Below, piece by piece: positions 1 through 64,000 of a DNA stretch of 64,000 nt. The DNA is taken from positions 547,501 to 611,500 of the forward strand of contig CAJNDT010001868.1 in assembly GCA_905221615.1 (NCBI GenBank), written 5' to 3'. The DNA comes from Symbiodinium sp. CCMP2592 (lineage: Eukaryota; Sar; Dinophyceae; Suessiales; Symbiodiniaceae). Each line of letters begins with the position of its first letter. The first letter of the stretch is position 1. The notes under the pieces were generated by a model. It searched no databases. It worked only from the letters and a program-made list of their open reading frames with translations, and had not been told where the DNA came from. A program made the translations under genes and the position numbers.

Positions 1-432
1 AAGGGCGGCAGCAAGGGCTCGGGAAAGCCGGCCTTGAAGGGCAAGCCTGGCCAGCTTGCCCTGGAGGACGGGAAGGCAGACGACGAGGGCGAGGAGCCTT
101 CGCTCGAGGAGCAAGTGGCGAAAGCAGAGGCCGCTGTTCGCAAGGCCATGAGCCAAGCCCACAAGTGCAAGACAGAGCTTGAAGAGACCTTGGAAAAGGT
201 CAAAGGAACCCTGTCCAAGTCGAGGCTCGCCAAAAGCACGTGCTGGCTGGCAAGCTTGGAGAAGCAGGAGGGGGTGCTCAAGACGACCCTGAAGAAAAAG
301 CAAGGGCTCGCTGCTCTGAAGAAGGTGTTGGAAACCACAGCCCAAGTGATCAAGCAGGCTCGAGACGAGCGAAAAGAGCTGCGACACCTGGAGAACAAGG
401 CTCCAAGTGTTGCCAGCAGCAAGAGGAAGTGA
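1..432 (+). CDS. Partial CDS (3' end), Lys/Glu-rich coiled-coil protein
   Basis: The frame is open from the first base of the window to a TGA at 430-432, so this is the C-terminal ~143 residues of a longer gene or its last exon. The N-terminal part is Gly/Lys/Ser-rich (KGGSKGSGKPALKGKPGQ) and is followed by an acidic patch (DGKADDEGEEPSLEEQ). A long charged, Ala/Leu/Lys/Glu-rich stretch then looks like an alpha-helical coiled coil, and the end is basic (SSKRK). GC-rich third positions support real coding. I recognise no catalytic domain. It could be a cellular gene or part of a repeat-derived protein family; function unknown. Confidence 0.5.
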   Translation, partial: KGGSKGSGKPALKGKPGQLALEDGKADDEGEEPSLEEQVAKAEAAVRKAMSQAHKCKTELEETLEKVKGTLSKSRLAKSTCWLASLEKQEGVLKTTLKKKQGLAALKKVLETTAQVIKQARDERKELRHLENKAPSVASSKRK

Positions 433-1480
433 GCCCTGGAAAGGGCCTCAGAGCTTGGAAAAGCTCGCCGCTGAAGGCTTCGGAAAGCTGTGCAGGCTCT
501 ATAAGCTTGGGAAAGCTTTCTGAGTAGCTTGAGTAGCTGCAGTTCCGAGTAGGCCCTTCCGTTTGCAGACTTAGCCTGCAGGGTGCAGCAACAGCTTCGA
601 GCACAGTCGTCTAGGCTATAGCTATAGCATATAAAATGCATGCAGTGCTTCACAGCTTGTCATGAGGTTAGACAGAAGCAACCACGGCTTTTAAGGCAGG
701 AAGCACCCTTAAGGCCTGACTTTGAAGCTTCAAGCACCGCCGCCGAAAAAAAGCCTTTGCAGCCTTGCAAGATTTTTTTCTTCCAGGTATGTTTGTCTGC
801 ATGTTTTGTGCCATTGTTCGAAAGCATGCATTGAAACTGCACGTCTGCAGCTCTTGTCAAGTTTGAAGAAACAGCTGCTGTAGCACTAGCCTCTACAGCT
901 CGAGGATTGCAGCCGCCAACTGTATGTATAGATCTCTGTGGGTTTGGAAAAAATTGGCTTGGGAAACCATGACCAAATGTTTGAGAGGCTGGAAGATGGA
1001 CCTGGAAATTGGAAAATCTCCAAAAACAATATAAAGTTAAAGATGAATTGCCGGAATTCGCCAAAGAATCCCTGGAAAAGAGCGAATTAACCTCGAGCTT
1101 GGTGTTTTCGTTTGCCATCGACAGGGTTTTCAAGCTTCAGCACTTTGGTTATAAGCATAGCTTGGGAAAGCTGCTTGGGTCATCAGTTTAGGAAAGCGCG
1201 GTTCCCCACACTGCAGAGCGGTCCAGTTCTGTTCTCCTGCCATGAAAAGCATGTTGTCACCTGTAGCATGGTTCAAAGGCTGCGAGCAAAGCCATATGAG
1301 CTCGGGGCAAATTCGACTTTACATGTAGCAGGCATGCAAGACGAATTGTACTGTGTTTCTTGGAGGCATCTCATGCTCTAGACAGTCTGGAGTTTCCCAG
1401 AAACTCATGCTACAACAATATCCCTTGGCATGTTCGAATAGCTTGCACTTTAGTTCCGAGCTCGTGCCCTCAGCCCATCG
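433..1480. other. Gene-free spacer with dispersed CTTGGRAAAG motifs
   Basis: No convincing gene. The stretch contains repeats of the 10-mer CTTGG(A/G)AAAG at 454, 506 and 1161, often extended to a near-palindrome such as AAGCTTGGGAAAGCTT. Short ORFs on both strands lack coherent composition. It may be 3' UTR or intergenic sequence between two coiled-coil ORFs. Confidence 0.4.
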
Positions 1481-2473
1481 ATGCCATGGCAGCATGGATG
1501 GGGCAAGAAGCCTTCGGAAAACTGGCATGGGGCCGACAGAAGCCAGTGGCCGGCTTGGGAGTGGCAAGAATGGCAGCGGTGGGAAGCTTGGGAAAGCAAT
1601 GCGAAGGACATGGAGAACAGGGTAGCTGCCTTGGAAAAGGCAAGGACTGACATGGAAAGCAGGATAGAGGCCTTGGAAAAGGCATGGGAAAGCAATAGGG
1701 AAGACTTAGAGAGCAGGATAGCGGCCTTGGAAAAGGTGCAGCGGGAAGCTTGGGAAAGCAATATGGAAGACTTGGAAAACAGGGTAGCGGCCTTGGAAAA
1801 AAGATCAGACAGTAATAATCGTCCCAGAATGCTAAACTCGCAAGGCAAGTGTGGCAGAAGGCTTCGCATGGTCCCACAAGCTTTGAACTCACCCTCAGAA
1901 AGTGAAGCTTCCTCAGAGGGTGAAGCTTCCTCAGGGGTTGAGGTTGATGTTGAGGCCTTCGAAGCTGCATACAGGTTCTTGGGAAAAGGCCCCTCCCCAC
2001 GGACATCCTTACACCTGGAAAAGGATGAGCTCAAAGAGCTTTTAAAAGATGTGGAAAGGCTTGGGAAAGCCCTGGAGGCCAGGGACATGGCTAGCTTCTT
2101 GGAAAAGGAGCATGGCGAAGGATCTTTTGACCCTGGACATGATTCGTTTCACGACTCAACCTTGCCGAGAGTTGGAAACTGGGTTTTGTCGTTGTCCGGG
2201 TCTTTCTTGGGAAAGAGCTTCATCAGAAATAAATACAATAACACAAGCACACTCGGGAAGTTTTGCGAAAACGTCCTTTGGAGAATGCACAACTCCATGG
2301 ACGAACAAGTACGGCAGAACGGCAAGCTTTGGCTTGTTTTGTTGGTCAGGCTGCGGGAGATCAGCTTTAGTCTCACAGGCAGGCTGTGGTATGAGTTCTC
2401 CTGGCGAATGACTTTGCAAGAGTTCAGCCGGAAACTGCAGAGCGAACTCTTGCAGTCAGGCTCTTCACCATAA
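1481..2473 (+). CDS. Hypothetical coiled-coil protein, 330 aa
   Basis: ATG start at 1481 and TAA at 2471-2473. Residues ~1-40 are Trp/Gln-rich. Residues ~42-110 hold four related repeats of the type D(M/L)E(N/S)R(V/I)AALEK, separated by AWESN spacers, which is a typical heptad coiled coil. A Ser/Glu-rich acidic linker (SESEASSEGEASSG) follows. The C-terminal ~170 residues have ordinary globular composition (DELKELLKDVERLGKALEARD, then a Trp/Leu-rich tail). The repeat units contain the CTTGGRAAAG decamer that pervades the surrounding DNA, so the coiled coil may have grown from that repeat. No known family recognised. Confidence 0.5.
   Translation: MPWQHGWGKKPSENWHGADRSQWPAWEWQEWQRWEAWESNAKDMENRVAALEKARTDMESRIEALEKAWESNREDLESRIAALEKVQREAWESNMEDLENRVAALEKRSDSNNRPRMLNSQGKCGRRLRMVPQALNSPSESEASSEGEASSGVEVDVEAFEAAYRFLGKGPSPRTSLHLEKDELKELLKDVERLGKALEARDMASFLEKEHGEGSFDPGHDSFHDSTLPRVGNWVLSLSGSFLGKSFIRNKYNNTSTLGKFCENVLWRMHNSMDEQVRQNGKLWLVLLVRLREISFSLTGRLWYEFSWRMTLQEFSRKLQSELLQSGSSP
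1608..1803 (+). repeat. Intragenic tandem repeats encoding coiled-coil units
   Basis: Four imperfect units share GACWTGGARARCAGGRTAG followed by a GCCTTGGAAAAGG core. They differ in the inserted GCATGGGAAAGCAAT-type spacer. The units encode 14-22 residue heptad blocks in the ORF at 1481-2473. Confidence 0.6.
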
Positions 2474-2876
2474 AGGCTCTTGGGAAAGACCGAGACAGCT
2501 TGCCTGAGAGACTACAGGCCACGAGCATGCAGCTTGGAAAAGCAACTGAGCCGCCTGGCACATTCGATCAGCATGGGTGTGTGTCGCTGAAAATAGCGAA
2601 TAGTATCGAATACTGCTGCACCTCTTGAGCCGCAGTGAGAAAACCTGAAGACTGAGCTGCATGTATGGCTCTTGGAAAAGATGCACAATTGCAGCTTCTT
2701 GGAAAAGACTGGCTTGGCGGCTTGGCAAAGCAGCTTCTTGAAAACGAATTATACTGCTGTCGCGGCTTGGAAAAGCTGGATCGGTAGGCAGCTGACTGCA
2801 CTACTGGACGGCTCAGCAGTGGTGCTCCAAAAAAGCGTGTTTTTGCAAATATTTAGGGTTTGGAGTATGCATGCAT
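2474..2876. other. Spacer, more CTTGGRAAAG copies, no gene
   Basis: Holds five or six further copies of the decamer. No ORF on either strand has gene-like composition. Confidence 0.4.
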
Positions 2877-2946
2877 ATTGATTTGCATATTGATTTGTAT
2901 ATTGATTTGTATATTGATTTGTATATTGATTTTTTCATATTGATTT
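2877..2946 (+). repeat. Tandem ATATTGATTTGT repeat (about 12 bp unit)
   Basis: Successive units of ATATTGATTTGT with single-base variants, ending in ATATTGATTTTTTC. The AT-rich composition contrasts sharply with the GC-balanced flanks. Confidence 0.8.
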
Positions 2947-2947
2947 G

Positions 2948-2992
2948 GATGGTTCGCAGAATCAATATGGTATATTGATTCTGCGAACCATC
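2948..2992. repeat. Perfect 21 bp inverted repeat with 3 nt loop
   Basis: The left arm at 2948-2968 begins GATGGTTCGCAGAATC. The right arm at 2972-2992 is its exact reverse complement, with loop GGT at 2969-2971. It directly follows the ATATTGATTTGT tandem array, whose core (AATCAATAT) forms the inner part of the arms. It could extrude as a cruciform or fold as an RNA hairpin. Confidence 0.9.
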
Positions 2993-3001
2993 AAAATCAA
3001 G

Positions 3002-3021
3002 ATATTGATTGTAATCAATAT
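3002..3021. repeat. Second short palindrome, ATATTGATT-GT-AATCAATAT
   Basis: A perfect 9 bp inverted repeat with a 2 nt centre, ten bases after the 21 bp hairpin and built from the same core word. Confidence 0.8.
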
Positions 3022-3099
3022 GGGATGCTCAGGGCAGTCGAGCACCGGTTGGTCTTCTCACCGCCAGAATGGGAGCCGTTCCTCGTCGGAAGACTGCTT

Positions 3100-5169
3100 G
3101 CTGCGACTTGCGCTTGGTCAACAGCAACTCAGTGCTGTTTTCGTAGATTCGGTTTCTCGCGTGTCCATGGAAAGACGCGCGAGAAAACGGAAGGAACAAA
3201 GACGCTACAACCGCCTCAACTCCACGACAGCCTTATTGCTGGTTAGTCAATAGCTTGCCTTCTTGGAGTCCAAGCCCATTGCCGGAGAATCACCGCTAGA
3301 GCTTTCGCTACACAGCCTCTCCTGTATCAAGGTGGGAGAGACCCTTGACGTTTTTTTGCAGGTCTTGAAAATGCCTACAGCGCGGGTACCGTTGGCCACT
3401 GTGGCCAGTCCGGATGGCCTCCTTGTCGGGCACATCACTGCAATTCTGGCGGCGCGAGCCACCAAACGCAGCTCGCTGGGCGTCCTTGGCTGTGCTGGTT
3501 CCTCCAAAACCTTCTCTTTGTGGTGTGCGCTTGTCTGCATTGACGCTGTGTTGGAACAGAATGTGCTCTGGACCGCTCAGCAGCACTCTACCCTCGTGGC
3601 CGTCGTTCGCATTGCCACGAATCTTCTTGCGGATGTGCCTCAGTAGTTGCGTCCACTGCTCGTGGTTCGGCGCGTCTCGGGCGATGCTGAAATGATCGAG
3701 CCGGACTTCGACCATGTGCCGTTTACGGAGGCGGCGGAACACATGACTGCAGGCTTGGGCGACATTGCTACGACCCGGCCGGACACGCGAGGGCGAGACA
3801 CGCGGCTCACTTCCCCGTCCATCAGCAGCGCGCGTATGCTGCTGCTCACACAAGGCTCGGGTGCGCTTCAACTGAGATACTCATCTTACAGTGAAGTAAA
3901 GGATTTTCTCCGGAACGCCCACGTCATAGTGATTGATGAAGGGCAGCAAGAAGGCCAACCGGCCTCGGCCGCCATCTTGGCCAACGCCGAATGCCAGCTT
4001 GTCATTCGCGCCGGCGATCCACGGCAGCCCACGGGCGGAGGCAAAGGAGATGTGCAGCTCAATACTCTGGCGCGCCTCACTGCGAAGCCCGTTGGTATAC
4101 GGGGACTCGCTCAGCTTGCCCCTCAACCATACCCTCCGGGGCGCATGGCCCACGCGCTTCGTGGCCTTGTGCATTCCACCTCGCCTGGCGGGCCGCTACA
4201 CACTGTCCAATGGTCAAGCCTTGGACATCGTTCTTGCGGCCGTCGGGGAACGGAACCCCCAATAGGCACCTGTCTGACGGTTTGCCAGTCTATTTCGGAA
4301 TGCCTGTTTGGGGTAGAGGCCCCGGTAGAGGTGGGACTGGTACAGGATCAGGGTGACCTCAAGGGATGCCGTGTGAGTTACCAGGGCCAGATCCACTTTA
4401 TTCCCTATTCTGGCGTAACGCGGGTGGGCGATGAGGTGTGTCCACAACCTGCCCGCCTCACCCCCGCAGCCATCGCAGTGGACTTTATTCACCAGTCCAC
4501 GTCTCACAGTGAGACGCTCTTGTGCTATCTTAATCGCCTGTCGGCAGTCGGAGCAATACTTGCTCCGGCCCATACTGCTTTGCAGGCTGAGGCCTAGAGC
4601 CCATCAATGGGGTATGTCTGAATCTGGCCCTGGTCGCCTCTACACGGTTATTGGCAGATCTTTATCTGTTGATAACGGCCATTCGATACCCCCAGTCCAA
4701 TCTTCTGCTACCTGCAACAGGCTCCTCCCCGTGTCCGGTCACCATTGGGGAGCTGGCAGCGGACATGCCCGCAAGGCGGGTGCAGCGGATTGCGGCGGAT
4801 GGCACACATCAGCCGGGTGTCTACTTTATACGGCTGCCCAATCGGGCATCCACCGTTGTACACCAGGGCCTGGTGGTTGAATGGTTTTGTGTCCTCCTTG
4901 TCTTGGCCTACAATGTGTGCGGCCACCGATTTGCTGTGCAGGCGGGACAGAAGATCACCGTGGTTACGCCAACCACAAAGGTCTTTGATACCTTGAAACA
5001 CGGATTAGGCTTAAGTAACCCGCGGCCTGCCAATGCAGAGACATCAACTGCCGGGCTCTACGGGGCGCAGTTGAGTCTCCACCGGCGAACCCTCCTCAAT
5101 GGAGGAGGGGTGACAAGGTCACAATCGCCCGCAAGACAGCTGACACAGCTGATGCGCTTGAATGAATGA
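3100..5169 (+). pseudogene. Decayed superfamily 1 (UPF1-like) helicase gene
   Basis: Several reading frames together give a recognisable SF1 helicase core. Motif I (Walker A) is GCAGSSKT at 3488-3511. A motif Ia-like TAQQHSTLVAVV lies at ~3573-3608. Motif II is VIVIDEGQQ at 3923-3949. Motif III is GDPRQPTGG from 4013. Disruptions are in-frame TAG at 3251-3253 and 3644-3646, and an apparent shift from frame 2 to frame 3 near 4110-4140. A further TAG lies at 4263-4265, with another switch before the frame-1 tract 4620-5169. A Thr/Pro-rich VVTPTTKV near 4954 may be a late motif. The alternative is introns rather than frameshifts, but the stops lie within conserved motif spacing. The TAG codons assume the standard code. 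The family is usually cellular RNA/DNA helicase; here it may be a transposon-associated copy. Confidence 0.6.
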
Positions 5170-5301
5170 AAAAAAGACACGCCTTCGCGTGAGGTGCTGA
5201 AGAGCTTCACCGTGTCAGGTTGCCCCGTCCCACACTTCCCGTGCGAGAACATCGCATCCGAAGTCTTGGGCATCTTAGTCAAGTAATACAACGGATAAGA
5301 A

Positions 5302-5576
5302 GGGGAAAATTCTTGATATCGGTTTACACATTCTTTTGCAGGCGATGATTGTTCCGCCAGGCGATGACCGTTCCGCCATCCGTAGTTGCAGGTTTGAGGC
5401 TAAATGCCTCATTGCACAAGGTACCCCTTGTCACCGCTGGTGAAAAAAGGCAGAAGCTTTCCGGAGTGTTGAGTGCGTTGCTTGTTTACTCTTGAGTGTG
5501 AAGTGTCGCAAGCCAAGCTATCAAGCCCTTAAGCGTGATCCCTAAGTCGGCAGCCGTTTATGCTCAAGATATTAAG
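5302..5576 (+). repeat. Direct repeat copy 1 (275 bp)
   Basis: Starts GGGGAAAATTCTTGATATCG and ends GCTCAAGATATTAAG. It matches 6001-6288 with only a few substitutions plus 6 bp and 7 bp indels. The indels are an extra TCCGAA-type insert and a CCTAAGT duplication in copy 2. The ends are not TG...CA, so it is not a standard LTR. Confidence 0.9.
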
Positions 5577-5620
5577 GAGGCCGTCAGTGCGTGCGCTGAT
5601 AGTCCCTTAATATCTTGAGC
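5562..5620. repeat. 16 bp perfect inverted repeat at the end of direct repeat 1
   Basis: GCTCAAGATATTAAGG at 5562-5577 pairs exactly with CCTTAATATCTTGAGC at 5605-5620 across a 27 nt loop. Copy 2 of the direct repeat ends with the same left arm but lacks the right arm. Confidence 0.9.
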
Positions 5621-6000
5621 TTGAATTTTCTTGAAAAATAGGGCTTGGATTTTTAAAGAAAATGGCTGCCAAAAGTTTTCTGTCAGTGTGAGCGCCAAGT
5701 GGTGCTATATTGCATCTTCTTGTCGCCCGCGCTCGCCATCTCAAGGCATCTTGAAGTCGGTTGTGCATAAGCTTCAATTACACTGTGCGCTATAACTTCA
5801 CTGGACAAGCCACAGATCTTGCACATGTAAGGTTGCAGAAAATTTTTCTCTTCCCGCCCACCCACACCAATTGCATCTCAGACCTTGCGGCGAGTGACGC
5901 CGCCTGCAGCCGAGTGCCGCATGCGTGAATCTAATCTCTTTGCATACCCCTGCCGATCCGGTCAGCGCGACCGCGAGTGCTTCGCTCATAATGCGTTCTC
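5621..6000. other. Spacer between the two direct repeats
   Basis: About 380 bp without a convincing ORF; composition is unremarkable. It separates the hairpin from copy 2. Confidence 0.4.
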
Positions 6001-6288
6001 GGGGAGAATTCTTGATATCGGTTTACACATTCTTTTGCAGGCGATGATTGTTCCGCCAGGCGATGACCGTTCCGCGATCCGTAGTTGCAGGTTTGAGGCT
6101 AAATGCCTCATTGCACAAGGTATCCGAACCCCTTGTCACCGCTGGTGAAAAACGGCAGAAGCTTTCCGGAGTGTTGAGTGCGTTGCTTGTTTACTCTTGA
6201 GTGTGAAGTGTCGCAAGCCAAGCTACCAAGCCCTTAAGCGTGATCCCTAAGTCCTAAGTCGGCAGCCGTTTATGCTCAAGATATTAAG
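6001..6288 (+). repeat. Direct repeat copy 2 (288 bp)
   Basis: Second copy of the 275 bp repeat, with start-to-start spacing of 699 bp. It runs straight into a degenerate TATGACTATATG tract. Confidence 0.9.
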
Positions 6289-6680
6289 ATTTTGTGACTT
6301 TATGATTGTATGACTGTGTGACTGTATGGTCATATGACTATATGGCTATATGGCGATATGAATGTATGACGATACGACTTTTTGATTATAGACTATATGA
6401 CTATATGATTATGTGCTTATGTCACTATGTGACTATGATACTCATCATGACGAGGATGAGTATTGCTTTGATTATTGCTGTTGCTATCATTACTACTTTT
6501 CTTGTGACTACGACTATGATCATGACTAGTATTATTGCCGAAACTACTGTTGCCATCACGACTTGTTGCTATTGCTATTACTACTTTACAACTGCCACTA
6601 ATACTACTACCACCGCTGCTTCTACTACTACTACGACGACTACTACTGCTACTACTAGCCGGGACATGTGTACAGCCTAA
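6289..6680 (+). repeat. Degenerate TATGACT/ACTACT simple-sequence tract
   Basis: The first half is a decayed TGACTATATGGC-like repeat. The second half consists of ACTACTACC/GCT trinucleotide runs. ORFs here read as low-complexity Tyr, Thr or Ser and are not credible genes. Confidence 0.7.
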
Positions 6681-7204
6681 ATGGATTTGCACTGATGTTC
6701 ACCGCGCGATCACGCCACATGCTGTGATGCCTTGGACGAACGGCAACAGATTTACATTGGTTGCTTTTTCCATTGGGCAACATGCGCATGTTTCTGTTGC
6801 AGATAGAGAGGAACTGCTCAACCTAGGGTTCAACCTCCCCCCTCCCTAGGGGTTTAGGTCCTGCTCCCTACCTTTCGCTGTCTCCTGGGAATAAAGGATA
6901 CAGATAGCAACCCATGCGAGCTAGCAAGTGATATCGAGCAGCGCGCGCGGAGCCTTGCACGCCCAAACAAATCAGCGCTGACTCACATTGCCTATGAGCG
7001 CCACTTGCTGACGGCAAGCCAAAAGCCACTGGCCCCCTGGCCCGCTGCCCCTGGCCCGCCTAGGTCACGACGTGTATGGTGGGCTGACTGCATTGCACCG
7101 ACCCATAGTCCGAAGGCTACACTTTCTGGTGGGACTGCTTGGGCCCTCGGGCCGAGTCTCTTGGAACTCTGCTTTAGGACGGGTTTGCTTCTTTTGTGCT
7201 TTGC
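6681..7204. other. Spacer without a recognisable gene
   Basis: No supported feature. Around 6826-6865 there is CCTAGGGTTCAACCTCCCC...CCCTAGGGGTTTAGG, which resembles degenerate telomere-like words. Confidence 0.35.
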
Positions 7205-7260
7205 GGTTTCTTTTAACTACTACTACTACTACTTCGACTACAACATTGCCGAGCACCACC
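7205..7260 (+). repeat. TAC/ACT trinucleotide tract
   Basis: A run of ACTACTACTACT with variants immediately upstream of the ATG of the zinc-binding ORF at 7261. Confidence 0.8.
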
Positions 7261-7788
7261 ATGCTTCTACAACGATGTGCGACCATGGGCTGCGATCGTC
7301 AGTTTCCTGGGACAAGGCATCAGCACTGCTGCTCTATGTGCCGGGCAACCTGGAATGGTAACTACAGTCTGCACAGTCGACGCTGTCAGCGACTGCAACG
7401 TTCCCTGGTCCGGAGTCGAGTGGTAGAGACGGCCACAGTGCAACCTTGCAGAACGGCAGGTTGCACGAATGTGGCCCATCATGGATTTGATACTTGCTGC
7501 TCTCGCTGTGCGGTTTCAGGGGGCGCTCGCCATAGCCATCGCTGCCGTGGGCAAAACATCCGCCGGCATGAAGGGCCATCCAATGCGGAGCAACATGGCA
7601 ATGGCAATGGTCCTGAAGGATCGCATGGCATGGATGAGGACCACCGCGATCGGCTCGAGCAGCACGATCAGACAGTCAGGAGCACAGCTATGATTACGTC
7701 TGCTTCTGGAGGGAGTGCACAGGATTTTGCACAGAGCTCTGGCTCATCGACGAATGGGCCTTTGCTGCAAGTCGCCCTTCGCAGTTGA
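7261..7788 (+). CDS. Small protein with duplicated Cys/His zinc-binding module
   Basis: The frame is open from 7072, but the first ATG past the trinucleotide tract is 7261; the stop is TGA at 7786-7788, giving 175 aa. Two modules show the same spacing. The first is CATMGCDRQF, then HCCSMC, then HSRRC. The second is CRTAGCTNVAHH, then CCSRC, then SHRC. The shared pattern is C-x3-GC, about eleven residues, CC-x2-C, and a His-containing stretch ending in C. This looks like a tandem zinc-binding fold. The C-terminal half is polar and disordered (Gly/His/Asn/Ser). No named family. It lies about 320 bp upstream of the LINE insertion and may be the 5' part of the disrupted locus or a neighbouring gene. 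Confidence 0.5.
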   Translation: MLLQRCATMGCDRQFPGTRHQHCCSMCRATWNGNYSLHSRRCQRLQRSLVRSRVVETATVQPCRTAGCTNVAHHGFDTCCSRCAVSGGARHSHRCRGQNIRRHEGPSNAEQHGNGNGPEGSHGMDEDHRDRLEQHDQTVRSTAMITSASGGSAQDFAQSSGSSTNGPLLQVALRS

Positions 7789-7977
7789 TGCACAGACGGA
7801 AGCAGATGATGGCAACACCGAGGATGCTAGATCCAGCTGCTTTGCTTTTGCATTTGATCTACATAAGATGGATTGAGTTAGGATCTCTGAGAAGCGCTAA
7901 GCGCTGCAGCTTCAAGCTGCCGAGGCAAGAGGCCTTGTCTCCTCGTATCGCTTCAACAGACCGGAGCAACGGATGCA

Positions 7978-8091
7978 ATGCAATGCAATATTGCTACTAC
8001 TGCTACTACAACCAATACTACTGCTGCTGCTGCTGCTGCTGCTACTACTACTACTACTACTACTACTGCTACGACTATTTCGCACGACTGC
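7978..8091 (+). repeat. CTA/CTG trinucleotide array at the LINE target site
   Basis: An array of TACTAC, GCTGCT and ACTACT runs ending in CTGCTACGACTATTTCGCACGACTGC, directly before the 5' target-site duplication of the LINE. Confidence 0.85.
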
Positions 8092-8112
8092 AAGTACAAT
8101 TGCCACGACCAG
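8092..8112 (+). repeat. LINE target-site duplication, 5' copy
   Basis: AGTACAATTGCCACGACCAG, preceded by one A. The same 21 bp recur at 16850-16870 immediately after an A8 run. This is the expected product of target-primed reverse transcription. Confidence 0.92.
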
Positions 8113-8366
8113 TTGCGCTTTATTTTGAACAAAGATGGAAGTCATGCGGAAACCCCACTGGGGGTGGTAGCCTGGCGTACTTGCGTTATTCGACATGGGT
8201 CGCTTGGCAAACCATTTCTTCGTGTGCATAGTGAAGCATCTCGGCTCATCCAAAGGATAGCTGACGGCGACAAGGGCCGGTGTAGGATTGCTGGCTTCTC
8301 GGACGGTGTGGTTGGTGTTTGGGGTTCGGCTTTGTTCTTCGTTCAGGGACTTGGGCACATGCCCCC
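8113..8366 (+). other. LINE 5' leader
   Basis: 254 bp between the duplication and the first plausible ATG. An internal promoter is expected for LINEs, but I see no recognisable motif. Confidence 0.5.
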
Positions 8367-8738
8367 ATGGCTGCAGCTACTGCTATGGACTTGTGCCCTC
8401 CGCGAGGGCACAACAAGATTTCGAAGACGGCCTGGTGGAGGCACCAAGATCTGCTGCATAAATGCATTTCTGACCTTGCTATGGAACTGCTGTGTGAGAA
8501 GTGGAGAGAGCTCCCGCCCTCAGCCAAGCAATCCTTGCAAAATCTGTATGGAAGCAGCTGGCTTTGGGAAGCTCCTTTCAGTATCTGGATGGATTGTTGG
8601 ACACTGTTACAACCTAACCAACGTGTTCGGCTTATTTCCAACACCTACTTTCTCAATGAAGAGTTTGCCCACTGCATGGTTGAATGCGCGTACGCAGCAC
8701 AGATTGGAAAGATTGATGATCTTGCTAATATGGATTAG
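8367..8738 (+). CDS. LINE small upstream ORF (frame 3), 123 aa
   Basis: ATG at 8367 and TAG at 8736-8738. The composition is gene-like: WWRHQDLLHKCISDLAMELL, then LPPSAKQSLQNLYGSSWLWE, then a Phe/Tyr/Leu-rich helix-like tail. It overlaps the open frame 1, whose translation here is an irregular mixture, so frame 3 is probably the used frame. It may be an ORF1-type nucleic-acid-binding or gag-like protein split by a stop, or a short uORF. No motif recognised. Confidence 0.45.
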   Translation: MAAATAMDLCPPRGHNKISKTAWWRHQDLLHKCISDLAMELLCEKWRELPPSAKQSLQNLYGSSWLWEAPFSIWMDCWTLLQPNQRVRLISNTYFLNEEFAHCMVECAYAAQIGKIDDLANMD

Positions 8739-8990
8739 TTCAGGTGCTCCTCTGAGGTTGGAGCATATCTTGCGAGCCTTAGAAGGGGCTCGACGATTGA
8801 TGCTTCGCAGCCTGCGAGTACCACCTGATGCAGATCCGGCCCTCCTGGCGAGACTTGTCGGTTTGCTATGCACTTTTCTGTTTGAAGCTTTGCTCTGCAG
8901 CCGAATCAAGTTTTTCTTGCAGCCGCTTGTTCGCACAGCTTGTTTGACAGCAGCCCCACTCTGGCGGATTATTACCTTTCTCTGCTACCA

Positions 8991-9545
8991 ATGCCGGGGC
9001 CCAAAAGGCCGGATGATGGTGACTCTGAGCCACCTCGCTCGAGAAGTCCCAGGACTCGGCCCCTGCTTAGACCACGGTACTTGCAGCCGGAACCTTCTCC
9101 GCCTGATGCACCGCCTAGTGGTCCGCCTCCTCCGGTGCCAGTCCACTATGCTGCTGATGATGCTGCAACCCTTGCGGATGACTCACCCCCAGGCGGCGCG
9201 GACTCTATGGATTCCGACGAGATCACCATTCGAGAGCTGGCTGAAGAAGCCCGGCGGCTTCGTGCGGAAAGGGGCCCAGCCAAACCTACGACAGCCTCTA
9301 CACGGGCGCATGCTGCCGTCAACACTCTACCAGCTCCTCGCGAGGATCATGAAAACTCGGAGTCTGAATGCCCGGCGGAGGACGATGAGATCGATGAGAA
9401 CCCCTTCGATACATCCTCTCGACCGGAGGACGACCTTGCTGCAGCCACAGCCACAGTCCCTGAAGATAGCAGTTCAGATGGTTTCAGCCCTCTCACCCCT
9501 GCTAGTGCTGATGGTCTCGGGTTTGAACCAGCCACCAAAGACTGA
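8991..9545 (+). CDS. LINE ORF1-like acidic Pro-rich protein, 184 aa
   Basis: ATG at 8991 (MPGPKRPDDGDSEPPRSRSP) and TGA at 9543-9545. It is Pro/Arg/Ser-rich at the start, with a central short helix (DEITIRELAEEARRLRAERG). The C-terminus is strongly acidic (SESECPAEDDEIDENPFD). It is probably disordered. The frame has normal amino-acid usage, whereas the overlapping frame-1 translation is Arg/Leu/His/Met-heavy, as expected of an out-of-frame reading. The stop lies 34 nt before the next in-frame ATG of the EN-RT ORF (9580), compatible with termination-reinitiation. Confidence 0.55.
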   Translation: MPGPKRPDDGDSEPPRSRSPRTRPLLRPRYLQPEPSPPDAPPSGPPPPVPVHYAADDAATLADDSPPGGADSMDSDEITIRELAEEARRLRAERGPAKPTTASTRAHAAVNTLPAPREDHENSESECPAEDDEIDENPFDTSSRPEDDLAAATATVPEDSSSDGFSPLTPASADGLGFEPATKD

Positions 9546-9579
9546 ATGTACTTCCTCCTGTGCAAAGCCTTCGCTTTTC

Positions 9580-12500
9580 ATGGATGCGTGGTGGAACTGG
9601 GAAAAACAGGTGCCGCTGCTGATTTGCATATCTGCCCTCTACCGGTACATGCAGTGCATCTTCTACATTTGCCAGGCCTTCTACCACCACCTTTCGGACA
9701 TTCGGTACGGTGGCACTCTTAGAGTACCTGCAAGCTGGCAGCCCCACATCAATGATGAAGCTCTATGTCAATTTTGCTCTGGTACAGGTGCCTCTCCTAC
9801 TACGCCCACGTCTCCTACAAAGCAGTGCCGCCTGGGTCCCAAGTCCCAGGGTGCCGGAAGCATTAGATGTTTACGCACACCACTACTACTTTTGCTGTTG
9901 ATCGCATGGATACCAGCAGCATGTGCCGGCACAGATGCGAGGGTTGATTCTGATTCCCGCCCGGTTTCTGGAGCCCTTCGGGGTGAACTTTTAGGTGGGA
10001 GCACCGCTTGCACGACTACTTTTCCGGCGCCATGCTCAGGCAGGCAACGAATTCGCAAACGAGCTTTTGCCCGAGCGCTTCGTCGAGCCCGTTCCTCACA
10101 GGATGGAACAACCGTCTATCGAGGCCGAACTCTTCGTGCGCCCCAACATAGTGATCCACACCCAAAGCCCAACAGGCCCTCTGCAACAACTGCGTCCTCG
10201 CCGACAACGCGGCAGCGCTCCAGGCTTCGCACTTTCAGTCTGAATGTTGGTGGTCTTGACGCCACAACGTTTGATTGTCTTATGGCCTGGCTCCCTAAAG
10301 CACCGTATGATATCATAGCTCTGCAGGAAATCCACCATGGTCTGGGGAAAGAGTCCTCACACTGGTCCTCGGCAGGTTGGACCTTCATAACCAGTGTCGA
10401 TCCTTCCTCTAGATTTCAGGGCCTTGCCACGCTGGTTCGACAGGACTTCCAGGGTGATGCGGAGATTCACCACAAGGAGATCAAACCAGGCCGTCTGCTA
10501 CATGTACGTCTCGCACGACCCGAATATCACATAGATGTGGTGAACTTTTATCAACAAGCTTACCAGCCAGACTCAGCGGGACACAACCTCTCCAAACGAC
10601 ACAGTCTGTGGGACAGCCTAAATGCCACTATACAACAGCTGGCCAGGCGAAACATGTTGGTTCTGCTGGGCGACTTCAACTGTACCCCGATTTATGTCGC
10701 GGGGCACATCGGATGCTCAATGTCCAGCGCTGAGCTCTACTCGGATGCTGCAGAATTTACCACCATCCTGGAAGCTAACCAGCTGGTCGTACTCAACACA
10801 TGGTCTCGACGTCGTCTGCTCCCTACCTTTACAGGTCCTAGGCATCAGTCCATCATTGACTTTATCATCACCCGACAGGGACATGCAGATGCAGTGGCTC
10901 GACGTGCTCTACCCCAACGAGGCTTCACACTCAGTCCGTGGCGTCAAGGGGGCAAGCATCACCCAGTTGAGGCCACTCTCCCTCTACATCCAGGCTGGCA
11001 GCGGGCCTCACCACGGTCGTCCACTCAGCCCAAAAGATCCTATGATAACTTGGCTCTCACGGCTGCTGTCCGAGATCGCACTCCGCAATATGATGCCCTC
11101 CGAGAAGCTTTCAGGTCCAAACTTGCGGCGGCACAAACCTCTGACCTTCAACAAATTAACGATATTCTGCTTGATTTGGTTTGCAGGCTTTTTCCGCGAG
11201 CTCCTCCTCAACCACAGCTCCGGGCTTGGCAGACGTCGGAGGTGCAAACATCAGTAGCGGACATGTGGCGAGCAAGGAGGCGAATGCAAAGGCCGGCTGA
11301 CCACCCACCAGGCTCCTTTCGAGCCTGTTTTCAAGCATGGCGACGACACCAGGAATTTCAAAAAGCCTACAAGGCCCTTCGAAAAAGGGGCCGAGAAGCT
11401 CGCAAAGCCGTCCTCGAGAACTACCTGGAACAGGCCCAGACTGCTGTTGAGCGGGGTGATCATGGCTTATTGCATCGCATTATTCGGCAAATGGCCCCCA
11501 AAACCCGACATGCCCAGGTTCGTATACATGGTAAACAGGGTGAGATGCTCACCTATCAGCAGGAGCAGCAGGCCATTGTTGAACATTTTGAGACTCTGTT
11601 TCTGTCTCGACAGTCTGGATGCACACTGTCTGCAGCTCGACCTTCGGCACACTACGAGGTCAGCCCGCTTATGTTTCAGCAAGCCCTCGACTCGCTCAAG
11701 ATGGGCAAGGCAGTACCTCCGGGCAGCGCTCCTACCAGTGCGGTACGTGCATGCTCGGACATGATCTCCACGATTGCTGCTCCTCAGGCCGAGACCTGTC
11801 TGAATGGGGCTGAGACGCCGTCTTTGTGGGCCGACTGTACTCTGGCACTCATCCCCAAGCCACACAAATCGGGGAAACGACCCGAAAACCTCCGACCTCT
11901 AGGACTACAAGATACTGGTGCAAAGGCCTATGCTAAGGTACTGAAGCAATTACTCTTACGAGAAGTCAGCTCCACCATAGCCGCTTTGCCACTGTTTGCA
12001 TATGTACCTGGTAAAAGCACAGACACTGCTATTTCGCGAGTGACGGCCCACTGCAGACAAGTCCGCTCTATGCATGAAGGGCAGCAGGCCACTGTGCATA
12101 CACGTCGGGCCCAAATCAAACAGAAAGTGGCCATTGGCGGCATACAACTTGCGATCGATCTTTCAACAGCTTTTGATCGAGTACCTCGTGAACGGCTATA
12201 TCAGGCACTGATTTGGGCAGGCGCCAGCGAGACTTTGGCACGAACAATTATAGATCTGCACGAAGTCTGTAAGTACAGCATCAATCATCGCGGACGTCAC
12301 AGTCACATTAACATGCGACGTGGAGTACGCCAAGGATGTACACTAGCTCCTTTGCTGTGGGTAGTATACTCAGCCTATGTAGCTGACCATCTAGGTCAAG
12401 AATTGTCCCACACCTGGGTATCGCAACATCTGACGCTGTACGCTGATGACACACATGCCAGCTGGCTAGTGAATTCATTGGGAGACCTTCGCTCAGCTCT

Positions 12501-13903
12501 GCAGGCCATACCTGTCATCTTTTCAGTATATCAACGATTTGGAATGCAGGTGAATCCGCAAAAGTCTGGTATTATCCTGGGTGTCAAAGGCCTGCTAGGC
12601 AAATCTACTCTTGCACCCCATGTACATGGACCTCCAGATGCCCGACGGCTTGTGCTTGGCCCCCCGCATCAGCAATTGATCATACCTATCAAGGATAGTC
12701 TGACTTACCTTGGTGTCAGTATCTCCTATGGTGGTTTCGAGGACATCACCCTGAATTACAGACTGGATGTGGCTCGTAATACCAGAGGCCGGCTCATTAA
12801 AATTCTACATGCTCGTAGATATCTTTCTGTTCGCAAGCGCCTCCAGCTTTACACACTGTGTGTCCGAACGGCGGCCTTATATGGTCTCATGCCAGTTGGC
12901 CTCACCGCCGCTGGGCTGAGAAGACTACATACCTTTGAGGTCAAACATGTTCGAGCTATCTCTCGTAGCCCGGTGCATATCACCCGGGAACCTACGGAGG
13001 CCCTGTACAAACGACTTGGCTTGATTCAACCAGGAGACTACCTGCTGAAGCTCTTGAAACAGCGAACTCGTACCCTCACCAAACTCCAAGATCTGGCGGT
13101 AGCACAATTTCAACAGCGAATAGAAGAACTCAAGCAACACCTCGCAGCTCTGCGACATGGTCTTCAGGAAGTCACGGCTACCCAAGCCTTTGCCTGCCCT
13201 ACTTGCGGACAATACTTTGACACGCTGCCAGGGATGCGCTCTCATCACACCAAGACTCATGGATGGAGACTTCAGGTAGTCTCAGCTGGACCCGCCAAAA
13301 GATTGCATGGACTTCGTATACAAGACCATTGCACCAACAATATGCCTATTTGTCGACATTGTAACGCAAAGCTCTCTACTTGGCATCAATTTCGTGTACA
13401 TATACTTACCAGCTGTGTTGTGTTGCATTCTGACGCAAAGGGTGAAAGGCCTGCTTTGCAGTCCGCTGCGGGGCCCCAACCCGAGCCTGCTTTGCAGTTC
13501 GCTGCGGGGCTCACTGCTGAAGGTGCAACAGAAAACGCGCTCCTGGCTCCTTTTGAGCTACCTGAAGTGCAAGCCTTGCTTTCCACTAACCAGTGGAAGG
13601 ACGTTCTCAACATCAGTGCGATGAAAGAAACTCTTCGGCATCATTGCGTGCTTTGCGGTCAATGGGTAGCACGTGCACCAAGCTCCATGATTTTACATGT
13701 GCGAGCTATACATCCAGACTTGATGTTGTACTGGGACGATGCTATGGCTCACAGTTTGACCCTCGCAGAAGGACACGCTCGACCCTGCAAAGCCTGTGGA
13801 GCGACACCCCGTGGGCGACACAGATGTCGTATCCTGCATCAGCTCTGCCTTATGTTACACTACTGGCGTGCCCTGCGACAGCTCAGGTCTGAACCAACCT
13901 ATA
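9580..13903 (+). CDS. LINE endonuclease-reverse transcriptase (ORF2 core)
   Basis: Frame 1. The ATG at 9580 is the first start after the ORF1 stop; no stop follows until 16041, so the true C-terminus is uncertain and 13903 only marks the start of the overlapping ORF. APE endonuclease signatures: SLNVGG (~10239), LQEIHH (10321), GDFNCTP (10669), SIIDFIITR (~10850) and KHHPVE (~10954). Reverse transcriptase: IPKPHKSGKRPENLRPLGL (~11850), AIDLSTAFDRVPR (~12151), RGVRQGCTLAPLLW (~12320), the catalytic YADD at 12439-12450, and LTYLGVSI (~12703). Downstream zinc fingers: FACPTCGQYF...HHTKTH (~13190), ICRHCNAKL...HILTSC (~13341) and CVLCGQW...HVRAIH (~13648). All core acidic residues are present, so the enzyme may be active. 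Confidence 0.93.
13450..13513 (+). repeat. 36 bp period duplication inside the LINE ORF
   Basis: CCTGCTTTGCAGTYCGCTGC occurs at 13450 and 13486. It encodes two similar PALQ(S/F)AAG segments between zinc fingers 2 and 3. Confidence 0.7.
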
Positions 13904-15172
13904 ATGGCCCACCAGGAGGAGACCTTTGGACCACAGGACCCTATGACCAGGGGACAGTTAGCGGCGGAGGAAGTGCGGGACATCCTGGGCGAGGCTGTGG
14001 CGACAATGCAGCCCCATCCACGGGAGGATGTGGACATGCCTGCAGCCCCAACTCTGGGGAAACGAACGGAGGATCAACAGATCCGACCCACAAAGTTTTC
14101 CAAGCCAGCGGGGAAGGGGCAGGGCCAAGGGCAGTCACCCACCAAGGGACCGGCAGACGACAAGCAGAACAACCCCAGCCCACCAGCAAGCTCCTGGCAA
14201 AACCCCAGGGGATGGAAGGACCAACAGCTGCAGCGTCGGCAAGGACAGGGCTGGAAGCAGCAGGAGTGGGACGACGAATGGTACCACCACAGCGAGGTGA
14301 AGGAGTTACGCCAAATGGTGGAAGCCCTTCAGGAGCATGTGAGGCTCCTGGCGAGGATGGCCCTGCGGCACGAAGACGAGCTCTCACAAGCTCGCACAGA
14401 GCGCGACTTTCTTTTTACTTTCGAGCCGCCCACGACCGAGGCAGACTCCAACATGGTGAACATGCTGGGCCTCATGTTCAAGATGGCGGTCCTCTGGAAG
14501 GAGAAGAAGGAGAAAGGGGAGGTGGACTCCTCTCTCAGGCTTGTTCTGTTCCTGGGCCTGCTTCGCCAATGGACGAAACAAATCACCACCAACCTCGAGC
14601 AGCCGGAGGACTTGGAGCAACTGGCCAAGCTAAAGCTTCTTCGCCAGAAGGATGCCGGGCAGGGCATGGAATGGCCATATCTACGATGGAACCAGGAACG
14701 CCAGATGCTGGAAGAGTCGCAAACCCCGGCTCTGGATCACAAGGAGCTGATGACAGCTCTGGCTACCCTGGAGTCGTCCATCACAGCCCCGGGAGCCCTC
14801 CTTCGATTCCATGCAACGCGACGGCTTGTGGAGCAGCACCAGTCCCCGGTCACGTTCCTGGTGACGATCGGGATGCGGGACCCAAAGTCCCTACTCTGCC
14901 ACCGCGCTCTGTGCTCGCTATGCTTCAACGCCAGCAGCCAACTGTTGAAATTCCGAGTCCGCCCAGCCAGGATGGAACGCCAGCCGCTAGCCCGGGTGCT
15001 TGCCGAGCAATTCCCACCGCCCACGGAGCATCCCATGGGCCGCGGACGGAGCTACAGAAAGCCCCCGTCGAATCGCCCCAGCCCGGCACGCGAAATGCCA
15101 CCGAAGCACCCAGCAGTGCCGATCGCGAAAGAGGGGGACCAGACGGGACAGCAGGAGGAACCCACCTCCTAG
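13904..15172 (+). CDS. Overlapping frame-2 ORF in the LINE, 422 aa
   Basis: ATG at 13904 (MAHQEETFGPQD) and TAG at 15170-15172. The frame is open further upstream to 13796. The N-terminal ~110 residues are polar and Lys/Gln/Pro-rich (GKGQGQGQSPTKG). A helix-rich globular part follows: EVKELRQMVEALQEHVRLL, then RHEDELSQARTERDFLFTFE, KMAVLWKEKKEKGEVDSSLR and EQLAKLKLLRQKDAGQGMEW. The C-terminus is basic and Pro-rich. Third positions are G/C-rich in this frame, while frame 1 over the same DNA reads as Gly/Pro/Ser/Ala filler, so frame 2 is the better-supported product. I recall related sequences near LINEs in Symbiodiniaceae proteins, but this is unverified. It could be a gag-like or nucleic-acid chaperone protein. 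Confidence 0.65.
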   Translation: MAHQEETFGPQDPMTRGQLAAEEVRDILGEAVATMQPHPREDVDMPAAPTLGKRTEDQQIRPTKFSKPAGKGQGQGQSPTKGPADDKQNNPSPPASSWQNPRGWKDQQLQRRQGQGWKQQEWDDEWYHHSEVKELRQMVEALQEHVRLLARMALRHEDELSQARTERDFLFTFEPPTTEADSNMVNMLGLMFKMAVLWKEKKEKGEVDSSLRLVLFLGLLRQWTKQITTNLEQPEDLEQLAKLKLLRQKDAGQGMEWPYLRWNQERQMLEESQTPALDHKELMTALATLESSITAPGALLRFHATRRLVEQHQSPVTFLVTIGMRDPKSLLCHRALCSLCFNASSQLLKFRVRPARMERQPLARVLAEQFPPPTEHPMGRGRSYRKPPSNRPSPAREMPPKHPAVPIAKEGDQTGQQEEPTS

Positions 15173-15204
15173 AGTGGAGCTTGCAGCAGGGATGCTCGAG
15201 GCCC

Positions 15205-16041
15205 ATGCTCAGACTTCGTCTTCGCAATCCTCACAATCTCTGTTATGCAAATGCTACCATTAACATGTTCCTTTGGCATGGCATGATACATGAGCGACAA
15301 CTTGAACAGGCTGATACATATGGGCAACTTCGCCATCCCCTGGAGCGCCTACGTCAGGTTGGCAATGCTTGTTTGCAAGATATACCTTTCTGGCTCACAC
15401 TCTTGCAGCGGTTTCAGACCTTTCTACACACCCGCTTTGATCGCCAACAGGACGCTGTGGAGTTTTTGGGCTTTATGCTTGAATATGCTCGACCATCAGC
15501 CTATGCAGGCCTTTGGCAATCCAGATACCAATTTGGCCCGGCAGTTTGTGTTGCTGATTCAGGCCATCCCCTGCAGCCAATCACTCTGGAGCTGAATTCG
15601 CGAGGATTGCAGGCAAGCATCGTCGACTGGCATTTGCAACCACCTTTTCCTTATGCTTTTTGCCAGGCCCCTAGGATGCTCTTCTTTCAACTTAAGCGAT
15701 GGGCTCAGAAAGATCCCAGCCGACCAGCTCGCAAAGATCTCATGCCATTTCCGTTTGAGGTTGGAGCGCCTATCGATCTGCCAATTTTTGAACGTGCCCA
15801 AGGCCTTCATGTGCAATGGCAACGATACAGACTTGTTACAGTGCTGGTGCATACTGGTATGCACCCATGGGCAGGTCACTACCGCTCCATTCTGAGTGGC
15901 TTTCGGCAGCTTCCCAATGGCGATACCAAATGGATGGCAATGCTTACGGATGATGGCAGAGAAGTTCGTTTATGCAGCAGTGCAGACATGCAGCATGCCA
16001 TATCCAACTGCTATCTGTTTGGCCTATGCCGTGATTCATGA
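15205..16041 (+). CDS. LINE-encoded ubiquitin-specific protease (USP/UCH C19) domain
   Basis: Frame 1, ATG at 15205, 32 nt after the ORF3 stop; TGA at 16039-16041; 278 aa if started there. The Cys box is NPHNLCYANATINMF (Cys codon 15241, residue 13). The QQD box is RQQDAVEFLGFML (~15442). The hydrophobic strand before the fold core is RMLFFQLKRW, matching the usual P-x-x-L-x-x-x-LKRF. The His box is HPWAGHYRSIL (His codon 15877, residue 225). The third catalytic position lies in WMAMLTDDGREV (Asp at 15949 or 15952). The domain is short and I see no CxxC pair typical of the USP fingers zinc site. USPs hydrolyse isopeptide bonds after ubiquitin Gly76. The element could use this to protect its proteins from proteasomal decay. 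It is made as a separate product or as the C-terminus of the long frame-1 polyprotein. Confidence 0.88.
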   Translation: MLRLRLRNPHNLCYANATINMFLWHGMIHERQLEQADTYGQLRHPLERLRQVGNACLQDIPFWLTLLQRFQTFLHTRFDRQQDAVEFLGFMLEYARPSAYAGLWQSRYQFGPAVCVADSGHPLQPITLELNSRGLQASIVDWHLQPPFPYAFCQAPRMLFFQLKRWAQKDPSRPARKDLMPFPFEVGAPIDLPIFERAQGLHVQWQRYRLVTVLVHTGMHPWAGHYRSILSGFRQLPNGDTKWMAMLTDDGREVRLCSSADMQHAISNCYLFGLCRDS

Positions 16042-16849
16042 ATCAGCCAGGGAAGCGACAGTGGATCATAGCACAGTGATCGAGTTGACTTTAGTCTGCA
16101 TTCTCATTGTGCCGACAATCTTTCTCCTGTATGCATGCGCCGAACTTTTCTACAGCTTTACGTTTGTTGAGTGATCACTGCTACTGCCTTGCTTAGTCAC
16201 TCGTGACGAAGGCAATAGTCTTTTAAGCTTTTGGATATCTGCTTGGCCGTACGCGGCGGGGTATCCACACGTTTTCTGTAACTATCGGAAATGTACATAG
16301 TACAGCTCCAAGCCGGGTATCAAAGTCTGATGCCTGTTTCCAGAGTTGCGGTCGCTAAGCGTCCATTCACCGGATGCTGCGAACTGAATGAATGAAAAAC
16401 GTGTGCATAGTGGTTATTTACGCTCATGCCCCATTCCATGGGTTTGCGCCTTTCTGGGAATGGATATGCCCTGGCCATTCGGCCATGAGGCTTCTTGCCA
16501 TTGGTCCACAGTGTGCGAATGATTCTGAGATCTGACTTCCGGTTGGGTTAGTGTGGCCCGCCGTTTTTGCATCAGCGCTCGGAATGCATGGCTCGGCTAG
16601 GCTGGCCGCTCCAGCTTGCCGTTGACACGTTGGCCGTCCTGGGCCGCAAACAAGGGCCAGTGGACCGTGGGGCCGTGTGCACTTAATTCACGCTGAACGA
16701 CTTTGCCGGCTAAGTCTGTATGTCGCAGCTTGTTGTTTCACTTTGTACAGGTAGTAGTTTATTCTTTTTCGTTTCTTGCAGCTTCTTGTAGTTCTTCCTG
16801 GGACCGAGCGCAGCAGCCGCTGTCTACGAGGCCCGCCCACGCCAAAAAA
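16042..16849 (+). other. LINE 3' UTR and poly(A)
   Basis: About 800 bp without a long ORF, ending GCCCGCCCACGCC followed by A8. It contains GAATGAATGAAAAA at ~16386. The same word occurs right after the helicase pseudogene end (~5160), a hint of shared 3'-end sequence but too short to prove it. Confidence 0.7.
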
Positions 16850-16870
16850 AAGTACAATTGCCACGACCAG
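16850..16870 (+). repeat. LINE target-site duplication, 3' copy
   Basis: Identical to 8092-8112 and directly abutting the A-tail. The bottom-strand primer would end in ...GTACTT, whose Ts can pair with the A-tail. Confidence 0.92.
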
Positions 16871-17137
16871 GACGGCTACATCTGCGAGTGCGACGAGTCA
16901 CGTATATACTTATTGCTGCAAGCAGCGCTGCTGCTGCTAGTATGCATGAATCTGGTTGTGGATTCCGTCGTCGCGCTTCTAAGCGCAGGTTTGTCAAATT
17001 TAATCGGACCAATCGTTGTAATTTGCACTGTGTTGCTTTGTTTGACCAGCCTTTGTTGTGTCTGTGCTGTGCAAGTCGAATGGTTCGTTGCACGGATTCT
17101 TCAGGGCATGGGAGAATGGTCGAGTTTGTGGGGTTAG
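16871..17137 (+). pseudogene. Host ORF segment downstream of the LINE (hydrophobic)
   Basis: The reading frame through the 3' duplication (KYNCHDQDGYICECDES) continues into two strongly hydrophobic stretches: YLLLQAALLLLVCMNLVV and a second rich in Leu/Val/Ile/Cys ending CCVCAVQVEW. The stop is TAG at 17135-17137. The same KYNCHDQ reading is open upstream of the LINE at 8092-8112. The pre-insertion sequence would therefore have been a continuous frame entering this membrane-like segment. It may be a coding exon broken by the insertion or chance openness. Confidence 0.35.
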
Positions 17138-17475
17138 CCATGGCTCGAGACATTTTCTTGCCGACGCGAATACCCGTTTCAGGGTCACCACGGCTTTACA
17201 AATGATGGCCATTGTTGGAATTGGTGCTGCCGATGTATGAGGTTTTGGCGCAAGATATTTGAATTTGCGGCTGTTTTTCATCGGCTTGTCAGTTGTGTGG
17301 GGACTGCTCTGCTCGTTTTTCGAGATGGAGTGCAGTCCGGGCGTGGAACATAAGAGCTGCTTGCAGGACTGGGCCCGGATTGGATCGACATTTCCTTCGT
17401 TTGTGGCTGCGTGAGAGTTGCATCATGGGAGCATAATTCATTTTCAACGCCAACAGCCTGCTATTTGAGGCGACT

Positions 17476-17814
17476 TTGAATTTGTCTCTCCTGACACTGT
17501 GTGCCGTCATGCTGGTGTTCGGAGCCCTTCTGTGGGCTTGGTGCTTTGATGTTCGAGCGGCTCCAGTCGGGAAGTGTACTTCGAATGGGGCGAATTGCGA
17601 TGTCCCTCCTAGCTGTTGCTGGCATGTGAGCCTGTGCTTTGGGATTGTTCTTTTTGATTATTTGTGGTCGTTTTTGATGGGCTCCTTTTGGCAAACATGC
17701 GTGCTTGCTGATGATGGCCCTAGTTTCCACAATTTTTTCCAGCCATTGGAAGACGTTGCCGGCATGGCTGCTTACTTCGAGATCGTGGCGCGGGTTGTCC
17801 TCCCCTCGTTCTGA
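17476..17814 (+). CDS. Weak hydrophobic ORF, 112 aa
   Basis: First codon TTG at 17476; stop TGA at 17812. The reading is Leu/Cys/Trp-rich with possible membrane segments (LLTLCAVMLVFGALLWAWCF and a second near LCFGIVLFDYLWSFL). No motif; may be spurious. Confidence 0.2.
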   Translation: MNLSLLTLCAVMLVFGALLWAWCFDVRAAPVGKCTSNGANCDVPPSCCWHVSLCFGIVLFDYLWSFLMGSFWQTCVLADDGPSFHNFFQPLEDVAGMAAYFEIVARVVLPSF

Positions 17815-17843
17815 CCGGGTTCGCCACGCAGTCGATTATCCAA

Positions 17844-18317
17844 ATGGGCCCTTTGGGCTTGACTCAGTGGCAGTCTGGGGCGTGTGTGGCTGGAGGGCTG
17901 GTGTTCTGGCTTGGCTACCGCCGCTGCCCTCCGGCCTGGAAGCAGGAAACACCCAATGCGCTGGAATCCAGCAAGTCACGAGAAAAGGTGCGACTGGCAC
18001 CAAGAGCAGAGTCCATGTCAAGATCCATAAAGTTGAGCTGCAATGGAGTTGCGTGCCAATGCAGCTTTCTTCTGGCTTATGAAATGCCAAGCTGGCGAGC
18101 TGCACGCTTTTGGCAAAAGGTGTCATGGCAGCCAGCAGTGTGCAGCAGCATCATTTCAAGCACATCAGGTGGTTTTGCGCAACATGAATTGCGAATTGTT
18201 AGCAAGGTCCAGATCACTCCCATCGCCAAGGTTTCGCTTCTGCTGAACCCACGCCTGAGTCAGGACCTCAAGCCTGGGCTTGAACGCCCTTCAAGGCGAA
18301 GCTCTACCCAGCTTTGA
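17844..18317 (+). CDS. Weak ORF, 157 aa
   Basis: A polar ORF including SSKSREKVRLAPRAESMSR and CNGVACQCSF. Composition is only mildly gene-like and no family is recognised. It could contain an exon. Confidence 0.2.
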   Translation: MGPLGLTQWQSGACVAGGLVFWLGYRRCPPAWKQETPNALESSKSREKVRLAPRAESMSRSIKLSCNGVACQCSFLLAYEMPSWRAARFWQKVSWQPAVCSSIISSTSGGFAQHELRIVSKVQITPIAKVSLLLNPRLSQDLKPGLERPSRRSSTQL

Positions 18318-18743
18318 CCTAGGAAAATACCCTGAAACAAAACCCGGCAACACCCGAAATCCTGCGGAGCGCATGGGCTGCTGGAGCTAGGAGGCCAACG
18401 GCAGAGATCTAGGATTTCGAGGGCAGGCTTGTCTGGGTGAGGGCAAAAGCAGGCGGCTGGGCGCGCTGGCGCGCTTCGCCTTCCGTGGCGAAAGATGGCT
18501 TGGCTGGGGGCCGGGGCCTTGAAGCGTTTCAATCTGCAACCCGGCTAGAGAAGGACTCCGAGGTCTACTGATGCTACGACATTGCTAGGTGCCCAAGAGC
18601 CCCTTGGGAGAGAATGCTTCTCCAATACGAGACTTCATGAAGTCGATTCTGCCTTGCCAAGGTCCGGCTTGTCAAGCACAGCCTCGTTGCCCTTGTCCTA
18701 TTCGGTAGCACGGTGCTGGCGCCAGCGGACCCAGTAAGAGAAG
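18318..18743. other. Spacer without supported gene
   Basis: Nothing convincing on either strand between the weak ORF and the MITE-like element. Confidence 0.3.
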
Positions 18744-18862
18744 TTGAATATGGGTGGTTGTCAAAATTACGGTCCCTTTTTGGGTACCCTAGAGAATAGG
18801 TGCGTATAATAATAATAAGGACCCAAAAAGGGACCATAAATTCGACAACCACCCATATTGAA
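18744..18862. mobile_element. MITE-like element A, copy 1, with TTGAA duplication
   Basis: The 109 bp element at 18749-18857 begins TATGGGTGGTTGTCAAAATT and ends with the inverse (GACAACCACCCATA). Inverted similarity continues inward through GGTCCCTTTTTGGGT. It is flanked by TTGAA at 18744-18748 and 18858-18862. The centre holds a TAATAATAATAA stretch. No ORF capacity; likely a non-autonomous DNA transposon. Confidence 0.85.
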
Positions 18863-20580
18863 TGTGACACCTGCTGCTTTTGTCATTATTGTTGTATCAT
18901 AGCAGTCGTACCATGAGAATTTAGAACACTGTACACCTTCAAGATGACGAGTGCAAAAATGCTGCCTTTATCATCATCGTGTTCTCATGAAAAAGCAATA
19001 AAACAAAGGTTGCCGAGTTTCCCTTGAGGTGACAGTTTCTGTAACACCGGCAATGATGCGAAGGCCACGGAGAGCATATAGGCATGTAGTGGACTCTCAG
19101 AACTACAAGTGTGGAGCTTTTCAATAGACTGCTGTACGAGATGTTGATAACCAGCAAAGCATAGTATGTACCTGGTACGTGCGTAAGATGCCTGCTTGTG
19201 TGAATGTATGCATACATGCATGAACGTCTGCAGGTATGATGTCTGCCCTCTACATGCTTTTTGCATAGGTTTTTTCGTGTGCATGTATGCGACATGCACG
19301 TTAATAGTCATACTCAGTGTATCTGTACATTGTGCTTATTGGGGAGTGTACAGTTTGCATATGGGCTCTGGGCCGAGGCCTCTGCTGCTTCTTCTCCGCG
19401 AAGAGTGTGTTCCTTGCATTTGGGCTGGCTTGGGCCTCTTCGTAGTGCGGCCGGCCTGGAATTCGGGATTCGCCGCAAAGACGAAGAGCCGGAAGCCCTC
19501 GAATCCACGCGGAGATCAGAACTGCTGGCATCGTAAGTTTCAGCCAGCTCTTTGGAGTTAGGGTCCGAAGGCTTTTGGGTAGGAGTGCGGAAGGGCAGTT
19601 GTTTACCTCTATTGCGTTATGCCTAGGCCCTCAGGAGGCCTGAGGAGGTCGGACAACACGGCCGCTGCTGCCAACGTAACGAATCCTCATGCTACTAATA
19701 CCTGCTGCTCTCTCTTGTCTCTCTTCTCTTGTTTCCCTGTCCACGTCCTACTCAATGCTCCTTGTAACAGCTGTGCGTTTGCTGCAACTGCACCTGCTGC
19801 TCCTTTGTCGTAAAACCTCTAAGACACAAAAACACAAAGGCGATCCTGATAGGAGTCCTGTCAGAACAGATGAGCACCTCAACATGAGAACGGTAATTGT
19901 GCCTTGTGCCTTGCGGCCCAAGCCGCCAGGTTGGCGCTGCTTCGCTGCTCGGGGCGGCGGTTTGTCGTACCTTCGACCGAAGCGACTCGGTAGAAGCGGA
20001 CGGTTTGGAGGGTGATTGCGGGTTGTGATGGTTTGTGGAAGTGGATGGGCTTGCAAGAAATACCGCGGAGAGAAACGGCAAACAGCATGCACATACAACA
20101 CACAGACACACGCATACATATGGGCTATGCAGGTCTGCTGGGTGGACTAGCAGAGTAGCACTTACGAACACCCGCACTACTAACAACAACTATCGGCAGT
20201 AAGAATAGAAGCAACATTGTCCCACATTGGCAACCGTCGCAGTTGTCACCATAAGAACAAGCAAGAAGAAACAGACGAAAGTAATCAACGCGCCGATTTT
20301 CCATCCAACCCCCAGGGCTGAGCCCCAAGACCTTAGCATCCCTAGCCCGAGAAGGACATTCAATGTTTTTGCTTTCGTGAGGCTCTTAGATGCCGTTGGA
20401 CATGCTGACCACAAACCCCTCCCAGGTGCATGCACGCGGCTTCAGTGGACGCTGATCCTGGTAGGTCACTCAGGTCACAGCGAGGTGAGTCATGGTGCTG
20501 CTTCATATGCTGTTTATTTGACTGTTCATCACGGCCGTACATCAAACTTGGCGATGTTCATAGTTCGCTGCCCGAGCAAA
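18863..20580. other. Gene-free region with simple-sequence fragments
   Basis: Contains TGCATACATGCATG-type words near 19200-19310. ORFs on both strands are low in coherence. Nothing I can support as a gene. Confidence 0.35.
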
Positions 20581-20604
20581 AGGTGACATGAACACGAAAG
20601 ACGC

Positions 20605-20705
20605 CGCTGCTGCTGCTGCTGCTGACCACTGCCACTGCCGCGACTCCTGCTCCTGCTCATACTCCAACTGTTGCCGCTGCTGCTGCTACTACTACTACTA
20701 CTACG

Positions 20706-20741
<36 letters not shown>

Positions 20742-20805
20742 GCTACTACTGCTACTGCTACTACCACCACCACCACCGCCGCTACGACGACGACGACGAC
20801 GACCC
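20605..20805 (+). repeat. Trinucleotide array (GCT, CTA, CAC, GAC)
   Basis: Runs of GCTGCT, then CTACTACTA, then CACCAC, then GACGACGAC. It is open in frame with the secreted protein downstream but reads as poly-Tyr/His/Asp and is likely untranslated. Confidence 0.85.
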
Positions 20806-20980
20806 CAAAAGAATCCCCAAGTCTGCGTCCAACCTGCCAGGCCTCCGTGTGGCTGCTGAATCCCGTTCTTCTGACGGTGGGGCCCTGCCACGGCTTGATT
20901 GCTGCAAAACACGGTTGGATGCTGTTGGCAGCGTTTGCTCAAGCCCTGTTCTCGCCCTGTGCAGTGCACTTAGAAGTGAC

Positions 20981-21436
20981 ATGGCCATGCTCAGCCTTGC
21001 CTTGATGCTGCTGGCCGCGGGCGCCCAGGCGGAGGCCCCTAAGAACGTCACCTCTCCTGAAAACGTGACAGCCTTGGGCAACTTGGTCCATTGCCCTTGC
21101 GGCATGAAGTGCCAGAAGAGAATGGGAAAATGGTACGACTTCGAAGTTGGCCGGTCGTGCGTGTGCGAGACCTGCTCCCATGGCAATCTGCGTGGAGCTA
21201 CCACGGCCCCTCAGCAGGAAGAAAAAGCTGAAGATGCGGAGGAGCTGGATTGGGACAGTGCCCTGCTGCCAGTTAGCAACCTCCTCTACTGCAGGTGCGG
21301 CCGAAACGCATGGGGATGCAAAATCTGCGACCCACCGTGCCGGAGAGGATGCAGAGAGTGCATTGACTGGGTTCAGGGTCCCATTGGCTCCGGCTGGTGG
21401 TGCATTGAGGAGCGTTGCATACCTGGCTGCAACTAA
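20981..21436 (+). CDS. Secreted Cys-rich protein, 151 aa, two Cys modules
   Basis: The frame is open from 20588, but ATG 20981 starts a textbook signal peptide (MAMLSLALMLLAAGAQA, likely cleaved before EAPKN). Two N-glycosylation sequons follow (NVT twice). The mature part has 16 cysteines in two blocks. Block 1 is HCPCGMKCQ...SCVCETC, with six Cys. Block 2 is YCRCGRNAWGCKICDPPC, then RGCREC, and ends WWCIEERCIPGC, with ten Cys. An acidic linker (QQEEKAEDAEELDWD) joins them. Stop TAA at 21434-21436. It is likely a disulfide-rich extracellular or vesicular protein. No named family and no evidence of toxicity. Confidence comes from the signal peptide, the Cys spacing and composition. Confidence 0.7.
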   Translation: MAMLSLALMLLAAGAQAEAPKNVTSPENVTALGNLVHCPCGMKCQKRMGKWYDFEVGRSCVCETCSHGNLRGATTAPQQEEKAEDAEELDWDSALLPVSNLLYCRCGRNAWGCKICDPPCRRGCRECIDWVQGPIGSGWWCIEERCIPGCN

Positions 21437-22430
21437 TTAGCCAATTAATTGGATTTCGGAGTGCGTCTGCTTCTGCGAGGCTGTGGATAGCTCAGCTCAC
21501 CCCTCCGACTCGAGGGGTTTGCTTGTATAGGACGTTGGATGGCACTCGTCTCTCTCAGAGTGGTACAGTGGCACCTTCACTCACGTCATGCTTCCGATAA
21601 CGGGCTCGTGTAAGTCTGCAGACACTTACTACTTGCGACGCTTGACATGGACACCGCCTTTTTTTCCCCGATTGGGAAAAGGCGCGACCAGGAGCAGGCA
21701 CCCGGCGTTGTCACAAAAAGGCTGCCACCCTGGGTGGATTGAAGAGCAGGGTCAGTAGTCCGCTGCCATTGGGAGGGCTGCGGCCTTCAGCATTCTGAAG
21801 CGCAATCCAATGCGCAAAGTAACAGTAAAATACAATTCTACTAGGGAATCCGCAAAGTTCCGAAGCGGTAAGACAAAATCTCCTGCACGAGGGCTCGGTG
21901 TTCGTGCTGCCGTTTTCTGGCTCTAGTTGTTTGCAGAAGCTCAACTATGCGACATCTGGACGGCTAAGCCCCTAGGGAGTCTAGGAGTTGTGGGTTGGGG
22001 GCATGACACTCTGGACGGTCCGGTGATTCACCATGGTTTGGGGAAATGTTAGGGGGGTCTCGGTCTCACCGTTTGGGGTTTTGGGCCTGGATTCCAAGGA
22101 GAACCTTCGTGGATTGTTTGGAAGATCGATCCACGGGATCAGCTCTCGACGTGGCGTTGTCTTGCGAAATCTGCTCAGGAGCCCAAAGCCCCACACCTTC
22201 AACAGCACAACACGCTTTTCAAATTTGGAGGTTGAAGAGGTGGTGAACGCCTGTAGTTTCAGGCTGTTGATACATAAAGTTAGAAGGGACGTTCTGTTCT
22301 CATTCCTGGTGTTACTCCGAACGCCCAAGCACTCTCGCAGATCGCTGGCTTAGCGAGCGGCGTCGAAGAGGTGCGGTTGTTCGCTGGTGAAGCTGCACAC
22401 TACTACTAGAATAACAGTACTACTACCACT
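21437..22430. other. Spacer downstream of the Cys-rich gene
   Basis: No supported gene. 22020-22330 contains overlapping ORFs on both strands reading as FP(K/R)-type low-information peptides, often a sign of a palindromic repeat; I could not delimit arms. Confidence 0.3.
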
Positions 22431-22686
22431 ATTACTATGCAACAAAAGCATCTACCACTTCTCCCCCTACTACTACCCCTACTAGTCCCACGTCCCACTG
22501 CTCCTACTAATCCAACTACTCCTGCTCCCACTCCCGCTCCCGCTCCGCCCCATTCTCCTCCTCGTCGTGCTGCTCCTCCTCTCCTCCTCCTCATCTTCTT
22601 CTATTCCTACTCCTACTCCGACCATGATCTTCGACTGCGACTGCGTACTGCTACTGCTGCTACCGCTGCTACCGCTGCTACTGCTG

Positions 22687-22739
<53 letters not shown>

Positions 22740-22745
22740 GCGACG
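22431..22745 (+). repeat. CTA/CTC/CTG trinucleotide tract
   Basis: A degenerate CTACTCC/TCC start is followed by a clean run of about 20 CTA units around 22680-22740. Confidence 0.85.
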
Positions 22746-22936
22746 ACTGCTACTTCTGAAAATGAAATCCCTGGATAAGACCGCATTGCACGAGAGTAGC
22801 CTACCCTCAGGTTCTTAGGTACCATTACCTGTGAACTTTCCGGCTGACAAGTTAGGGTAGGCTGATGTTCTCATCCGTGTTCTTATCTAGGCGCAGCGTG
22901 TGCCTTGAGCCAAACTGCCGCGGTACCCTCCCCCCG

Positions 22937-23195
22937 GCAAAAACGAATTAGGGTCTGACACTGTTTCGTTTTGCCTTTGCTCACCCTGCCACCAACCCCA
23001 CCCCCACCTTTGCCTGCCGCTGTCCCGGGCAAAAACGAGGTGGTGTCTGCCACTAGTTCTCTTTTCCTTTGCCAACCTGCCCCCAACCACCCCTGCCCCC
23101 AACCCCACCCCCACCCTTGCCTGCTGCCCGGGCCAAAAACCGTGTGACACTAATTGGTTTTTGCCTGTGCCCACCCCAACCCCCACCCTGCCCTT
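22937..23195 (+). repeat. Minisatellite, about three units of 75-95 bp
   Basis: Each unit carries CCGGGCAAAAACG (with variants), a TGTCTGCCACT-like part, a TTTTGCCTTTGC part, and an ACCCCACCCCCACC C-rich block. Unequal spacing shows indels. Confidence 0.7.
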
Positions 23196-25680
23196 CGACC
23201 ACGACGATCATAACCTACTGCTGTAAGTTTGGCTAACATTACTACTGAGTACTGCTACCACAGCTGCTGCTGCTGGTGCTGCCCCTGCAGCCACTACAGC
23301 CACTCATGCAGATACATCCGCCACTGCTGGTGCCGTTGTGGTGTTGCTTTCCCTGTTCTAACTACCACGCTTACCGCGACGACTCTTCCATTGCCGCAGC
23401 AGCTGCTGCGTTTTTTTGATCACGGTGACTGTCTTGGTCACAGTGGCTTGAGTTGTTTTTCCGTGCTGCCTCGTGTATGATTTCTGTTCGCAGACTGCGC
23501 TTGTTTGTGCCTTCAGTTTGCCATCGGCATTCGGCCCGCAGTCTGCTCTGACCCGCTGCAGGTCACATGGACAGCCGATGACTGATACATCTGCTTTCCG
23601 ATTTCCCCTACGTTCCGTCGTGTAGAGATAAAAATCACGGCAGTTCTGATCCTAGCGCTGTTCAGGTGGCATGGTGGAGCGCGCTGCCGCTTGGTGTTGC
23701 GTTGCCTGGCGCTCGGTGGTGTTCCTTTGATTCTGGACAGATTTGATTTTTCATCCTAAACAGAAGCCGAAGCGATTTTGGCCTGTTTCATGCCTGATCC
23801 GAAGGTCTTTGCTGAGCGGTCGGCAAAGGCTGGCGAGCAGTGACCCGGACTGGGTGCAGGAGGCATTGACAGCTGCGGGGAGGGTTTGGGGTGGGCTGGG
23901 AAGTCGCAAAGAATCTCGATGTCGCTCCAGTCTGAGTCGTTATGGGCCGTCGCGGCATTGCATTTCTTTGCTACCGGAGTGAAGTTCGCTCGGGTACTAT
24001 TGCTGCATTTGGCTCGAATTGCGGCGAATGACCGGTCTAGGAAGCTTTCAGTATCTTTCATTCAATCAAGACATGAGGCGGCACGGAAAACCACGAAAAC
24101 TAACGACCTTCACGTCGTTGAACCCATTCTTGATGATCATGGTTATCAGTGTCCTTACATAGCCTCCTCGTGATGATAAGCAGGACTCAACACGTCGGGC
24201 TCAGGCTTCAGGGACTCCTACGGCTTGTGGCGTTGATCGAAGCTTTTCCACGTGTGGCCGTCCTTCGGCGACGAAGAATGGAGCATGAGCCGCTGCAGCG
24301 GGAGGCTAGTCAGGGTTCTTTATCTGAATAAAGATATCGGGCTTGAGATTTAGGTCGGGATGTTTCGGGTCTAGGCCAACATGCGGAGGGCAATCGAAGC
24401 CAACATCAGCTGGGGCGCCTCGAACATTTGTCTGGGAGGATGCAAGAGCCTTTTGGCATAGCTTGCCGTGCATCGTTGTCGACATCCACCTCTGTTCTGG
24501 AACCGTCGATACGCGAATGGGCGTTCACTCTAACCTCAAACGCCCTGTAAATCTTTGGAGCCCGATGAAGGAGATGGTGACTCCGGACGTCACGATGATG
24601 GAAGCAGGTGCACACGTGGGCACCGGTTTTCAGAGGCTGCGGTCGCTGTTAATTTCGGCCCAAGAACGGGAACATCATTACTGTTCCTGGAAGTAGCAAA
24701 CACATATACATGTAAGTGCGCACGCGCACATGCAGAAGTCACCGGGATGCAATCGAGGCTTCCAACTTTGTGAACTTCCATCTGGCAAGTCGAACGGTGT
24801 TGCATCGGAGTTCTAGCAGCTTTCATAGACTGTTGTCTGATTCCCTGCAATGCGCACGGGCAGTGGTGTTAGACGGAACCACGCTTTACAAGCTGATTTG
24901 TGCTTCACTCGACCTCTCTCAATCCTAAGTTCCAGGTTCAGCCACAAGAGTCCCCTAGCTGCACTCTCTGACATCGACCAGGCGAGCATTCTCCGTCGGT
25001 GCAAGATCCGACAGGCCTCCGAGCCATTAGCTTGGTAAATGGACCCTGGAATCGCGAGCTTCGTGGGTCGAGATGTATTTCACAGCGCTGGGGGTTCTGA
25101 GTTTGTACCTTCACCGAAGCCCGCTCGACCGCATGATCTTTTCATCGAACTAAGACATTTGTTCTTGAACTCCGAAAAGGCACTGTCTTCACTCGCGGCC
25201 GCTTCGTGGGTGTGACCCTCTTTCTGACTGCCATGCTGGCGGGGAGGGACACTGGTGCTTTGGGCATTCCGTGTTTCGACAGCTTTAGGATTTATGATGT
25301 AGCAAAGGGTCCAAAGGGTCTGTGTAACAGCTTGGATTTTGAGGTTGACGTATAAGCAGAATGCGGATATCGGACAGCCTGCGGGCCATATGATTATGTT
25401 GGCATGCAGCTTGTCAAGTCCTCTTTCCTTTTCCTGGAGAGGCTCTCATCGCAGCAGCTCGACATGTGTCAGCCGGCAGCAGAAGTGTTGCGTCGTTGTA
25501 TGTTGATCGAAGCACGGTCTAACATGTACTCGCAGTGATGCTCACTGTCGCATCTTATGCAACGTTGGTATGAGCTGTCAACACGTCAGTTTTCGTCTCA
25601 CTATCGCAACAGTCGGAACATCATATCGAGTTTTAAACCTACATAACATAAGGTCGTTACCTGCCGTGTAGCCTCATATG
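23196..25680. other. Gene-poor region
   Basis: Apart from one weak minus-strand ORF (23756-24061), nothing gene-like. 23250-23300 has a CTGCTGCTG tract. Confidence 0.3.
23756..24061 (-). CDS. Weak minus-strand ORF, 101 aa
   Basis: Reads MKDTESFLDRSFAAIRAKCS, then an acidic NDSDWSDIEILCDFP segment, then Pro/Ser-rich sequence. Composition is better than most antisense ORFs here, but there is no family match or supporting splice site. Confidence 0.22.
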   Translation of the reverse strand: MKDTESFLDRSFAAIRAKCSNSTRANFTPVAKKCNAATAHNDSDWSDIEILCDFPAHPKPSPQLSMPPAPSPGHCSPAFADRSAKTFGSGMKQAKIASASV

Positions 25681-27245
25681 TCAACATAGATAGGTAGAAA
25701 GATTTACATACATATATCTATACATATGTATGTATACTGCATGTGTATAAAGATGAATGTAGCTATCCTTGTAGTTGTTTAGTGGAGTATTGGGGGTGTC
25801 CTTCAATGTTGGTTTGGTCTATGGTGTACCGCTGCCGTGTTTAACTATGTTTCACTGGTTAAGTACTACTACACGATTCTGCTGGATTTTCCATTTATGG
25901 TGCATGCACACCCTCCTGCATTTGTACCATATGGTATATTATGGGTATCTACCTAGCTATCGCTGATTAAAAGTATGCGCATGTATATACATGATGTGTT
26001 GTTTGCTCCGATGTACTCACTGCGTACATTTGCAGATTCAGTGTTTCTGCCAATGTGAGGCAGTCATACATGAAACCACACATATAGACATGTAGATATA
26101 TGCACCTACACACATGTTTATACACATATCCATAATCACTTGCTGATCATGGCTGTGACAGGTATGCAAGATTTTGCATTCGTATCGATGGCGGTGTTTT
26201 TATAGACCGTCAAAATTATCAGAGTCATCATCATCTTCTCAGTCACCACCATCATCTCTTCAGTCTCACCAGCATAACCCTTAACATGGTAAATAGGGGT
26301 ATTTACAGATACAAGCCCGTATGCACGAGCGTCAGCCTACATAACTGTGTGGAACATGAGCATATGACAGCACACATATTACTCACATCAAGAAAGTGTT
26401 TTATACACATGCACGCATGGATGCATCTGCACATAAGTACCTACGTCCATGCAGACATTCATGGACACACACACACACACATACAAATGTGAATGCGCAC
26501 ATGTGCACACACACAACTACCTCCATGCATACATGCGTATATACACGTAAGAATCAAAACACTTACACTTTCATGTGCATCTTCGAATCTGTAATTGTAC
26601 ATGAATGAGTAAATAAGCGTAGGAACACGCTACAAAGAGAATTTCATGAATACTACATGAATGCATGTTTCTATATATATATATACAGATGCATATACAC
26701 ATTTCGTTCTATATATATATATATATAAAACATACACACACATATATATATATATATATACATATATGTACGTGAGTGTTGACATCGTTGTGTGTGTGCA
26801 CATGTGCAGACATGTGTGTGTGTGTGTTTAGAACAGCATATAGGGTGCAATTGACAGACACGTATGTACGCACCTGCACACGTACACAAATACAGAAATG
26901 CACACACGGCAGCTATCCCTACATACATACATACATGCTACATACATACGTACAGACAGAGACAGCCAGAGATAGACAGAGACAGACAGAGACAGACAGA
27001 GAGAGAGAGAGAGAGAGACTGTACAGGGTTGGGGATGGTACGGTCCAGAACGGTGCCTCTGTCCAGCTGCGGAGTTTCACGTGAGACGCAAAGACCGATG
27101 TGCGCATGCGCGCGGGGGCTCATGAGCCCTTTGTCCGAGTGCAAGCTAGAGAGACAGACAGAGACGGAGACAGACAGAGATAGACAGAGCCAGACAGAGA
27201 CAGACAAAGAGAGACAAAGAAAGAGACAGAGAGACAGACGAGAAT
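25680..27245. repeat. AT-rich region with TATA, CACA and GACAGA microsatellites
   Basis: Includes TA runs at ~26670-26765, ACACAC at ~26467-26515 and TGTGTG at ~26780-26830. GACAGA and GAGAGA arrays follow at ~26955-27020 and ~27150-27240. No gene seen. Confidence 0.8.
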
Positions 27246-28208
27246 GGACAGGTCTTACATCTCTCTTGTTCACCTTTCCGCTGTTACATGAAGCAGTCCA
27301 ATGCCTGTCAAAGCTCAATTACAGTATCACGGGGGAAAGGTATCACTCTAACAAACAAGTGTATTTCAGTCTCATCTGTCACCAAAGTACTGAGTACCCC
27401 ATAGTGACTGTCACGTGAGAAGGGACATGTTATGAAATCCGACCGAAGGGCACGAAATACTTACCAGGGGGAAACCATCCAGTTCTTCACACTCCTCCAA
27501 AGCCCCCAACAAACAATGGGGGGCCCTGGTGGCCGGGGGGTTTCGCAAACCCCTCATGCCCTGCAGAAGAAGACAGACGAGACACAAATACACATAGTCG
27601 GGTTGGCTAATGACCTATCCAGGGTTCCCACTTCGACCTCCAGTGCGTTGCGAACACAGCAGGCGCAGCAGAGTCAGATGCCGGGCTCGTGTTTGTCCAA
27701 CAGTTTCCGGGTTTGCTGCGGCGGCTGCATGGGTTCTCTGTGAAGAGACATCGTGTTGTTTGTCCAACGTTGGTGCAAGATGTGGGCGTAGGAACCCTTT
27801 CTGCATGTGAAGGAATGCCGTGTGCAGTCTGTCCCGTGACGACACATGGGGGCTGAATTAACCCATGTCTACATTGCATCTCTTGAGACTCCGCATGTCC
27901 CTTCAACGGGAGTAGGAGGTGACACAAACAGTCTGGAAACATTTACCAGTCTTCACATGGGGTCGTGGCACTAATTACCGGTTCTGTTTTTGTTTTCCTT
28001 ACGTTGGGGAGCACGCCCTAGCTGGTCCCTGCTGACCTTTCAGGTGGCGCTTGCGTCAGGAACTTGGACCGCATGAAGCATTGGATTGCTTCTGGGTTGA
28101 CGGATTTTTGGTCAAGTAGGTCGTGGCACGAATCTAATGCATGCTTGCTGCCGGTTTAGTGACAATCCAGTGAAGGTGTCCAAGTCTGTACTCTGCACTT
28201 GTCTTCAG
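27246..28208. other. Spacer, no supported gene
   Basis: Several short ORFs, none coherent. A local GGGGGCCC...GGCCGGGGGG patch lies near 27520-27540. Confidence 0.3.
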
Positions 28209-28393
28209 TGGCTAGAGTCCGTCTTGCGAGATTGGCGTCCCCTCCAGGAGGAGGCTCCGTGATCGTGAAGGATGAGGAGGGTTGTCCGGAAGCTCCCATG
28301 AAGGACTTCTACATGTGCCCCGGCATACGCCGTGTGCGGCAAAATGCACATGAAAGAGCCGAAAGCCAAAGTCTGGGGTCATTGGCATTCTGA
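28209..28393 (+). CDS. Candidate exon
   Basis: Follows an acceptor-like GTCTTCAG at 28201-28208. The frame reads through SVIVKDEEGCPEAPMKDFY and MCPGIRRVRQNAHERA, of ordinary soluble-protein composition, then stops. A second frame over the 3' half (CGKMHMKEPKAKVWGHWH) is also plausible, so the true frame is undecided. Confidence 0.3.
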
Positions 28394-28395
28394 AG

Positions 28396-28656
28396 CGATG
28401 CACTCACCATGAGCTGCCGCAGAGGTACCGCACCCAGACGGATGAGGACTACGAGCCTGTGAATCAGGACATGGCCAACATAGGCTCATTGGGGCACCAG
28501 CCCGGCCTGAGGTTGACATGTAGAGATTCCTTTCCGGAAGATGCTCCGATGTTAAGAGAAATCCTGCGTGCCTTCCGACGCGTTTTTGCAGGCGGTGTTC
28601 TGTGGTACTTGCACAATGAGATTATCTGGCACCACTACCTTCGCGCTCGAAACTGA
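28396..28656 (+). CDS. Candidate exon or ORF end
   Basis: The frame reads RCTHHELPQRYRTQTDEDYE, then PVNQDMANIGSLGHQPGLRL. A DSFPEDAPMLREILRAFRRV segment and a Trp/Tyr/His-rich end precede the stop TGA at 28654-28656. The composition is convincing although boundaries are not. No family recognised. Confidence 0.35.
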   Translation, partial: RCTHHELPQRYRTQTDEDYEPVNQDMANIGSLGHQPGLRLTCRDSFPEDAPMLREILRAFRRVFAGGVLWYLHNEIIWHHYLRARN

Positions 28657-30329
28657 GAAGCCGAGACAGGGAGAGAGCGAGAGAGATGAATCTTCCCCAC
28701 CGCGTTCTTTAAGCTGCCCCACCCGTGGGAAGGAGCCCAATAAGCCAACACAGGCCCAATTCTGCGGCTGTCGTGCTTTTCATAATGAGAAGGTTTAGGC
28801 AGCTGCTACAGCAAACTTTCAGCCCGACTGAGACGCTCCCTCGACCCTCAACGTCAGCCTTGCGTCCAAGCCCCCAGAGCAAGGTCGGCAGCTTTTCCAG
28901 CATCCCGAAGACCCGCATCGAGCGCTATCGCGTGAAAACCCGTGCGACCTGCGCGCCGGAGCCCTGGGCCCCGGAGTCCTCTTTTCTGGTTTCAGCGCTT
29001 GAGGGATGGGGGTTGCTCTGGGGCCAGAGTGGATCGCCAAAGTCGCAGAGACCATCCGATACCGATGATTCCTTTTGTGGCCAATCGGGTCGAAGCAGCT
29101 TGGGGAAGTTGTGTCGATGCCAAGGCTCCACCGTCTCGGCATGTGGCTGGAGCTGCAAGGTTTTGAGCTTTTCGGGTTACTTTGTGTCTTCTTGTTCTAC
29201 GAGGACAGCGGCATCGCGGAAGACTGTTCTAGCTTCCTTAGCGGGTATCAAGCTCAAGTAGCCGATGATGTGAAAGTGTGAATGGCGTGTCCACTTCTCT
29301 ATTGCACATGATAAGTCATCATTGCCAATGGTCAGACACTTGCTGTAATCCAGGGTTGATGTGGGGGCCAGCTGTTCATGTTGTGCAGATGTGCAGAGAT
29401 TGAGCGCTTCATCTGAGCTAGAGATAGGAAATATGAAATATGGGCCAAGCCCCGTTGAACGCATCGGGAAACTCGGCGAAGCTCGGGATTTGGCATGAAC
29501 GAGCTTTGCAATGATGTGTATGTGTCTCTCCACGACAGAAGGACTAGCAAGCGGAAGTCGAGCATCTATGCACACGTGCATCTACTCTATCTGCAGTCCA
29601 AACAACCGACCCTTAAGTATACCCGCGCCAGTACGACACGAAGACTGTATTTGATTCGTTATCCAGGCCGAAATCTGCATATTTCCGAGTCTTTCACAAC
29701 TGTGCTGTGCTTAAGCTTTCGCGATCCATCGCATTGAGGAATTTTGGTGTGGTCAACGCATACGACCTGGGCAAATGCACCGGCCGCTGGGTGCGGCAGC
29801 AAGAATCGCAGCGATGTTTGGGTTAAGTCGGTCCGGGTTAGTCGAGCCGCAGATCGGTTCGTGCAAGAACATGGGCGACTCTGACGGCATTAACCGTGGG
29901 CCATTCACACAGTTGTTTCTAGCGCATTCGTCATCGTCGTCGTAGGGGAAATGGATGGAAATGGGTTCTGTTAGCTCCGTCAACCTTGCTCCCGAGATTT
30001 TGCGAATCCAGGCCCTTATGGATGCGAGAACCTTCATCATTTCGGCCCGGTGGCTCGCACCTGAGTTCGTGTCTTGGGGAGGTGTGGGGCCTGCCGGTGT
30101 TGTGCAGTGTCTGGCTTAGGTCGGCTGCGAGTCCTGGAACAAGGGTGAGGACAACCACTTTCCACACAAGCAGTGGACCCTGGGCTCTACACTGCGACCG
30201 GAAGCCCAACCGCTTAAACCATCCAAGATCATACTACTGGCATGTTGGATCAGACGTCAGTGTGATGAGTTTCGGTGAAGTGTAGCTACAACTAGAGCAG
30301 AGGAAGACTCGACATCTTGATTTTGGTGC
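28657..30329. other. Intron-like or intergenic region
   Basis: Contains overlapping ORFs on both strands at 28725-29261, none decisive. A plus-strand patch near 29060-29270 could hide an exon. Nothing firmly supported. Confidence 0.3.
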
Positions 30330-30434
30330 TTGTGTGATGATCTTGGCCCCGAGCTGGAGACGCCGAGGATGGGCGTGGTGAAGTATCCCAGTGCCCGCCT
30401 CAGCCGTCGTGCAGCATGTGCCTGTTGGCGACAG
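30330..30434 (+). CDS. Candidate exon ending at CAG|GTGCGA
   Basis: Reads DDLGPELETPRMGVVKYPSA, then RLSRRAACACWRQ, ending at a GT donor. The start boundary is uncertain. Beyond the donor the frame turns into hydrophobic filler, consistent with intron sequence. Confidence 0.35.
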
Positions 30435-30866
30435 GTGCGACGTTCGGAGATTTGGGCATCTGTCTTCTTTGGGATTTTGATTTTAGAGTTCCGGCTCCTC
30501 CCGAGTCCGAAGGTCACATCCATTCAGTGAATGGCGGTTTGCAATGGTTGGTGAGAGGCACCTTCGGAGTTGGCAACCCCACCGTCGCATGGAGCTTCGG
30601 TATCTTCTTGATCGCGAGAGCTGTTTCAGTTCTTCGCAAGCCACCCAGCTTTCTCGTAGACACTTTCGGTTCTGCTTCCTCTTTTCTACATGCTTGAGCA
30701 CCCCACGGTTGTTCTCCATGCCCAGATGCCATGTGGTACAGCCTGCCGGGTGCTTGCTCTTCTCAGAAGCCCTGCCCCCAGCTTCGCTTTGATAGCAGGG
30801 TACCGTCTCACTTACTTTGCGTCGCAAGAGGTGCCGATTGAGACATCATCACACCCGTGACGCGAG

Positions 30867-30963
30867 GTTCTGGGGCAAGACGCACAAGTGCGAGCGGAAA
30901 GAGCCAAGCGGTGCTTGCAAGGAAGGTGTCATGGCCGCATACTTGAGGGCGGAGGCAAGGAGA
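30867..30963 (+). CDS. Candidate exon with GTGAGT donor
   Basis: Acceptor AG at 30865-30866. Reads FWGKTHKCERKEPSGACKEG, then VMAAYLRAEARR, ending at AGA|GTGAGT, a canonical strong donor. The composition is soluble and charged, unlike the flanks. Confidence 0.45.
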
Positions 30964-31129
30964 GTGAGTGAATGTGCGGGCTTTGCCAGCAGTTCAATGC
31001 TTCGTTTTGAGATTCAGTAAGTACAGGTGCGAATTGCCTAGGAGCAGCAACGACTGGATTCTACTTTCTCCTGGTCAACTTTCGTTCTCGATTTATCGTC
31101 ATCATCTCCAGCCACTGGCATCGTTCTCC

Positions 31130-31440
31130 TCACCAGCACCGTCATCATCCGAATCATCATCATCATCACCATCATCATCATCAACATCATCAACATCATC
31201 ATCATCAAAATCATCACCATCATCATCATTATCTTCACCTTCACCTTCGTCTTCATGTTCATCTTCATCCTCCTCATCATCTCCATCCTCATCGTCATCC
31301 TCATCTTCATATTCATCTTCGTTGTCATCAACTTCTTCATTATTTTCATCATCTTTGTTATCATCTCAATCATCATGATCGTGATCATGATCATGATCAC
31401 GAACCTTTTTCTTCGTTTTCATCCTCATCTTCATCATCGT
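31130..31440 (+). repeat. CAT/ATC trinucleotide tract (intronic)
   Basis: A long run of TCATCATCATCA with TTC/CTC variants, followed by a pyrimidine-rich TTCTTGTTCTGCATCGTCAG that looks like a 3' splice site. Confidence 0.85.
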
Positions 31441-31461
31441 CTTCTTGTTCTGCATCGTCAG

Positions 31462-31628
31462 TGTTAACCTGAGCTACAAACAAACTAAGCATGCGAAGAA
31501 GACGATCCTGTACTTGGAGCAAGGCGACGAGCCCACGGGTGCGTTTGACTGCACCTACACCTACAAGAAGGTCGGTGAGATCTCCATCGACGAGCTGGAA
31601 GGCCGCAACCGAGAGATTCTGATTGTCG
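31462..31628 (+). CDS. Candidate exon, well-supported composition
   Basis: Acceptor CAG ends at 31461 after a pyrimidine-rich tract; donor TCG|GTACTT at 31629. Reads VNLSYKQTKHAKKTILYLEQ, then GDEPTGAFDCTYTYKKVGEI and SIDELEGRNREILIVG. It is beta-strand-like and strongly gene-like. No domain named with confidence. Confidence 0.55.
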
Positions 31629-32600
31629 GTACTTGTATGGTGACACAACACACGAAAGACGAAGCTATCCCGGATCCCAAATTGAAACAGGGCAGCGAAG
31701 AGCTTACCAGCATGGTGGTATCTGGTGCAGTTACTCGTTGCAGTGTGTGAAGATGCCCGCAACCATGAGCCGCAGATAGTTTCGGATAGTTGGAATGCAG
31801 CTCCTCCAGCATCTGTTTAAGTGTTAGCTCGGAATGATGGTGTGCAAACACGCTGCAAGCTGAGTAGCAGAGTGGTTCACAGGGATCCCCAATTTTGGGG
31901 CGCTGATGAAGTCTGGCGGCTACGAGTACAGCCGTGCTTCGGACAAGGTCGGGTGTCCTCGCAATCGATAAGGCTAGTTCCTTTGCAGCTTGCGGAAATT
32001 GTTTGCAGACTTGATTTTGGGACAAAAGAGAGTTCAGGGGTTATTAGGGATCTAGGCGTCAGCAGTTGTGGACAAGTGCCAGCATCGATAAGCTTAGGTT
32101 GTAGGAAGGGGAGCAAACGTTTTTGAGGGACCATCTTGGCTGTGCGCCGTTCAGCACAGGCTCAAATTTTATGACAATGCAAGTGCTCAATTCTTCTATG
32201 AAACTTGATTGCATCTACTATTTCGCAACGTAGCATACAAGGGGAGCATTGCATTATTCACATCGCTTTCCTCGCCCCCCTCAGTCACTTTCGTCAGCTC
32301 TGCTCTCATCTCAAGTTGAGAGCTCAGAACCCGAGATGCACAAACTTTGAGAAGGTTTCCATAAGATTTTAAGGGTGTGTTTTGACATGGATCGTTTTGG
32401 CAGCATGAGTCTTGTTGCAGATTGATCTCATGGCCTCCACCTGGCACATGTTTCCAGACTTTCGCAAAGGTTTCACTCAGGATTCGGTAGTGCAGTTTGG
32501 CGGCGATAGTCCGAGCTTGAAGCCGGAAACTGCGAGCCTGGCCTCGAGCCGACAATCAGAGTGTAGCTCCCCGAGTTTCGGCGAGTGTTTCCTTGGGAGC
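31629..32600. other. Intron-like spacer
   Basis: No supported exon, though 32480-32580 is open in several frames. Confidence 0.3.
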
Positions 32601-32604
32601 CTCA

Positions 32605-32671
32605 GGGGAAAAAGATGCACTTCTGGGACGACAAGAACTCCACGGAGGCCAACCACAGGCCGCCGAGACAG
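32605..32671 (+). CDS. Candidate short exon
   Basis: After the acceptor CCTCAG the frame reads GKKMHFWDDKNSTEANHRPP then RQ. Immediately downstream is a palindromic repeat. Boundaries are approximate. Confidence 0.3.
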
Positions 32672-32708
32672 ACCGTAAAAAGGCGGTACCTTGAATCCTT
32701 GCATGTGG

Positions 32709-32794
32709 GAGTTTCCGAAAATAGGGGACCCTCAGCTAATACCTTAAATAGTAGGATCCTTATTATAAGGACCCCAAAGTGCTGGAAACCTTCG
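32709..32794. mobile_element. Short imperfect palindromic element, family B
   Basis: The left end GTTTCCGAAAATAGGGGACCC pairs imperfectly with the right end GGACCCCAAAGTGCTGGAAAC. The centre reads AGGATCCTTATTATAAGGAC. In frame it gives SENRGP...NSRILIIRTP. Related sequence occurs around 54266-54340 and, inverted, 61755-61830. Confidence 0.55.
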
Positions 32795-33262
32795 AGACCC
32801 CCAAAAGCCCGCCAGCGTTGGACATCGGGCTTGGCACCCTATTTTTGTGCTCGCGGGCGGAGGGCGGAGGTTTGAAACTTCGGGGTGAAGCGACTGCTGC
32901 TACTGTTGGTGGGATGTCTCTTGTTTTTTTGTTTCCGGTCGATAGCTTGAAGGTTGCAATATCGTTACTTGCCATTGTTGCGGTTCATACGACTAGTACA
33001 CGACATCGTGTTCTTGTGGCGGCTACCTGTTGAGCTGAATGAATTGACTTCTCCTGCTTGTTTTTGCAACTCGTGACTAGGATCTGTCTTCATCGCGTAG
33101 AGCCTCATAATCTGTTCGTTGTAGTGCTGTATTGTTTCATGCTGTACTGCTTTCCTTGAAATGCAGTTGGCACTGTCGTGCAACTACGAGTGGGGCTTGC
33201 GCTGTTCTCACTACTATTGATATGGTCAGCATTCAGGGCTTTTAAGGTTTTCACTCTGTCAG

Positions 33263-33416
33263 AACGGCGAGGCGCATCAACCGAGTACTCGACAAGTTTA
33301 ACGAGAAGTATCCCGACCAGCCTTACCTGGAGGATCCGCCGCTTGGTCTTATTGGAGACGGAAGGGGTGCCCCAGAAATTAACGTGAAGCAGCAACAGCA
33401 GACATTTTACAGCTAA
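33263..33416 (+). CDS. Candidate exon after a strong 3' splice site
   Basis: The acceptor TTTTCACTCTGTCAG ends at 33262. Reads RRINRVLDKFNEKYPDQPYL, then EDPPLGLIGDGRGAPEINV and KQQQQTFYS, stop TAA at 33414-33416. The true exon may end before the stop. Charged, Pro/Gly-turn-rich composition is strongly coding-like. No family named. Confidence 0.5.
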
Positions 33417-33565
33417 ACCTTTCTGGGTATCGGGCCCTGGCGTTTGGGTGAGCTTCGACCATTGCACTGACAGCGACAACAACTGGTAAAGAATGGTAAT
33501 TCAGCTTTCTTTGCGCAGGAGGGTTCTTGTCCAACGGATGTATCGATAGGTAGTTGTACCATGTT

Positions 33566-33632
33566 TGCAAAAGTGCAAGCACCGAAGGGTCTGTGACTTC
33601 GACGTCAACAAGTTCTATCCCGACTTCCCGAA
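33566..33632 (+). CDS. Candidate short exon
   Basis: Reads CDFDVNKFYPDFPKG, ending near AAGG|GTAACC. The minus strand is also open here for 188 codons (33379-33945) with reasonable composition, so strand is uncertain. Confidence 0.3.
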
Positions 33633-33648
33633 GGGTAACCTGGCCTGA

Positions 33649-34395
33649 GCCCGGCAAAGCAACAAGGCACTGCAGTGCGCAGTCGAAGTTGCTTACCAAG
33701 GGGTACCTTGGCTGTGCCTTGCGAATGCAAGGGCCAAGCATCCCGGAAGTGTTTGAGCCTCTTCTGTGGAGTCCAGGTTCTGTTGCTAGTCGTAGCATTC
33801 TCAGTACGTATTCATAAACTGGGTCACTACTGACTTCTGAATCATGACTCCGGTCATTGAGCAACTCTGTTCTTGTTTTTGACGTGATCCCACCCCGCGA
33901 AGCCCGATAGAAATTTTGTTTGTTATCGTACATCTTGCGTCTCACTCAGCCAAATCCGAGTGTAATCCCAGCTCCTCGAGGAAGAGAACTACCGGTCAAT
34001 AATTGTCGCAACGCAATCCAGGCCGAAGCCTGGATTCGACAGAGAAGGTAACCGAATAGAGGAGCTTTCCAAAGTGACAGCCCCTCTCTGCTGAGCCCTA
34101 GTAGCATGGTGGGTTTTCTGCACGAGTGCCCTGCTTTGAGCCGGGTGAGAGAGCTTCCCGTGCCCAGACTTACCGGCCATGCGATGTGATGGCTTTCTCT
34201 TTGCGTGGCACGTTAAACCGCACAAGAAGTCATAGTGAAGTGGGTTGTATTTATTGCGAGTATTGTTACTTTAGGTTATATACGGTCTTACTAGCATATG
34301 CATATGTCAAACCACCTTTTCTTGCTTTTAGCCCCCAAACGAACATCTGCCAGTCCTTAGCTTCAGCCTCAAGGAAGTCGATGAAGCACCTGACT
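33649..34395. other. Intron-like spacer
   Basis: No supported plus-strand exon. The antisense ORF noted for 33379-33945 overlaps the first part. Confidence 0.3.
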
Positions 34396-34396
34396 T

Positions 34397-34537
34397 GATG
34401 TGCCCTCATGGCATGCCACCGTTGCTAGAGACATCGCTGAAGCAGCGATGCAGTCGCTTCCCGAAGGAGTGGCAAAAAGAGAGCTCTGGATTGCTGAAGC
34501 CATTCAGGTCGCCAAGAAGGAGACCTCCCACCCCTAA
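34397..34537 (+). CDS. Candidate exon, helical
   Basis: Reads DVPSWHATVARDIAEAAMQS, then LPEGVAKRELWIAEAIQVAK and KETSHP, stop TAA at 34535-34537. The amphipathic-helix composition is good. A second frame over the same DNA (34395-34697) is open longer but more irregular. Confidence 0.4.
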   Translation, partial: DVPSWHATVARDIAEAAMQSLPEGVAKRELWIAEAIQVAKKETSHP

Positions 34538-34729
34538 AGCCTCAAAAGCCCCTTTGAACGCAAGAGAAGTGCAGTTCAAGCTTGGGGATGTCGGGCTGTT
34601 GAATTTCGGGGACCCGGAGACGGCATGGAGACCCTGGAAGGGATATGGCCAGCTATTGCCGGCTATGGCCAGCTGTCCTGATTATTATTCCTGCTAGTGG
34701 TGCGGTGATGCTCCTGCTGCTGCTGCTGT

Positions 34730-34915
34730 TACCACGTCCATCGCCACTACCACGACCACGACCGCGACCATGACCGCGACCGCGACCGCGACCGCGACCA
34801 CGACCACGACCAGTACCACTACCACTACCACCACTACTGCCACTACTGCCACTACTGCCCCTGCTGCCACTCCTACCACTCCTACTCCTACTCCTACGCC
34901 TCCTACTATCATGGT
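34730..34915 (+). repeat. CTG/ACC/GCGACC trinucleotide tract
   Basis: ACCACGACCACGACC and GCGACCGCGACC runs followed by ACTGCC and CCTACTCCTAC variants. Confidence 0.85.
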
Positions 34916-35379
34916 AATGAGAGTATTGCTGTTGCTGTTGATTTCTATAATTACCAGCTTGTTGCTAGCACCGCTATTGCTGAAGGCCTTCTCCATCATT
35001 TCACCATTTCCCATTTCTCCATCCACAGCCACCAGAGCCAGCACAGGATGAATAGACATCAGTTGCATGCGTGATACTATTCGATCACGGACCTCGACGG
35101 CATTGAGAGCCACAGTTACGTTTGCTGCGCTTGCCGGCTTTCAGATCCCTGAGGTGTGTTACCACCAGGCTTAGGGTTTTTGAGGCTTCAGGTCATATTC
35201 TGCACCGAGAGCCGGAAACCCTTACAGCCCTTAACCAGGCCAGATCCTCAGATCTGGCCCTGGCCAGGGGTGCCCGCTCTCCCCGTCGCTGCTGCTTCAT
35301 TGGCCTGGGGCCGACATGGAGTTGCAGACAGTCTGCTGTTACTATTACTTGTAGTCAGTCCTTCTTTTGCGGGTCCCTT

Positions 35380-35416
35380 GTCTTCTTGTACTGGTACTGG
35401 TACTGGTACTGCTACG

Positions 35417-35447
<31 letters not shown>

Positions 35448-35530
35448 CTACTACTACTCCTCACTACTACCACTACTGCTGCTACTGCTGCTACTGCTGC
35501 TACTGCTGCTACTGCCACTACTACGAACTT
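35380..35530 (+). repeat. TAC/TGC trinucleotide tract
   Basis: TACTGGTACTGGTACTGG followed by CTACTACGACGAC and TACTGCTGCTACTGC units. Confidence 0.85.
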
Positions 35531-37460
35531 ACTACACTGGATTTTGTTATTACTCCAACAGCGATGACAACTTTTCTAATTCCCCTGCAACGCGACAGTG
35601 TCTCGAGGCTTCTGTCGCGGATGATTTTCATCGGGTTGCCGATGGTCCTGCTTTCGCTGCAGGCGGTCCGGGAGATTGGGTATTCTGGGCTTGTTGCTTT
35701 CGGGGTTTGGTCTTTTTGGTTCTGCGTTTTGCATCTGGCTACCACTGGGGAGTCCTGGTCAAAAGCCTGAAAAGAGATCCTACATTCCATAAAACGTTCA
35801 GCCTTCCTGAGTGCTCCCTGAAGCGCCTAGCTCCGGTGAACCCCTGAACTCCCAAGCGGGTTTAATAGGCCCTGAACAATCATACTCTCGAAGCTGGGCC
35901 CAGATGGACCTGTGTTTGCCGAAGATCCCGTCGAGCGGCGTGGTCGGGCTCTTCGTCTGCGGAGGCGGCACTACGTGAAGTGGTTTCAGCGTGGGCCTGG
36001 TCTGGATTGCTTGCGTCCAGATTCCGAAGGCTTAGATCCGCAATTGTCAAACGGCTTTGAGATGAGATGGTGCTCGGAATGCTTGCTTCAGTGGAAGGTG
36101 TCATCCTCATTAGCATCAAGTTCTGCGCGATGTGTGCGTGCCTGGCCAGCCAGAAGCTGCATCAGGCGAGGGAAGGGGCTCAGGCCAGCCATGTTTCAGG
36201 AGTACATGCCCCGCTGCACGCTAAATGCCCTGCACTGAACAAGCACAATCACAACCACCTGGCCCCACTGGTCAGGTTCTGTGAGTTTCTGTGCCAGGCT
36301 CTTGTCCTGGCTGTGCTCCTCTCTGCCGACTGGATTGGCACCCTGCACCTTGACCGCCCTTGACTTGCAGATCTTGAATAGAAATATCAACTACTCACCT
36401 GGCCTCCGACCTACTCACTTACTCCCTATAGGATGCCGGCGACGAGGATTGCTAGTGGGAGAGAGGATACACTCTTGTTTCCTGCTTCTAGCCAGTCGCA
36501 AGGGCTTCGAAGCCGAGGCACGTGATGAATCTGGTCACCGACACCTTTAAGGCATCGGTGCAGGGTTGAAGGGCCTTCCTTCCTCCTGCAACCAAGCACA
36601 CAGTTTTGGACGGCCTGTGCTTTCGCAACTCTTTCTCTGAGGACAGCGTGCTGCTGTACCTTCTCTTCGTCTCAGGTCTCGGAGCCCGGAATGTACGGAT
36701 GCGGTTCGGGATTTGCCGGTACGTGCCCTGTGGAGACTAGTGACGGTGGCCTCATAAGTTAATACGGGAGGTGCTGGTGTCTTGCGCCGCAAGCAAGGAG
36801 GTGCTCTAGGAGTCACGTAAGTGTGACGTGCGGCCGATCAAACCTACCTCAAAGCTGAAAACCCTGAGCCGGTGAGCCCAAACCATGGATGTGTTGACGG
36901 AGGTGTGGTGCTGCTCCGGAGCGTTCTTTTGAGGCCAAGCCATTCCTTTTCGTTAGCAGAAGACACGCGTCGGTACGAAAGCCTCGAGTCTTTGGCCTGG
37001 TATTTCATCAGTTCTCCCGCATAGCTTGCTAGTGGCTCCAGACCAAGAGCGACAAAACGACATCTTCACACCGTCGTTTGATCCTTTGGCAGGCTGCACC
37101 TCCGCTCACGGTGGCAGAGGGCCTTGGCACAGCGCCGGGCGAGGCCTGTGGTGTGGAATGATCCAAGTCTATCATCTGATGATGCTTCCCCAAGAGCTTT
37201 GTAAAGCCGCTCAGCCCCTTTGAGCCCGCGGCACAGGAACATTGGGGCCGACCTCGGCTCCTCCATCAATCAAGGGCCCTGAGCTTGTATGTCGGCAGAG
37301 GAGTCGTAGAATCGTAGAAGAAGAAGCACAGGCAGAAAACAAAACAGTCATGGCTGTGGCCGCCGTCGCTGTCGTCCTAATGGTGGTAGCGGCAGCATGT
37401 TGCTGTTCTTGATTCTACTGATGTTGGCCTTTGCTGTTTTCCGTTGTGCTATGCTGATTC
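35531..37460. other. Long region without a supported gene
   Basis: Several moderate ORFs (for example 36067-36363 with GVILISIKFCAMCACLAS) lack splice or composition support. Confidence 0.3.
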
Positions 37461-37560
37461 TGTTGACTGTCAATCATTCTTGTTGCTGCTGCAGCTGCTG
37501 CTGCTGCCGCTGTTTGTGATGCTGCTGCTGGTGATGCTGCTGCTGCTGTTGTTGTTGTCG
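37460..37560 (+). repeat. CTG/TGT trinucleotide tract
   Basis: GCTGCTGCTGCTG and GTTGTTGTTG runs. Confidence 0.85.
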
Positions 37561-38788
37561 TCAGTATTTTATCAGCTCTAGAATCTTGAGCAGTTGATGT
37601 TCACATACCCACTTTAATCCTCCGGTCTGGGCGTTTCCAGGTGCTGCAAGCAGAGAACTTGTGTTTGATTGGTAAGCCTGGTAGAACGCAAACAATTTCG
37701 CGGGGGTGAGGCATGCTGAGGCTCGTCTCTGCGGGGTCTCGGAGGCTCCATGCAATAAAGGTTCTGGGGCGAGTTTCAAGAAGGTTGACAGGGCTCAGCC
37801 TGAGCATGGTCTGTTTCGGAGCGGCAAAGTCAACGCCCAGAACATGGTTTGTTGCTTCGAGCTGTCCCATGTTCAGTTTGGCTATACTACAAGAAAACGG
37901 ATCATGTGAGAGTAGAGCTTCGATGCTTAGATGGGCCGGCCCAGATTGCAGAGATGCAGTGGACTCGAATGTCCTGTTTTGCTGAGGGAGAGCCTGTCGT
38001 CGGACAGCGACAACGAGCAGGGGTCGGGCACCCAAGCTTCGTGGACTGTGACTGTGCTCTTCTGGCTTCTTCTGCCCACGTTTCTCCAAAGATCCGCCAT
38101 TCAAGCACATTGCAAGTGTGTTTCTCTGGTTCCGCCGGATCAACAGGCCTGGCAGCCTGCCGGAGTCGTTTCACGAGGCTCGACTCCCGCTGTGATGAGA
38201 AGGAGCACGAGACGCTGCACGAAAGACAGCCATGACAAGAACAGTTCCTTGTAATGTACAACTTGCAATCAAACGTCACCCTCACCCGGCCTTGCCGCCT
38301 TGCGCCGAAACCACGTCACCATGGCCGGAGCCCTGTTCAGGCGCTGCTGGTTCTCTTGGGATTCAGCCTGGGCACCCAGGCGCAGAACTCCCGGAGGCCT
38401 CGAGGGGTCTCGCAGACGGCGGCAGTCGGGCTTCATCAGCTTCTCTACCTTAGGTCGAACGAGGTGGTGGAGTGTTGTCTGGCTTGGTTTAGGGCGGTTT
38501 CCGGAAACCCCTGAACAACTGAGCTTCGTATTGGCCGCATTTCCTGTCCTTCTGTGTCTCTGCACTGCAGCAGGCAATTCCTGTGTGGTGTACGGCTGGC
38601 CCAGGGACCCAGGTGAGTTGAGGTGACGTTTGCTGGCGGAAGCCTGGAGTTATCGTTGTAACTTTTGCCGTAGAGCCCGGAGCTAGATCGGCCGCTGTAA
38701 AGGGCGTCGCCACGACTGCCGATGTGGTGCTCAAGCATTCAATCCTCCAAATGTCATCTTTTGTGGCTGAGATTCTGAAGATTGAGTT
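37561..38788. other. Region with open frames but no firm exon
   Basis: 37849-38235 is open on + (DHVRVELRCLDGPAQIAEMQ early in the frame), and minus-strand frames overlap it. I cannot decide on a gene. Confidence 0.25.
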
Positions 38789-38937
38789 AAGTGTTCAGGG
38801 ATCGGGTCATGGCCAAGTCGTGTCGAGGCCCAGCCACCACCGGCGCCACCGGCGGCAGCTGCGACTGCACAAGCCTCTCCTGGCATCGTCATGCCCACGA
38901 ACGGTGGTCTGGGCGAGGATTCAGGCACCTTCGGGGT
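38789..38937 (+). CDS. Candidate Pro/Ala-rich exon
   Basis: Frame reads SRVEAQPPPAPPAAAATAQA then SPGIVMPTNGGLGEDSGTFG, a typical disordered linker followed by a polar turn. Exact boundaries unknown. Confidence 0.3.
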
Positions 38938-38950
38938 GCACTGAAGTTGT

Positions 38951-39079
38951 CAGAACCCAAAGACTTTCATCAACAAGCACCCAGAGCAGTATGAGAGCCC
39001 TGGAGTTCTAGCGACGACAGTACGTAGACATGCTACTCCATCCTCCAAGCCTGCAAAAAGCAACTCTTTTTTCTGAAAG
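38951..39079 (+). CDS. Candidate exon
   Basis: Reads QNPKTFINKHPEQYESPGVL, then ATTVRRHATPSSKPAKSNS. The first half is clearly gene-like; the second half may be intron. No named domain. Confidence 0.3.
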
Positions 39080-39237
39080 CTTGCAGCAAAATGGATATGA
39101 CAGAGTATGAAAGAGTAAACTGAAGAAGCAAACAGCAAGGAACGGAGACTCTCGGCTTCAAGCGAAGCCGGACTGAGTCGCTCAACCGGCTCGAATGCTT
39201 CGGCCCCTCACATAGTTAACTGCGTCCTTGTTTCAGA

Positions 39238-39280
39238 CAGCCATCGACGACTTTTTGCTTTTTTCGGCGGCGGAGGCGAG
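39238..39280 (+). CDS. Candidate very short exon
   Basis: Between TTTCAG and GAG|GCGAGT the frame reads TAIDDFLLFSAAE. It is short, so weak. Confidence 0.22.
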
Positions 39281-39499
39281 TAGAAGAAATGTGGATACCG
39301 AAACCCTTTCGAAGGCAAGCGCAGCGTTTGGGAGACCAGTCAGGGCTGAGAAAATACTCTGGCGTGCCTCTGGCCGTCTCCGTTTCCTTCGTACTCATAC
39401 CGTGCTAAAACACGCACATGAACGGAGCGATGACATGCGAGCTCTAGGATTTCAAGCGGCCCTTCTGAGCTATGCTACATGTTTGCTACACACAGCTGT

Positions 39500-39600
39500 A
39501 TCATATTATCTCTTATGATGTGTTATGTTATGCTATGTTATGATATATCATGTGCATCATATCATGTCATGTCATATTTTCATATCATATCATATTGCAC
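39500..39600 (+). repeat. TATGT/ATCAT tract
   Basis: Alternating TTATGTTATGCTATG and CATATCATATCAT words. Confidence 0.8.
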
Positions 39601-39655
39601 GATGCTCTGCCCTTCGCAGGCGTGACTCCGTCGCTCCCGCTGCCCGGCGCTTGGG

Positions 39656-39780
39656 GTGGCAGAGCTGGCAGAAGTGTTTGAGGCAGTTGAAGGTGTCAGG
39701 ATGTCAGTTCAGCCAGTTTCTCGAAACCAGTGGATGGTTGTTGTTATACACGAGGCACGAGAGCCAAAAAAGGTGGCAAC
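39656..39780 (+). CDS. Candidate exon
   Basis: Reads LAEVFEAVEGVRMSVQPVSR then NQWMVVVIHEAREPKK before entering a CAT-repeat tract. Moderately gene-like. Confidence 0.28.
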
Positions 39781-40415
39781 TCAAAAACAAGACAGCAAGC
39801 ACATCCGCAGGACACGAGTACGTAAGCGAGACATCAAACTCGAAGTCGTCCACCTCCTACGTGTCCTCTTTCCTGTTATAGTCGTCCTGCTGCTCCTCGT
39901 CGTCAACAGTTTCATCAGCCTTATCATCACCACGACCACCTTCATCATCACCATCACAGTCGCCATCACCCGGTCCATGCGAACCCGAAAGTACGAGCAG
40001 TCTAGCTGCAGGCCTCAGGGGGCTGCGCCGGCGGCAGGCGGGGTCCGAAGCGGCATCTCTTGCTTTGGTCGTTTTGGGATGTAGGGTCGGTTGCATCCTC
40101 TCCAACCAGGGAAACACGTCACCAGGACGACGAGAGCACGAAATAGACTGGCCGGAACGTCGAATGAGGGTGCAGCTGTGTGATTTTACCCGTAGGGCCG
40201 TAGTTAACCGAGGTCCTTCTAGGCCAACAGTTGGTTCCTTCACACTGCTGTGAAGGCGCCGAAGGCCCCGGGCTCACGCCACTGGAAATCTCGTGCCCCA
40301 TCGGGAAAGGATGCTTCTGGGAATGTCATGCTGATTGAGTTGTGCCGAATTGCAGCTGGAAGCCGGTCACAGAACTTGCCCACCAAACATGCCAGAACTG
40401 CACGCCTTGTCACAG

Positions 40416-40446
40416 GTACGATGAGCGAGTTTGCGTTGTGTGTCAG
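40416..40446 (+). CDS. Candidate RING finger first Cys pair exon
   Basis: After acceptor CACAG the frame reads YDERVCVVCQ, ending CAG|GCATGC, a possible GC donor. The C-x2-C is the expected start of a RING finger whose later parts lie at 41698 and 42152 on the same strand. The frame is open upstream to 40339 (ELAHQTCQNCTPCH), so the exon may be longer. An extra exon would be needed to supply normal spacing to the next Cys. Confidence 0.4.
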
Positions 40447-40929
40447 GCATGCATCTTCTGAGCGACATGCACGCTTGCAGCAGATATTTTGCCAATCATA
40501 GCAGGAATCGTTTCAGCCCTCTTGGCTTCTCCCTTGTCGCCCCCTGCTCCTGGCCGTTCTCGGTGATAGTGTCGCTGTTGCTCCACTCTTTGAGCAGCTG
40601 TGCCTGTTAAGGGCGTTGTTGTTCTCCCTTCTTGCTTTGGCAAGTGACAGTGTGCTCCCTCCGAAACCAAAGTCCACCTGTCAAGTTCCTTCTCATGACT
40701 GTAGGCCCGTAGACAGATGCAGTCCTTAACCGGGCACGCCGGCCAGGACGAGATTAAACCGGGAGATCGTGTGAGGCGCCAGCGCGGGAGTATCATGCAG
40801 CAATAGCAAATACCAGAACGCTAATCAGCACGGCAGCAACGGTAAGCATCACAAGCCGTCAGCCCGGCTCCAAGTTCCAAACGTTCCACCTTACCAATCA
40901 ACTAAGAGTGATGCTGTGTTTTTTTTTTC

Positions 40930-41165
40930 GGGCCTCCCAGTCCCGATCTGGCCGTGGCAATAGCGGTAGCAGTAGCAGTAGTAGCAGCAGCAGTAGTAGT
41001 AGGAGGAGGAGGAGGACCAGGAGTTGGAGTAGGGGCAGTAGCAGGTTCAGGAGTAGTAGTAAGGGCAGAAGCAGAAGCTGTGGCAGTGGCAGTAGCAGTG
41101 GCTGCGGCAACAGCAGCAGCAACAGCAGGGTCAACAGCAGCAGCATCAGTTGTTGCCACTAGTTG
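40930..41165 (+). repeat. GCAGTA/GGA repeat tract
   Basis: AGTAGCAGTAGCAG and GGAGGAGGAGGA runs. It is the reverse-complement orientation of the TAC/TGC tracts elsewhere in the window. Confidence 0.85.
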
Positions 41166-41469
41166 CAGCAGTATTGGACGGAGCCGCGTAGCTTGCATCG
41201 AAGTAGTGTTCGCAAGACTAAACGAAGCATGCAGAGACGACTACAGTGGCGAAAGCAGTGGTAGCAACGACGCGGCGCTTACGGTGCTTGTGTGAATGTC
41301 ATGGCAATGTTTCTGCAAGTTCCTCACACTGGTAGCAGGGATTTCGTGATAATCTGATTGTAGCTTGAAAGATCCTCAATACCCGTGGCTGCACCAGAAG
41401 CATACGGCTCGCAATCGAGCTAGCCACTACCACCATAGCCTCAGAATCGCCATCGCGATTGCACCATAG

Positions 41470-41565
41470 CCGGGATCACCATCATCACCACCACTGCCAC
41501 CGCCACCGCCATCCCCATTACCATGATTACCATCATCATCATCATCATCATCATTATTATCGTCT
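41470..41565 (+). repeat. CAC/CAT tract
   Basis: ATCACCATCATCACCACCACTGCC to CATCATCATCATCAT. Confidence 0.85.
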
Positions 41566-41697
41566 TTGCACTCTCTCCGTCATCATAGCCGCCACTCAGT
41601 CTTCGTCATCATGTTTATCACGTCGTCTACTGCCGACCTACTTATGGACGACTGCGAGAGTCCTCTCCTCGCAACAGTCTTGACGCTTCTGTCCGAG

Positions 41698-41767
41698 GCC
41701 GCTGCCGAAGTGCAACCACGTCTTCCACGCGGCCTGCCTGGAGCACTGGGCACGTACCATGAGGGAG
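41698..41767 (+). CDS. RING-H2 finger, central exon
   Basis: Acceptor TTCTGTCCGAG ends at 41697. An in-frame TGA at 41681-41683 rules out an earlier start. Reads PLPKCNHVFHAACLEHWART then MRE, matching the RING-H2 core C-x-H-x2-F-H-x2-C-L-x2-W. It ends GAG|GCTTGC, a GC donor, in phase 0. Joined to the exon at 42152 it continues ATRCPTCRRP, the last Cys pair at normal spacing. RING-H2 proteins are E3 ubiquitin ligases that bind E2 through this fold. Confidence 0.72.
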
Positions 41768-42151
41768 GCTTGCGTGCCTGGGCCGTGGGATCTGAAAAGC
41801 CCAAAGTCCTTTGCGTCTTGTTTTTCTCAGACCCTGCACCGAAGCCGGGCAGAACCGAAACCGCCCACAGTCTGGATCAGGCTTCTGCAAGAGTTGTAGA
41901 ATCCAAAGCCCTGAAGGCATAGCCTTTCACAGGCAACTCAGATGCAAAGTCTTCTTGAACAGTAGCCACTCGACTTTCCCACACTGGTGGCGACTGTCAC
42001 TGGCAGCGTGGAAATGTGGAAATACCCATAAATACCCCAAACCCGGTGCGGCCAAAGCAGAATCCTTCTTTCAACATGATGATCATTGTCAGTCTTCGTG
42101 CTTCTGAGCTGTACATTCTCGGACACTCCCAGAAGCAAGATCCCTACGGAG
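41768..42151 (+). other. Inferred GC-AG intron splitting the RING-H2 finger
   Basis: Begins GCTTGC and ends CTACGGAG. Removing it keeps the frame and restores correct spacing (13 residues) between the HAAC cysteine and the CPTC pair. Confidence 0.6.
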
Positions 42152-42232
42152 GCCACGCGCTGTCCAACGTGCCGGCGCCCGGCCCTGGCGCGGAAGGAGG
42201 GCCAGGCACTCTACGCGAAAGAGCTTGGAATG
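42152..42232 (+). CDS. RING-H2 finger, C-terminal exon
   Basis: Begins ATRCPTCRRPALARKEGQAL then YAKELGM, ending ATG|GTACTT. CPTCRRP is the classical last Cys pair of a RING finger. The following basic helix is common in RING proteins. The frame remains open past the donor to 42310 but loses coding character. Confidence 0.68.
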
Positions 42233-42309
42233 GTACTTAATGTAGGAGCCCGGGTGTTTGAACACATTATTGCTTGGGGTCCTCAATGCCTTGATAGCAC
42301 ACGCGCATA

Positions 42310-43180
42310 ACCCGGTCTAAATCGGCTTTGAGATTGGTCCGGTGAGCAGAAGCCAGAAGCCGACGATGACCTCAGTTTGAAAGTCTTTTGAGTTTGCTGT
42401 CCGCCCGAGAAAAGGCCAACTCTGATAGACATGACGCTTAACTGGGCCAAATTCGGTTCTCTTCCGTTGAGCCCTCAGCTTTGTGAAGATTCAACTGTGC
42501 GAGCAACCCCTTCCAAGGCACACTGCGCTCTGCCAGATCTTAAGACATGACATGTGGCAACCCTGCAAAATCACATATTGTTTCGATGTTTGTTTCGTTG
42601 TGATACTCAGTTGCATTATCCGTGAGAAATATTCGTCTGTTTCTATCATCCGTGGTGACAGTCCTCACGTCTTTTCCTGTATGCAGTACATGAATCGACT
42701 GAACATGTGGAATGTCGCATGGTAGAGTCTTTTCTTGAGACGCACGTTTCGCAGACGTCTTGGGCTACAGCGAAAAATCGGCTAGCTGTGTGAGGACGGG
42801 CACTCTGCAACCTAGCTCCAGCTTCTAAATCCGTAATGCTCATCTCGACCTTGAGTTGTGCAGGAAGTTATGGTGATTTTTGCTGGCAAGTTTCTTTGAC
42901 ACACATGCTTTGTTCAGACAGGCCATAATGGCCGGGAGGATTGATGCTAGAGAAATGTGATGATCATCATCGCGTCTCATCGCAGGCTGCTGGAAGCGCC
43001 GCAAGCTAACACCTCGTAGTCTTTCGACATGTCGCAGCAGTGCAGAGATCTTGAGCAGCGCAGGGATCCACCAAGATCAGCGAGCTTACTGAGGAGGCGC
43101 CTAAGAGTTGCATGGGATCTGGAAGCTAATGCGAGAGAGACACCGTATCCAGCCAACTGCAGAGTCTGCCTATCTGCCTG
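42310..43180. other. Spacer
   Basis: No supported exon; small Cys-containing ORFs only. Confidence 0.3.
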
Positions 43181-43391
43181 CCTGCCCGCCTGCCCGCCTT
43201 GCGAGTGTCTGTCTGTATGTCCTGTATGTCTGTTTGTCTGTCAGGAGGTACATAAATCCATCTGTATCTACGTATGAGTGTATCTTTGCATGTGTGTTGG
43301 TATGTATGTACATAATTATCTACATAGTTATATACACAGTTATATACATGTGTGCATATGCATATACATATGTAAAATACATGCATAAATC

Positions 43392-43422
<31 letters not shown>

Positions 43423-43440
43423 ATATGTATGTATGGCAGC
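43180..43440 (+). repeat. TGCC/TGTC and TATATA microsatellites
   Basis: CTGCCTGCCCGCC, GTCTGTATGTC and ACATACATATG runs, plus TA repeats at ~43393-43412. Confidence 0.8.
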
Positions 43441-44820
43441 TAGATTGATTCAACTCTTTCTTTCTATGTGCGAGTGCATACATGCTTGTGTATGGGAACA
43501 TGCATGTGTACACGTACCTGTGATTCATGCGACAGCTACAGGTTTCATGGCGGTTTGCTTTCCTGTGCACATTTGCATGCTACAGGATTCATGAAGCTTC
43601 GTATTCCATGTAAAAATATCTACAAGGGCTGTTATGATACACTTACATGCGACACCAAGAACCACCAGGAATCGACGCCAACAACAGCGTCGATGCTTCT
43701 TGGATCGCAAGGAAGTTAAGCATGATCCGAATTGTTTCGAGCCTGAACACTGGCACACCCCACCGCTGCCACAGGGTTATTCAAGAAACCGACACAGCGC
43801 CAAACATGCCAGATCTTGTTTTCCCGGCCTCAGCACTTCAAACGCCACTAACCTCTGTATTCGTTCGAATGCGCCAGCTCCGTGTCTTTGCAACCGTCAG
43901 CGCCATCCAGACTTAAAGGCGTTTCTCCACTAAATCAATAGAGAAGCAACTAATACAAAGAAAATACTGCGAAAAGGGGGAAGCCATCTGTTCAGGAAGC
44001 GAGGCCTTTTAGTGAACAAAAACACCACGCGATGCAGGCGGGCATGGATGAGCGGGGGGACGGGCAATGTGTCTGCGTGGGTCCACAGGCAGACACGCCC
44101 TTACACTGTAGAAGCCACTACTGCAATAAACAAGGAGATGCTCGACATTAAAGACAATCCCCCCGAGAACAAGTTGATTTGGTAGCCGCTCACCTGTCCT
44201 GTCGTTTCTTGGATGATCATGCAGCAGCTGAGTGGGCATAGTCGACATGGAGTCCATATGGTAAGTGTCTGTAAGCGATCGGTGCTTCACAGCTTCCCGG
44301 CCCGACTCTCGGAGGCATCACCAGCATGGAAGTTCAAGCGGCTCTATTCTAATTGTAACTGAGAAAGAGGTATGGCCGGAATGAGAAAGTAGCTGGCAAT
44401 GCAGAGGATCATGTTGTATGTTGGAACAACGGGAGCTCTGGCATAGTTTTCTCTTTGTCGTAGGCCGCGCCCCCTAGCGGCCAAATGGGAGAATCCGAAT
44501 CACAATAAGCAGCGCATGCAATCTGCGAAGACCATGAAGACCACAAAGCCGACGGGAGACTACATGTAGAATGAGCCTGCTCGTTGGCGCTGCGAGTGAG
44601 GTCACTGCTGTCTCAAAAGTGCCAACAGTCACAGGGATGGGCCCCCGAACCCGCGATGTTCGTGAGTGTTGTGGATTTTGAAACTATGCAACTTCGTGGC
44701 GTGTCCAAAGTGGCGACACTCACCTGGATGATCCATGGTTTCGGTCTGCGCAGCGCCCAGCGGCTGACCCTCAACCCTAGACCCTTTCATATCTATACAC
44801 CTAAACTCCAAACAACCCAC
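43441..44820. other. Spacer, no supported gene
   Basis: 43634-43933 is open in two frames with modest composition; no firm call. Confidence 0.28.
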
Positions 44821-45124
44821 CACCCATAGGGGGGCTGCGGGTGCAAACCCTACACCCACCCCACACCACAAGGAGGGGGGGAGAGGGTTAAGCAGTAAAC
44901 CTGAAACCCACAACCCACCACCACAGCACACCTCACCACACCACAGGTGGGGAGAGGGGGGGTTAAATAACCCAGAACCCACCACCGCACCACAGGTGGT
45001 GGCAAATGCAAACCCTAAACCCAAGACCCACCACCACACCACAAGGAGGGGGGAAGAGAGTTAAACAGTAAACCTGAAACCCGCAACCCACCACCACAGC
45101 GCACCTCACCACACCACAGGGGGG
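44821..45124 (+). repeat. C/A-rich minisatellite, about 173 bp higher-order unit, left part
   Basis: Words CCCACCACCACACCACA, AGGAGGGGGG, GTTAAACAGTAAACCTGAAACC and AAACCCTAAACCC recur. The AGGAGGGGGG block recurs about 173 bp apart (44871 and 45044). Confidence 0.75.
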
Positions 45125-45393
45125 TTAAATAGCAAGCATAAGCTAGCCCCACATCTTATGCCCTATACCCCCCCTACACTTTCACCCCATTTCTCAAACC
45201 GCCTAACACTTCAACCCTTAAATCCCTCAAAACACAAAGCACCTCCCAACAATCAATACAACAATCCCGAAACAAAGCAACGCACCAAAACCATTACAAT
45301 TATCCAAAACACAACCCAAAACCAAAGCAACTACCCAACTCCATAACTGGTATAGGGCATAAGATGTGGGGTTAGCTTATGCTTGCTTAAATA
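45125..45393. mobile_element. 255 bp TIR element (family C) inserted in the minisatellite
   Basis: The element spans 45132-45386, with 38 bp terminal inverted repeats (one mismatch) starting GCAAGCATAAGCTAGCCCCA. It is flanked by TTAAATA at 45125-45131 and 45387-45393, a probable 7 bp target-site duplication. The interior is almost G-free on the + strand and has no coding capacity. A non-autonomous DNA transposon or MITE. Confidence 0.85.
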
Positions 45394-45600
45394 ACCCCAA
45401 ACCCACCACTACTACACCACAGGAGGACGAGGGGGGTTAAACAACCCAACCCCACCACCACAGCACACCACACCAAACCACAGTGGGGAGGGGGGGGGTT
45501 CAATACCCCAAAACCCACCGCCACATCACAGGGTGAGGGTTAAACAACCCAAACTCACCACACCACACCACAGGAGGCTCGGTGGAGTGGGTCCAAGGGA
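45394..45600 (+). repeat. C/A-rich minisatellite, right part
   Basis: Continuation of the array: AACCCCAAACCCACC, GGAGGACGAGGGGGGTTAAAC and CACACCACACCACAGGAGG. Confidence 0.75.
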
Positions 45601-45899
45601 CCACGACCATGGGAGGCAGGGGACGTGGGCAACACCACACCACATAGCCCCCACAAACAGACCCAAAATGCGGCCGCCAAGAGCGTCCCCATGGCTCGTC
45701 TGACCTAAGGTCCTCCCGTGGTAGCAGAGGCAGGGGATCACCATGTTCGTAGGATCAGTTCAGGTTGTTCCGGTTTCTGTTCTCGGGTTGAGGTTCTGTC
45801 AGCTTTTTCTGGTGGCATGCTGGTTATCACTGCCGGATAGAAGTACGTATCTTTTCGAGCAGACAGCAACCGCTGCCGGAGCCAGGGGGTCGCAAGTTG

Positions 45900-46060
45900 A
45901 TCAACCGCTTAGCTCTAATGACTCTAATGATAACGATTATCATCAGCATCATCATAAGCATCACCAGCATCGTCATCACCATCACGATCACCATCACCTC
46001 TACCATCACCAATACCTTTACCACCACCTTTTATCATCATCGCCATCCTCGTGACGGTAG
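45900..46060 (+). repeat. CAT/ACC trinucleotide tract
   Basis: Runs of ATCATCAGCATCATC, ATCACCATCACGATC and ACCATCACC. Confidence 0.85.
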
Positions 46061-46865
46061 TATCAAAGCCTATGATTGCACCAACCGCCAACAAACCCGT
46101 GCACCTTGGTTCTCTTCGTTGAAGGTCGCATAAGTGAAATTGTCTAAGGCGTACGACACTGAAGAAAGGGCACAGAGGTACATCTCATGTGTCCCAAAAC
46201 GAGCACCAAGCCGAGTGCGAGCTGTAATCTGGTCCAGGGAGTGAAGGCGGCCGCCGTAGCCGGACGCGGGGGCCTGAGCACAGACTTGGTTCCGGTGTTT
46301 AGGGGCCTGTCGTTTAGGGGCTTGCTAGGCGCTCGAAAGGCCCCCAGGCCCCCCTCCCGAGGCCCCAATCCTGAAAGCCGGAAGTTGCCAGTGAAGATCA
46401 GGAGGCTGCAGCCACAGGGCGGCAGCAGGTGCGATGGGGCTTCATGCATTGCCTGAAATCTGTGCCTGACCCAGAAAACCATGCGATTAGAGTTTGCGCT
46501 GTGGAGGTTCCGTTTGCTTTTGTCATGGGTTTTCGAGATCCGCTAGCATCACGAAGGGTCCCGGGTTGCAGAAGGCTACTCTGATCACTCTGAAAACTTC
46601 GCGCTCAAAATGTGTACTAACAGGCAGCATAACAACCACGCTAGCAAATTATCATAGCCGTAAGCATAATAATCTACATAAGAGCGAAAGATCATCACAA
46701 TATCCTTTGTCAAAACCGTAGTAAGAATCAGAGTAATGATCATAATCGTAATCACAAGCCGCCATCGCGTTTTTCCTTCCGCCCGGGCCCGCGGCCAGGA
46801 CCGGGCGCCGGGCCGCACGCAGCGCCGAGCAGCGTTCGAGCCAGGTGGCGGCCTCCTGGCAGGAA
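46061..46865. other. Spacer, no supported gene
   Basis: Overlapping ORFs on both strands around 46144-46482 without clear coding character. Confidence 0.28.
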
Positions 46866-46869
46866 AGTT

Positions 46870-46915
46870 GGATGTATATATATATATTTATATATATATA
46901 TATATCTATATTTAG
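46870..46915 (+). repeat. TA microsatellite
   Basis: TATATATATATATT then ATATATATATATATCTATAT. Confidence 0.9.
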
Positions 46916-47482
46916 TATTACTGTTATTGTCATTTCTTACTGTTACTTCTTGTTTTAGTATTCCCATGAGTATTAGTATTCAAATTTATTTCACTCCTCC
47001 ATTCTTTTCCGCAAATTGCCATGGCAAGTTATTGGGTTCAAAATTAGATAGAGGGGTAATTGTAGTGTGGGTGGTTCCTCACAAATCTTCTCTTTTCATT
47101 ATTGTCGCTGTTTTTGTACGGCTGGTGAGGGTATTGTGTTTGCTGGGTAGCTTGTTTGTTTAAAGTTGGGATACATGGGCTATTACGGTTTTTGGGGCTA
47201 GTGTTGGGGTAGAGTACTGGTGGTGTAACGAGTAGTTCGGCTTCTTGAAGTGCAGGCTGTTGGGGTTCTGATCTACTTTCTTCTGTGAGTCATTCTAGAC
47301 TGAAAAGCTCGAGTTTGCAAGGCTTCATGCGATACTCGTAGAAGGTCGCCCTTCTAGAGACCCTCCACCTTGTTGGGTGAAGCTTCCGAGGCTCTGCGGC
47401 TAAGCCTCGGTGTGACGGAGCCATTCGCGCAGGTGGCCTTGGACATTGCGGGAGGCCTGGGGGGTTCGGGGTCTGGGGACTA

Positions 47483-47523
47483 CCCTAAACCCTAAACCCT
47501 GAACCCTATAAACCCTAAACCCG
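47483..47523 (+). repeat. Interstitial telomere-like CCCTAAA tract
   Basis: CCCTAAA twice, CCCTGAA, CCCTATAAA, then CCCTAAA. The reverse complement is TTTAGGG, the Arabidopsis-type telomere repeat reported for dinoflagellates. Confidence 0.75.
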
Positions 47524-48104
47524 AGGCATTGGAGGTTTCCCATGAGCCAACTTAAGAGACTCGGAGGCGGCGCCGCCTCCGCTGCCCACCTGGTTCTGGA
47601 GCACTTGCCTTAGAAGTCTTCTTCAGACTAGTAGCGAGTGGTCACTGGAATAATGCCAACAAGAGATCTAAAGGAGGTCCGAGGAGGAGGAGGACTAGCG
47701 AGGAAGAGGAGGAGGAGGAGTGGGAGGAGCAGCAGGCGCCGTTCGCTACACCCGAATCCTAACCTAAACCTTACAGTAAATGAATTCCTAAACCCTGAAC
47801 AGTTGCACCCTGAATCCCTAAGTCTAGACCATGGACCTTCGAGGCATCGCACGGTCATCGAAAACGCCTACAACGACGTTGCAGGTGCTGCTGTTTGAGT
47901 ACCCCCTCTTTGGCCCCAGCTACAACAGGGTCACGACGGCCACTTCAAACGGATGTGCTGCAACTGTTTTGTTCGCATAACGCATAATCCGTGTTGCGAT
48001 GGTGGGGAATGGTAGATGCACAATTCAAGGAAGGGGAAGCGGGGTGAAGTTGCCGGAAACTTGAGCCCTCCATGCCAAAGCTAAGAACCTGTAGTGCCAT
48101 GCAG
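47524..48104. other. Spacer with GGA tract
   Basis: GGAGGAGGAGGAC and GGAGGAGGAGGAG near 47684-47722. No supported gene. Confidence 0.3.
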
Positions 48105-48236
48105 AAGAAAGCCTTCAAGAACAGTCTGTCAGAGAACATGCACCCGTACAAAGATCTCAGAAGCCGAGCTTCAGAAGCGGCTTGCCGCAGGGCCGCTGCC
48201 CCACGTCCCGGCTGGCCTGGTTCCGGCCGTGATTGA
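48105..48236 (+). CDS. Candidate exon
   Basis: After ATGCAG the frame reads KKAFKNSLSENMHPYKDLRS then RASEAACRRAAAPRPG, stop TGA at 48234-48236. The first 20 residues are gene-like. The right boundary is uncertain, and another frame over the same DNA is also open. Confidence 0.32.
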   Translation, partial: KKAFKNSLSENMHPYKDLRSRASEAACRRAAAPRPGWPGSGRD

Positions 48237-48429
48237 GGCGGAGGGCTGGGATGTTCTGGGGGACCTCTCATTCCATGAACCGAGTTGCTTCTGACTCCTA
48301 CACGTGTGAACATCAACCAAGAGCCTATGCTATGTGCATCAGAATAGATGGACAAACAAAGGTACGTGCCTACACACTTGCACATTCATGCATGCATACA
48401 TAGTGACACGCATGACTGCACGCGTGCAT

Positions 48430-48650
48430 ACCTTATGTAACTTATGTATGTATGTGTGTATGTCTGTATGCATGTCTGTATATATATAATATACATACAC
48501 ACATGCATATGTATATACACAAGGACAAGCCTGGAACACAAAAACCCATCCGGAGCGCCATCAAGACCGAAAGGAGTGCGGGTATATATATATATATATA
48601 TATATGCATACATACACATGCATGTGCACACATATATTATATGTGTACAT
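48430..48650 (+). repeat. TATG/TA microsatellite patches
   Basis: TGTATGTATGTGTGTATG, TATATATAATATACAT and a second TA run at ~48582-48605. Confidence 0.8.
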
Positions 48651-49815
48651 GTATTCATTGTATGCATTCCAGGCATCTCCGAACTTGGCCGGCGCAGAGT
48701 CCGCTTTGACCCGCCAGGCAGACTTTTCGGTTTTCTGTTTTTGGTTTCAGGTTTGACCTGAAGGATCTTAGGGTTTAGGACGGTTTTGAAAGGCTCAGAA
48801 ACGCACTGATTTAGAAGACACCCTTCTAAAGTAACTTGCGGTCTTCCGTGTTCAACTTGGCTCCGATGGATTACGGACGGGGCCTGTTGTTGTGCTTTGC
48901 GCTGAGCCCAAAGGACAATTAGACGGAAGGAGTTTCTGAAAAGAATCCCCACATGTGATCCAAAAGACCGCACCACGGAAGTTTTCCTGGGTTCAGGTTC
49001 TTGGGCTCAGCCGTTGAACCCGAGAGAACCCTATCCTTAAGATCAGAGCGGGTGCAGAGACTTTCGCATGCCTTGGGAGTTTTGGGCAGTTGAGGAGGCC
49101 TCACAAGAGGATTCCTGGAGTCTCTAAAGGGTTTGCAGGGTTTCAATAAAAGTAGGGAGGGCGTGACATTATCATCGCTTTCCTGCAAATGCCGGAAAAG
49201 ACCATGGCAAGATCACCAATATGAAATGTCCGCGAACGGCTTTCGTTTCTCCCTTTCTGTCACAGGGGGGGCCTGTGATGATCTCTTATTTTTGCGGCCT
49301 GTGGCCTTTGTTCCAGTACGTGGACTTCTTCTTCTTCTTCTTTTCGACATCACGGGTATCACCAGCACCGAAATAGTGAAGCCGTCTCGACTGATGCTAG
49401 ATACGTTGGCCAATCAATTTGCCGTTCTCCGATGGAACCACAGGATATGGTTGGAAAGACTTTTCTGTTGTTTGCCCTCAACGCAACTTTCTCCCAAAAC
49501 TGCAAGCGCCAAAATTCGATAATTCCGTCGTGGCTTATCATCCGACTCACACCAAGCAGCTCTGAAGCCAAGCCGTGCCCTGCCTGGCAGATCGCGATGC
49601 TGATCGCGCAGCTCGGCTTTCTTGGGATATGTGTATAATGACAACATGTTCCTGAACTTGTGTTTCCTGCCCTTCACAAACGTGGTGGAGAGTCCTGACT
49701 TTCTGGGCCTTCTGTGCAGGAGCTTCCATTCTCATGACTTGTCGAGGCACAAATGCAAACACAGCTTCTTAAAGTTTCGACCAGGGCCCAGATCAGATCT
49801 GTGCAGCGAGAAACA
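48651..49815. other. Spacer, no firm gene
   Basis: 49133-49522 (+) and 49547-49762 (-) are open with mixed composition. CTTAGGGTTTAGG at ~48768 is telomere-like. Confidence 0.28.
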
Positions 49816-50035
49816 GACGCGTCTGGGCAAAGAGGCCTGACATGGCATGACCCGTCAAAAAGGCAAAGAAGCGTGTGGGAAAGAGTCTTGGCCCTGTGGA
49901 GATAGTGAAGCATACCCGAAAAGAGGCGTAAAAATGTGTGACCTGCGGAAGGAGAGCCAGAAGCGTTTAGGAAAAGAAGGCCTGCAACCGGGGAGAGACA
50001 AAAGCAAGCGTCTGGGAAAAAGAGGCTTAGAGGTG
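49816..50035 (+). repeat. Degenerate GCGTCTGGGAAAAGAGGC repeat
   Basis: About five copies: GCGTCTGGGCAAAGAGGC, GCGTGTGGGAAAGAG, CATACCCGAAAAGAGGC, GCGTTTAGGAAAAGAAGGC and GCGTCTGGGAAAAAGAGGC. One frame reads KRLGKEG/KRLGKRG. The (T/C)TGGGAAAAG core resembles the CTTGGRAAAG decamer at the window start. Confidence 0.6.
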
Positions 50036-50254
50036 TGCATCAAAAGCAGGATGCGTTTGCCCCTGCCGTGTTGGAGACGGCGGCTGAGGCGGAGCCGGCT
50101 ACGCAACCGTCCCTGGCAAGAACAAAGGTCCGGGGAGGCAGGAGAGGACTATTACGATTGTCTAGTACCGTTTCGAATCGTGCTGCTATTGTCATTGCAT
50201 TGCCTGCTACAGTAGTGAGGTTTTCTGTACCTTTGTTGTTACAACCTACTGCGA

Positions 50255-50335
50255 CCACTTCCACCATCACTGCCACTACCAGACCCACCCACCCCCACCC
50301 GCACCGCCGCCGCCGCCGCCACCGCCACTACAAAC
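50255..50335 (+). repeat. ACC/CCG trinucleotide tract
   Basis: CACTTCCACCATCACTGCC to CCGCCGCCGCCGCCACCGCC. Confidence 0.8.
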
Positions 50336-52740
50336 CTCCACTGCGTCACAACGTCGACGACCACAACACTGCTGCTCTTGCCGGGACGACTTAGTGGAGG
50401 CCAGCACTGAGCACCTTGTAATTTGCACTGCCCCGGACGACCAACTTCCAAGATTTACTATTTGGCGTTTAAATTCGGCCCAAAATCCGGAGACCTGTGT
50501 CAAACCTCGGCCCTCCTCCCCAAAACTATTGAATTACCTGAAGCTCCAACCCCGCGCAACAGTCTCAACCTTCCTTGCAGGTTTTCCGTGTTCTTCTGGA
50601 GGACGTCTCACGCATGCTCGAAAATGCACCCGGGCGATGACGGTTTCGGTCGCCAGACCCGCCAGGAACAGGACCCTGCTTGGGGGTTCAGGGTTGAATG
50701 CTACAGGCGTCAAATCTCGCGTCCGTTTTCTTTCTCTTGGTTTTATGGCTGCTGTGACTTCGATGCCTACTGTTACTGTTGTGGTTCTGAAGTGCCATCG
50801 TTTGCTGTAGCTTTTAGTTCCATCCTTTCTTGGCCCTAGTCTTGATAGGCTGATCATCTCTGTGTTCCGTGGTGGACTTCAAAGTCCAATGCCCGGAATT
50901 GCATTCAGTGCTCTCTGAGTTTGGAGCGAAGGCGATGCTTGAGTTAATGCTGCCCTGTGCTGTCTAGCTTTTGCTTTCCCGTCAAACTGTTCCTGGCTGG
51001 TCGGCTGTGAATCATTCTCGCCCCTGCCGTGTACAAAGGCGTTTTCCGCACATAGTTATTCCGGCCTGATGGCCTTCATTCCCTAGGTCAAGACCTGTGC
51101 CTTGAACCCCTCACGGGAGCCCCAGATGCAAAGTCCCGAACTCACTTTAAACCCAAGGTTTGCCCCGGAGCCCTGTGCCTGGAGCCTGTAATGTGTAAAC
51201 CCGAAGCCCGCATCCCTGCGCTGGGGCAGCGGAAAGAAATCCTTGAAAGGCCTTCCCGGAAGGCAGAGGTGGTGTCTTGATCTTGGAAGCTTCTCACCGA
51301 CTCGGTTGCACAGAGCTACTCGTAGGAGCAGACCGTGAAAAGCTGCATGCTTGTCTAGTCCAGTCTTGCCTGCTCTGGCGTTCTGGGATTTCAGGCTTCT
51401 GGCTTTGAACCTGGCAGGGAGAGGTTTACGGTTCTGCAGACCACAACATCGAATACTTTCAGAGGATCTTACAAGGACCGGATGCTTCCACATCAGGCTC
51501 CAAGTGCCGTGGTGTCACCAAATCCCACTCCCAAGACAAGAAATCCTCAACCCAATTCTCGGACCCGCATTGTTGCCGGGATCCCGCACTGCCTCCGGCA
51601 ACGTTGTGAAAGAAGCGAAGGAGCCAAGTTTGGAGCCCTGGCTGACGCAGTCATACATGTTACGCGAAAGCCCTTACGGGGGGGGGGGGTGTATGGATTG
51701 CAGTTGAGAACCAATCCGCCTGTGGTAGGGTTCCACCCTTGGCTCAGAAGTGAGAAGTGGAAGCCAAAGGGAGGGCCACCAGAGCAGAGCGAGTCGAATC
51801 ATGCCAGGCCCGGAATGCCGTCAGACGTCAGAGCTTGAACTCATATTCGTTATAGGAATACTCGTCAAAGGCAATAACAAGAACAGCTATCGTAATCATG
51901 ACAATTCTAGCAACGGGGTGTTGGGGCACAAATTTTCGGGTTTCCCCCTGCCGGAACGTGGGCGGGTTCGCGCTCTGTGCGCTGCTTACATTTCGCTGTC
52001 GGAAGACCAAGTAGAATCATTCCTTATGCTTCCTTGCTCACCCACAAAACTCCAGTGAGCTAGTGAATTAGTGTAGTTATTATGGCCTTTGTTTCGGCCT
52101 TTGTAGGTTCAAGGTCTGGGCATTTGGGGCTTTAGATGGGTACTTGCTGGAAAAATCCACCACTTTGCGCCCAGTTTTATGGTTTTCCGGGGAGGCGTGG
52201 AGTGTCGACTGTAGAGGTGTAGGGGTAGATCATTGCACGCTTCTCGTAGGTTGGAGCTTCTCATGTTGGGCACCGGACCTCGTCCATCTAAGCTCGCAGC
52301 ACTGACCTCACGCCCAAACCACCAACACTCCAACTCAGCATATGAGGACTCTCCTTTCAGGATCAGGCAAATTGAAGACATGAACCCTCACGGGTAAGCC
52401 TTTTAAACCTCCGCCAATTCCAGCATCTCGCAAGGCGGAGACCAGCAAAGTGGAAGCCTCGGGGCAGTTTGGTTCTTTCAGTCTCAGTAGCCTCAGTAAC
52501 CCAGACCCGGTCTCTTGTTGGGAACATGTGGTGTGTGTGGGATGGGGCTGGACTTGACTTGTCTCAAAGAGCCCTGACACCCTTCGCAGCCCTCCACACC
52601 TGGCTTTCATGCTCATGCGTGCGCCGTTGCATGAATCGGACCGATCAGATCTGCAAGATCCGCACAAGTTTTGCATGGAAGCCGAAGCGCCCAAGGTCCG
52701 GGCGAGCCCCCTGAGCCGGGGCCCTTGCTGTGGCTCACAG
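50336..52740. other. Region without supported gene
   Basis: ORFs at 50394-50839 and 51083-51838 in several frames conflict with each other. I could not select any. A G12 run lies at 51678-51689. Confidence 0.28.
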
Positions 52741-52744
52741 CAGG

Positions 52745-52798
52745 TTAAGGTTCAGGGTTAGGGATTAGAGTTTTTCGTAGGGCTTAGGGCTTGGGGTG
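52745..52798 (+). repeat. Degenerate TTTAGGG-like tract
   Basis: TTAAGGTTCAGGGTTAGGG, then ATTAGAG, then TAGGGCTTAGGGCTTGGGG. Confidence 0.55.
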
Positions 52799-52988
52799 AT
52801 CGCACTTCTGTTTGGGGGCAGGGTGAAGTCTTTGGGCAATTTTCTGCGCCTAGGGCCTCGGGCATTTCGCCTAGACGGCCATGACAATAGCTCAGCGCGT
52901 GACCCTCACCCTCCAACGCCAGCCGCGAGGCCGTATAGGCAAACTATTCTCGCAACCGCCGCAAGGGGTGGCTCAGTATTGCATGTTG

Positions 52989-53014
52989 CTTGTATATATA
53001 TATATATACATATA
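52989..53014 (+). repeat. TA microsatellite
   Basis: TGTATATATATATATATACATATA. Confidence 0.9.
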
Positions 53015-54000
53015 AACCAATCCAACGGTGATTTATCCAAAGATCCCCTGTCTGCAGAGCAAGGCAAGAGCTGCTGTCGCAGTCTGTGCAAGAGCACAGT
53101 GATGCGGAGCGACCTGAGGGCTCAGGGTTACCTTGTTGTAATGCTGTAATGGCAGTGGAACTGGAACTGCATCAGAACGAGACAGCTCTTGAGGTGAAGG
53201 TCATCAACCGATGATGCTCAGTAGCGATAGTCCATTTCGAGCTCTCTGCTTTCGGACTCGACCTCAGGATTTGTTCAGGGCTTTGACGGGATCCGAGGTA
53301 TGAGTTCTTTTTTGAAGGCAGTGCGCCTGACAGCAGGTATGTTTTTGGGGTTGGTGTTGTCTTTCGGTCACATCATTGACCTCTCAAGATCACCGGCCCC
53401 ATCGCACACTAGCGGAGGACATGCAGCACGTGGACATTCTGGAGCAAGCGCGCCGGGAGGCCTCGGTGATGAGACACAATAAGCGTTGGGTCTTTTGCTA
53501 GTAGCTGCTAGTACATACCTTTTAATAGTTGACTATATACTGTTTATTGGAGCTCGTGAAGATGGTTGATGAGACGCTGTCCTGACGAGAACTGTCGCAG
53601 GCTGATGCAGAACTTCTGATGCACTCGGGTACAACAGTGTAGCATCTTCTGCTGAGCGTGCCAGCTTTAACTCTCAATCCCAAAACTTGAACCCTAAACC
53701 AGAAGCAACGACACGACCTTCAGAGTCATCCTTGGTCTCAGGAGCTAGACCATCAGGCAGCGCTGACTGTAGATAGTTACGTTAAGTTATGGTGTTATAG
53801 CCCGACTCTCACACGCCTCGAAGCATTGTCATCTGTATTCATACTCCGGTGCGACCTCAACACTGCCGGCCTCAAGTAACATTTGGAGTCCCCACCCCTT
53901 GGCATGCGCAATGCGCTCTAGACTCTCGTATGATTGCAGACATCTGCGACTACGACTAAGCCGATTACGACTACGACAGGTACAACTGCAGGTTGCTACC
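53015..54000. other. Spacer, no supported gene
   Basis: A small ORF at 53300-53482 starts with SSFLKAVRLTAGMFLGLVLS and could be a signal-like peptide, but nothing else supports it. Confidence 0.25.
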
Positions 54001-54034
54001 TAGTACTAGTACTACAGGCACTCATACTGCTGCT

Positions 54035-54067
<33 letters not shown>

Positions 54068-54075
54068 GGCTGCTA
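54000..54075 (+). repeat. CTG trinucleotide tract
   Basis: CTGCTGCTGCTGCTGCTG around 54038-54068. Confidence 0.9.
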
Positions 54076-54261
54076 CTGGTACATGCATTCAGGCCCTAGA
54101 CTCCCTACGATGTACACCCTAAGTCTTCCATATCCTAAGATTCAAACCCGACCTAACCCGGAACCCAAATTGGACCTTGCGCTGGAACCGAGCCGAGACA
54201 CTGCGGAGGTGCGCACGGCGCGGCGGATTGCGGTTGCCTCGCTCCTCCTAGCAGGTCGGTC

Positions 54262-54390
54262 GTTTTGGAAAATCGGGGACCCTTGCAAGGCGTCTCTGAA
54301 AGTGGGACAAAAGACTCAAACAGCAGGATCCTTTGCCCAATCAACTGGTCTCAGACTTTGGGGTTTAGGGTTCTCTCAAGCCTCAACCCT
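54262..54390 (+). repeat. Probable diverged family B palindromic element
   Basis: GGAAAATCGGGGACCC, then AGCAGGATCCTTTGCC, followed by GGGGTTTAGGG. The frame reads ENRGPLQGVSESGTKDSNSR, paralleling the SENRGP...NSRIL reading at 32709-32794. The right arm is decayed. Confidence 0.4.
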
Positions 54391-54539
54391 CTGAGCGAAG
54401 TCTACTTGGCCGGTCGTCATTGTTGTCACACCTTACTCATATCTGCTTTCCCGGTCCCACAGGAACCCATGTTTTGTGTGCATACGTACGGACGCACATA
54501 CGGGAAATTGTGTGCATAGATCATATGCGGTGGCATATC

Positions 54540-54905
54540 TGTCTATCTATTTTCTCTCGTTCCTATCTATCTATCTATCTACCCATCTCTGTATCTGCCT
54601 GACTGCCTGCCTGCCTGTCTGTCTGCCTGGCCAAAATCCATCTGTCTGTCTATTTGTCTGTCTACCAATCTGTTTATCTATCTACGCACGTGTTTATCTA
54701 CCTATCCATCCGTCGGTCTTTCCGTCTGCCTGTTGTCTGTCGGTGTGTGTCGGTCTGTCTCCCTCTCTCACTCTCTCTCTCTCTCTCTCCCATCCCTCCC
54801 ACTCCCTCCCTCTTCGTCTATCTATCTAGATATCGATCTATCTGCCCATGTGTCTCAGCTATCTGTCTACCAATCTGTCTGTTTACCTAGCTATCTAGCT
54901 ATCCA

Positions 54906-54938
<33 letters not shown>

Positions 54939-55010
54939 GTATCAGTCTATCTGTCTATTAACCCACCGACTACCTATCTATCTATGTGTCTACCTGATCA
55001 CCTAGCATTC
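54540..55010 (+). repeat. Long TCTG/TCTA/CTCT tetranucleotide array
   Basis: About 470 bp of TCTATCTATCTA, CTGTCTGTCTG and CTCTCTCTCT with interruptions. Confidence 0.9.
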
Positions 55011-55070
55011 TATGTATACATCTGCCTGTCTGTTTATTTGTTTATGAGAGCCGCTAGGTGTGCACACATA

Positions 55071-55177
55071 TATGGGTGGTTGTCAAAATTAGGGTTCCTT
55101 TTTGGGTACCCTAAACAACAGGTGCCGTATCATAATAGGAACCCAAAAAGGGACCATGGTTTTGACAACCACCCATA
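55071..55177. mobile_element. MITE-like element A, copy 2
   Basis: 107 bp. Starts TATGGGTGGTTGTCAAAATT and ends GACAACCACCCATA, with the same internal CCTTTTTGGGTACCC and ACCCAAAAAGGGACC blocks as the copy at 18749. It sits in TA-rich sequence, so the target duplication cannot be defined. Confidence 0.85.
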
Positions 55178-55212
55178 TATAAATATATGTGTATATATAT
55201 ATATATATGTAT
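55178..55212 (+). repeat. TA microsatellite
   Basis: TATAAATATATGTGTATATATATATATAT. Confidence 0.85.
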
Positions 55213-55652
55213 AACTGAAGACCTGGGAATTGAAACAGAGAGCGGTCAACCATGGTCGACTCTCAGCGATAAAGCAGAGGATCCCCGTGCGCCGTGCGCT
55301 CTAACGTTGTAGCCGGGCCCTGCTACATCCGAAGTCCTCAAGTCCCAATCTGGGAGCCTCCCGTAAGAGGTGTAGCTGCGCATGCCCTCTCAAGCCTATT
55401 GTCACGAACGGCTGGCTTCGACCTAATTACTGGCAGCCGCATGCGCTCAACTCCCATGCGAAGGCGCTGCCTGTGCCGCGTGCGTCGCCGTAGCACTGCC
55501 TTTGCCGGATTCCTTAGTGACTCGGGCTCGGGTTCAGGGTTCACGTTCAGTTTCGAGCTATAGGACGAGGGCTAAACTCGTGGCCGCGATGTCTCTTGGA
55601 AATTTTCGAGCGTCCGTTCACTGTGCGTGTCTTAAAGTGGTAGTGGTTGCAG

Positions 55653-55770
55653 TGGTGTGCGAGCAGCATGGTTCAGATGGATCACGCCGCGTTGTTGGAG
55701 AGGTTGGACGCAGTGGGTGGCACTAGCTTGGCACCTGAAAGAAGTACACATGAGCAATGTGCTCTTGCAG
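55653..55770 (+). CDS. Candidate exon with CAG|GTGTCG donor
   Basis: Acceptor GTTGCAG at 55646-55652. Reads WCASSMVQMDHAALLERLDA, then VGGTSLAPERSTHEQCALA. Ends GCTCTTGCAG|GTGTCG. Helix-turn composition is convincing. Isolated; function unknown. Confidence 0.42.
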
Positions 55771-57470
55771 GTGTCGTATTGTTTCCAGATGATCAGGGCC
55801 ATGCTGCACGGCTCCGAACTTCTCGAAGCAGTATAATTCCTTCAAGGACATAGCTCTGACACTCCGCCACGCCGCCTGAAGCAGCTAGACTTCGAGAGCC
55901 ATGTGCCCCTCTTTGTTGGAGCTGGCTGCTGATGGTTGGACAGATCGTGGTTTGTTGTCGAAAGTCTTCGCCTGCCAGGGCTCAAGCAGCTCCAGGACTC
56001 ATGTGCTCCTTCTGAACTAAAGCTGGCCGCCAACTCCTAAAAACCACCTCCTGCACGCTGGACTTATAACACCCTCCATCTGGAATGCTGACCCTGATAT
56101 CCCAAATCATGCTTAGACCTATGCACAGTAAACCACAACAGCCCCAAACCCCGAGTTGATTGGAAGCACTGGAATGACAAGGCTCTCCACTCGTGGGTGG
56201 CCGGCAGAAGTACAGCGCAACGAGGAGATTCCCGTTTCGTGCAGTCCTGTTGGACGGTTTGTTATATTGGTGTCATATTTACGACGTCCAGACAGAGAGG
56301 GAGCGACGAGTAAACCGGCAGCCTGCGCGACATGAAGAACCAAGAACAGCCCGCAGGTAGGAAAGCAGAAGTGCTACAGCAGAGACAGACTTTGATTCAG
56401 ATCCTTAAGAACAGCAGCATGTGAACAAACTTTCACAGAAACCAAGATGAACGCATACATTCTCATAGGTACGTATACACATGCATAACATATGCATATG
56501 CACGTGCATGTGCATGTGCATGTACATGCGCGTCGTACATGCATAGAAACATACAGGCCCATATCGAATCATCTGTCATTGTATGTCAGTAAGACAAGCC
56601 CGAAGAATTGCAATGCAGTGCCTTAGTCATGGTCTCATTTTGTGCGTGCTCACCTCATGTGTCATGCAATGATTGTCACGGCCTGTAGGTGTCATGGGCC
56701 ATGCATGGCCTTGGGCCTCGCTCGTGAATTTATGTCGTTCCAAAAATTGCCTTTCCCATGTCGTTCTGGAGGAAACCGTGCTGGACGAAACGGTCTACCC
56801 CTTGTTTCCAGGCATGGCTACTTCATGCCCGTGCACTGTCTGATCACCCGAAATCCCCAACCTAGGATTCAGAGATTTCTGAGAACATGTTTAGGGTTCA
56901 GCGTATGACTAGGGCGGATATTTAAGAATTTAAGATGTAACGCTCAATTGGGAGGTTGTTCAGCTCGGGGTGTCTTGAAATAAAAGTGTAAAAGGAAGCT
57001 ACTAAGAAAAAGCGACTTCCATTTTCAATCAGTTGTTGGTTGGGTGGTTGTCCTGCTGGCAATATTCTTGTCGAAGTTGTCGTTGCTGTTGCAGATGCGC
57101 GTCGTGTCAGCTTAACGATAGTGATCGTGATTGCACTTGATTGCCCCCAAACCCAGAACAGCATCCCGCCTTCAGGCATGCCGACGCTCGAAGTTGGCTG
57201 GGCAAAGTGTATCACCAATGCTGTAGGGCCCCCAGGATGCATATCATGATGGTAGCGATAGCCATGATTCCTTACGGCGAACAAGATAAAGATGATGACG
57301 AGGAATTTGCGGGGAGTCAGTGTGCAACATCTCAGTATGTAAGTTGATGACACCTGGTAGCAACACGCAAAAGCCCTTGACAGAACACAGAAAGGAAGCA
57401 GCAACGATCACAACAGTAGTACGCAACAGCAACTTCCTTGAGAGCTCCCCCGCCCCCTTCTGGCATAGCA
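55771..57470. other. Spacer, no supported gene
   Basis: GCATGTGCATGTGCATG microsatellite near 56495-56530; GTTTAGGGTTCAG at ~56889. Confidence 0.3.
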
Positions 57471-57479
57471 ACAAAAAGC

Positions 57480-57720
57480 AATATTATTATGACTATGATG
57501 ATTATGATTATTGGTATTGCTGCTTTTGCCGTGGCTGCTACTGGTACCGCTGCTGCTGCTACTACTTCTGCTGCTGCTGCTACTACTACTACTGCGCCTG
57601 CTGCTGCTGGTACTACTACTGCTACTGCTACTGCCACTGCTACTTGTTCTTCTTCTTCTTCTACTGCCACTACTACTACTACTACTGCTACTACTACTGC
57701 TACTACTACTACTACTACTA

Positions 57721-57781
<61 letters not shown>

Positions 57782-57811
57782 TACTGCTGCTGCTGCTGCT
57801 ACTACTATACG

Positions 57812-57863
<52 letters not shown>

Positions 57864-57880
57864 CTACTAGCAGCAGCGGC
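57480..57880 (+). repeat. Long TAC/TGC trinucleotide array
   Basis: About 400 bp of ACTACTACTACTAC, GCTGCTGCTGCT and TTCTTCTTC. The three frames give poly-Tyr/Cys, poly-Thr/Ala or poly-Leu and none is a credible protein. Confidence 0.92.
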
Positions 57881-60800
57881 AGTGTCATCGTGGCATAGTG
57901 GCAGATTGGTGTAGATTGGTTCGGCCTTAGCCGTGATGCTCCGTGAGATGTGCATATGACACAGCGATTTTGAATCGCCGGGCGGATGCCGTCTGTTTCT
58001 CGCTATGCTTCAGACTTCGAACGCAGCGGCGTGTGCAAGTGCAAGTACTACTACTTGTTGCCCACCGTCCACCAGTTCATGAATCCATGAGCCATTCCAC
58101 CCTCCCAATCAGCAAAGACGGATTATGCTTGTTGTCCGTCTGTCTACATGTACTTGTCTTTCCTGCAGCTAGCTATTGCATCGTCCGGGTTCTCCATCTA
58201 AGTGGAAGCAGCCGCAAGAGCTGCAGCCCTGTCAACTGGAAACTGAATAGCTTCCGGTTCCTATCGATCACCTTGTGCAGCAGGTCGTCCGTGAGGCTCA
58301 CAACCCGGAATCCAAGAAGGCAAGTGCAGCCAGGGGTACAGTGTGTATGCACAATCATGTACACATGGGCAGACTTAGAAACGAAGTGCAAGCACGCATA
58401 TACTCGTAGATAGATGCACACCCACACAACCACATGAGCATACCTGCATAAACCCGTACATGCCCCCGCACAAGCATACATAATCATACATACATGGCAG
58501 CACGCAGATAGTCATATGCGCATGGTTCCCTCCGGGCTACCCCTATGATGTGCCTGATGGACGGCTTTGTGCGATTTCTTGCATCCCTCCAAATTTGGCA
58601 AGTGCTGACAACAAGACTCGCAAAACTATAAGATGAGGCCCTTTGTTTCGCAGAGAAGAGCCCAGTGTCCGTATTTTTTCGACGAGAGACCTCGGAAGAA
58701 CTGGGTTTTAGAGACTTCTTGTTGCCAGATTTTCTACCGTTCGAAAGCACCGGCCGGCTTAAAAGAGGCAGGGGATGTCTTCGAGAAGTTTAACATCCGA
58801 CTCTCTACTTGAAGGTTTATTGGAATTTCCAAACGCCGCGAGGTCTTTAGCTGCCAAGAACTGACATTTTCTGTGAGCGAGCTGGCAGTGTTTGGAAGCT
58901 GCATCCGTTGCAAAGCAACCATAGGCACTTGAAGAAACAGTTCCACAAAAGCTTTCCGAACAGGCCTGGAGGACAGGCTTGAGGTCTACAGGGTTCTCCC
59001 GGTGTTCGTGGCAAGTGAGAGGGACCGTCGCCTCGCTGGATCTCACTCCAACATGCTACGAGGTTTTATTGTTACATGTCTGGAGAGAGCGTTCAACATC
59101 TGGTAGTCTTCAGTCTTTAGCTGTGCTTTTGCGCTCTAACCAAGGCCCATTACCTTAACTTTCTAAGCCCTGAGCCCAAACCTCAGGGACTTTGCCAGAG
59201 AGAAGGGCCCACTAAAATAAACGAGTGGTCAAAATCCTCCAAGTCACAGATCCCTACAAGCCCTAGAGATTCCATTACTGGCAGGTTGCGGTGGTGAGGG
59301 AGGACACGCGGATTTATGTAGCGGAAGTTAGGGGCCGACGGGTGCGCCCTGCCTCGTTGCTCGGGGGGTTACCGGGTTTAAAGCACCTAGGAGTCTGGGG
59401 TTCCTGGTTCGGGGGGTTTCAGTTTGACTTCAATTCAGGTGCGTGGTTCAGGGTCGAGCATCCAGCATTTTGTTTCTGCGGTTTCCTCCCACTGACTGAG
59501 CTCACTAAACCTCACTTCTGCTTCCTCCGCCCACGAACCTTAGTTGTGTTCTTGTCTTGGAGGCGAAAGACGCGAAACAGTGGGGCTCAGTGGTTTCAAC
59601 TTCAGTGGCCACATAGTTGAGTTCCGACTGTGGTGTTACCCGGTGCCTAGGTTGTTCCTGTAGGTTTTCGAGAAGACGGCTTTCCGATTGATGCAGCTGC
59701 CAGGTTCGCATCACTCAGCCCCTCCATGGGTGGCTCTCAACGATGTCCAATGACGGTCAGGGCCCTGGCTGCCTGGCTTGCAGCCGGCACCCGCTTTGGC
59801 GAACTTGGCGGTCTTCTGCTGGAAAGGTGCGTAGAGGCACACGGTTCAGGGGTCCACTTCGTTCTTTTGGATGCCTCCATCTTCGCGTTTAGCAACCCTC
59901 CTGGGAGCCCAACATGTCCCTACCTTGAAGCCAACAAGTCCAAAAGCTGCCCATAGGCAGTTGCCACACTCGGCAGCCACAGAAATCTGCGCCGCATTTC
60001 GATAGTCGTGAGGCGTTCCGAGTTTTGGTCCGTGATTCAGGAGCTCAAGGCTTCGCCGCTAGATGACGAAAGCAGCCTGAGGCATTGAAATTGTGCGAAG
60101 CACGAAAACAGACGAGCTGCGGGAGGAGTGCCTGGGCCTTAGGTCGACGGCGCCTTCCGGGCGACGTGGAAGTGTCAAGGGGATGCCTGCAAGATGATGA
60201 TCATCGCGGAACGCCGGGTTTTGCTCTACGTGTAGACGGCGCAAAGCCTGTCAGACATGTTGCAGACTTCTGAATGCCAGAAGTGTCTGGGAACATGCTC
60301 GAAGCAAACCAACTGTAGATAATCCCACCTGCTGACGCCTTCGTCTTGATCCCCTAAAGCATTCGGCAGGCTCGCTTTCGGAATTAGCTTCCTACAAGAC
60401 CAACATATGATCCATTGATGTAATATCCGATGCATTGTGAGTTTTATCATACGCTCAACATGATCTCATGCTTCGCCCAGTCCGACATCAGAAAGCCGAT
60501 CCTCTTCCAGAGAATGCCACTGCTGGGGCCTCATTCGGTGAAAGAGCGCTGAGTTCGGCAGGGACCCGTTGTTGTCCTCCTCCGTCTTATGAGCCTTATG
60601 TATACTCTCGTTGGTGCTGGTATTGCCATGCCTTCAGTGTTTGTTTTTTTTTTGTGTCGTGCAGAGTCCTTATAACTTTTTTGTACCGCGGCTAGTATTT
60701 TGTTGGACGCGGCTTTGCCTGAAGCCCCTCAGGTGCAGAGCCCAAACCCTGACCGCCCGAAGCCATGAAGCTTTAACGCTTCAGCCTTAAACAGATGTTT

Positions 60801-60940
60801 CCACTGGCTTCAACGCAAGATACTTGATCCTGCAAGAGCCCACGATTTTAGAAGCCGCCCAAACCGAAACCCTTACACAAGCAAGACACTGCCTGTGCCA
60901 GAAATCTCGAAATGAAGACTATGCAGATCCGTACAGATAT
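57881..60940. other. Region without supported gene
   Basis: Moderate ORFs at 57943-58413 (+), 58759-59046 (-), 59291-59620 (+) and 59726-59956 (+, AALAAWLAAGTRFGELGG-like helix) remain undecided. Confidence 0.28.
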
Positions 60941-60944
60941 ATGT

Positions 60945-61090
60945 AGATATGCCAGCATACATATATATATATATATGTATATATACATACACATATTGTA
61001 TGATATCTGGATAAGATGTATGCATTGTAACTTACAGATATCTACACCCATATACATTCATACATATAATATAATATATATATATGCACA
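60945..61090 (+). repeat. TA/CA microsatellites
   Basis: ATATATATATATATATGTATATATACATAC and AATATAATATATATATATGC. Confidence 0.85.
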
Positions 61091-61754
61091 TGTATGTACA
61101 GTTTTTGTATGCAGGGTAATTTTTCTTCTCGGGCTCAGTGTTAAGTTCAGGAGTGAGGGTCGAAGGCAAAGGCCTCAGTCTTCTCAAGAGCACAATGCAA
61201 AACCAAGGCTTCCGGTCGCTAAGGTCAGTCTTGCTTTGGTGGCCTGTTGGTATCAGTAGAAATACTGCATTTTGCGCACTGCTATTGCTATGACTGTCGC
61301 GACTCTTCCTGCCACTTAGAAATCGCTCTTGCCACGATCACACGCTATCCTGGGTTTGGAAGTCACGCACTGGGATTCGGACACGTGGCAAGATGCAGGA
61401 GCTCGGGAGTAGGGGAGGAAGAAGCAGCAAGCCTGTCCCAAGGAGTGTTGCTACTCATTACATGCCACACTGCAGCAAGAGTTATAGTAGCATCGCCAGG
61501 TCTAGCAGCAATAGTGTAAGTATTTTTGCACAGGTTAAACATGGCACGAACCACAAGTGAGTCATTCTGCGAACAGTAGGACTTGCTTTTGCATAGTTTC
61601 TCAAAGAGCCCCAAGCCCAAACTCGGCAGAAGGCAAGGATGCCCTGAGACCCTGCGTTCAGCTCCTGGTGCCCGAGGTGCAGGACGGGGTGAGTCGTCTC
61701 GAAACGGAGTTGTTGAAGCTGGGCCCTCAGCAGTCGCAAAGTCGCGTTTTCTCA
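61091..61754. other. Spacer, no supported gene
   Basis: A minus-strand frame at 61363-61980 is open 205 codons but composition is irregular. Confidence 0.28.
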
Positions 61755-61830
61755 AGCTTCTTGTTTCTACTTTGTTGTTGGTGGGAGTCCTTATGCTAAG
61801 GATCTTGATATTCAGGGCTTTTTTTTGGGT
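61755..61830 (-). repeat. Family B palindromic element fragment, inverted
   Basis: On the minus strand the DNA reads ATCAAGATCCTTAGCATAAG then GACTCC, close to the centre of the 32.7 kb copy. In frame it gives ALNIKILSIRTPTNNKVET. Confidence 0.5.
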
Positions 61831-62581
61831 CGCTTCGTTTCTGAAGTGAGCTCCCACATGCCTTGGCAGCTTGCAAGGGGCCTGAAGTCCTCGTTTGGAC
61901 TTCCCATCCGATCTGGGGACCGTTGCTCTGTGCGATGCCCTCCACAGAGCTCTCGTTCGATTGCTTTGAAATTGACCCAATTCCTGTCGAGCTTCCTGTC
62001 TGACCTATTCTCTCGACCAGGCATTCCAGAGAGTTCCGTGTCCCGAACCCTGAAATCCCCATCCTTGGCTCTGTTGAGGCTTCGCGGCAAGGAGGGCAAG
62101 CTCATGGAAGCCCTGGCGTGGCTCCCAGAGATTTTTGTCTTGTTCTAGTGCAACAATACGAATGTGTCCAATCATTCCAATTGTCAGCGTGGCGACATCA
62201 ACCCGTACCATTCTATATCTCTCGACTAATACAGTACAGGAGACGTGCTGAAATGTAACTGTTGCGGCCATCGGGCCAAGTGGAGTGTTATGAGGATCTA
62301 TAAGGAAGGAAGACGACCGTGGCAATGTTGAGGTGTGCAAGGTCATCACAGAACACAATTCTGCTTGAGATGTAGAGGGTTTGGGATGTCGAGTGACGAA
62401 ATAAACAGAACGGCGAACTGCCGTCAAGACGCTTATGGCACCTCACCAAATGGGGAAGCAGGGCCCGCCGACAAATTTGTGCATTTCCGACAGCCCACAG
62501 CCAAACCTGCAAGAGCTCTGGTCGTGGGAAGTGTTCGCTCGCCAAAAATCCTTCAGTTCTGCGTCCCATGATATCCAGGAG

Positions 62582-62890
62582 ATGGCATCGCGAAAGGTTG
62601 CCGACAAAGCGAAGGCGGGTCCTTCGGGGTCTAGTTCCGGGTTCAGGGAAACCAAGGCCCAGACCCACAAATCTGAGTACCGTGCACCTCCAAAGCCCGA
62701 GGTCCCACTATCCGGAGAAGCACCGGGAGCAGCTTCTTGCGAACTGTCAACATTTCGACAGGTGCACGAGCTGGCAGACACGGCCAGCGACAGTGCCACC
62801 AAGGCGCGGGTAGACTATGCTAGACTTGCAGAAGCTCTGCTCATCTCCAAGATCCTGGCCCATGGCGCACGATTAAGGGCTCAAAGCTGA
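62582..62890 (+). CDS. Candidate ORF or exon, 102 aa
   Basis: ATG at 62582, though the frame is open from 62435; TGA at 62888-62890. Reads MASRKVADKAKAGPSGSSSG, a disordered basic/polar part, then a helical end (RQVHELADTASDSATKARVD, then YARLAEALLISKILAHGARL). Composition is gene-like. It could be a terminal exon; no family recognised. Confidence 0.42.
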   Translation: MASRKVADKAKAGPSGSSSGFRETKAQTHKSEYRAPPKPEVPLSGEAPGAASCELSTFRQVHELADTASDSATKARVDYARLAEALLISKILAHGARLRAQS

Positions 62891-63530
62891 GGGCTATGTG
62901 ACAGATATTCTACGAGGTCATCGGCCGGGTGGAGCAGGCCCTCACCAAGCTTGATCTGGGAAGGCCAGCGGATTCGCGCCCTTCGCTGGTGAGATGCAAG
63001 CATTATGGGTGGGTGGCATCGGGTTCCTAGTCCTCCCTCCAGGCTGCCCTTAAGCCTGAAACTGTCTGAATTAAAAACCCGACACCGGTAGTACGGCTTT
63101 GGGACAGGGCTTTGATTCTGCGTACAGTGAAAACTAGGACAAGGGCCTTGCAAAGAATCACAACCAGGGCTAAGGTCGCTGTCCTCGTACTAAGTTAAGG
63201 CTGGAGTATAACAAAGCTGATAGTATTAACGAAAAGCATAAGCAGCGTGGTTTTGAGTTCGGACAGAGAATATCAAGAATCCATGAATCTGAAGTTGACA
63301 AGTGTGGGGTTTTCCTGACCGCCACTGTTGTGATTTAAATGTTCGCGAGTATTGTGAAAGACTGATTACTACTGCTAGATCAGTTGGTTTGTCATGGTGG
63401 AGAGTCGGAAGCTTTTGATGCTCATGATGGTTCTAGTCATCATTGTCTCTGTGAGCAGAGAGTCTCCGAACTGACGAGAGTCCATCAAACCAAGCGTTCT
63501 TGGGCAAAGTCCAAGCTCACTAAACCCTCA
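62891..63530. other. Spacer, no supported gene
   Basis: Nothing convincing on either strand. Confidence 0.3.
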
Positions 63531-63605
63531 GACCCCAAACCCGCTGCGCCCAGTGTGGACGTGCAGCAGATGACCAACGACATCTTGAACGGCAAGGCGC
63601 AACTG
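63531..63605 (+). CDS. Candidate exon before a GTC/GTG repeat
   Basis: After ACCCTCAG the frame reads PKPAAPSVDVQQMTNDILNG then KAQL, ending CTG|GTCGTGG. The following repeat would be intronic. The short segment is clearly gene-like (DVQQMTNDILNGK). Confidence 0.42.
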
Positions 63606-63762
63606 GTCGTGGTCGTGATCGTGGTGGTCGTGGTGGTCGTGGTGGTCGTCGTGGTCGTGGTCGTGGTCGTGGTGGTGGTGGTGCTCGTGGTAGTGGTAGT
63701 GGTAGAGGTAGATGTAGTGGTAGTGGAAGTAATAGTGGGAGTGGTAGTGGTGGTGGTTGTCG
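63606..63762 (+). repeat. GTC/GTG/GTA trinucleotide tract
   Basis: GTCGTGGTCGTGATC through GTGGTCGTGGTGGTC to GTAGTGGTAGTGG. It reads as poly-Val in one frame and is not a credible protein. Confidence 0.9.
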
Positions 63763-64000
63763 ACTGTTGTTTTGAATCTTGACATATAGTCCCGCTATGG
63801 TGACTGTTTTCCTAGCACTGATCGTTGTTTTCCGTACTATTGCACATGAAATTGCTGAGGCTACTAAGCTTATTTGCCATCACCTTGAGCCCCAACTCCA
63901 GATGGCGCTTTTCCTCGAATTTCACGGGGCGCGCTTGAATTAGCTTTAGCTGTTGCCGCAGTGTCCTATAGACATGGCTGTCGTATCCCAAAAGTGGCGA

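What the first reader, a model, noticed from the sequence alone, without database searches (positions are those of the whole stretch)
15205..16041. A ubiquitin-specific protease domain is carried by a LINE retrotransposon
The 3' end of an EN-RT element encodes a compact USP-like domain. It has the Cys box (NLCYANATINMF), the QQDAVEF box, the LFFQLKRW strand, the WAGHYRSIL His box and a TDDG Asp position, all in order and apparently intact. Deubiquitinases in non-LTR elements are unusual. The OTU and Ulp1 folds are the ones I know from transposons. The element may protect its own RNP from the proteasome or edit host ubiquitin marks.
Basis: partly seen in the sequence, partly recalled or inferred. 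Interest (0 to 1): 0.88.

Follow-up and report, generated by a model that had tools for sequence, protein, structure and literature searches.

The report
LINE retrotransposons carrying a built-in deubiquitinase
A jumping gene in a coral-symbiont alga carries, fused to the end of its copying enzyme, an intact-looking ubiquitin-removing protease, and the same fusion recurs in many related jumping genes of this genome, which suggests they use it to manage the host's protein-tagging system.

Summary
Window 8234-16399 is a near-full-length APE-type LINE with a 13-bp target-site duplication. Its last 278 aa match Pfam UCH (2.2e-10, above cut-off). It is no one-off chimera: 139 scored places in the own genome match, and 102 of 139 have a related RT 1.7-2.7 kb upstream on the same strand. 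Asn, Cys, Gln, His and Asp of the active site are invariant in 37 of 37 representatives (5 short or damaged leaders dropped). dN/dS is 0.08-0.27. RT and USP distances correlate over 16 elements (r 0.86), fitting one old acquisition, with one topological conflict. Most likely the USP acts in cis as a deubiquitinase protecting the element's own RNP; that step is inferred. My literature searches found no USP in a LINE.

The parts
8221..8233 (.). 5' target-site duplication CGTGTGCATAGTG
   Evidence: two other near-full copies show their own different duplications
8234..16399 (+). LINE element, 8166 bp; 3' end TGAATGAATGAAAAA; no LTR (no direct repeat of 25 nt or more at the two ends)
   Evidence: ends shared with L031 (99.2%) and L032 (96-97%); L033 is 5'-truncated
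8236..16041 (+). ORF A: open frame of 2601 codons inside the element; conserved N-terminal motif RKRAFARALRRA at 10054; true start codon not settled
8886..9542 (+). possible 5' ORF (219 codons, proline-rich) in another frame; weak, no Pfam match
10237..10893 (+). APE-type endonuclease domain (Exo_endo_phos)
11854..12720 (+). reverse transcriptase domain (RVT_1), YADD at 12439
13195..13803 (+). Cys-rich zinc-finger-like region (C2H2/CxxC motifs)
   Evidence: below Pfam cut-off
13904..15169 (+). ORF B, 422 codons from its first ATG, +1 frame relative to ORF A, overprinted; basic, disordered-looking N-terminus and conserved core; stop at 15170-15172
15205..16041 (+). USP (C19/UCH) domain with stop codon
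16400..16412 (.). 3' target-site duplication CGTGTGCATAGTG

Best explanation
Window 8234-16399 is one member of a diverse group of APE-type LINEs in the genome of a Symbiodinium alga. The group acquired a compact ubiquitin-specific protease, probably once, and has kept it fused to the C-terminus of the EN-RT protein. Shown: the domain, its intact active site across families, the open frame joining it to EN-RT, purifying selection, correlated RT and USP divergence. Inferred: the fused USP works in cis, removing ubiquitin from the EN-RT protein itself, from the ORF B protein and from host factors bound to the RNP, so that the complex escapes degradation long enough to complete target-primed reverse transcription. 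Fusion rather than a separate gene fits LINE cis-preference (recalled).
For: UCH match (36 of 37). N8, C13, Q81, D83, H225, D250 invariant in 37 of 37 representatives. Best PDB profile hits are USP46/USP12, E about 1e-14. dN/dS 0.08-0.27 in 15 pairs. 102 of 139 USP places have a related RT 1.7-2.7 kb upstream on the same strand. Of 12 RT places picked without a listed USP, 8 carry a full and 2 a gap-cut USP. ORF A free of stops through ORF B in 16 of 16 elements tested, 5.6-14.8 expected. RT-USP distance correlation r 0.86, P 0.0001, 16 elements. Public proteins with EN, RT and UCH in one chain.
Against: No activity, expression or substrate data. No conserved zinc cysteines and a finger region about half as long as in USP46, so ubiquitin may not be the substrate. 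One lineage (L099, L110-L112) keeps a USP-like domain without Cys and His under apparent constraint. Elements tested for openness were picked for long frames. 22 of 31 public relatives have no UCH listed; many are too short to reach it, but some of 1900-2000 aa (P0032, P0035) lack it. RT and USP trees conflict on P0015/P0016. No structure could be predicted.
Confidence: 0.5

Rival explanations
1. The USP acts in trans on the host: it removes ubiquitin from a restriction or silencing factor, or from chromatin at the target site, so that integration is tolerated.
For: Active site conserved across families. Fusion to EN-RT would bring it to target DNA. PMC2836005 (passage) suggests a role in DNA repair for OTU/Ulp1 domains of transposons.
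Against: No substrate known. Dinoflagellate bulk chromatin is poor in histones (abstract of PMC6723414 in the listing), which weakens the histone version.
Confidence: 0.22
2. The domain is mainly a ubiquitin (or ubiquitin-like) binding module or scaffold; catalysis is secondary.
For: A lineage with no Cys, no Gln-Asp box and no GHY box keeps the C-terminal domain; dN/dS 0.18, though dS there is 2.6-2.8 and so rough. Zinc cysteines missing.
Against: Catalytic residues invariant in 37 of 37 representatives, which binding alone would not require.
Confidence: 0.13
3. The USP is a polyprotein-processing protease that cuts the long ORF A product.
For: Very long single frame; the TYMV OTU-like PRO/DUB does both jobs (abstract of PMC5695851 in the listing).
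Against: USPs cut after ubiquitin (recalled); no ubiquitin-like domain found in ORF A of the window or of L037 at E<=1.
Confidence: 0.08
4. Chance or annotation artefact: a host USP gene or retrogene beside which a LINE happened to land.
For: Dinoflagellate genomes hold many retrogenes (titles and abstracts).
Against: Element ends lie outside the domain, spacing to RT is constant, many families, correlated divergence.
Confidence: 0.01

Closest known systems
SymbioLINE-Dnmt (LINEs with a cytosine methyltransferase in ORF1, Symbiodinium; PMC5890265, section 6, passages)
   Same: APE-EN + RT LINE of the same algal group, target-site duplications, captured enzyme with conserved catalytic residues
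   Different: enzyme is a DNMT in a separate upstream ORF; 'ubiquitin' and 'USP' occur 0 times in the main text; no overprinted ORF in the parts I read
NeSL and Utopia non-LTR retrotransposons with an Ulp1-like cysteine protease (PMC4640811, passages)
   Same: non-LTR element encoding a ubiquitin-like-modifier protease together with RT
   Different: restriction-like endonuclease, protease at the N-terminus, Ulp1 rather than C19
Ginger1 and other DNA transposons with OTU or Ulp1, and a Trichomonas transposase_11 + Peptidase C19 protein (PMC2836005, passages)
   Same: mobile-element protein with a deubiquitinase-type domain (C-terminal in Ginger1); the Trichomonas case is also C19
   Different: DNA transposons, not LINEs
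USP46/USP12 (PDB 5l8h, 5k16) and other cellular USPs
   Same: Cys, Gln-Asp and His boxes align in order
   Different: cellular genes; finger region about twice as long (about 113 against 56 positions)
LINE-1 ORF2p (PDB 8uw3 and others)
   Same: nearest solved RT by sequence (3.2e-9)
   Different: no USP and no overprinted ORF B (recalled); L1-clade membership not tested by a tree

Membership tests
Ubiquitin-specific protease, Pfam UCH PF00443 / MEROPS C19 | profile score above curated cut-off | tested here: met
   41 bits vs 23.9; 36 of 37 representatives match at E<=0.01 (cut-off not checked for each member)
Ubiquitin-specific protease, Pfam UCH PF00443 / MEROPS C19 | Cys box, oxyanion Asn, Gln-Asp box, His box, Asp in order | tested here: met
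   42 cluster leaders: Asn 40, Cys 40, Gln 41, His 42, Asp 40; all exceptions fall in the damaged or short L009, L025, L043, L061. With these and L052 dropped, invariant in 37 of 37
Ubiquitin-specific protease, Pfam UCH PF00443 / MEROPS C19 | zinc-binding cysteines in the fingers (in many, not all USPs; recalled) | tested here: not met
   C13 is the only invariant cysteine; finger region compressed. Not defining for all USPs
Ubiquitin-specific protease, Pfam UCH PF00443 / MEROPS C19 | USP fold and hydrolysis of ubiquitin conjugates | not testable with these tools
   structure prediction switched off; no assay
APE-type non-LTR retrotransposon (LINE) | APE endonuclease upstream of RT in one ORF | tested here: met
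APE-type non-LTR retrotransposon (LINE) | target-site duplications, shared 3' end, 5' truncation, no LTR | tested here: met
   three copies with different TSDs, L033 5'-truncated, no terminal direct repeat
APE-type non-LTR retrotransposon (LINE) | placement in a named clade by RT tree | not tested
   only a PDB hit to L1 ORF2p
SymbioLINE-Dnmt | DNMT domain in ORF1 | tested here: not met
   no DNA_methylase in ORF A, ORF B or the possible 5' ORF of the window element
NeSL / Utopia | restriction-like endonuclease and Ulp1 protease | tested here: not met
   APE endonuclease and UCH found, no Ulp1 hit at E<=1

The most novel reading that the evidence does not exclude
A whole lineage of LINEs has kept a deubiquitinase fused to its reverse transcriptase through deep divergence, and encodes its second (ORF1p-like, basic, probably RNA-binding) protein by overprinting inside the same ORF, so that selection keeps two frames open at once to preserve the EN-RT-USP tether; one branch has since turned the enzyme into a catalytically dead ubiquitin-domain module.
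Probability: 0.6. Interest if true: 0.88.

Novelty: new variant of a known kind. Interest (0 to 1): 0.8.

Why it matters
A LINE that brings its own deubiquitinase gives a natural test of whether ubiquitin-dependent turnover limits retrotransposition, and of which proteins are ubiquitinated. The branch without an active site is a built-in comparison. The overprinted ORF would be an unusual gene arrangement for a LINE. It also adds a second captured enzyme, after DNMTs, to dinoflagellate LINEs.

Tried and rejected
Rejected: unique chimera or host gene beside a LINE (recurrence); degenerate remnant (open frames, dN/dS); frameshift decay between zinc fingers and USP: the other frame there is ORF B, a conserved protein (a profile of five B proteins hit the B ORF of all 9 further elements and no other of 325 ORFs at E<=1).

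Tried without result: structure prediction (switched off), hence no fold search. One DNMT place of the 124 was followed downstream (L113): I saw no long RT-like ORF and no USP hit there, so the relation to SymbioLINE-Dnmt stays open. Pfam found nothing above cut-off in ORF B, and nothing at E<=1 in the ORF after USP in L035, in the dead-USP protein L112 or in the 5' ORFs. The start codon of ORF A was not settled. For 5' ORFs of 110 codons or more that overlap ORF A, openness of ORF A was not significant in the window (P 0.06 and 0.13) but lower stop counts than expected appeared in some of L034, L035 and L037 (P 0.003-0.04); these ORFs are mechanical and I draw nothing from them. The promoter scan uses a bacterial consensus and says nothing here.

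Literature for a USP in a LINE or a dinoflagellate retrotransposon, seen as listings: 20 of 179 papers; 20 of 112; 12 of 12; 20 of 35; 5 of 5; 20 of 3,905; 3 of 3; 10 of 46; 5 of 5. None by title or abstract start; open-licence PMC papers only. One search (LINE-1 and ubiquitin) gave 10 of 78, not used. PMC9412976 was looked into: its ubiquitin hydrolase tree is mentioned, with no retrotransposon in the text.

Full report
1. The observation. The frame 7891-16041 is open for 2716 codons. Within it Pfam finds an APE-type endonuclease (Exo_endo_phos), a reverse transcriptase (RVT_1), C2H2 fingers below cut-off and, in the last 278 residues (15205-16041), UCH PF00443 at 2.2e-10, 41 bits, cut-off 23.9. 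The N-x4-C spacing of oxyanion Asn and catalytic Cys is that of cellular USPs (recalled).

2. The element. Three other copies in the own genome define it: L031 99.2% and L032 96-97% identical, both starting at the base that matches window 8234; L033 is 5'-truncated, its match starting at window 11894. The window copy has CGTGTGCATAGTG on both sides (8221-8233 and 16400-16412); L031 and L032 have their own different repeats. The element is 8166 bp, ends in TGAATGAATGAAAAA and has no terminal direct repeat of 25 nt or more. These are LINE hallmarks.

3. The host. Public proteins named from Symbiodinium sp. CCMP2592 lie on contigs of 273,594 and 2,142,105 bases, the lengths of G000 contigs C211 and C1335. 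So the window very probably comes from that strain, called S. tridacnidorum in PMC8045281 (passages).

4. Recurrence. A search of the genome with the USP returned 139 scored places of 1724 candidates; counts are lower bounds. Of the 139, 102 have an RT of these families 1.7-2.7 kb upstream on the same strand (84 with two RT queries, 18 more with a third); control arrangements (opposite strand or downstream) gave 0 and 1. RT and USP lay in the same frame in 56 and 15 of these matches. The RT lists were capped (137, 136 and 138 rows), so the remaining 37 are not shown to lack an RT. Of the 139, 50 lie in a frame of 1900 codons or more. Conversely, of 12 RT places that I picked for a long frame and no listed USP, 8 have a full USP downstream, 2 (L107, L109) a USP cut by masked bases, 1 (L108) is masked there and 1 (L099) has a changed domain. 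So USP is common in this RT group. It is not universal among public relatives: 22 of 31 proteins have no UCH listed; my profile finds USP in three of these (P0027, P0028, and the start of it in P0021); many of the rest are too short to reach it, but P0032 (1992 aa) and P0035 (1938 aa) are not.

5. The active site. All 97 loci held at that time, about 91 distinct places, contain the domain; they had been fetched because they match it, so this is no independent count. 90 are near full length and form 42 clusters at 80% identity. Among the 42 leaders Asn is present in 40, Cys in 40, Gln in 41, His in 42, Asp in 40; every exception lies in L009, L025, L043 or L061, which are short or damaged. After dropping these and L052, N8, C13, Q81, D83, H225 and D250 are invariant in 37 of 37; 36 of 37 match UCH. 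Their profile hits USP46 and USP12 structures best (E about 1e-14), with the finger region shortened from about 113 to 56 positions and without conserved zinc cysteines.

6. Selection. Of 27 pairs tried (Nei-Gojobori), 9 were saturated, 3 concern the changed lineage (0.18, 0.18, 0.35) and 15 gave dN/dS of 0.08-0.27; three of these 15 have dS of 1.9-2.4 and are rough. Close pairs include copies of one family, whose recent differences may be neutral.

7. The overprinted ORF. In each element read through, a second ORF (B; 263-426 codons, 256 in L032 where a stop cuts it) lies in the +1 frame between zinc fingers and USP. I compared stop counts with shuffles that keep the B protein and its codons. 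ORF A frame: 0 stops in all 16 elements (7: window, L031, L032, L034-L037; 9: L098-L106), expected 5.6-14.8, P at most 0.0015 each. Third frame: near expectation (from 9 against 13.7 to 11 against 8.2). L031 and L032 belong to the window's family and L100 and L101 to one family, so about 13 families are independent. These elements were picked for long frames, which biases toward this result; but without constraint such elements should be of the order of one in a thousand or fewer, while 50 of 139 places have frames of 1900 codons or more. I conclude that selection keeps the EN-RT frame open into USP, so that they are made as one polypeptide, at least sometimes. ORF B is itself conserved: a profile of five B proteins hits the B ORF of all 9 further elements (E 3e-29 to 1e-56) and nothing else among 325 ORFs. 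Between families the A-frame linker also aligns at 27-32% identity, about as high as B in most pairs (window-L034: B 39%, linker 29%), so identity alone does not rank the two frames. B has a basic, disordered-looking N-terminus (KGKGKG-like runs in several) and a conserved core; I infer an ORF1p-like nucleic-acid-binding protein. Pfam has no match above cut-off. How B is translated is unknown.

8. History. Among 16 elements with both domains (5 from this genome, 11 of the public proteins; a 17th, P0014, fell to the script's filter), RT and USP distances correlate with r 0.86, P 0.0001. The trees share window+P0009, L034+P0010, P0015+P0016 and the group L036, P0017, P0019, P0020, but conflict on P0015/P0016: with the window group in RT (support 0.95), with L035 in USP (0.91). 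This fits one acquisition and mostly joint descent, with a possible exchange. In P0012, P0014 and P0027 the USP follows the fingers more closely, and in P0012 the B-like part comes after USP (by eye; spacing of P0027), so the order may have changed. Public proteins with RT and UCH in one chain include P0009, P0010, P0011 and 9 of 31; in P0013 UCH is below cut-off but my profile finds it. Those with RT, USP and a species name are from Symbiodinium; P0013 is from JGI, P0028 from EukProt, the ENA ones are unnamed, so a wider range is open.

9. The changed lineage. L099, L110 and L111 (one family) and L112 (48% identical to it) have a domain at the same place that matches the USP profile only weakly (14-15 bits in a search of four sequences; no hit for L099 at E<=1), with no catalytic Cys, no Gln-Asp box and no GHY box; dN/dS is 0.18 at dS 2.6-2.8. 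I read it as a dead USP kept for binding; the homology rests on a weak score plus position.

10. Mechanism. The evidence shows a conserved, fused, probably active C19 peptidase. That it removes ubiquitin from the element's own RNP is inference from fusion, LINE cis-preference (recalled) and conservation. Rivals: action on host factors, binding only, polyprotein cutting (no ubiquitin-like domain in ORF A of window and L037).

11. Known kinds. LINEs with Ulp1 (NeSL, Utopia), DNA transposons with OTU or Ulp1 and one Trichomonas transposase with C19, and SymbioLINE-Dnmt are the closest. In the open-licence papers searched (listings) I found no USP in a LINE. Hence: a new variant of a known kind, with the overprinted ORF as the least expected part.

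Noticed in passing
L099:1-4101, L110, L111, L112: Related LINE lineage whose C-terminal USP-like domain lacks Cys, Gln-Asp and His boxes but still looks constrained.
   Followed up: partly
P0012 (Symbiodinium sp. CCMP2456 gene model): USP lies before, not after, the ORF B-like part, followed by a region that looks to me like a 2OG-Fe(II) oxygenase (recalled motif; Pfam gave no such hit).
   Followed up: partly
L035:7954-8820 (+): 288-codon ORF just after the USP stop, also oxygenase-like by eye; no Pfam match at E<=1.
   Followed up: partly
window 8886-9542 (+) and L034:524-1417 (+): Proline-rich / acidic ORF in another frame in the 5' region of two related families; possible third ORF; no Pfam match.
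   Followed up: partly
G000 family of L037 (C3347 and others): Ten RT places with exactly the same 3851-codon frame at 98-100% RT identity, plus one of 3850 and one of 3848: a very recently active family.
   Followed up: no
L107, L108, L109: Masked (N) runs fall at the USP end of these elements.
   Followed up: no
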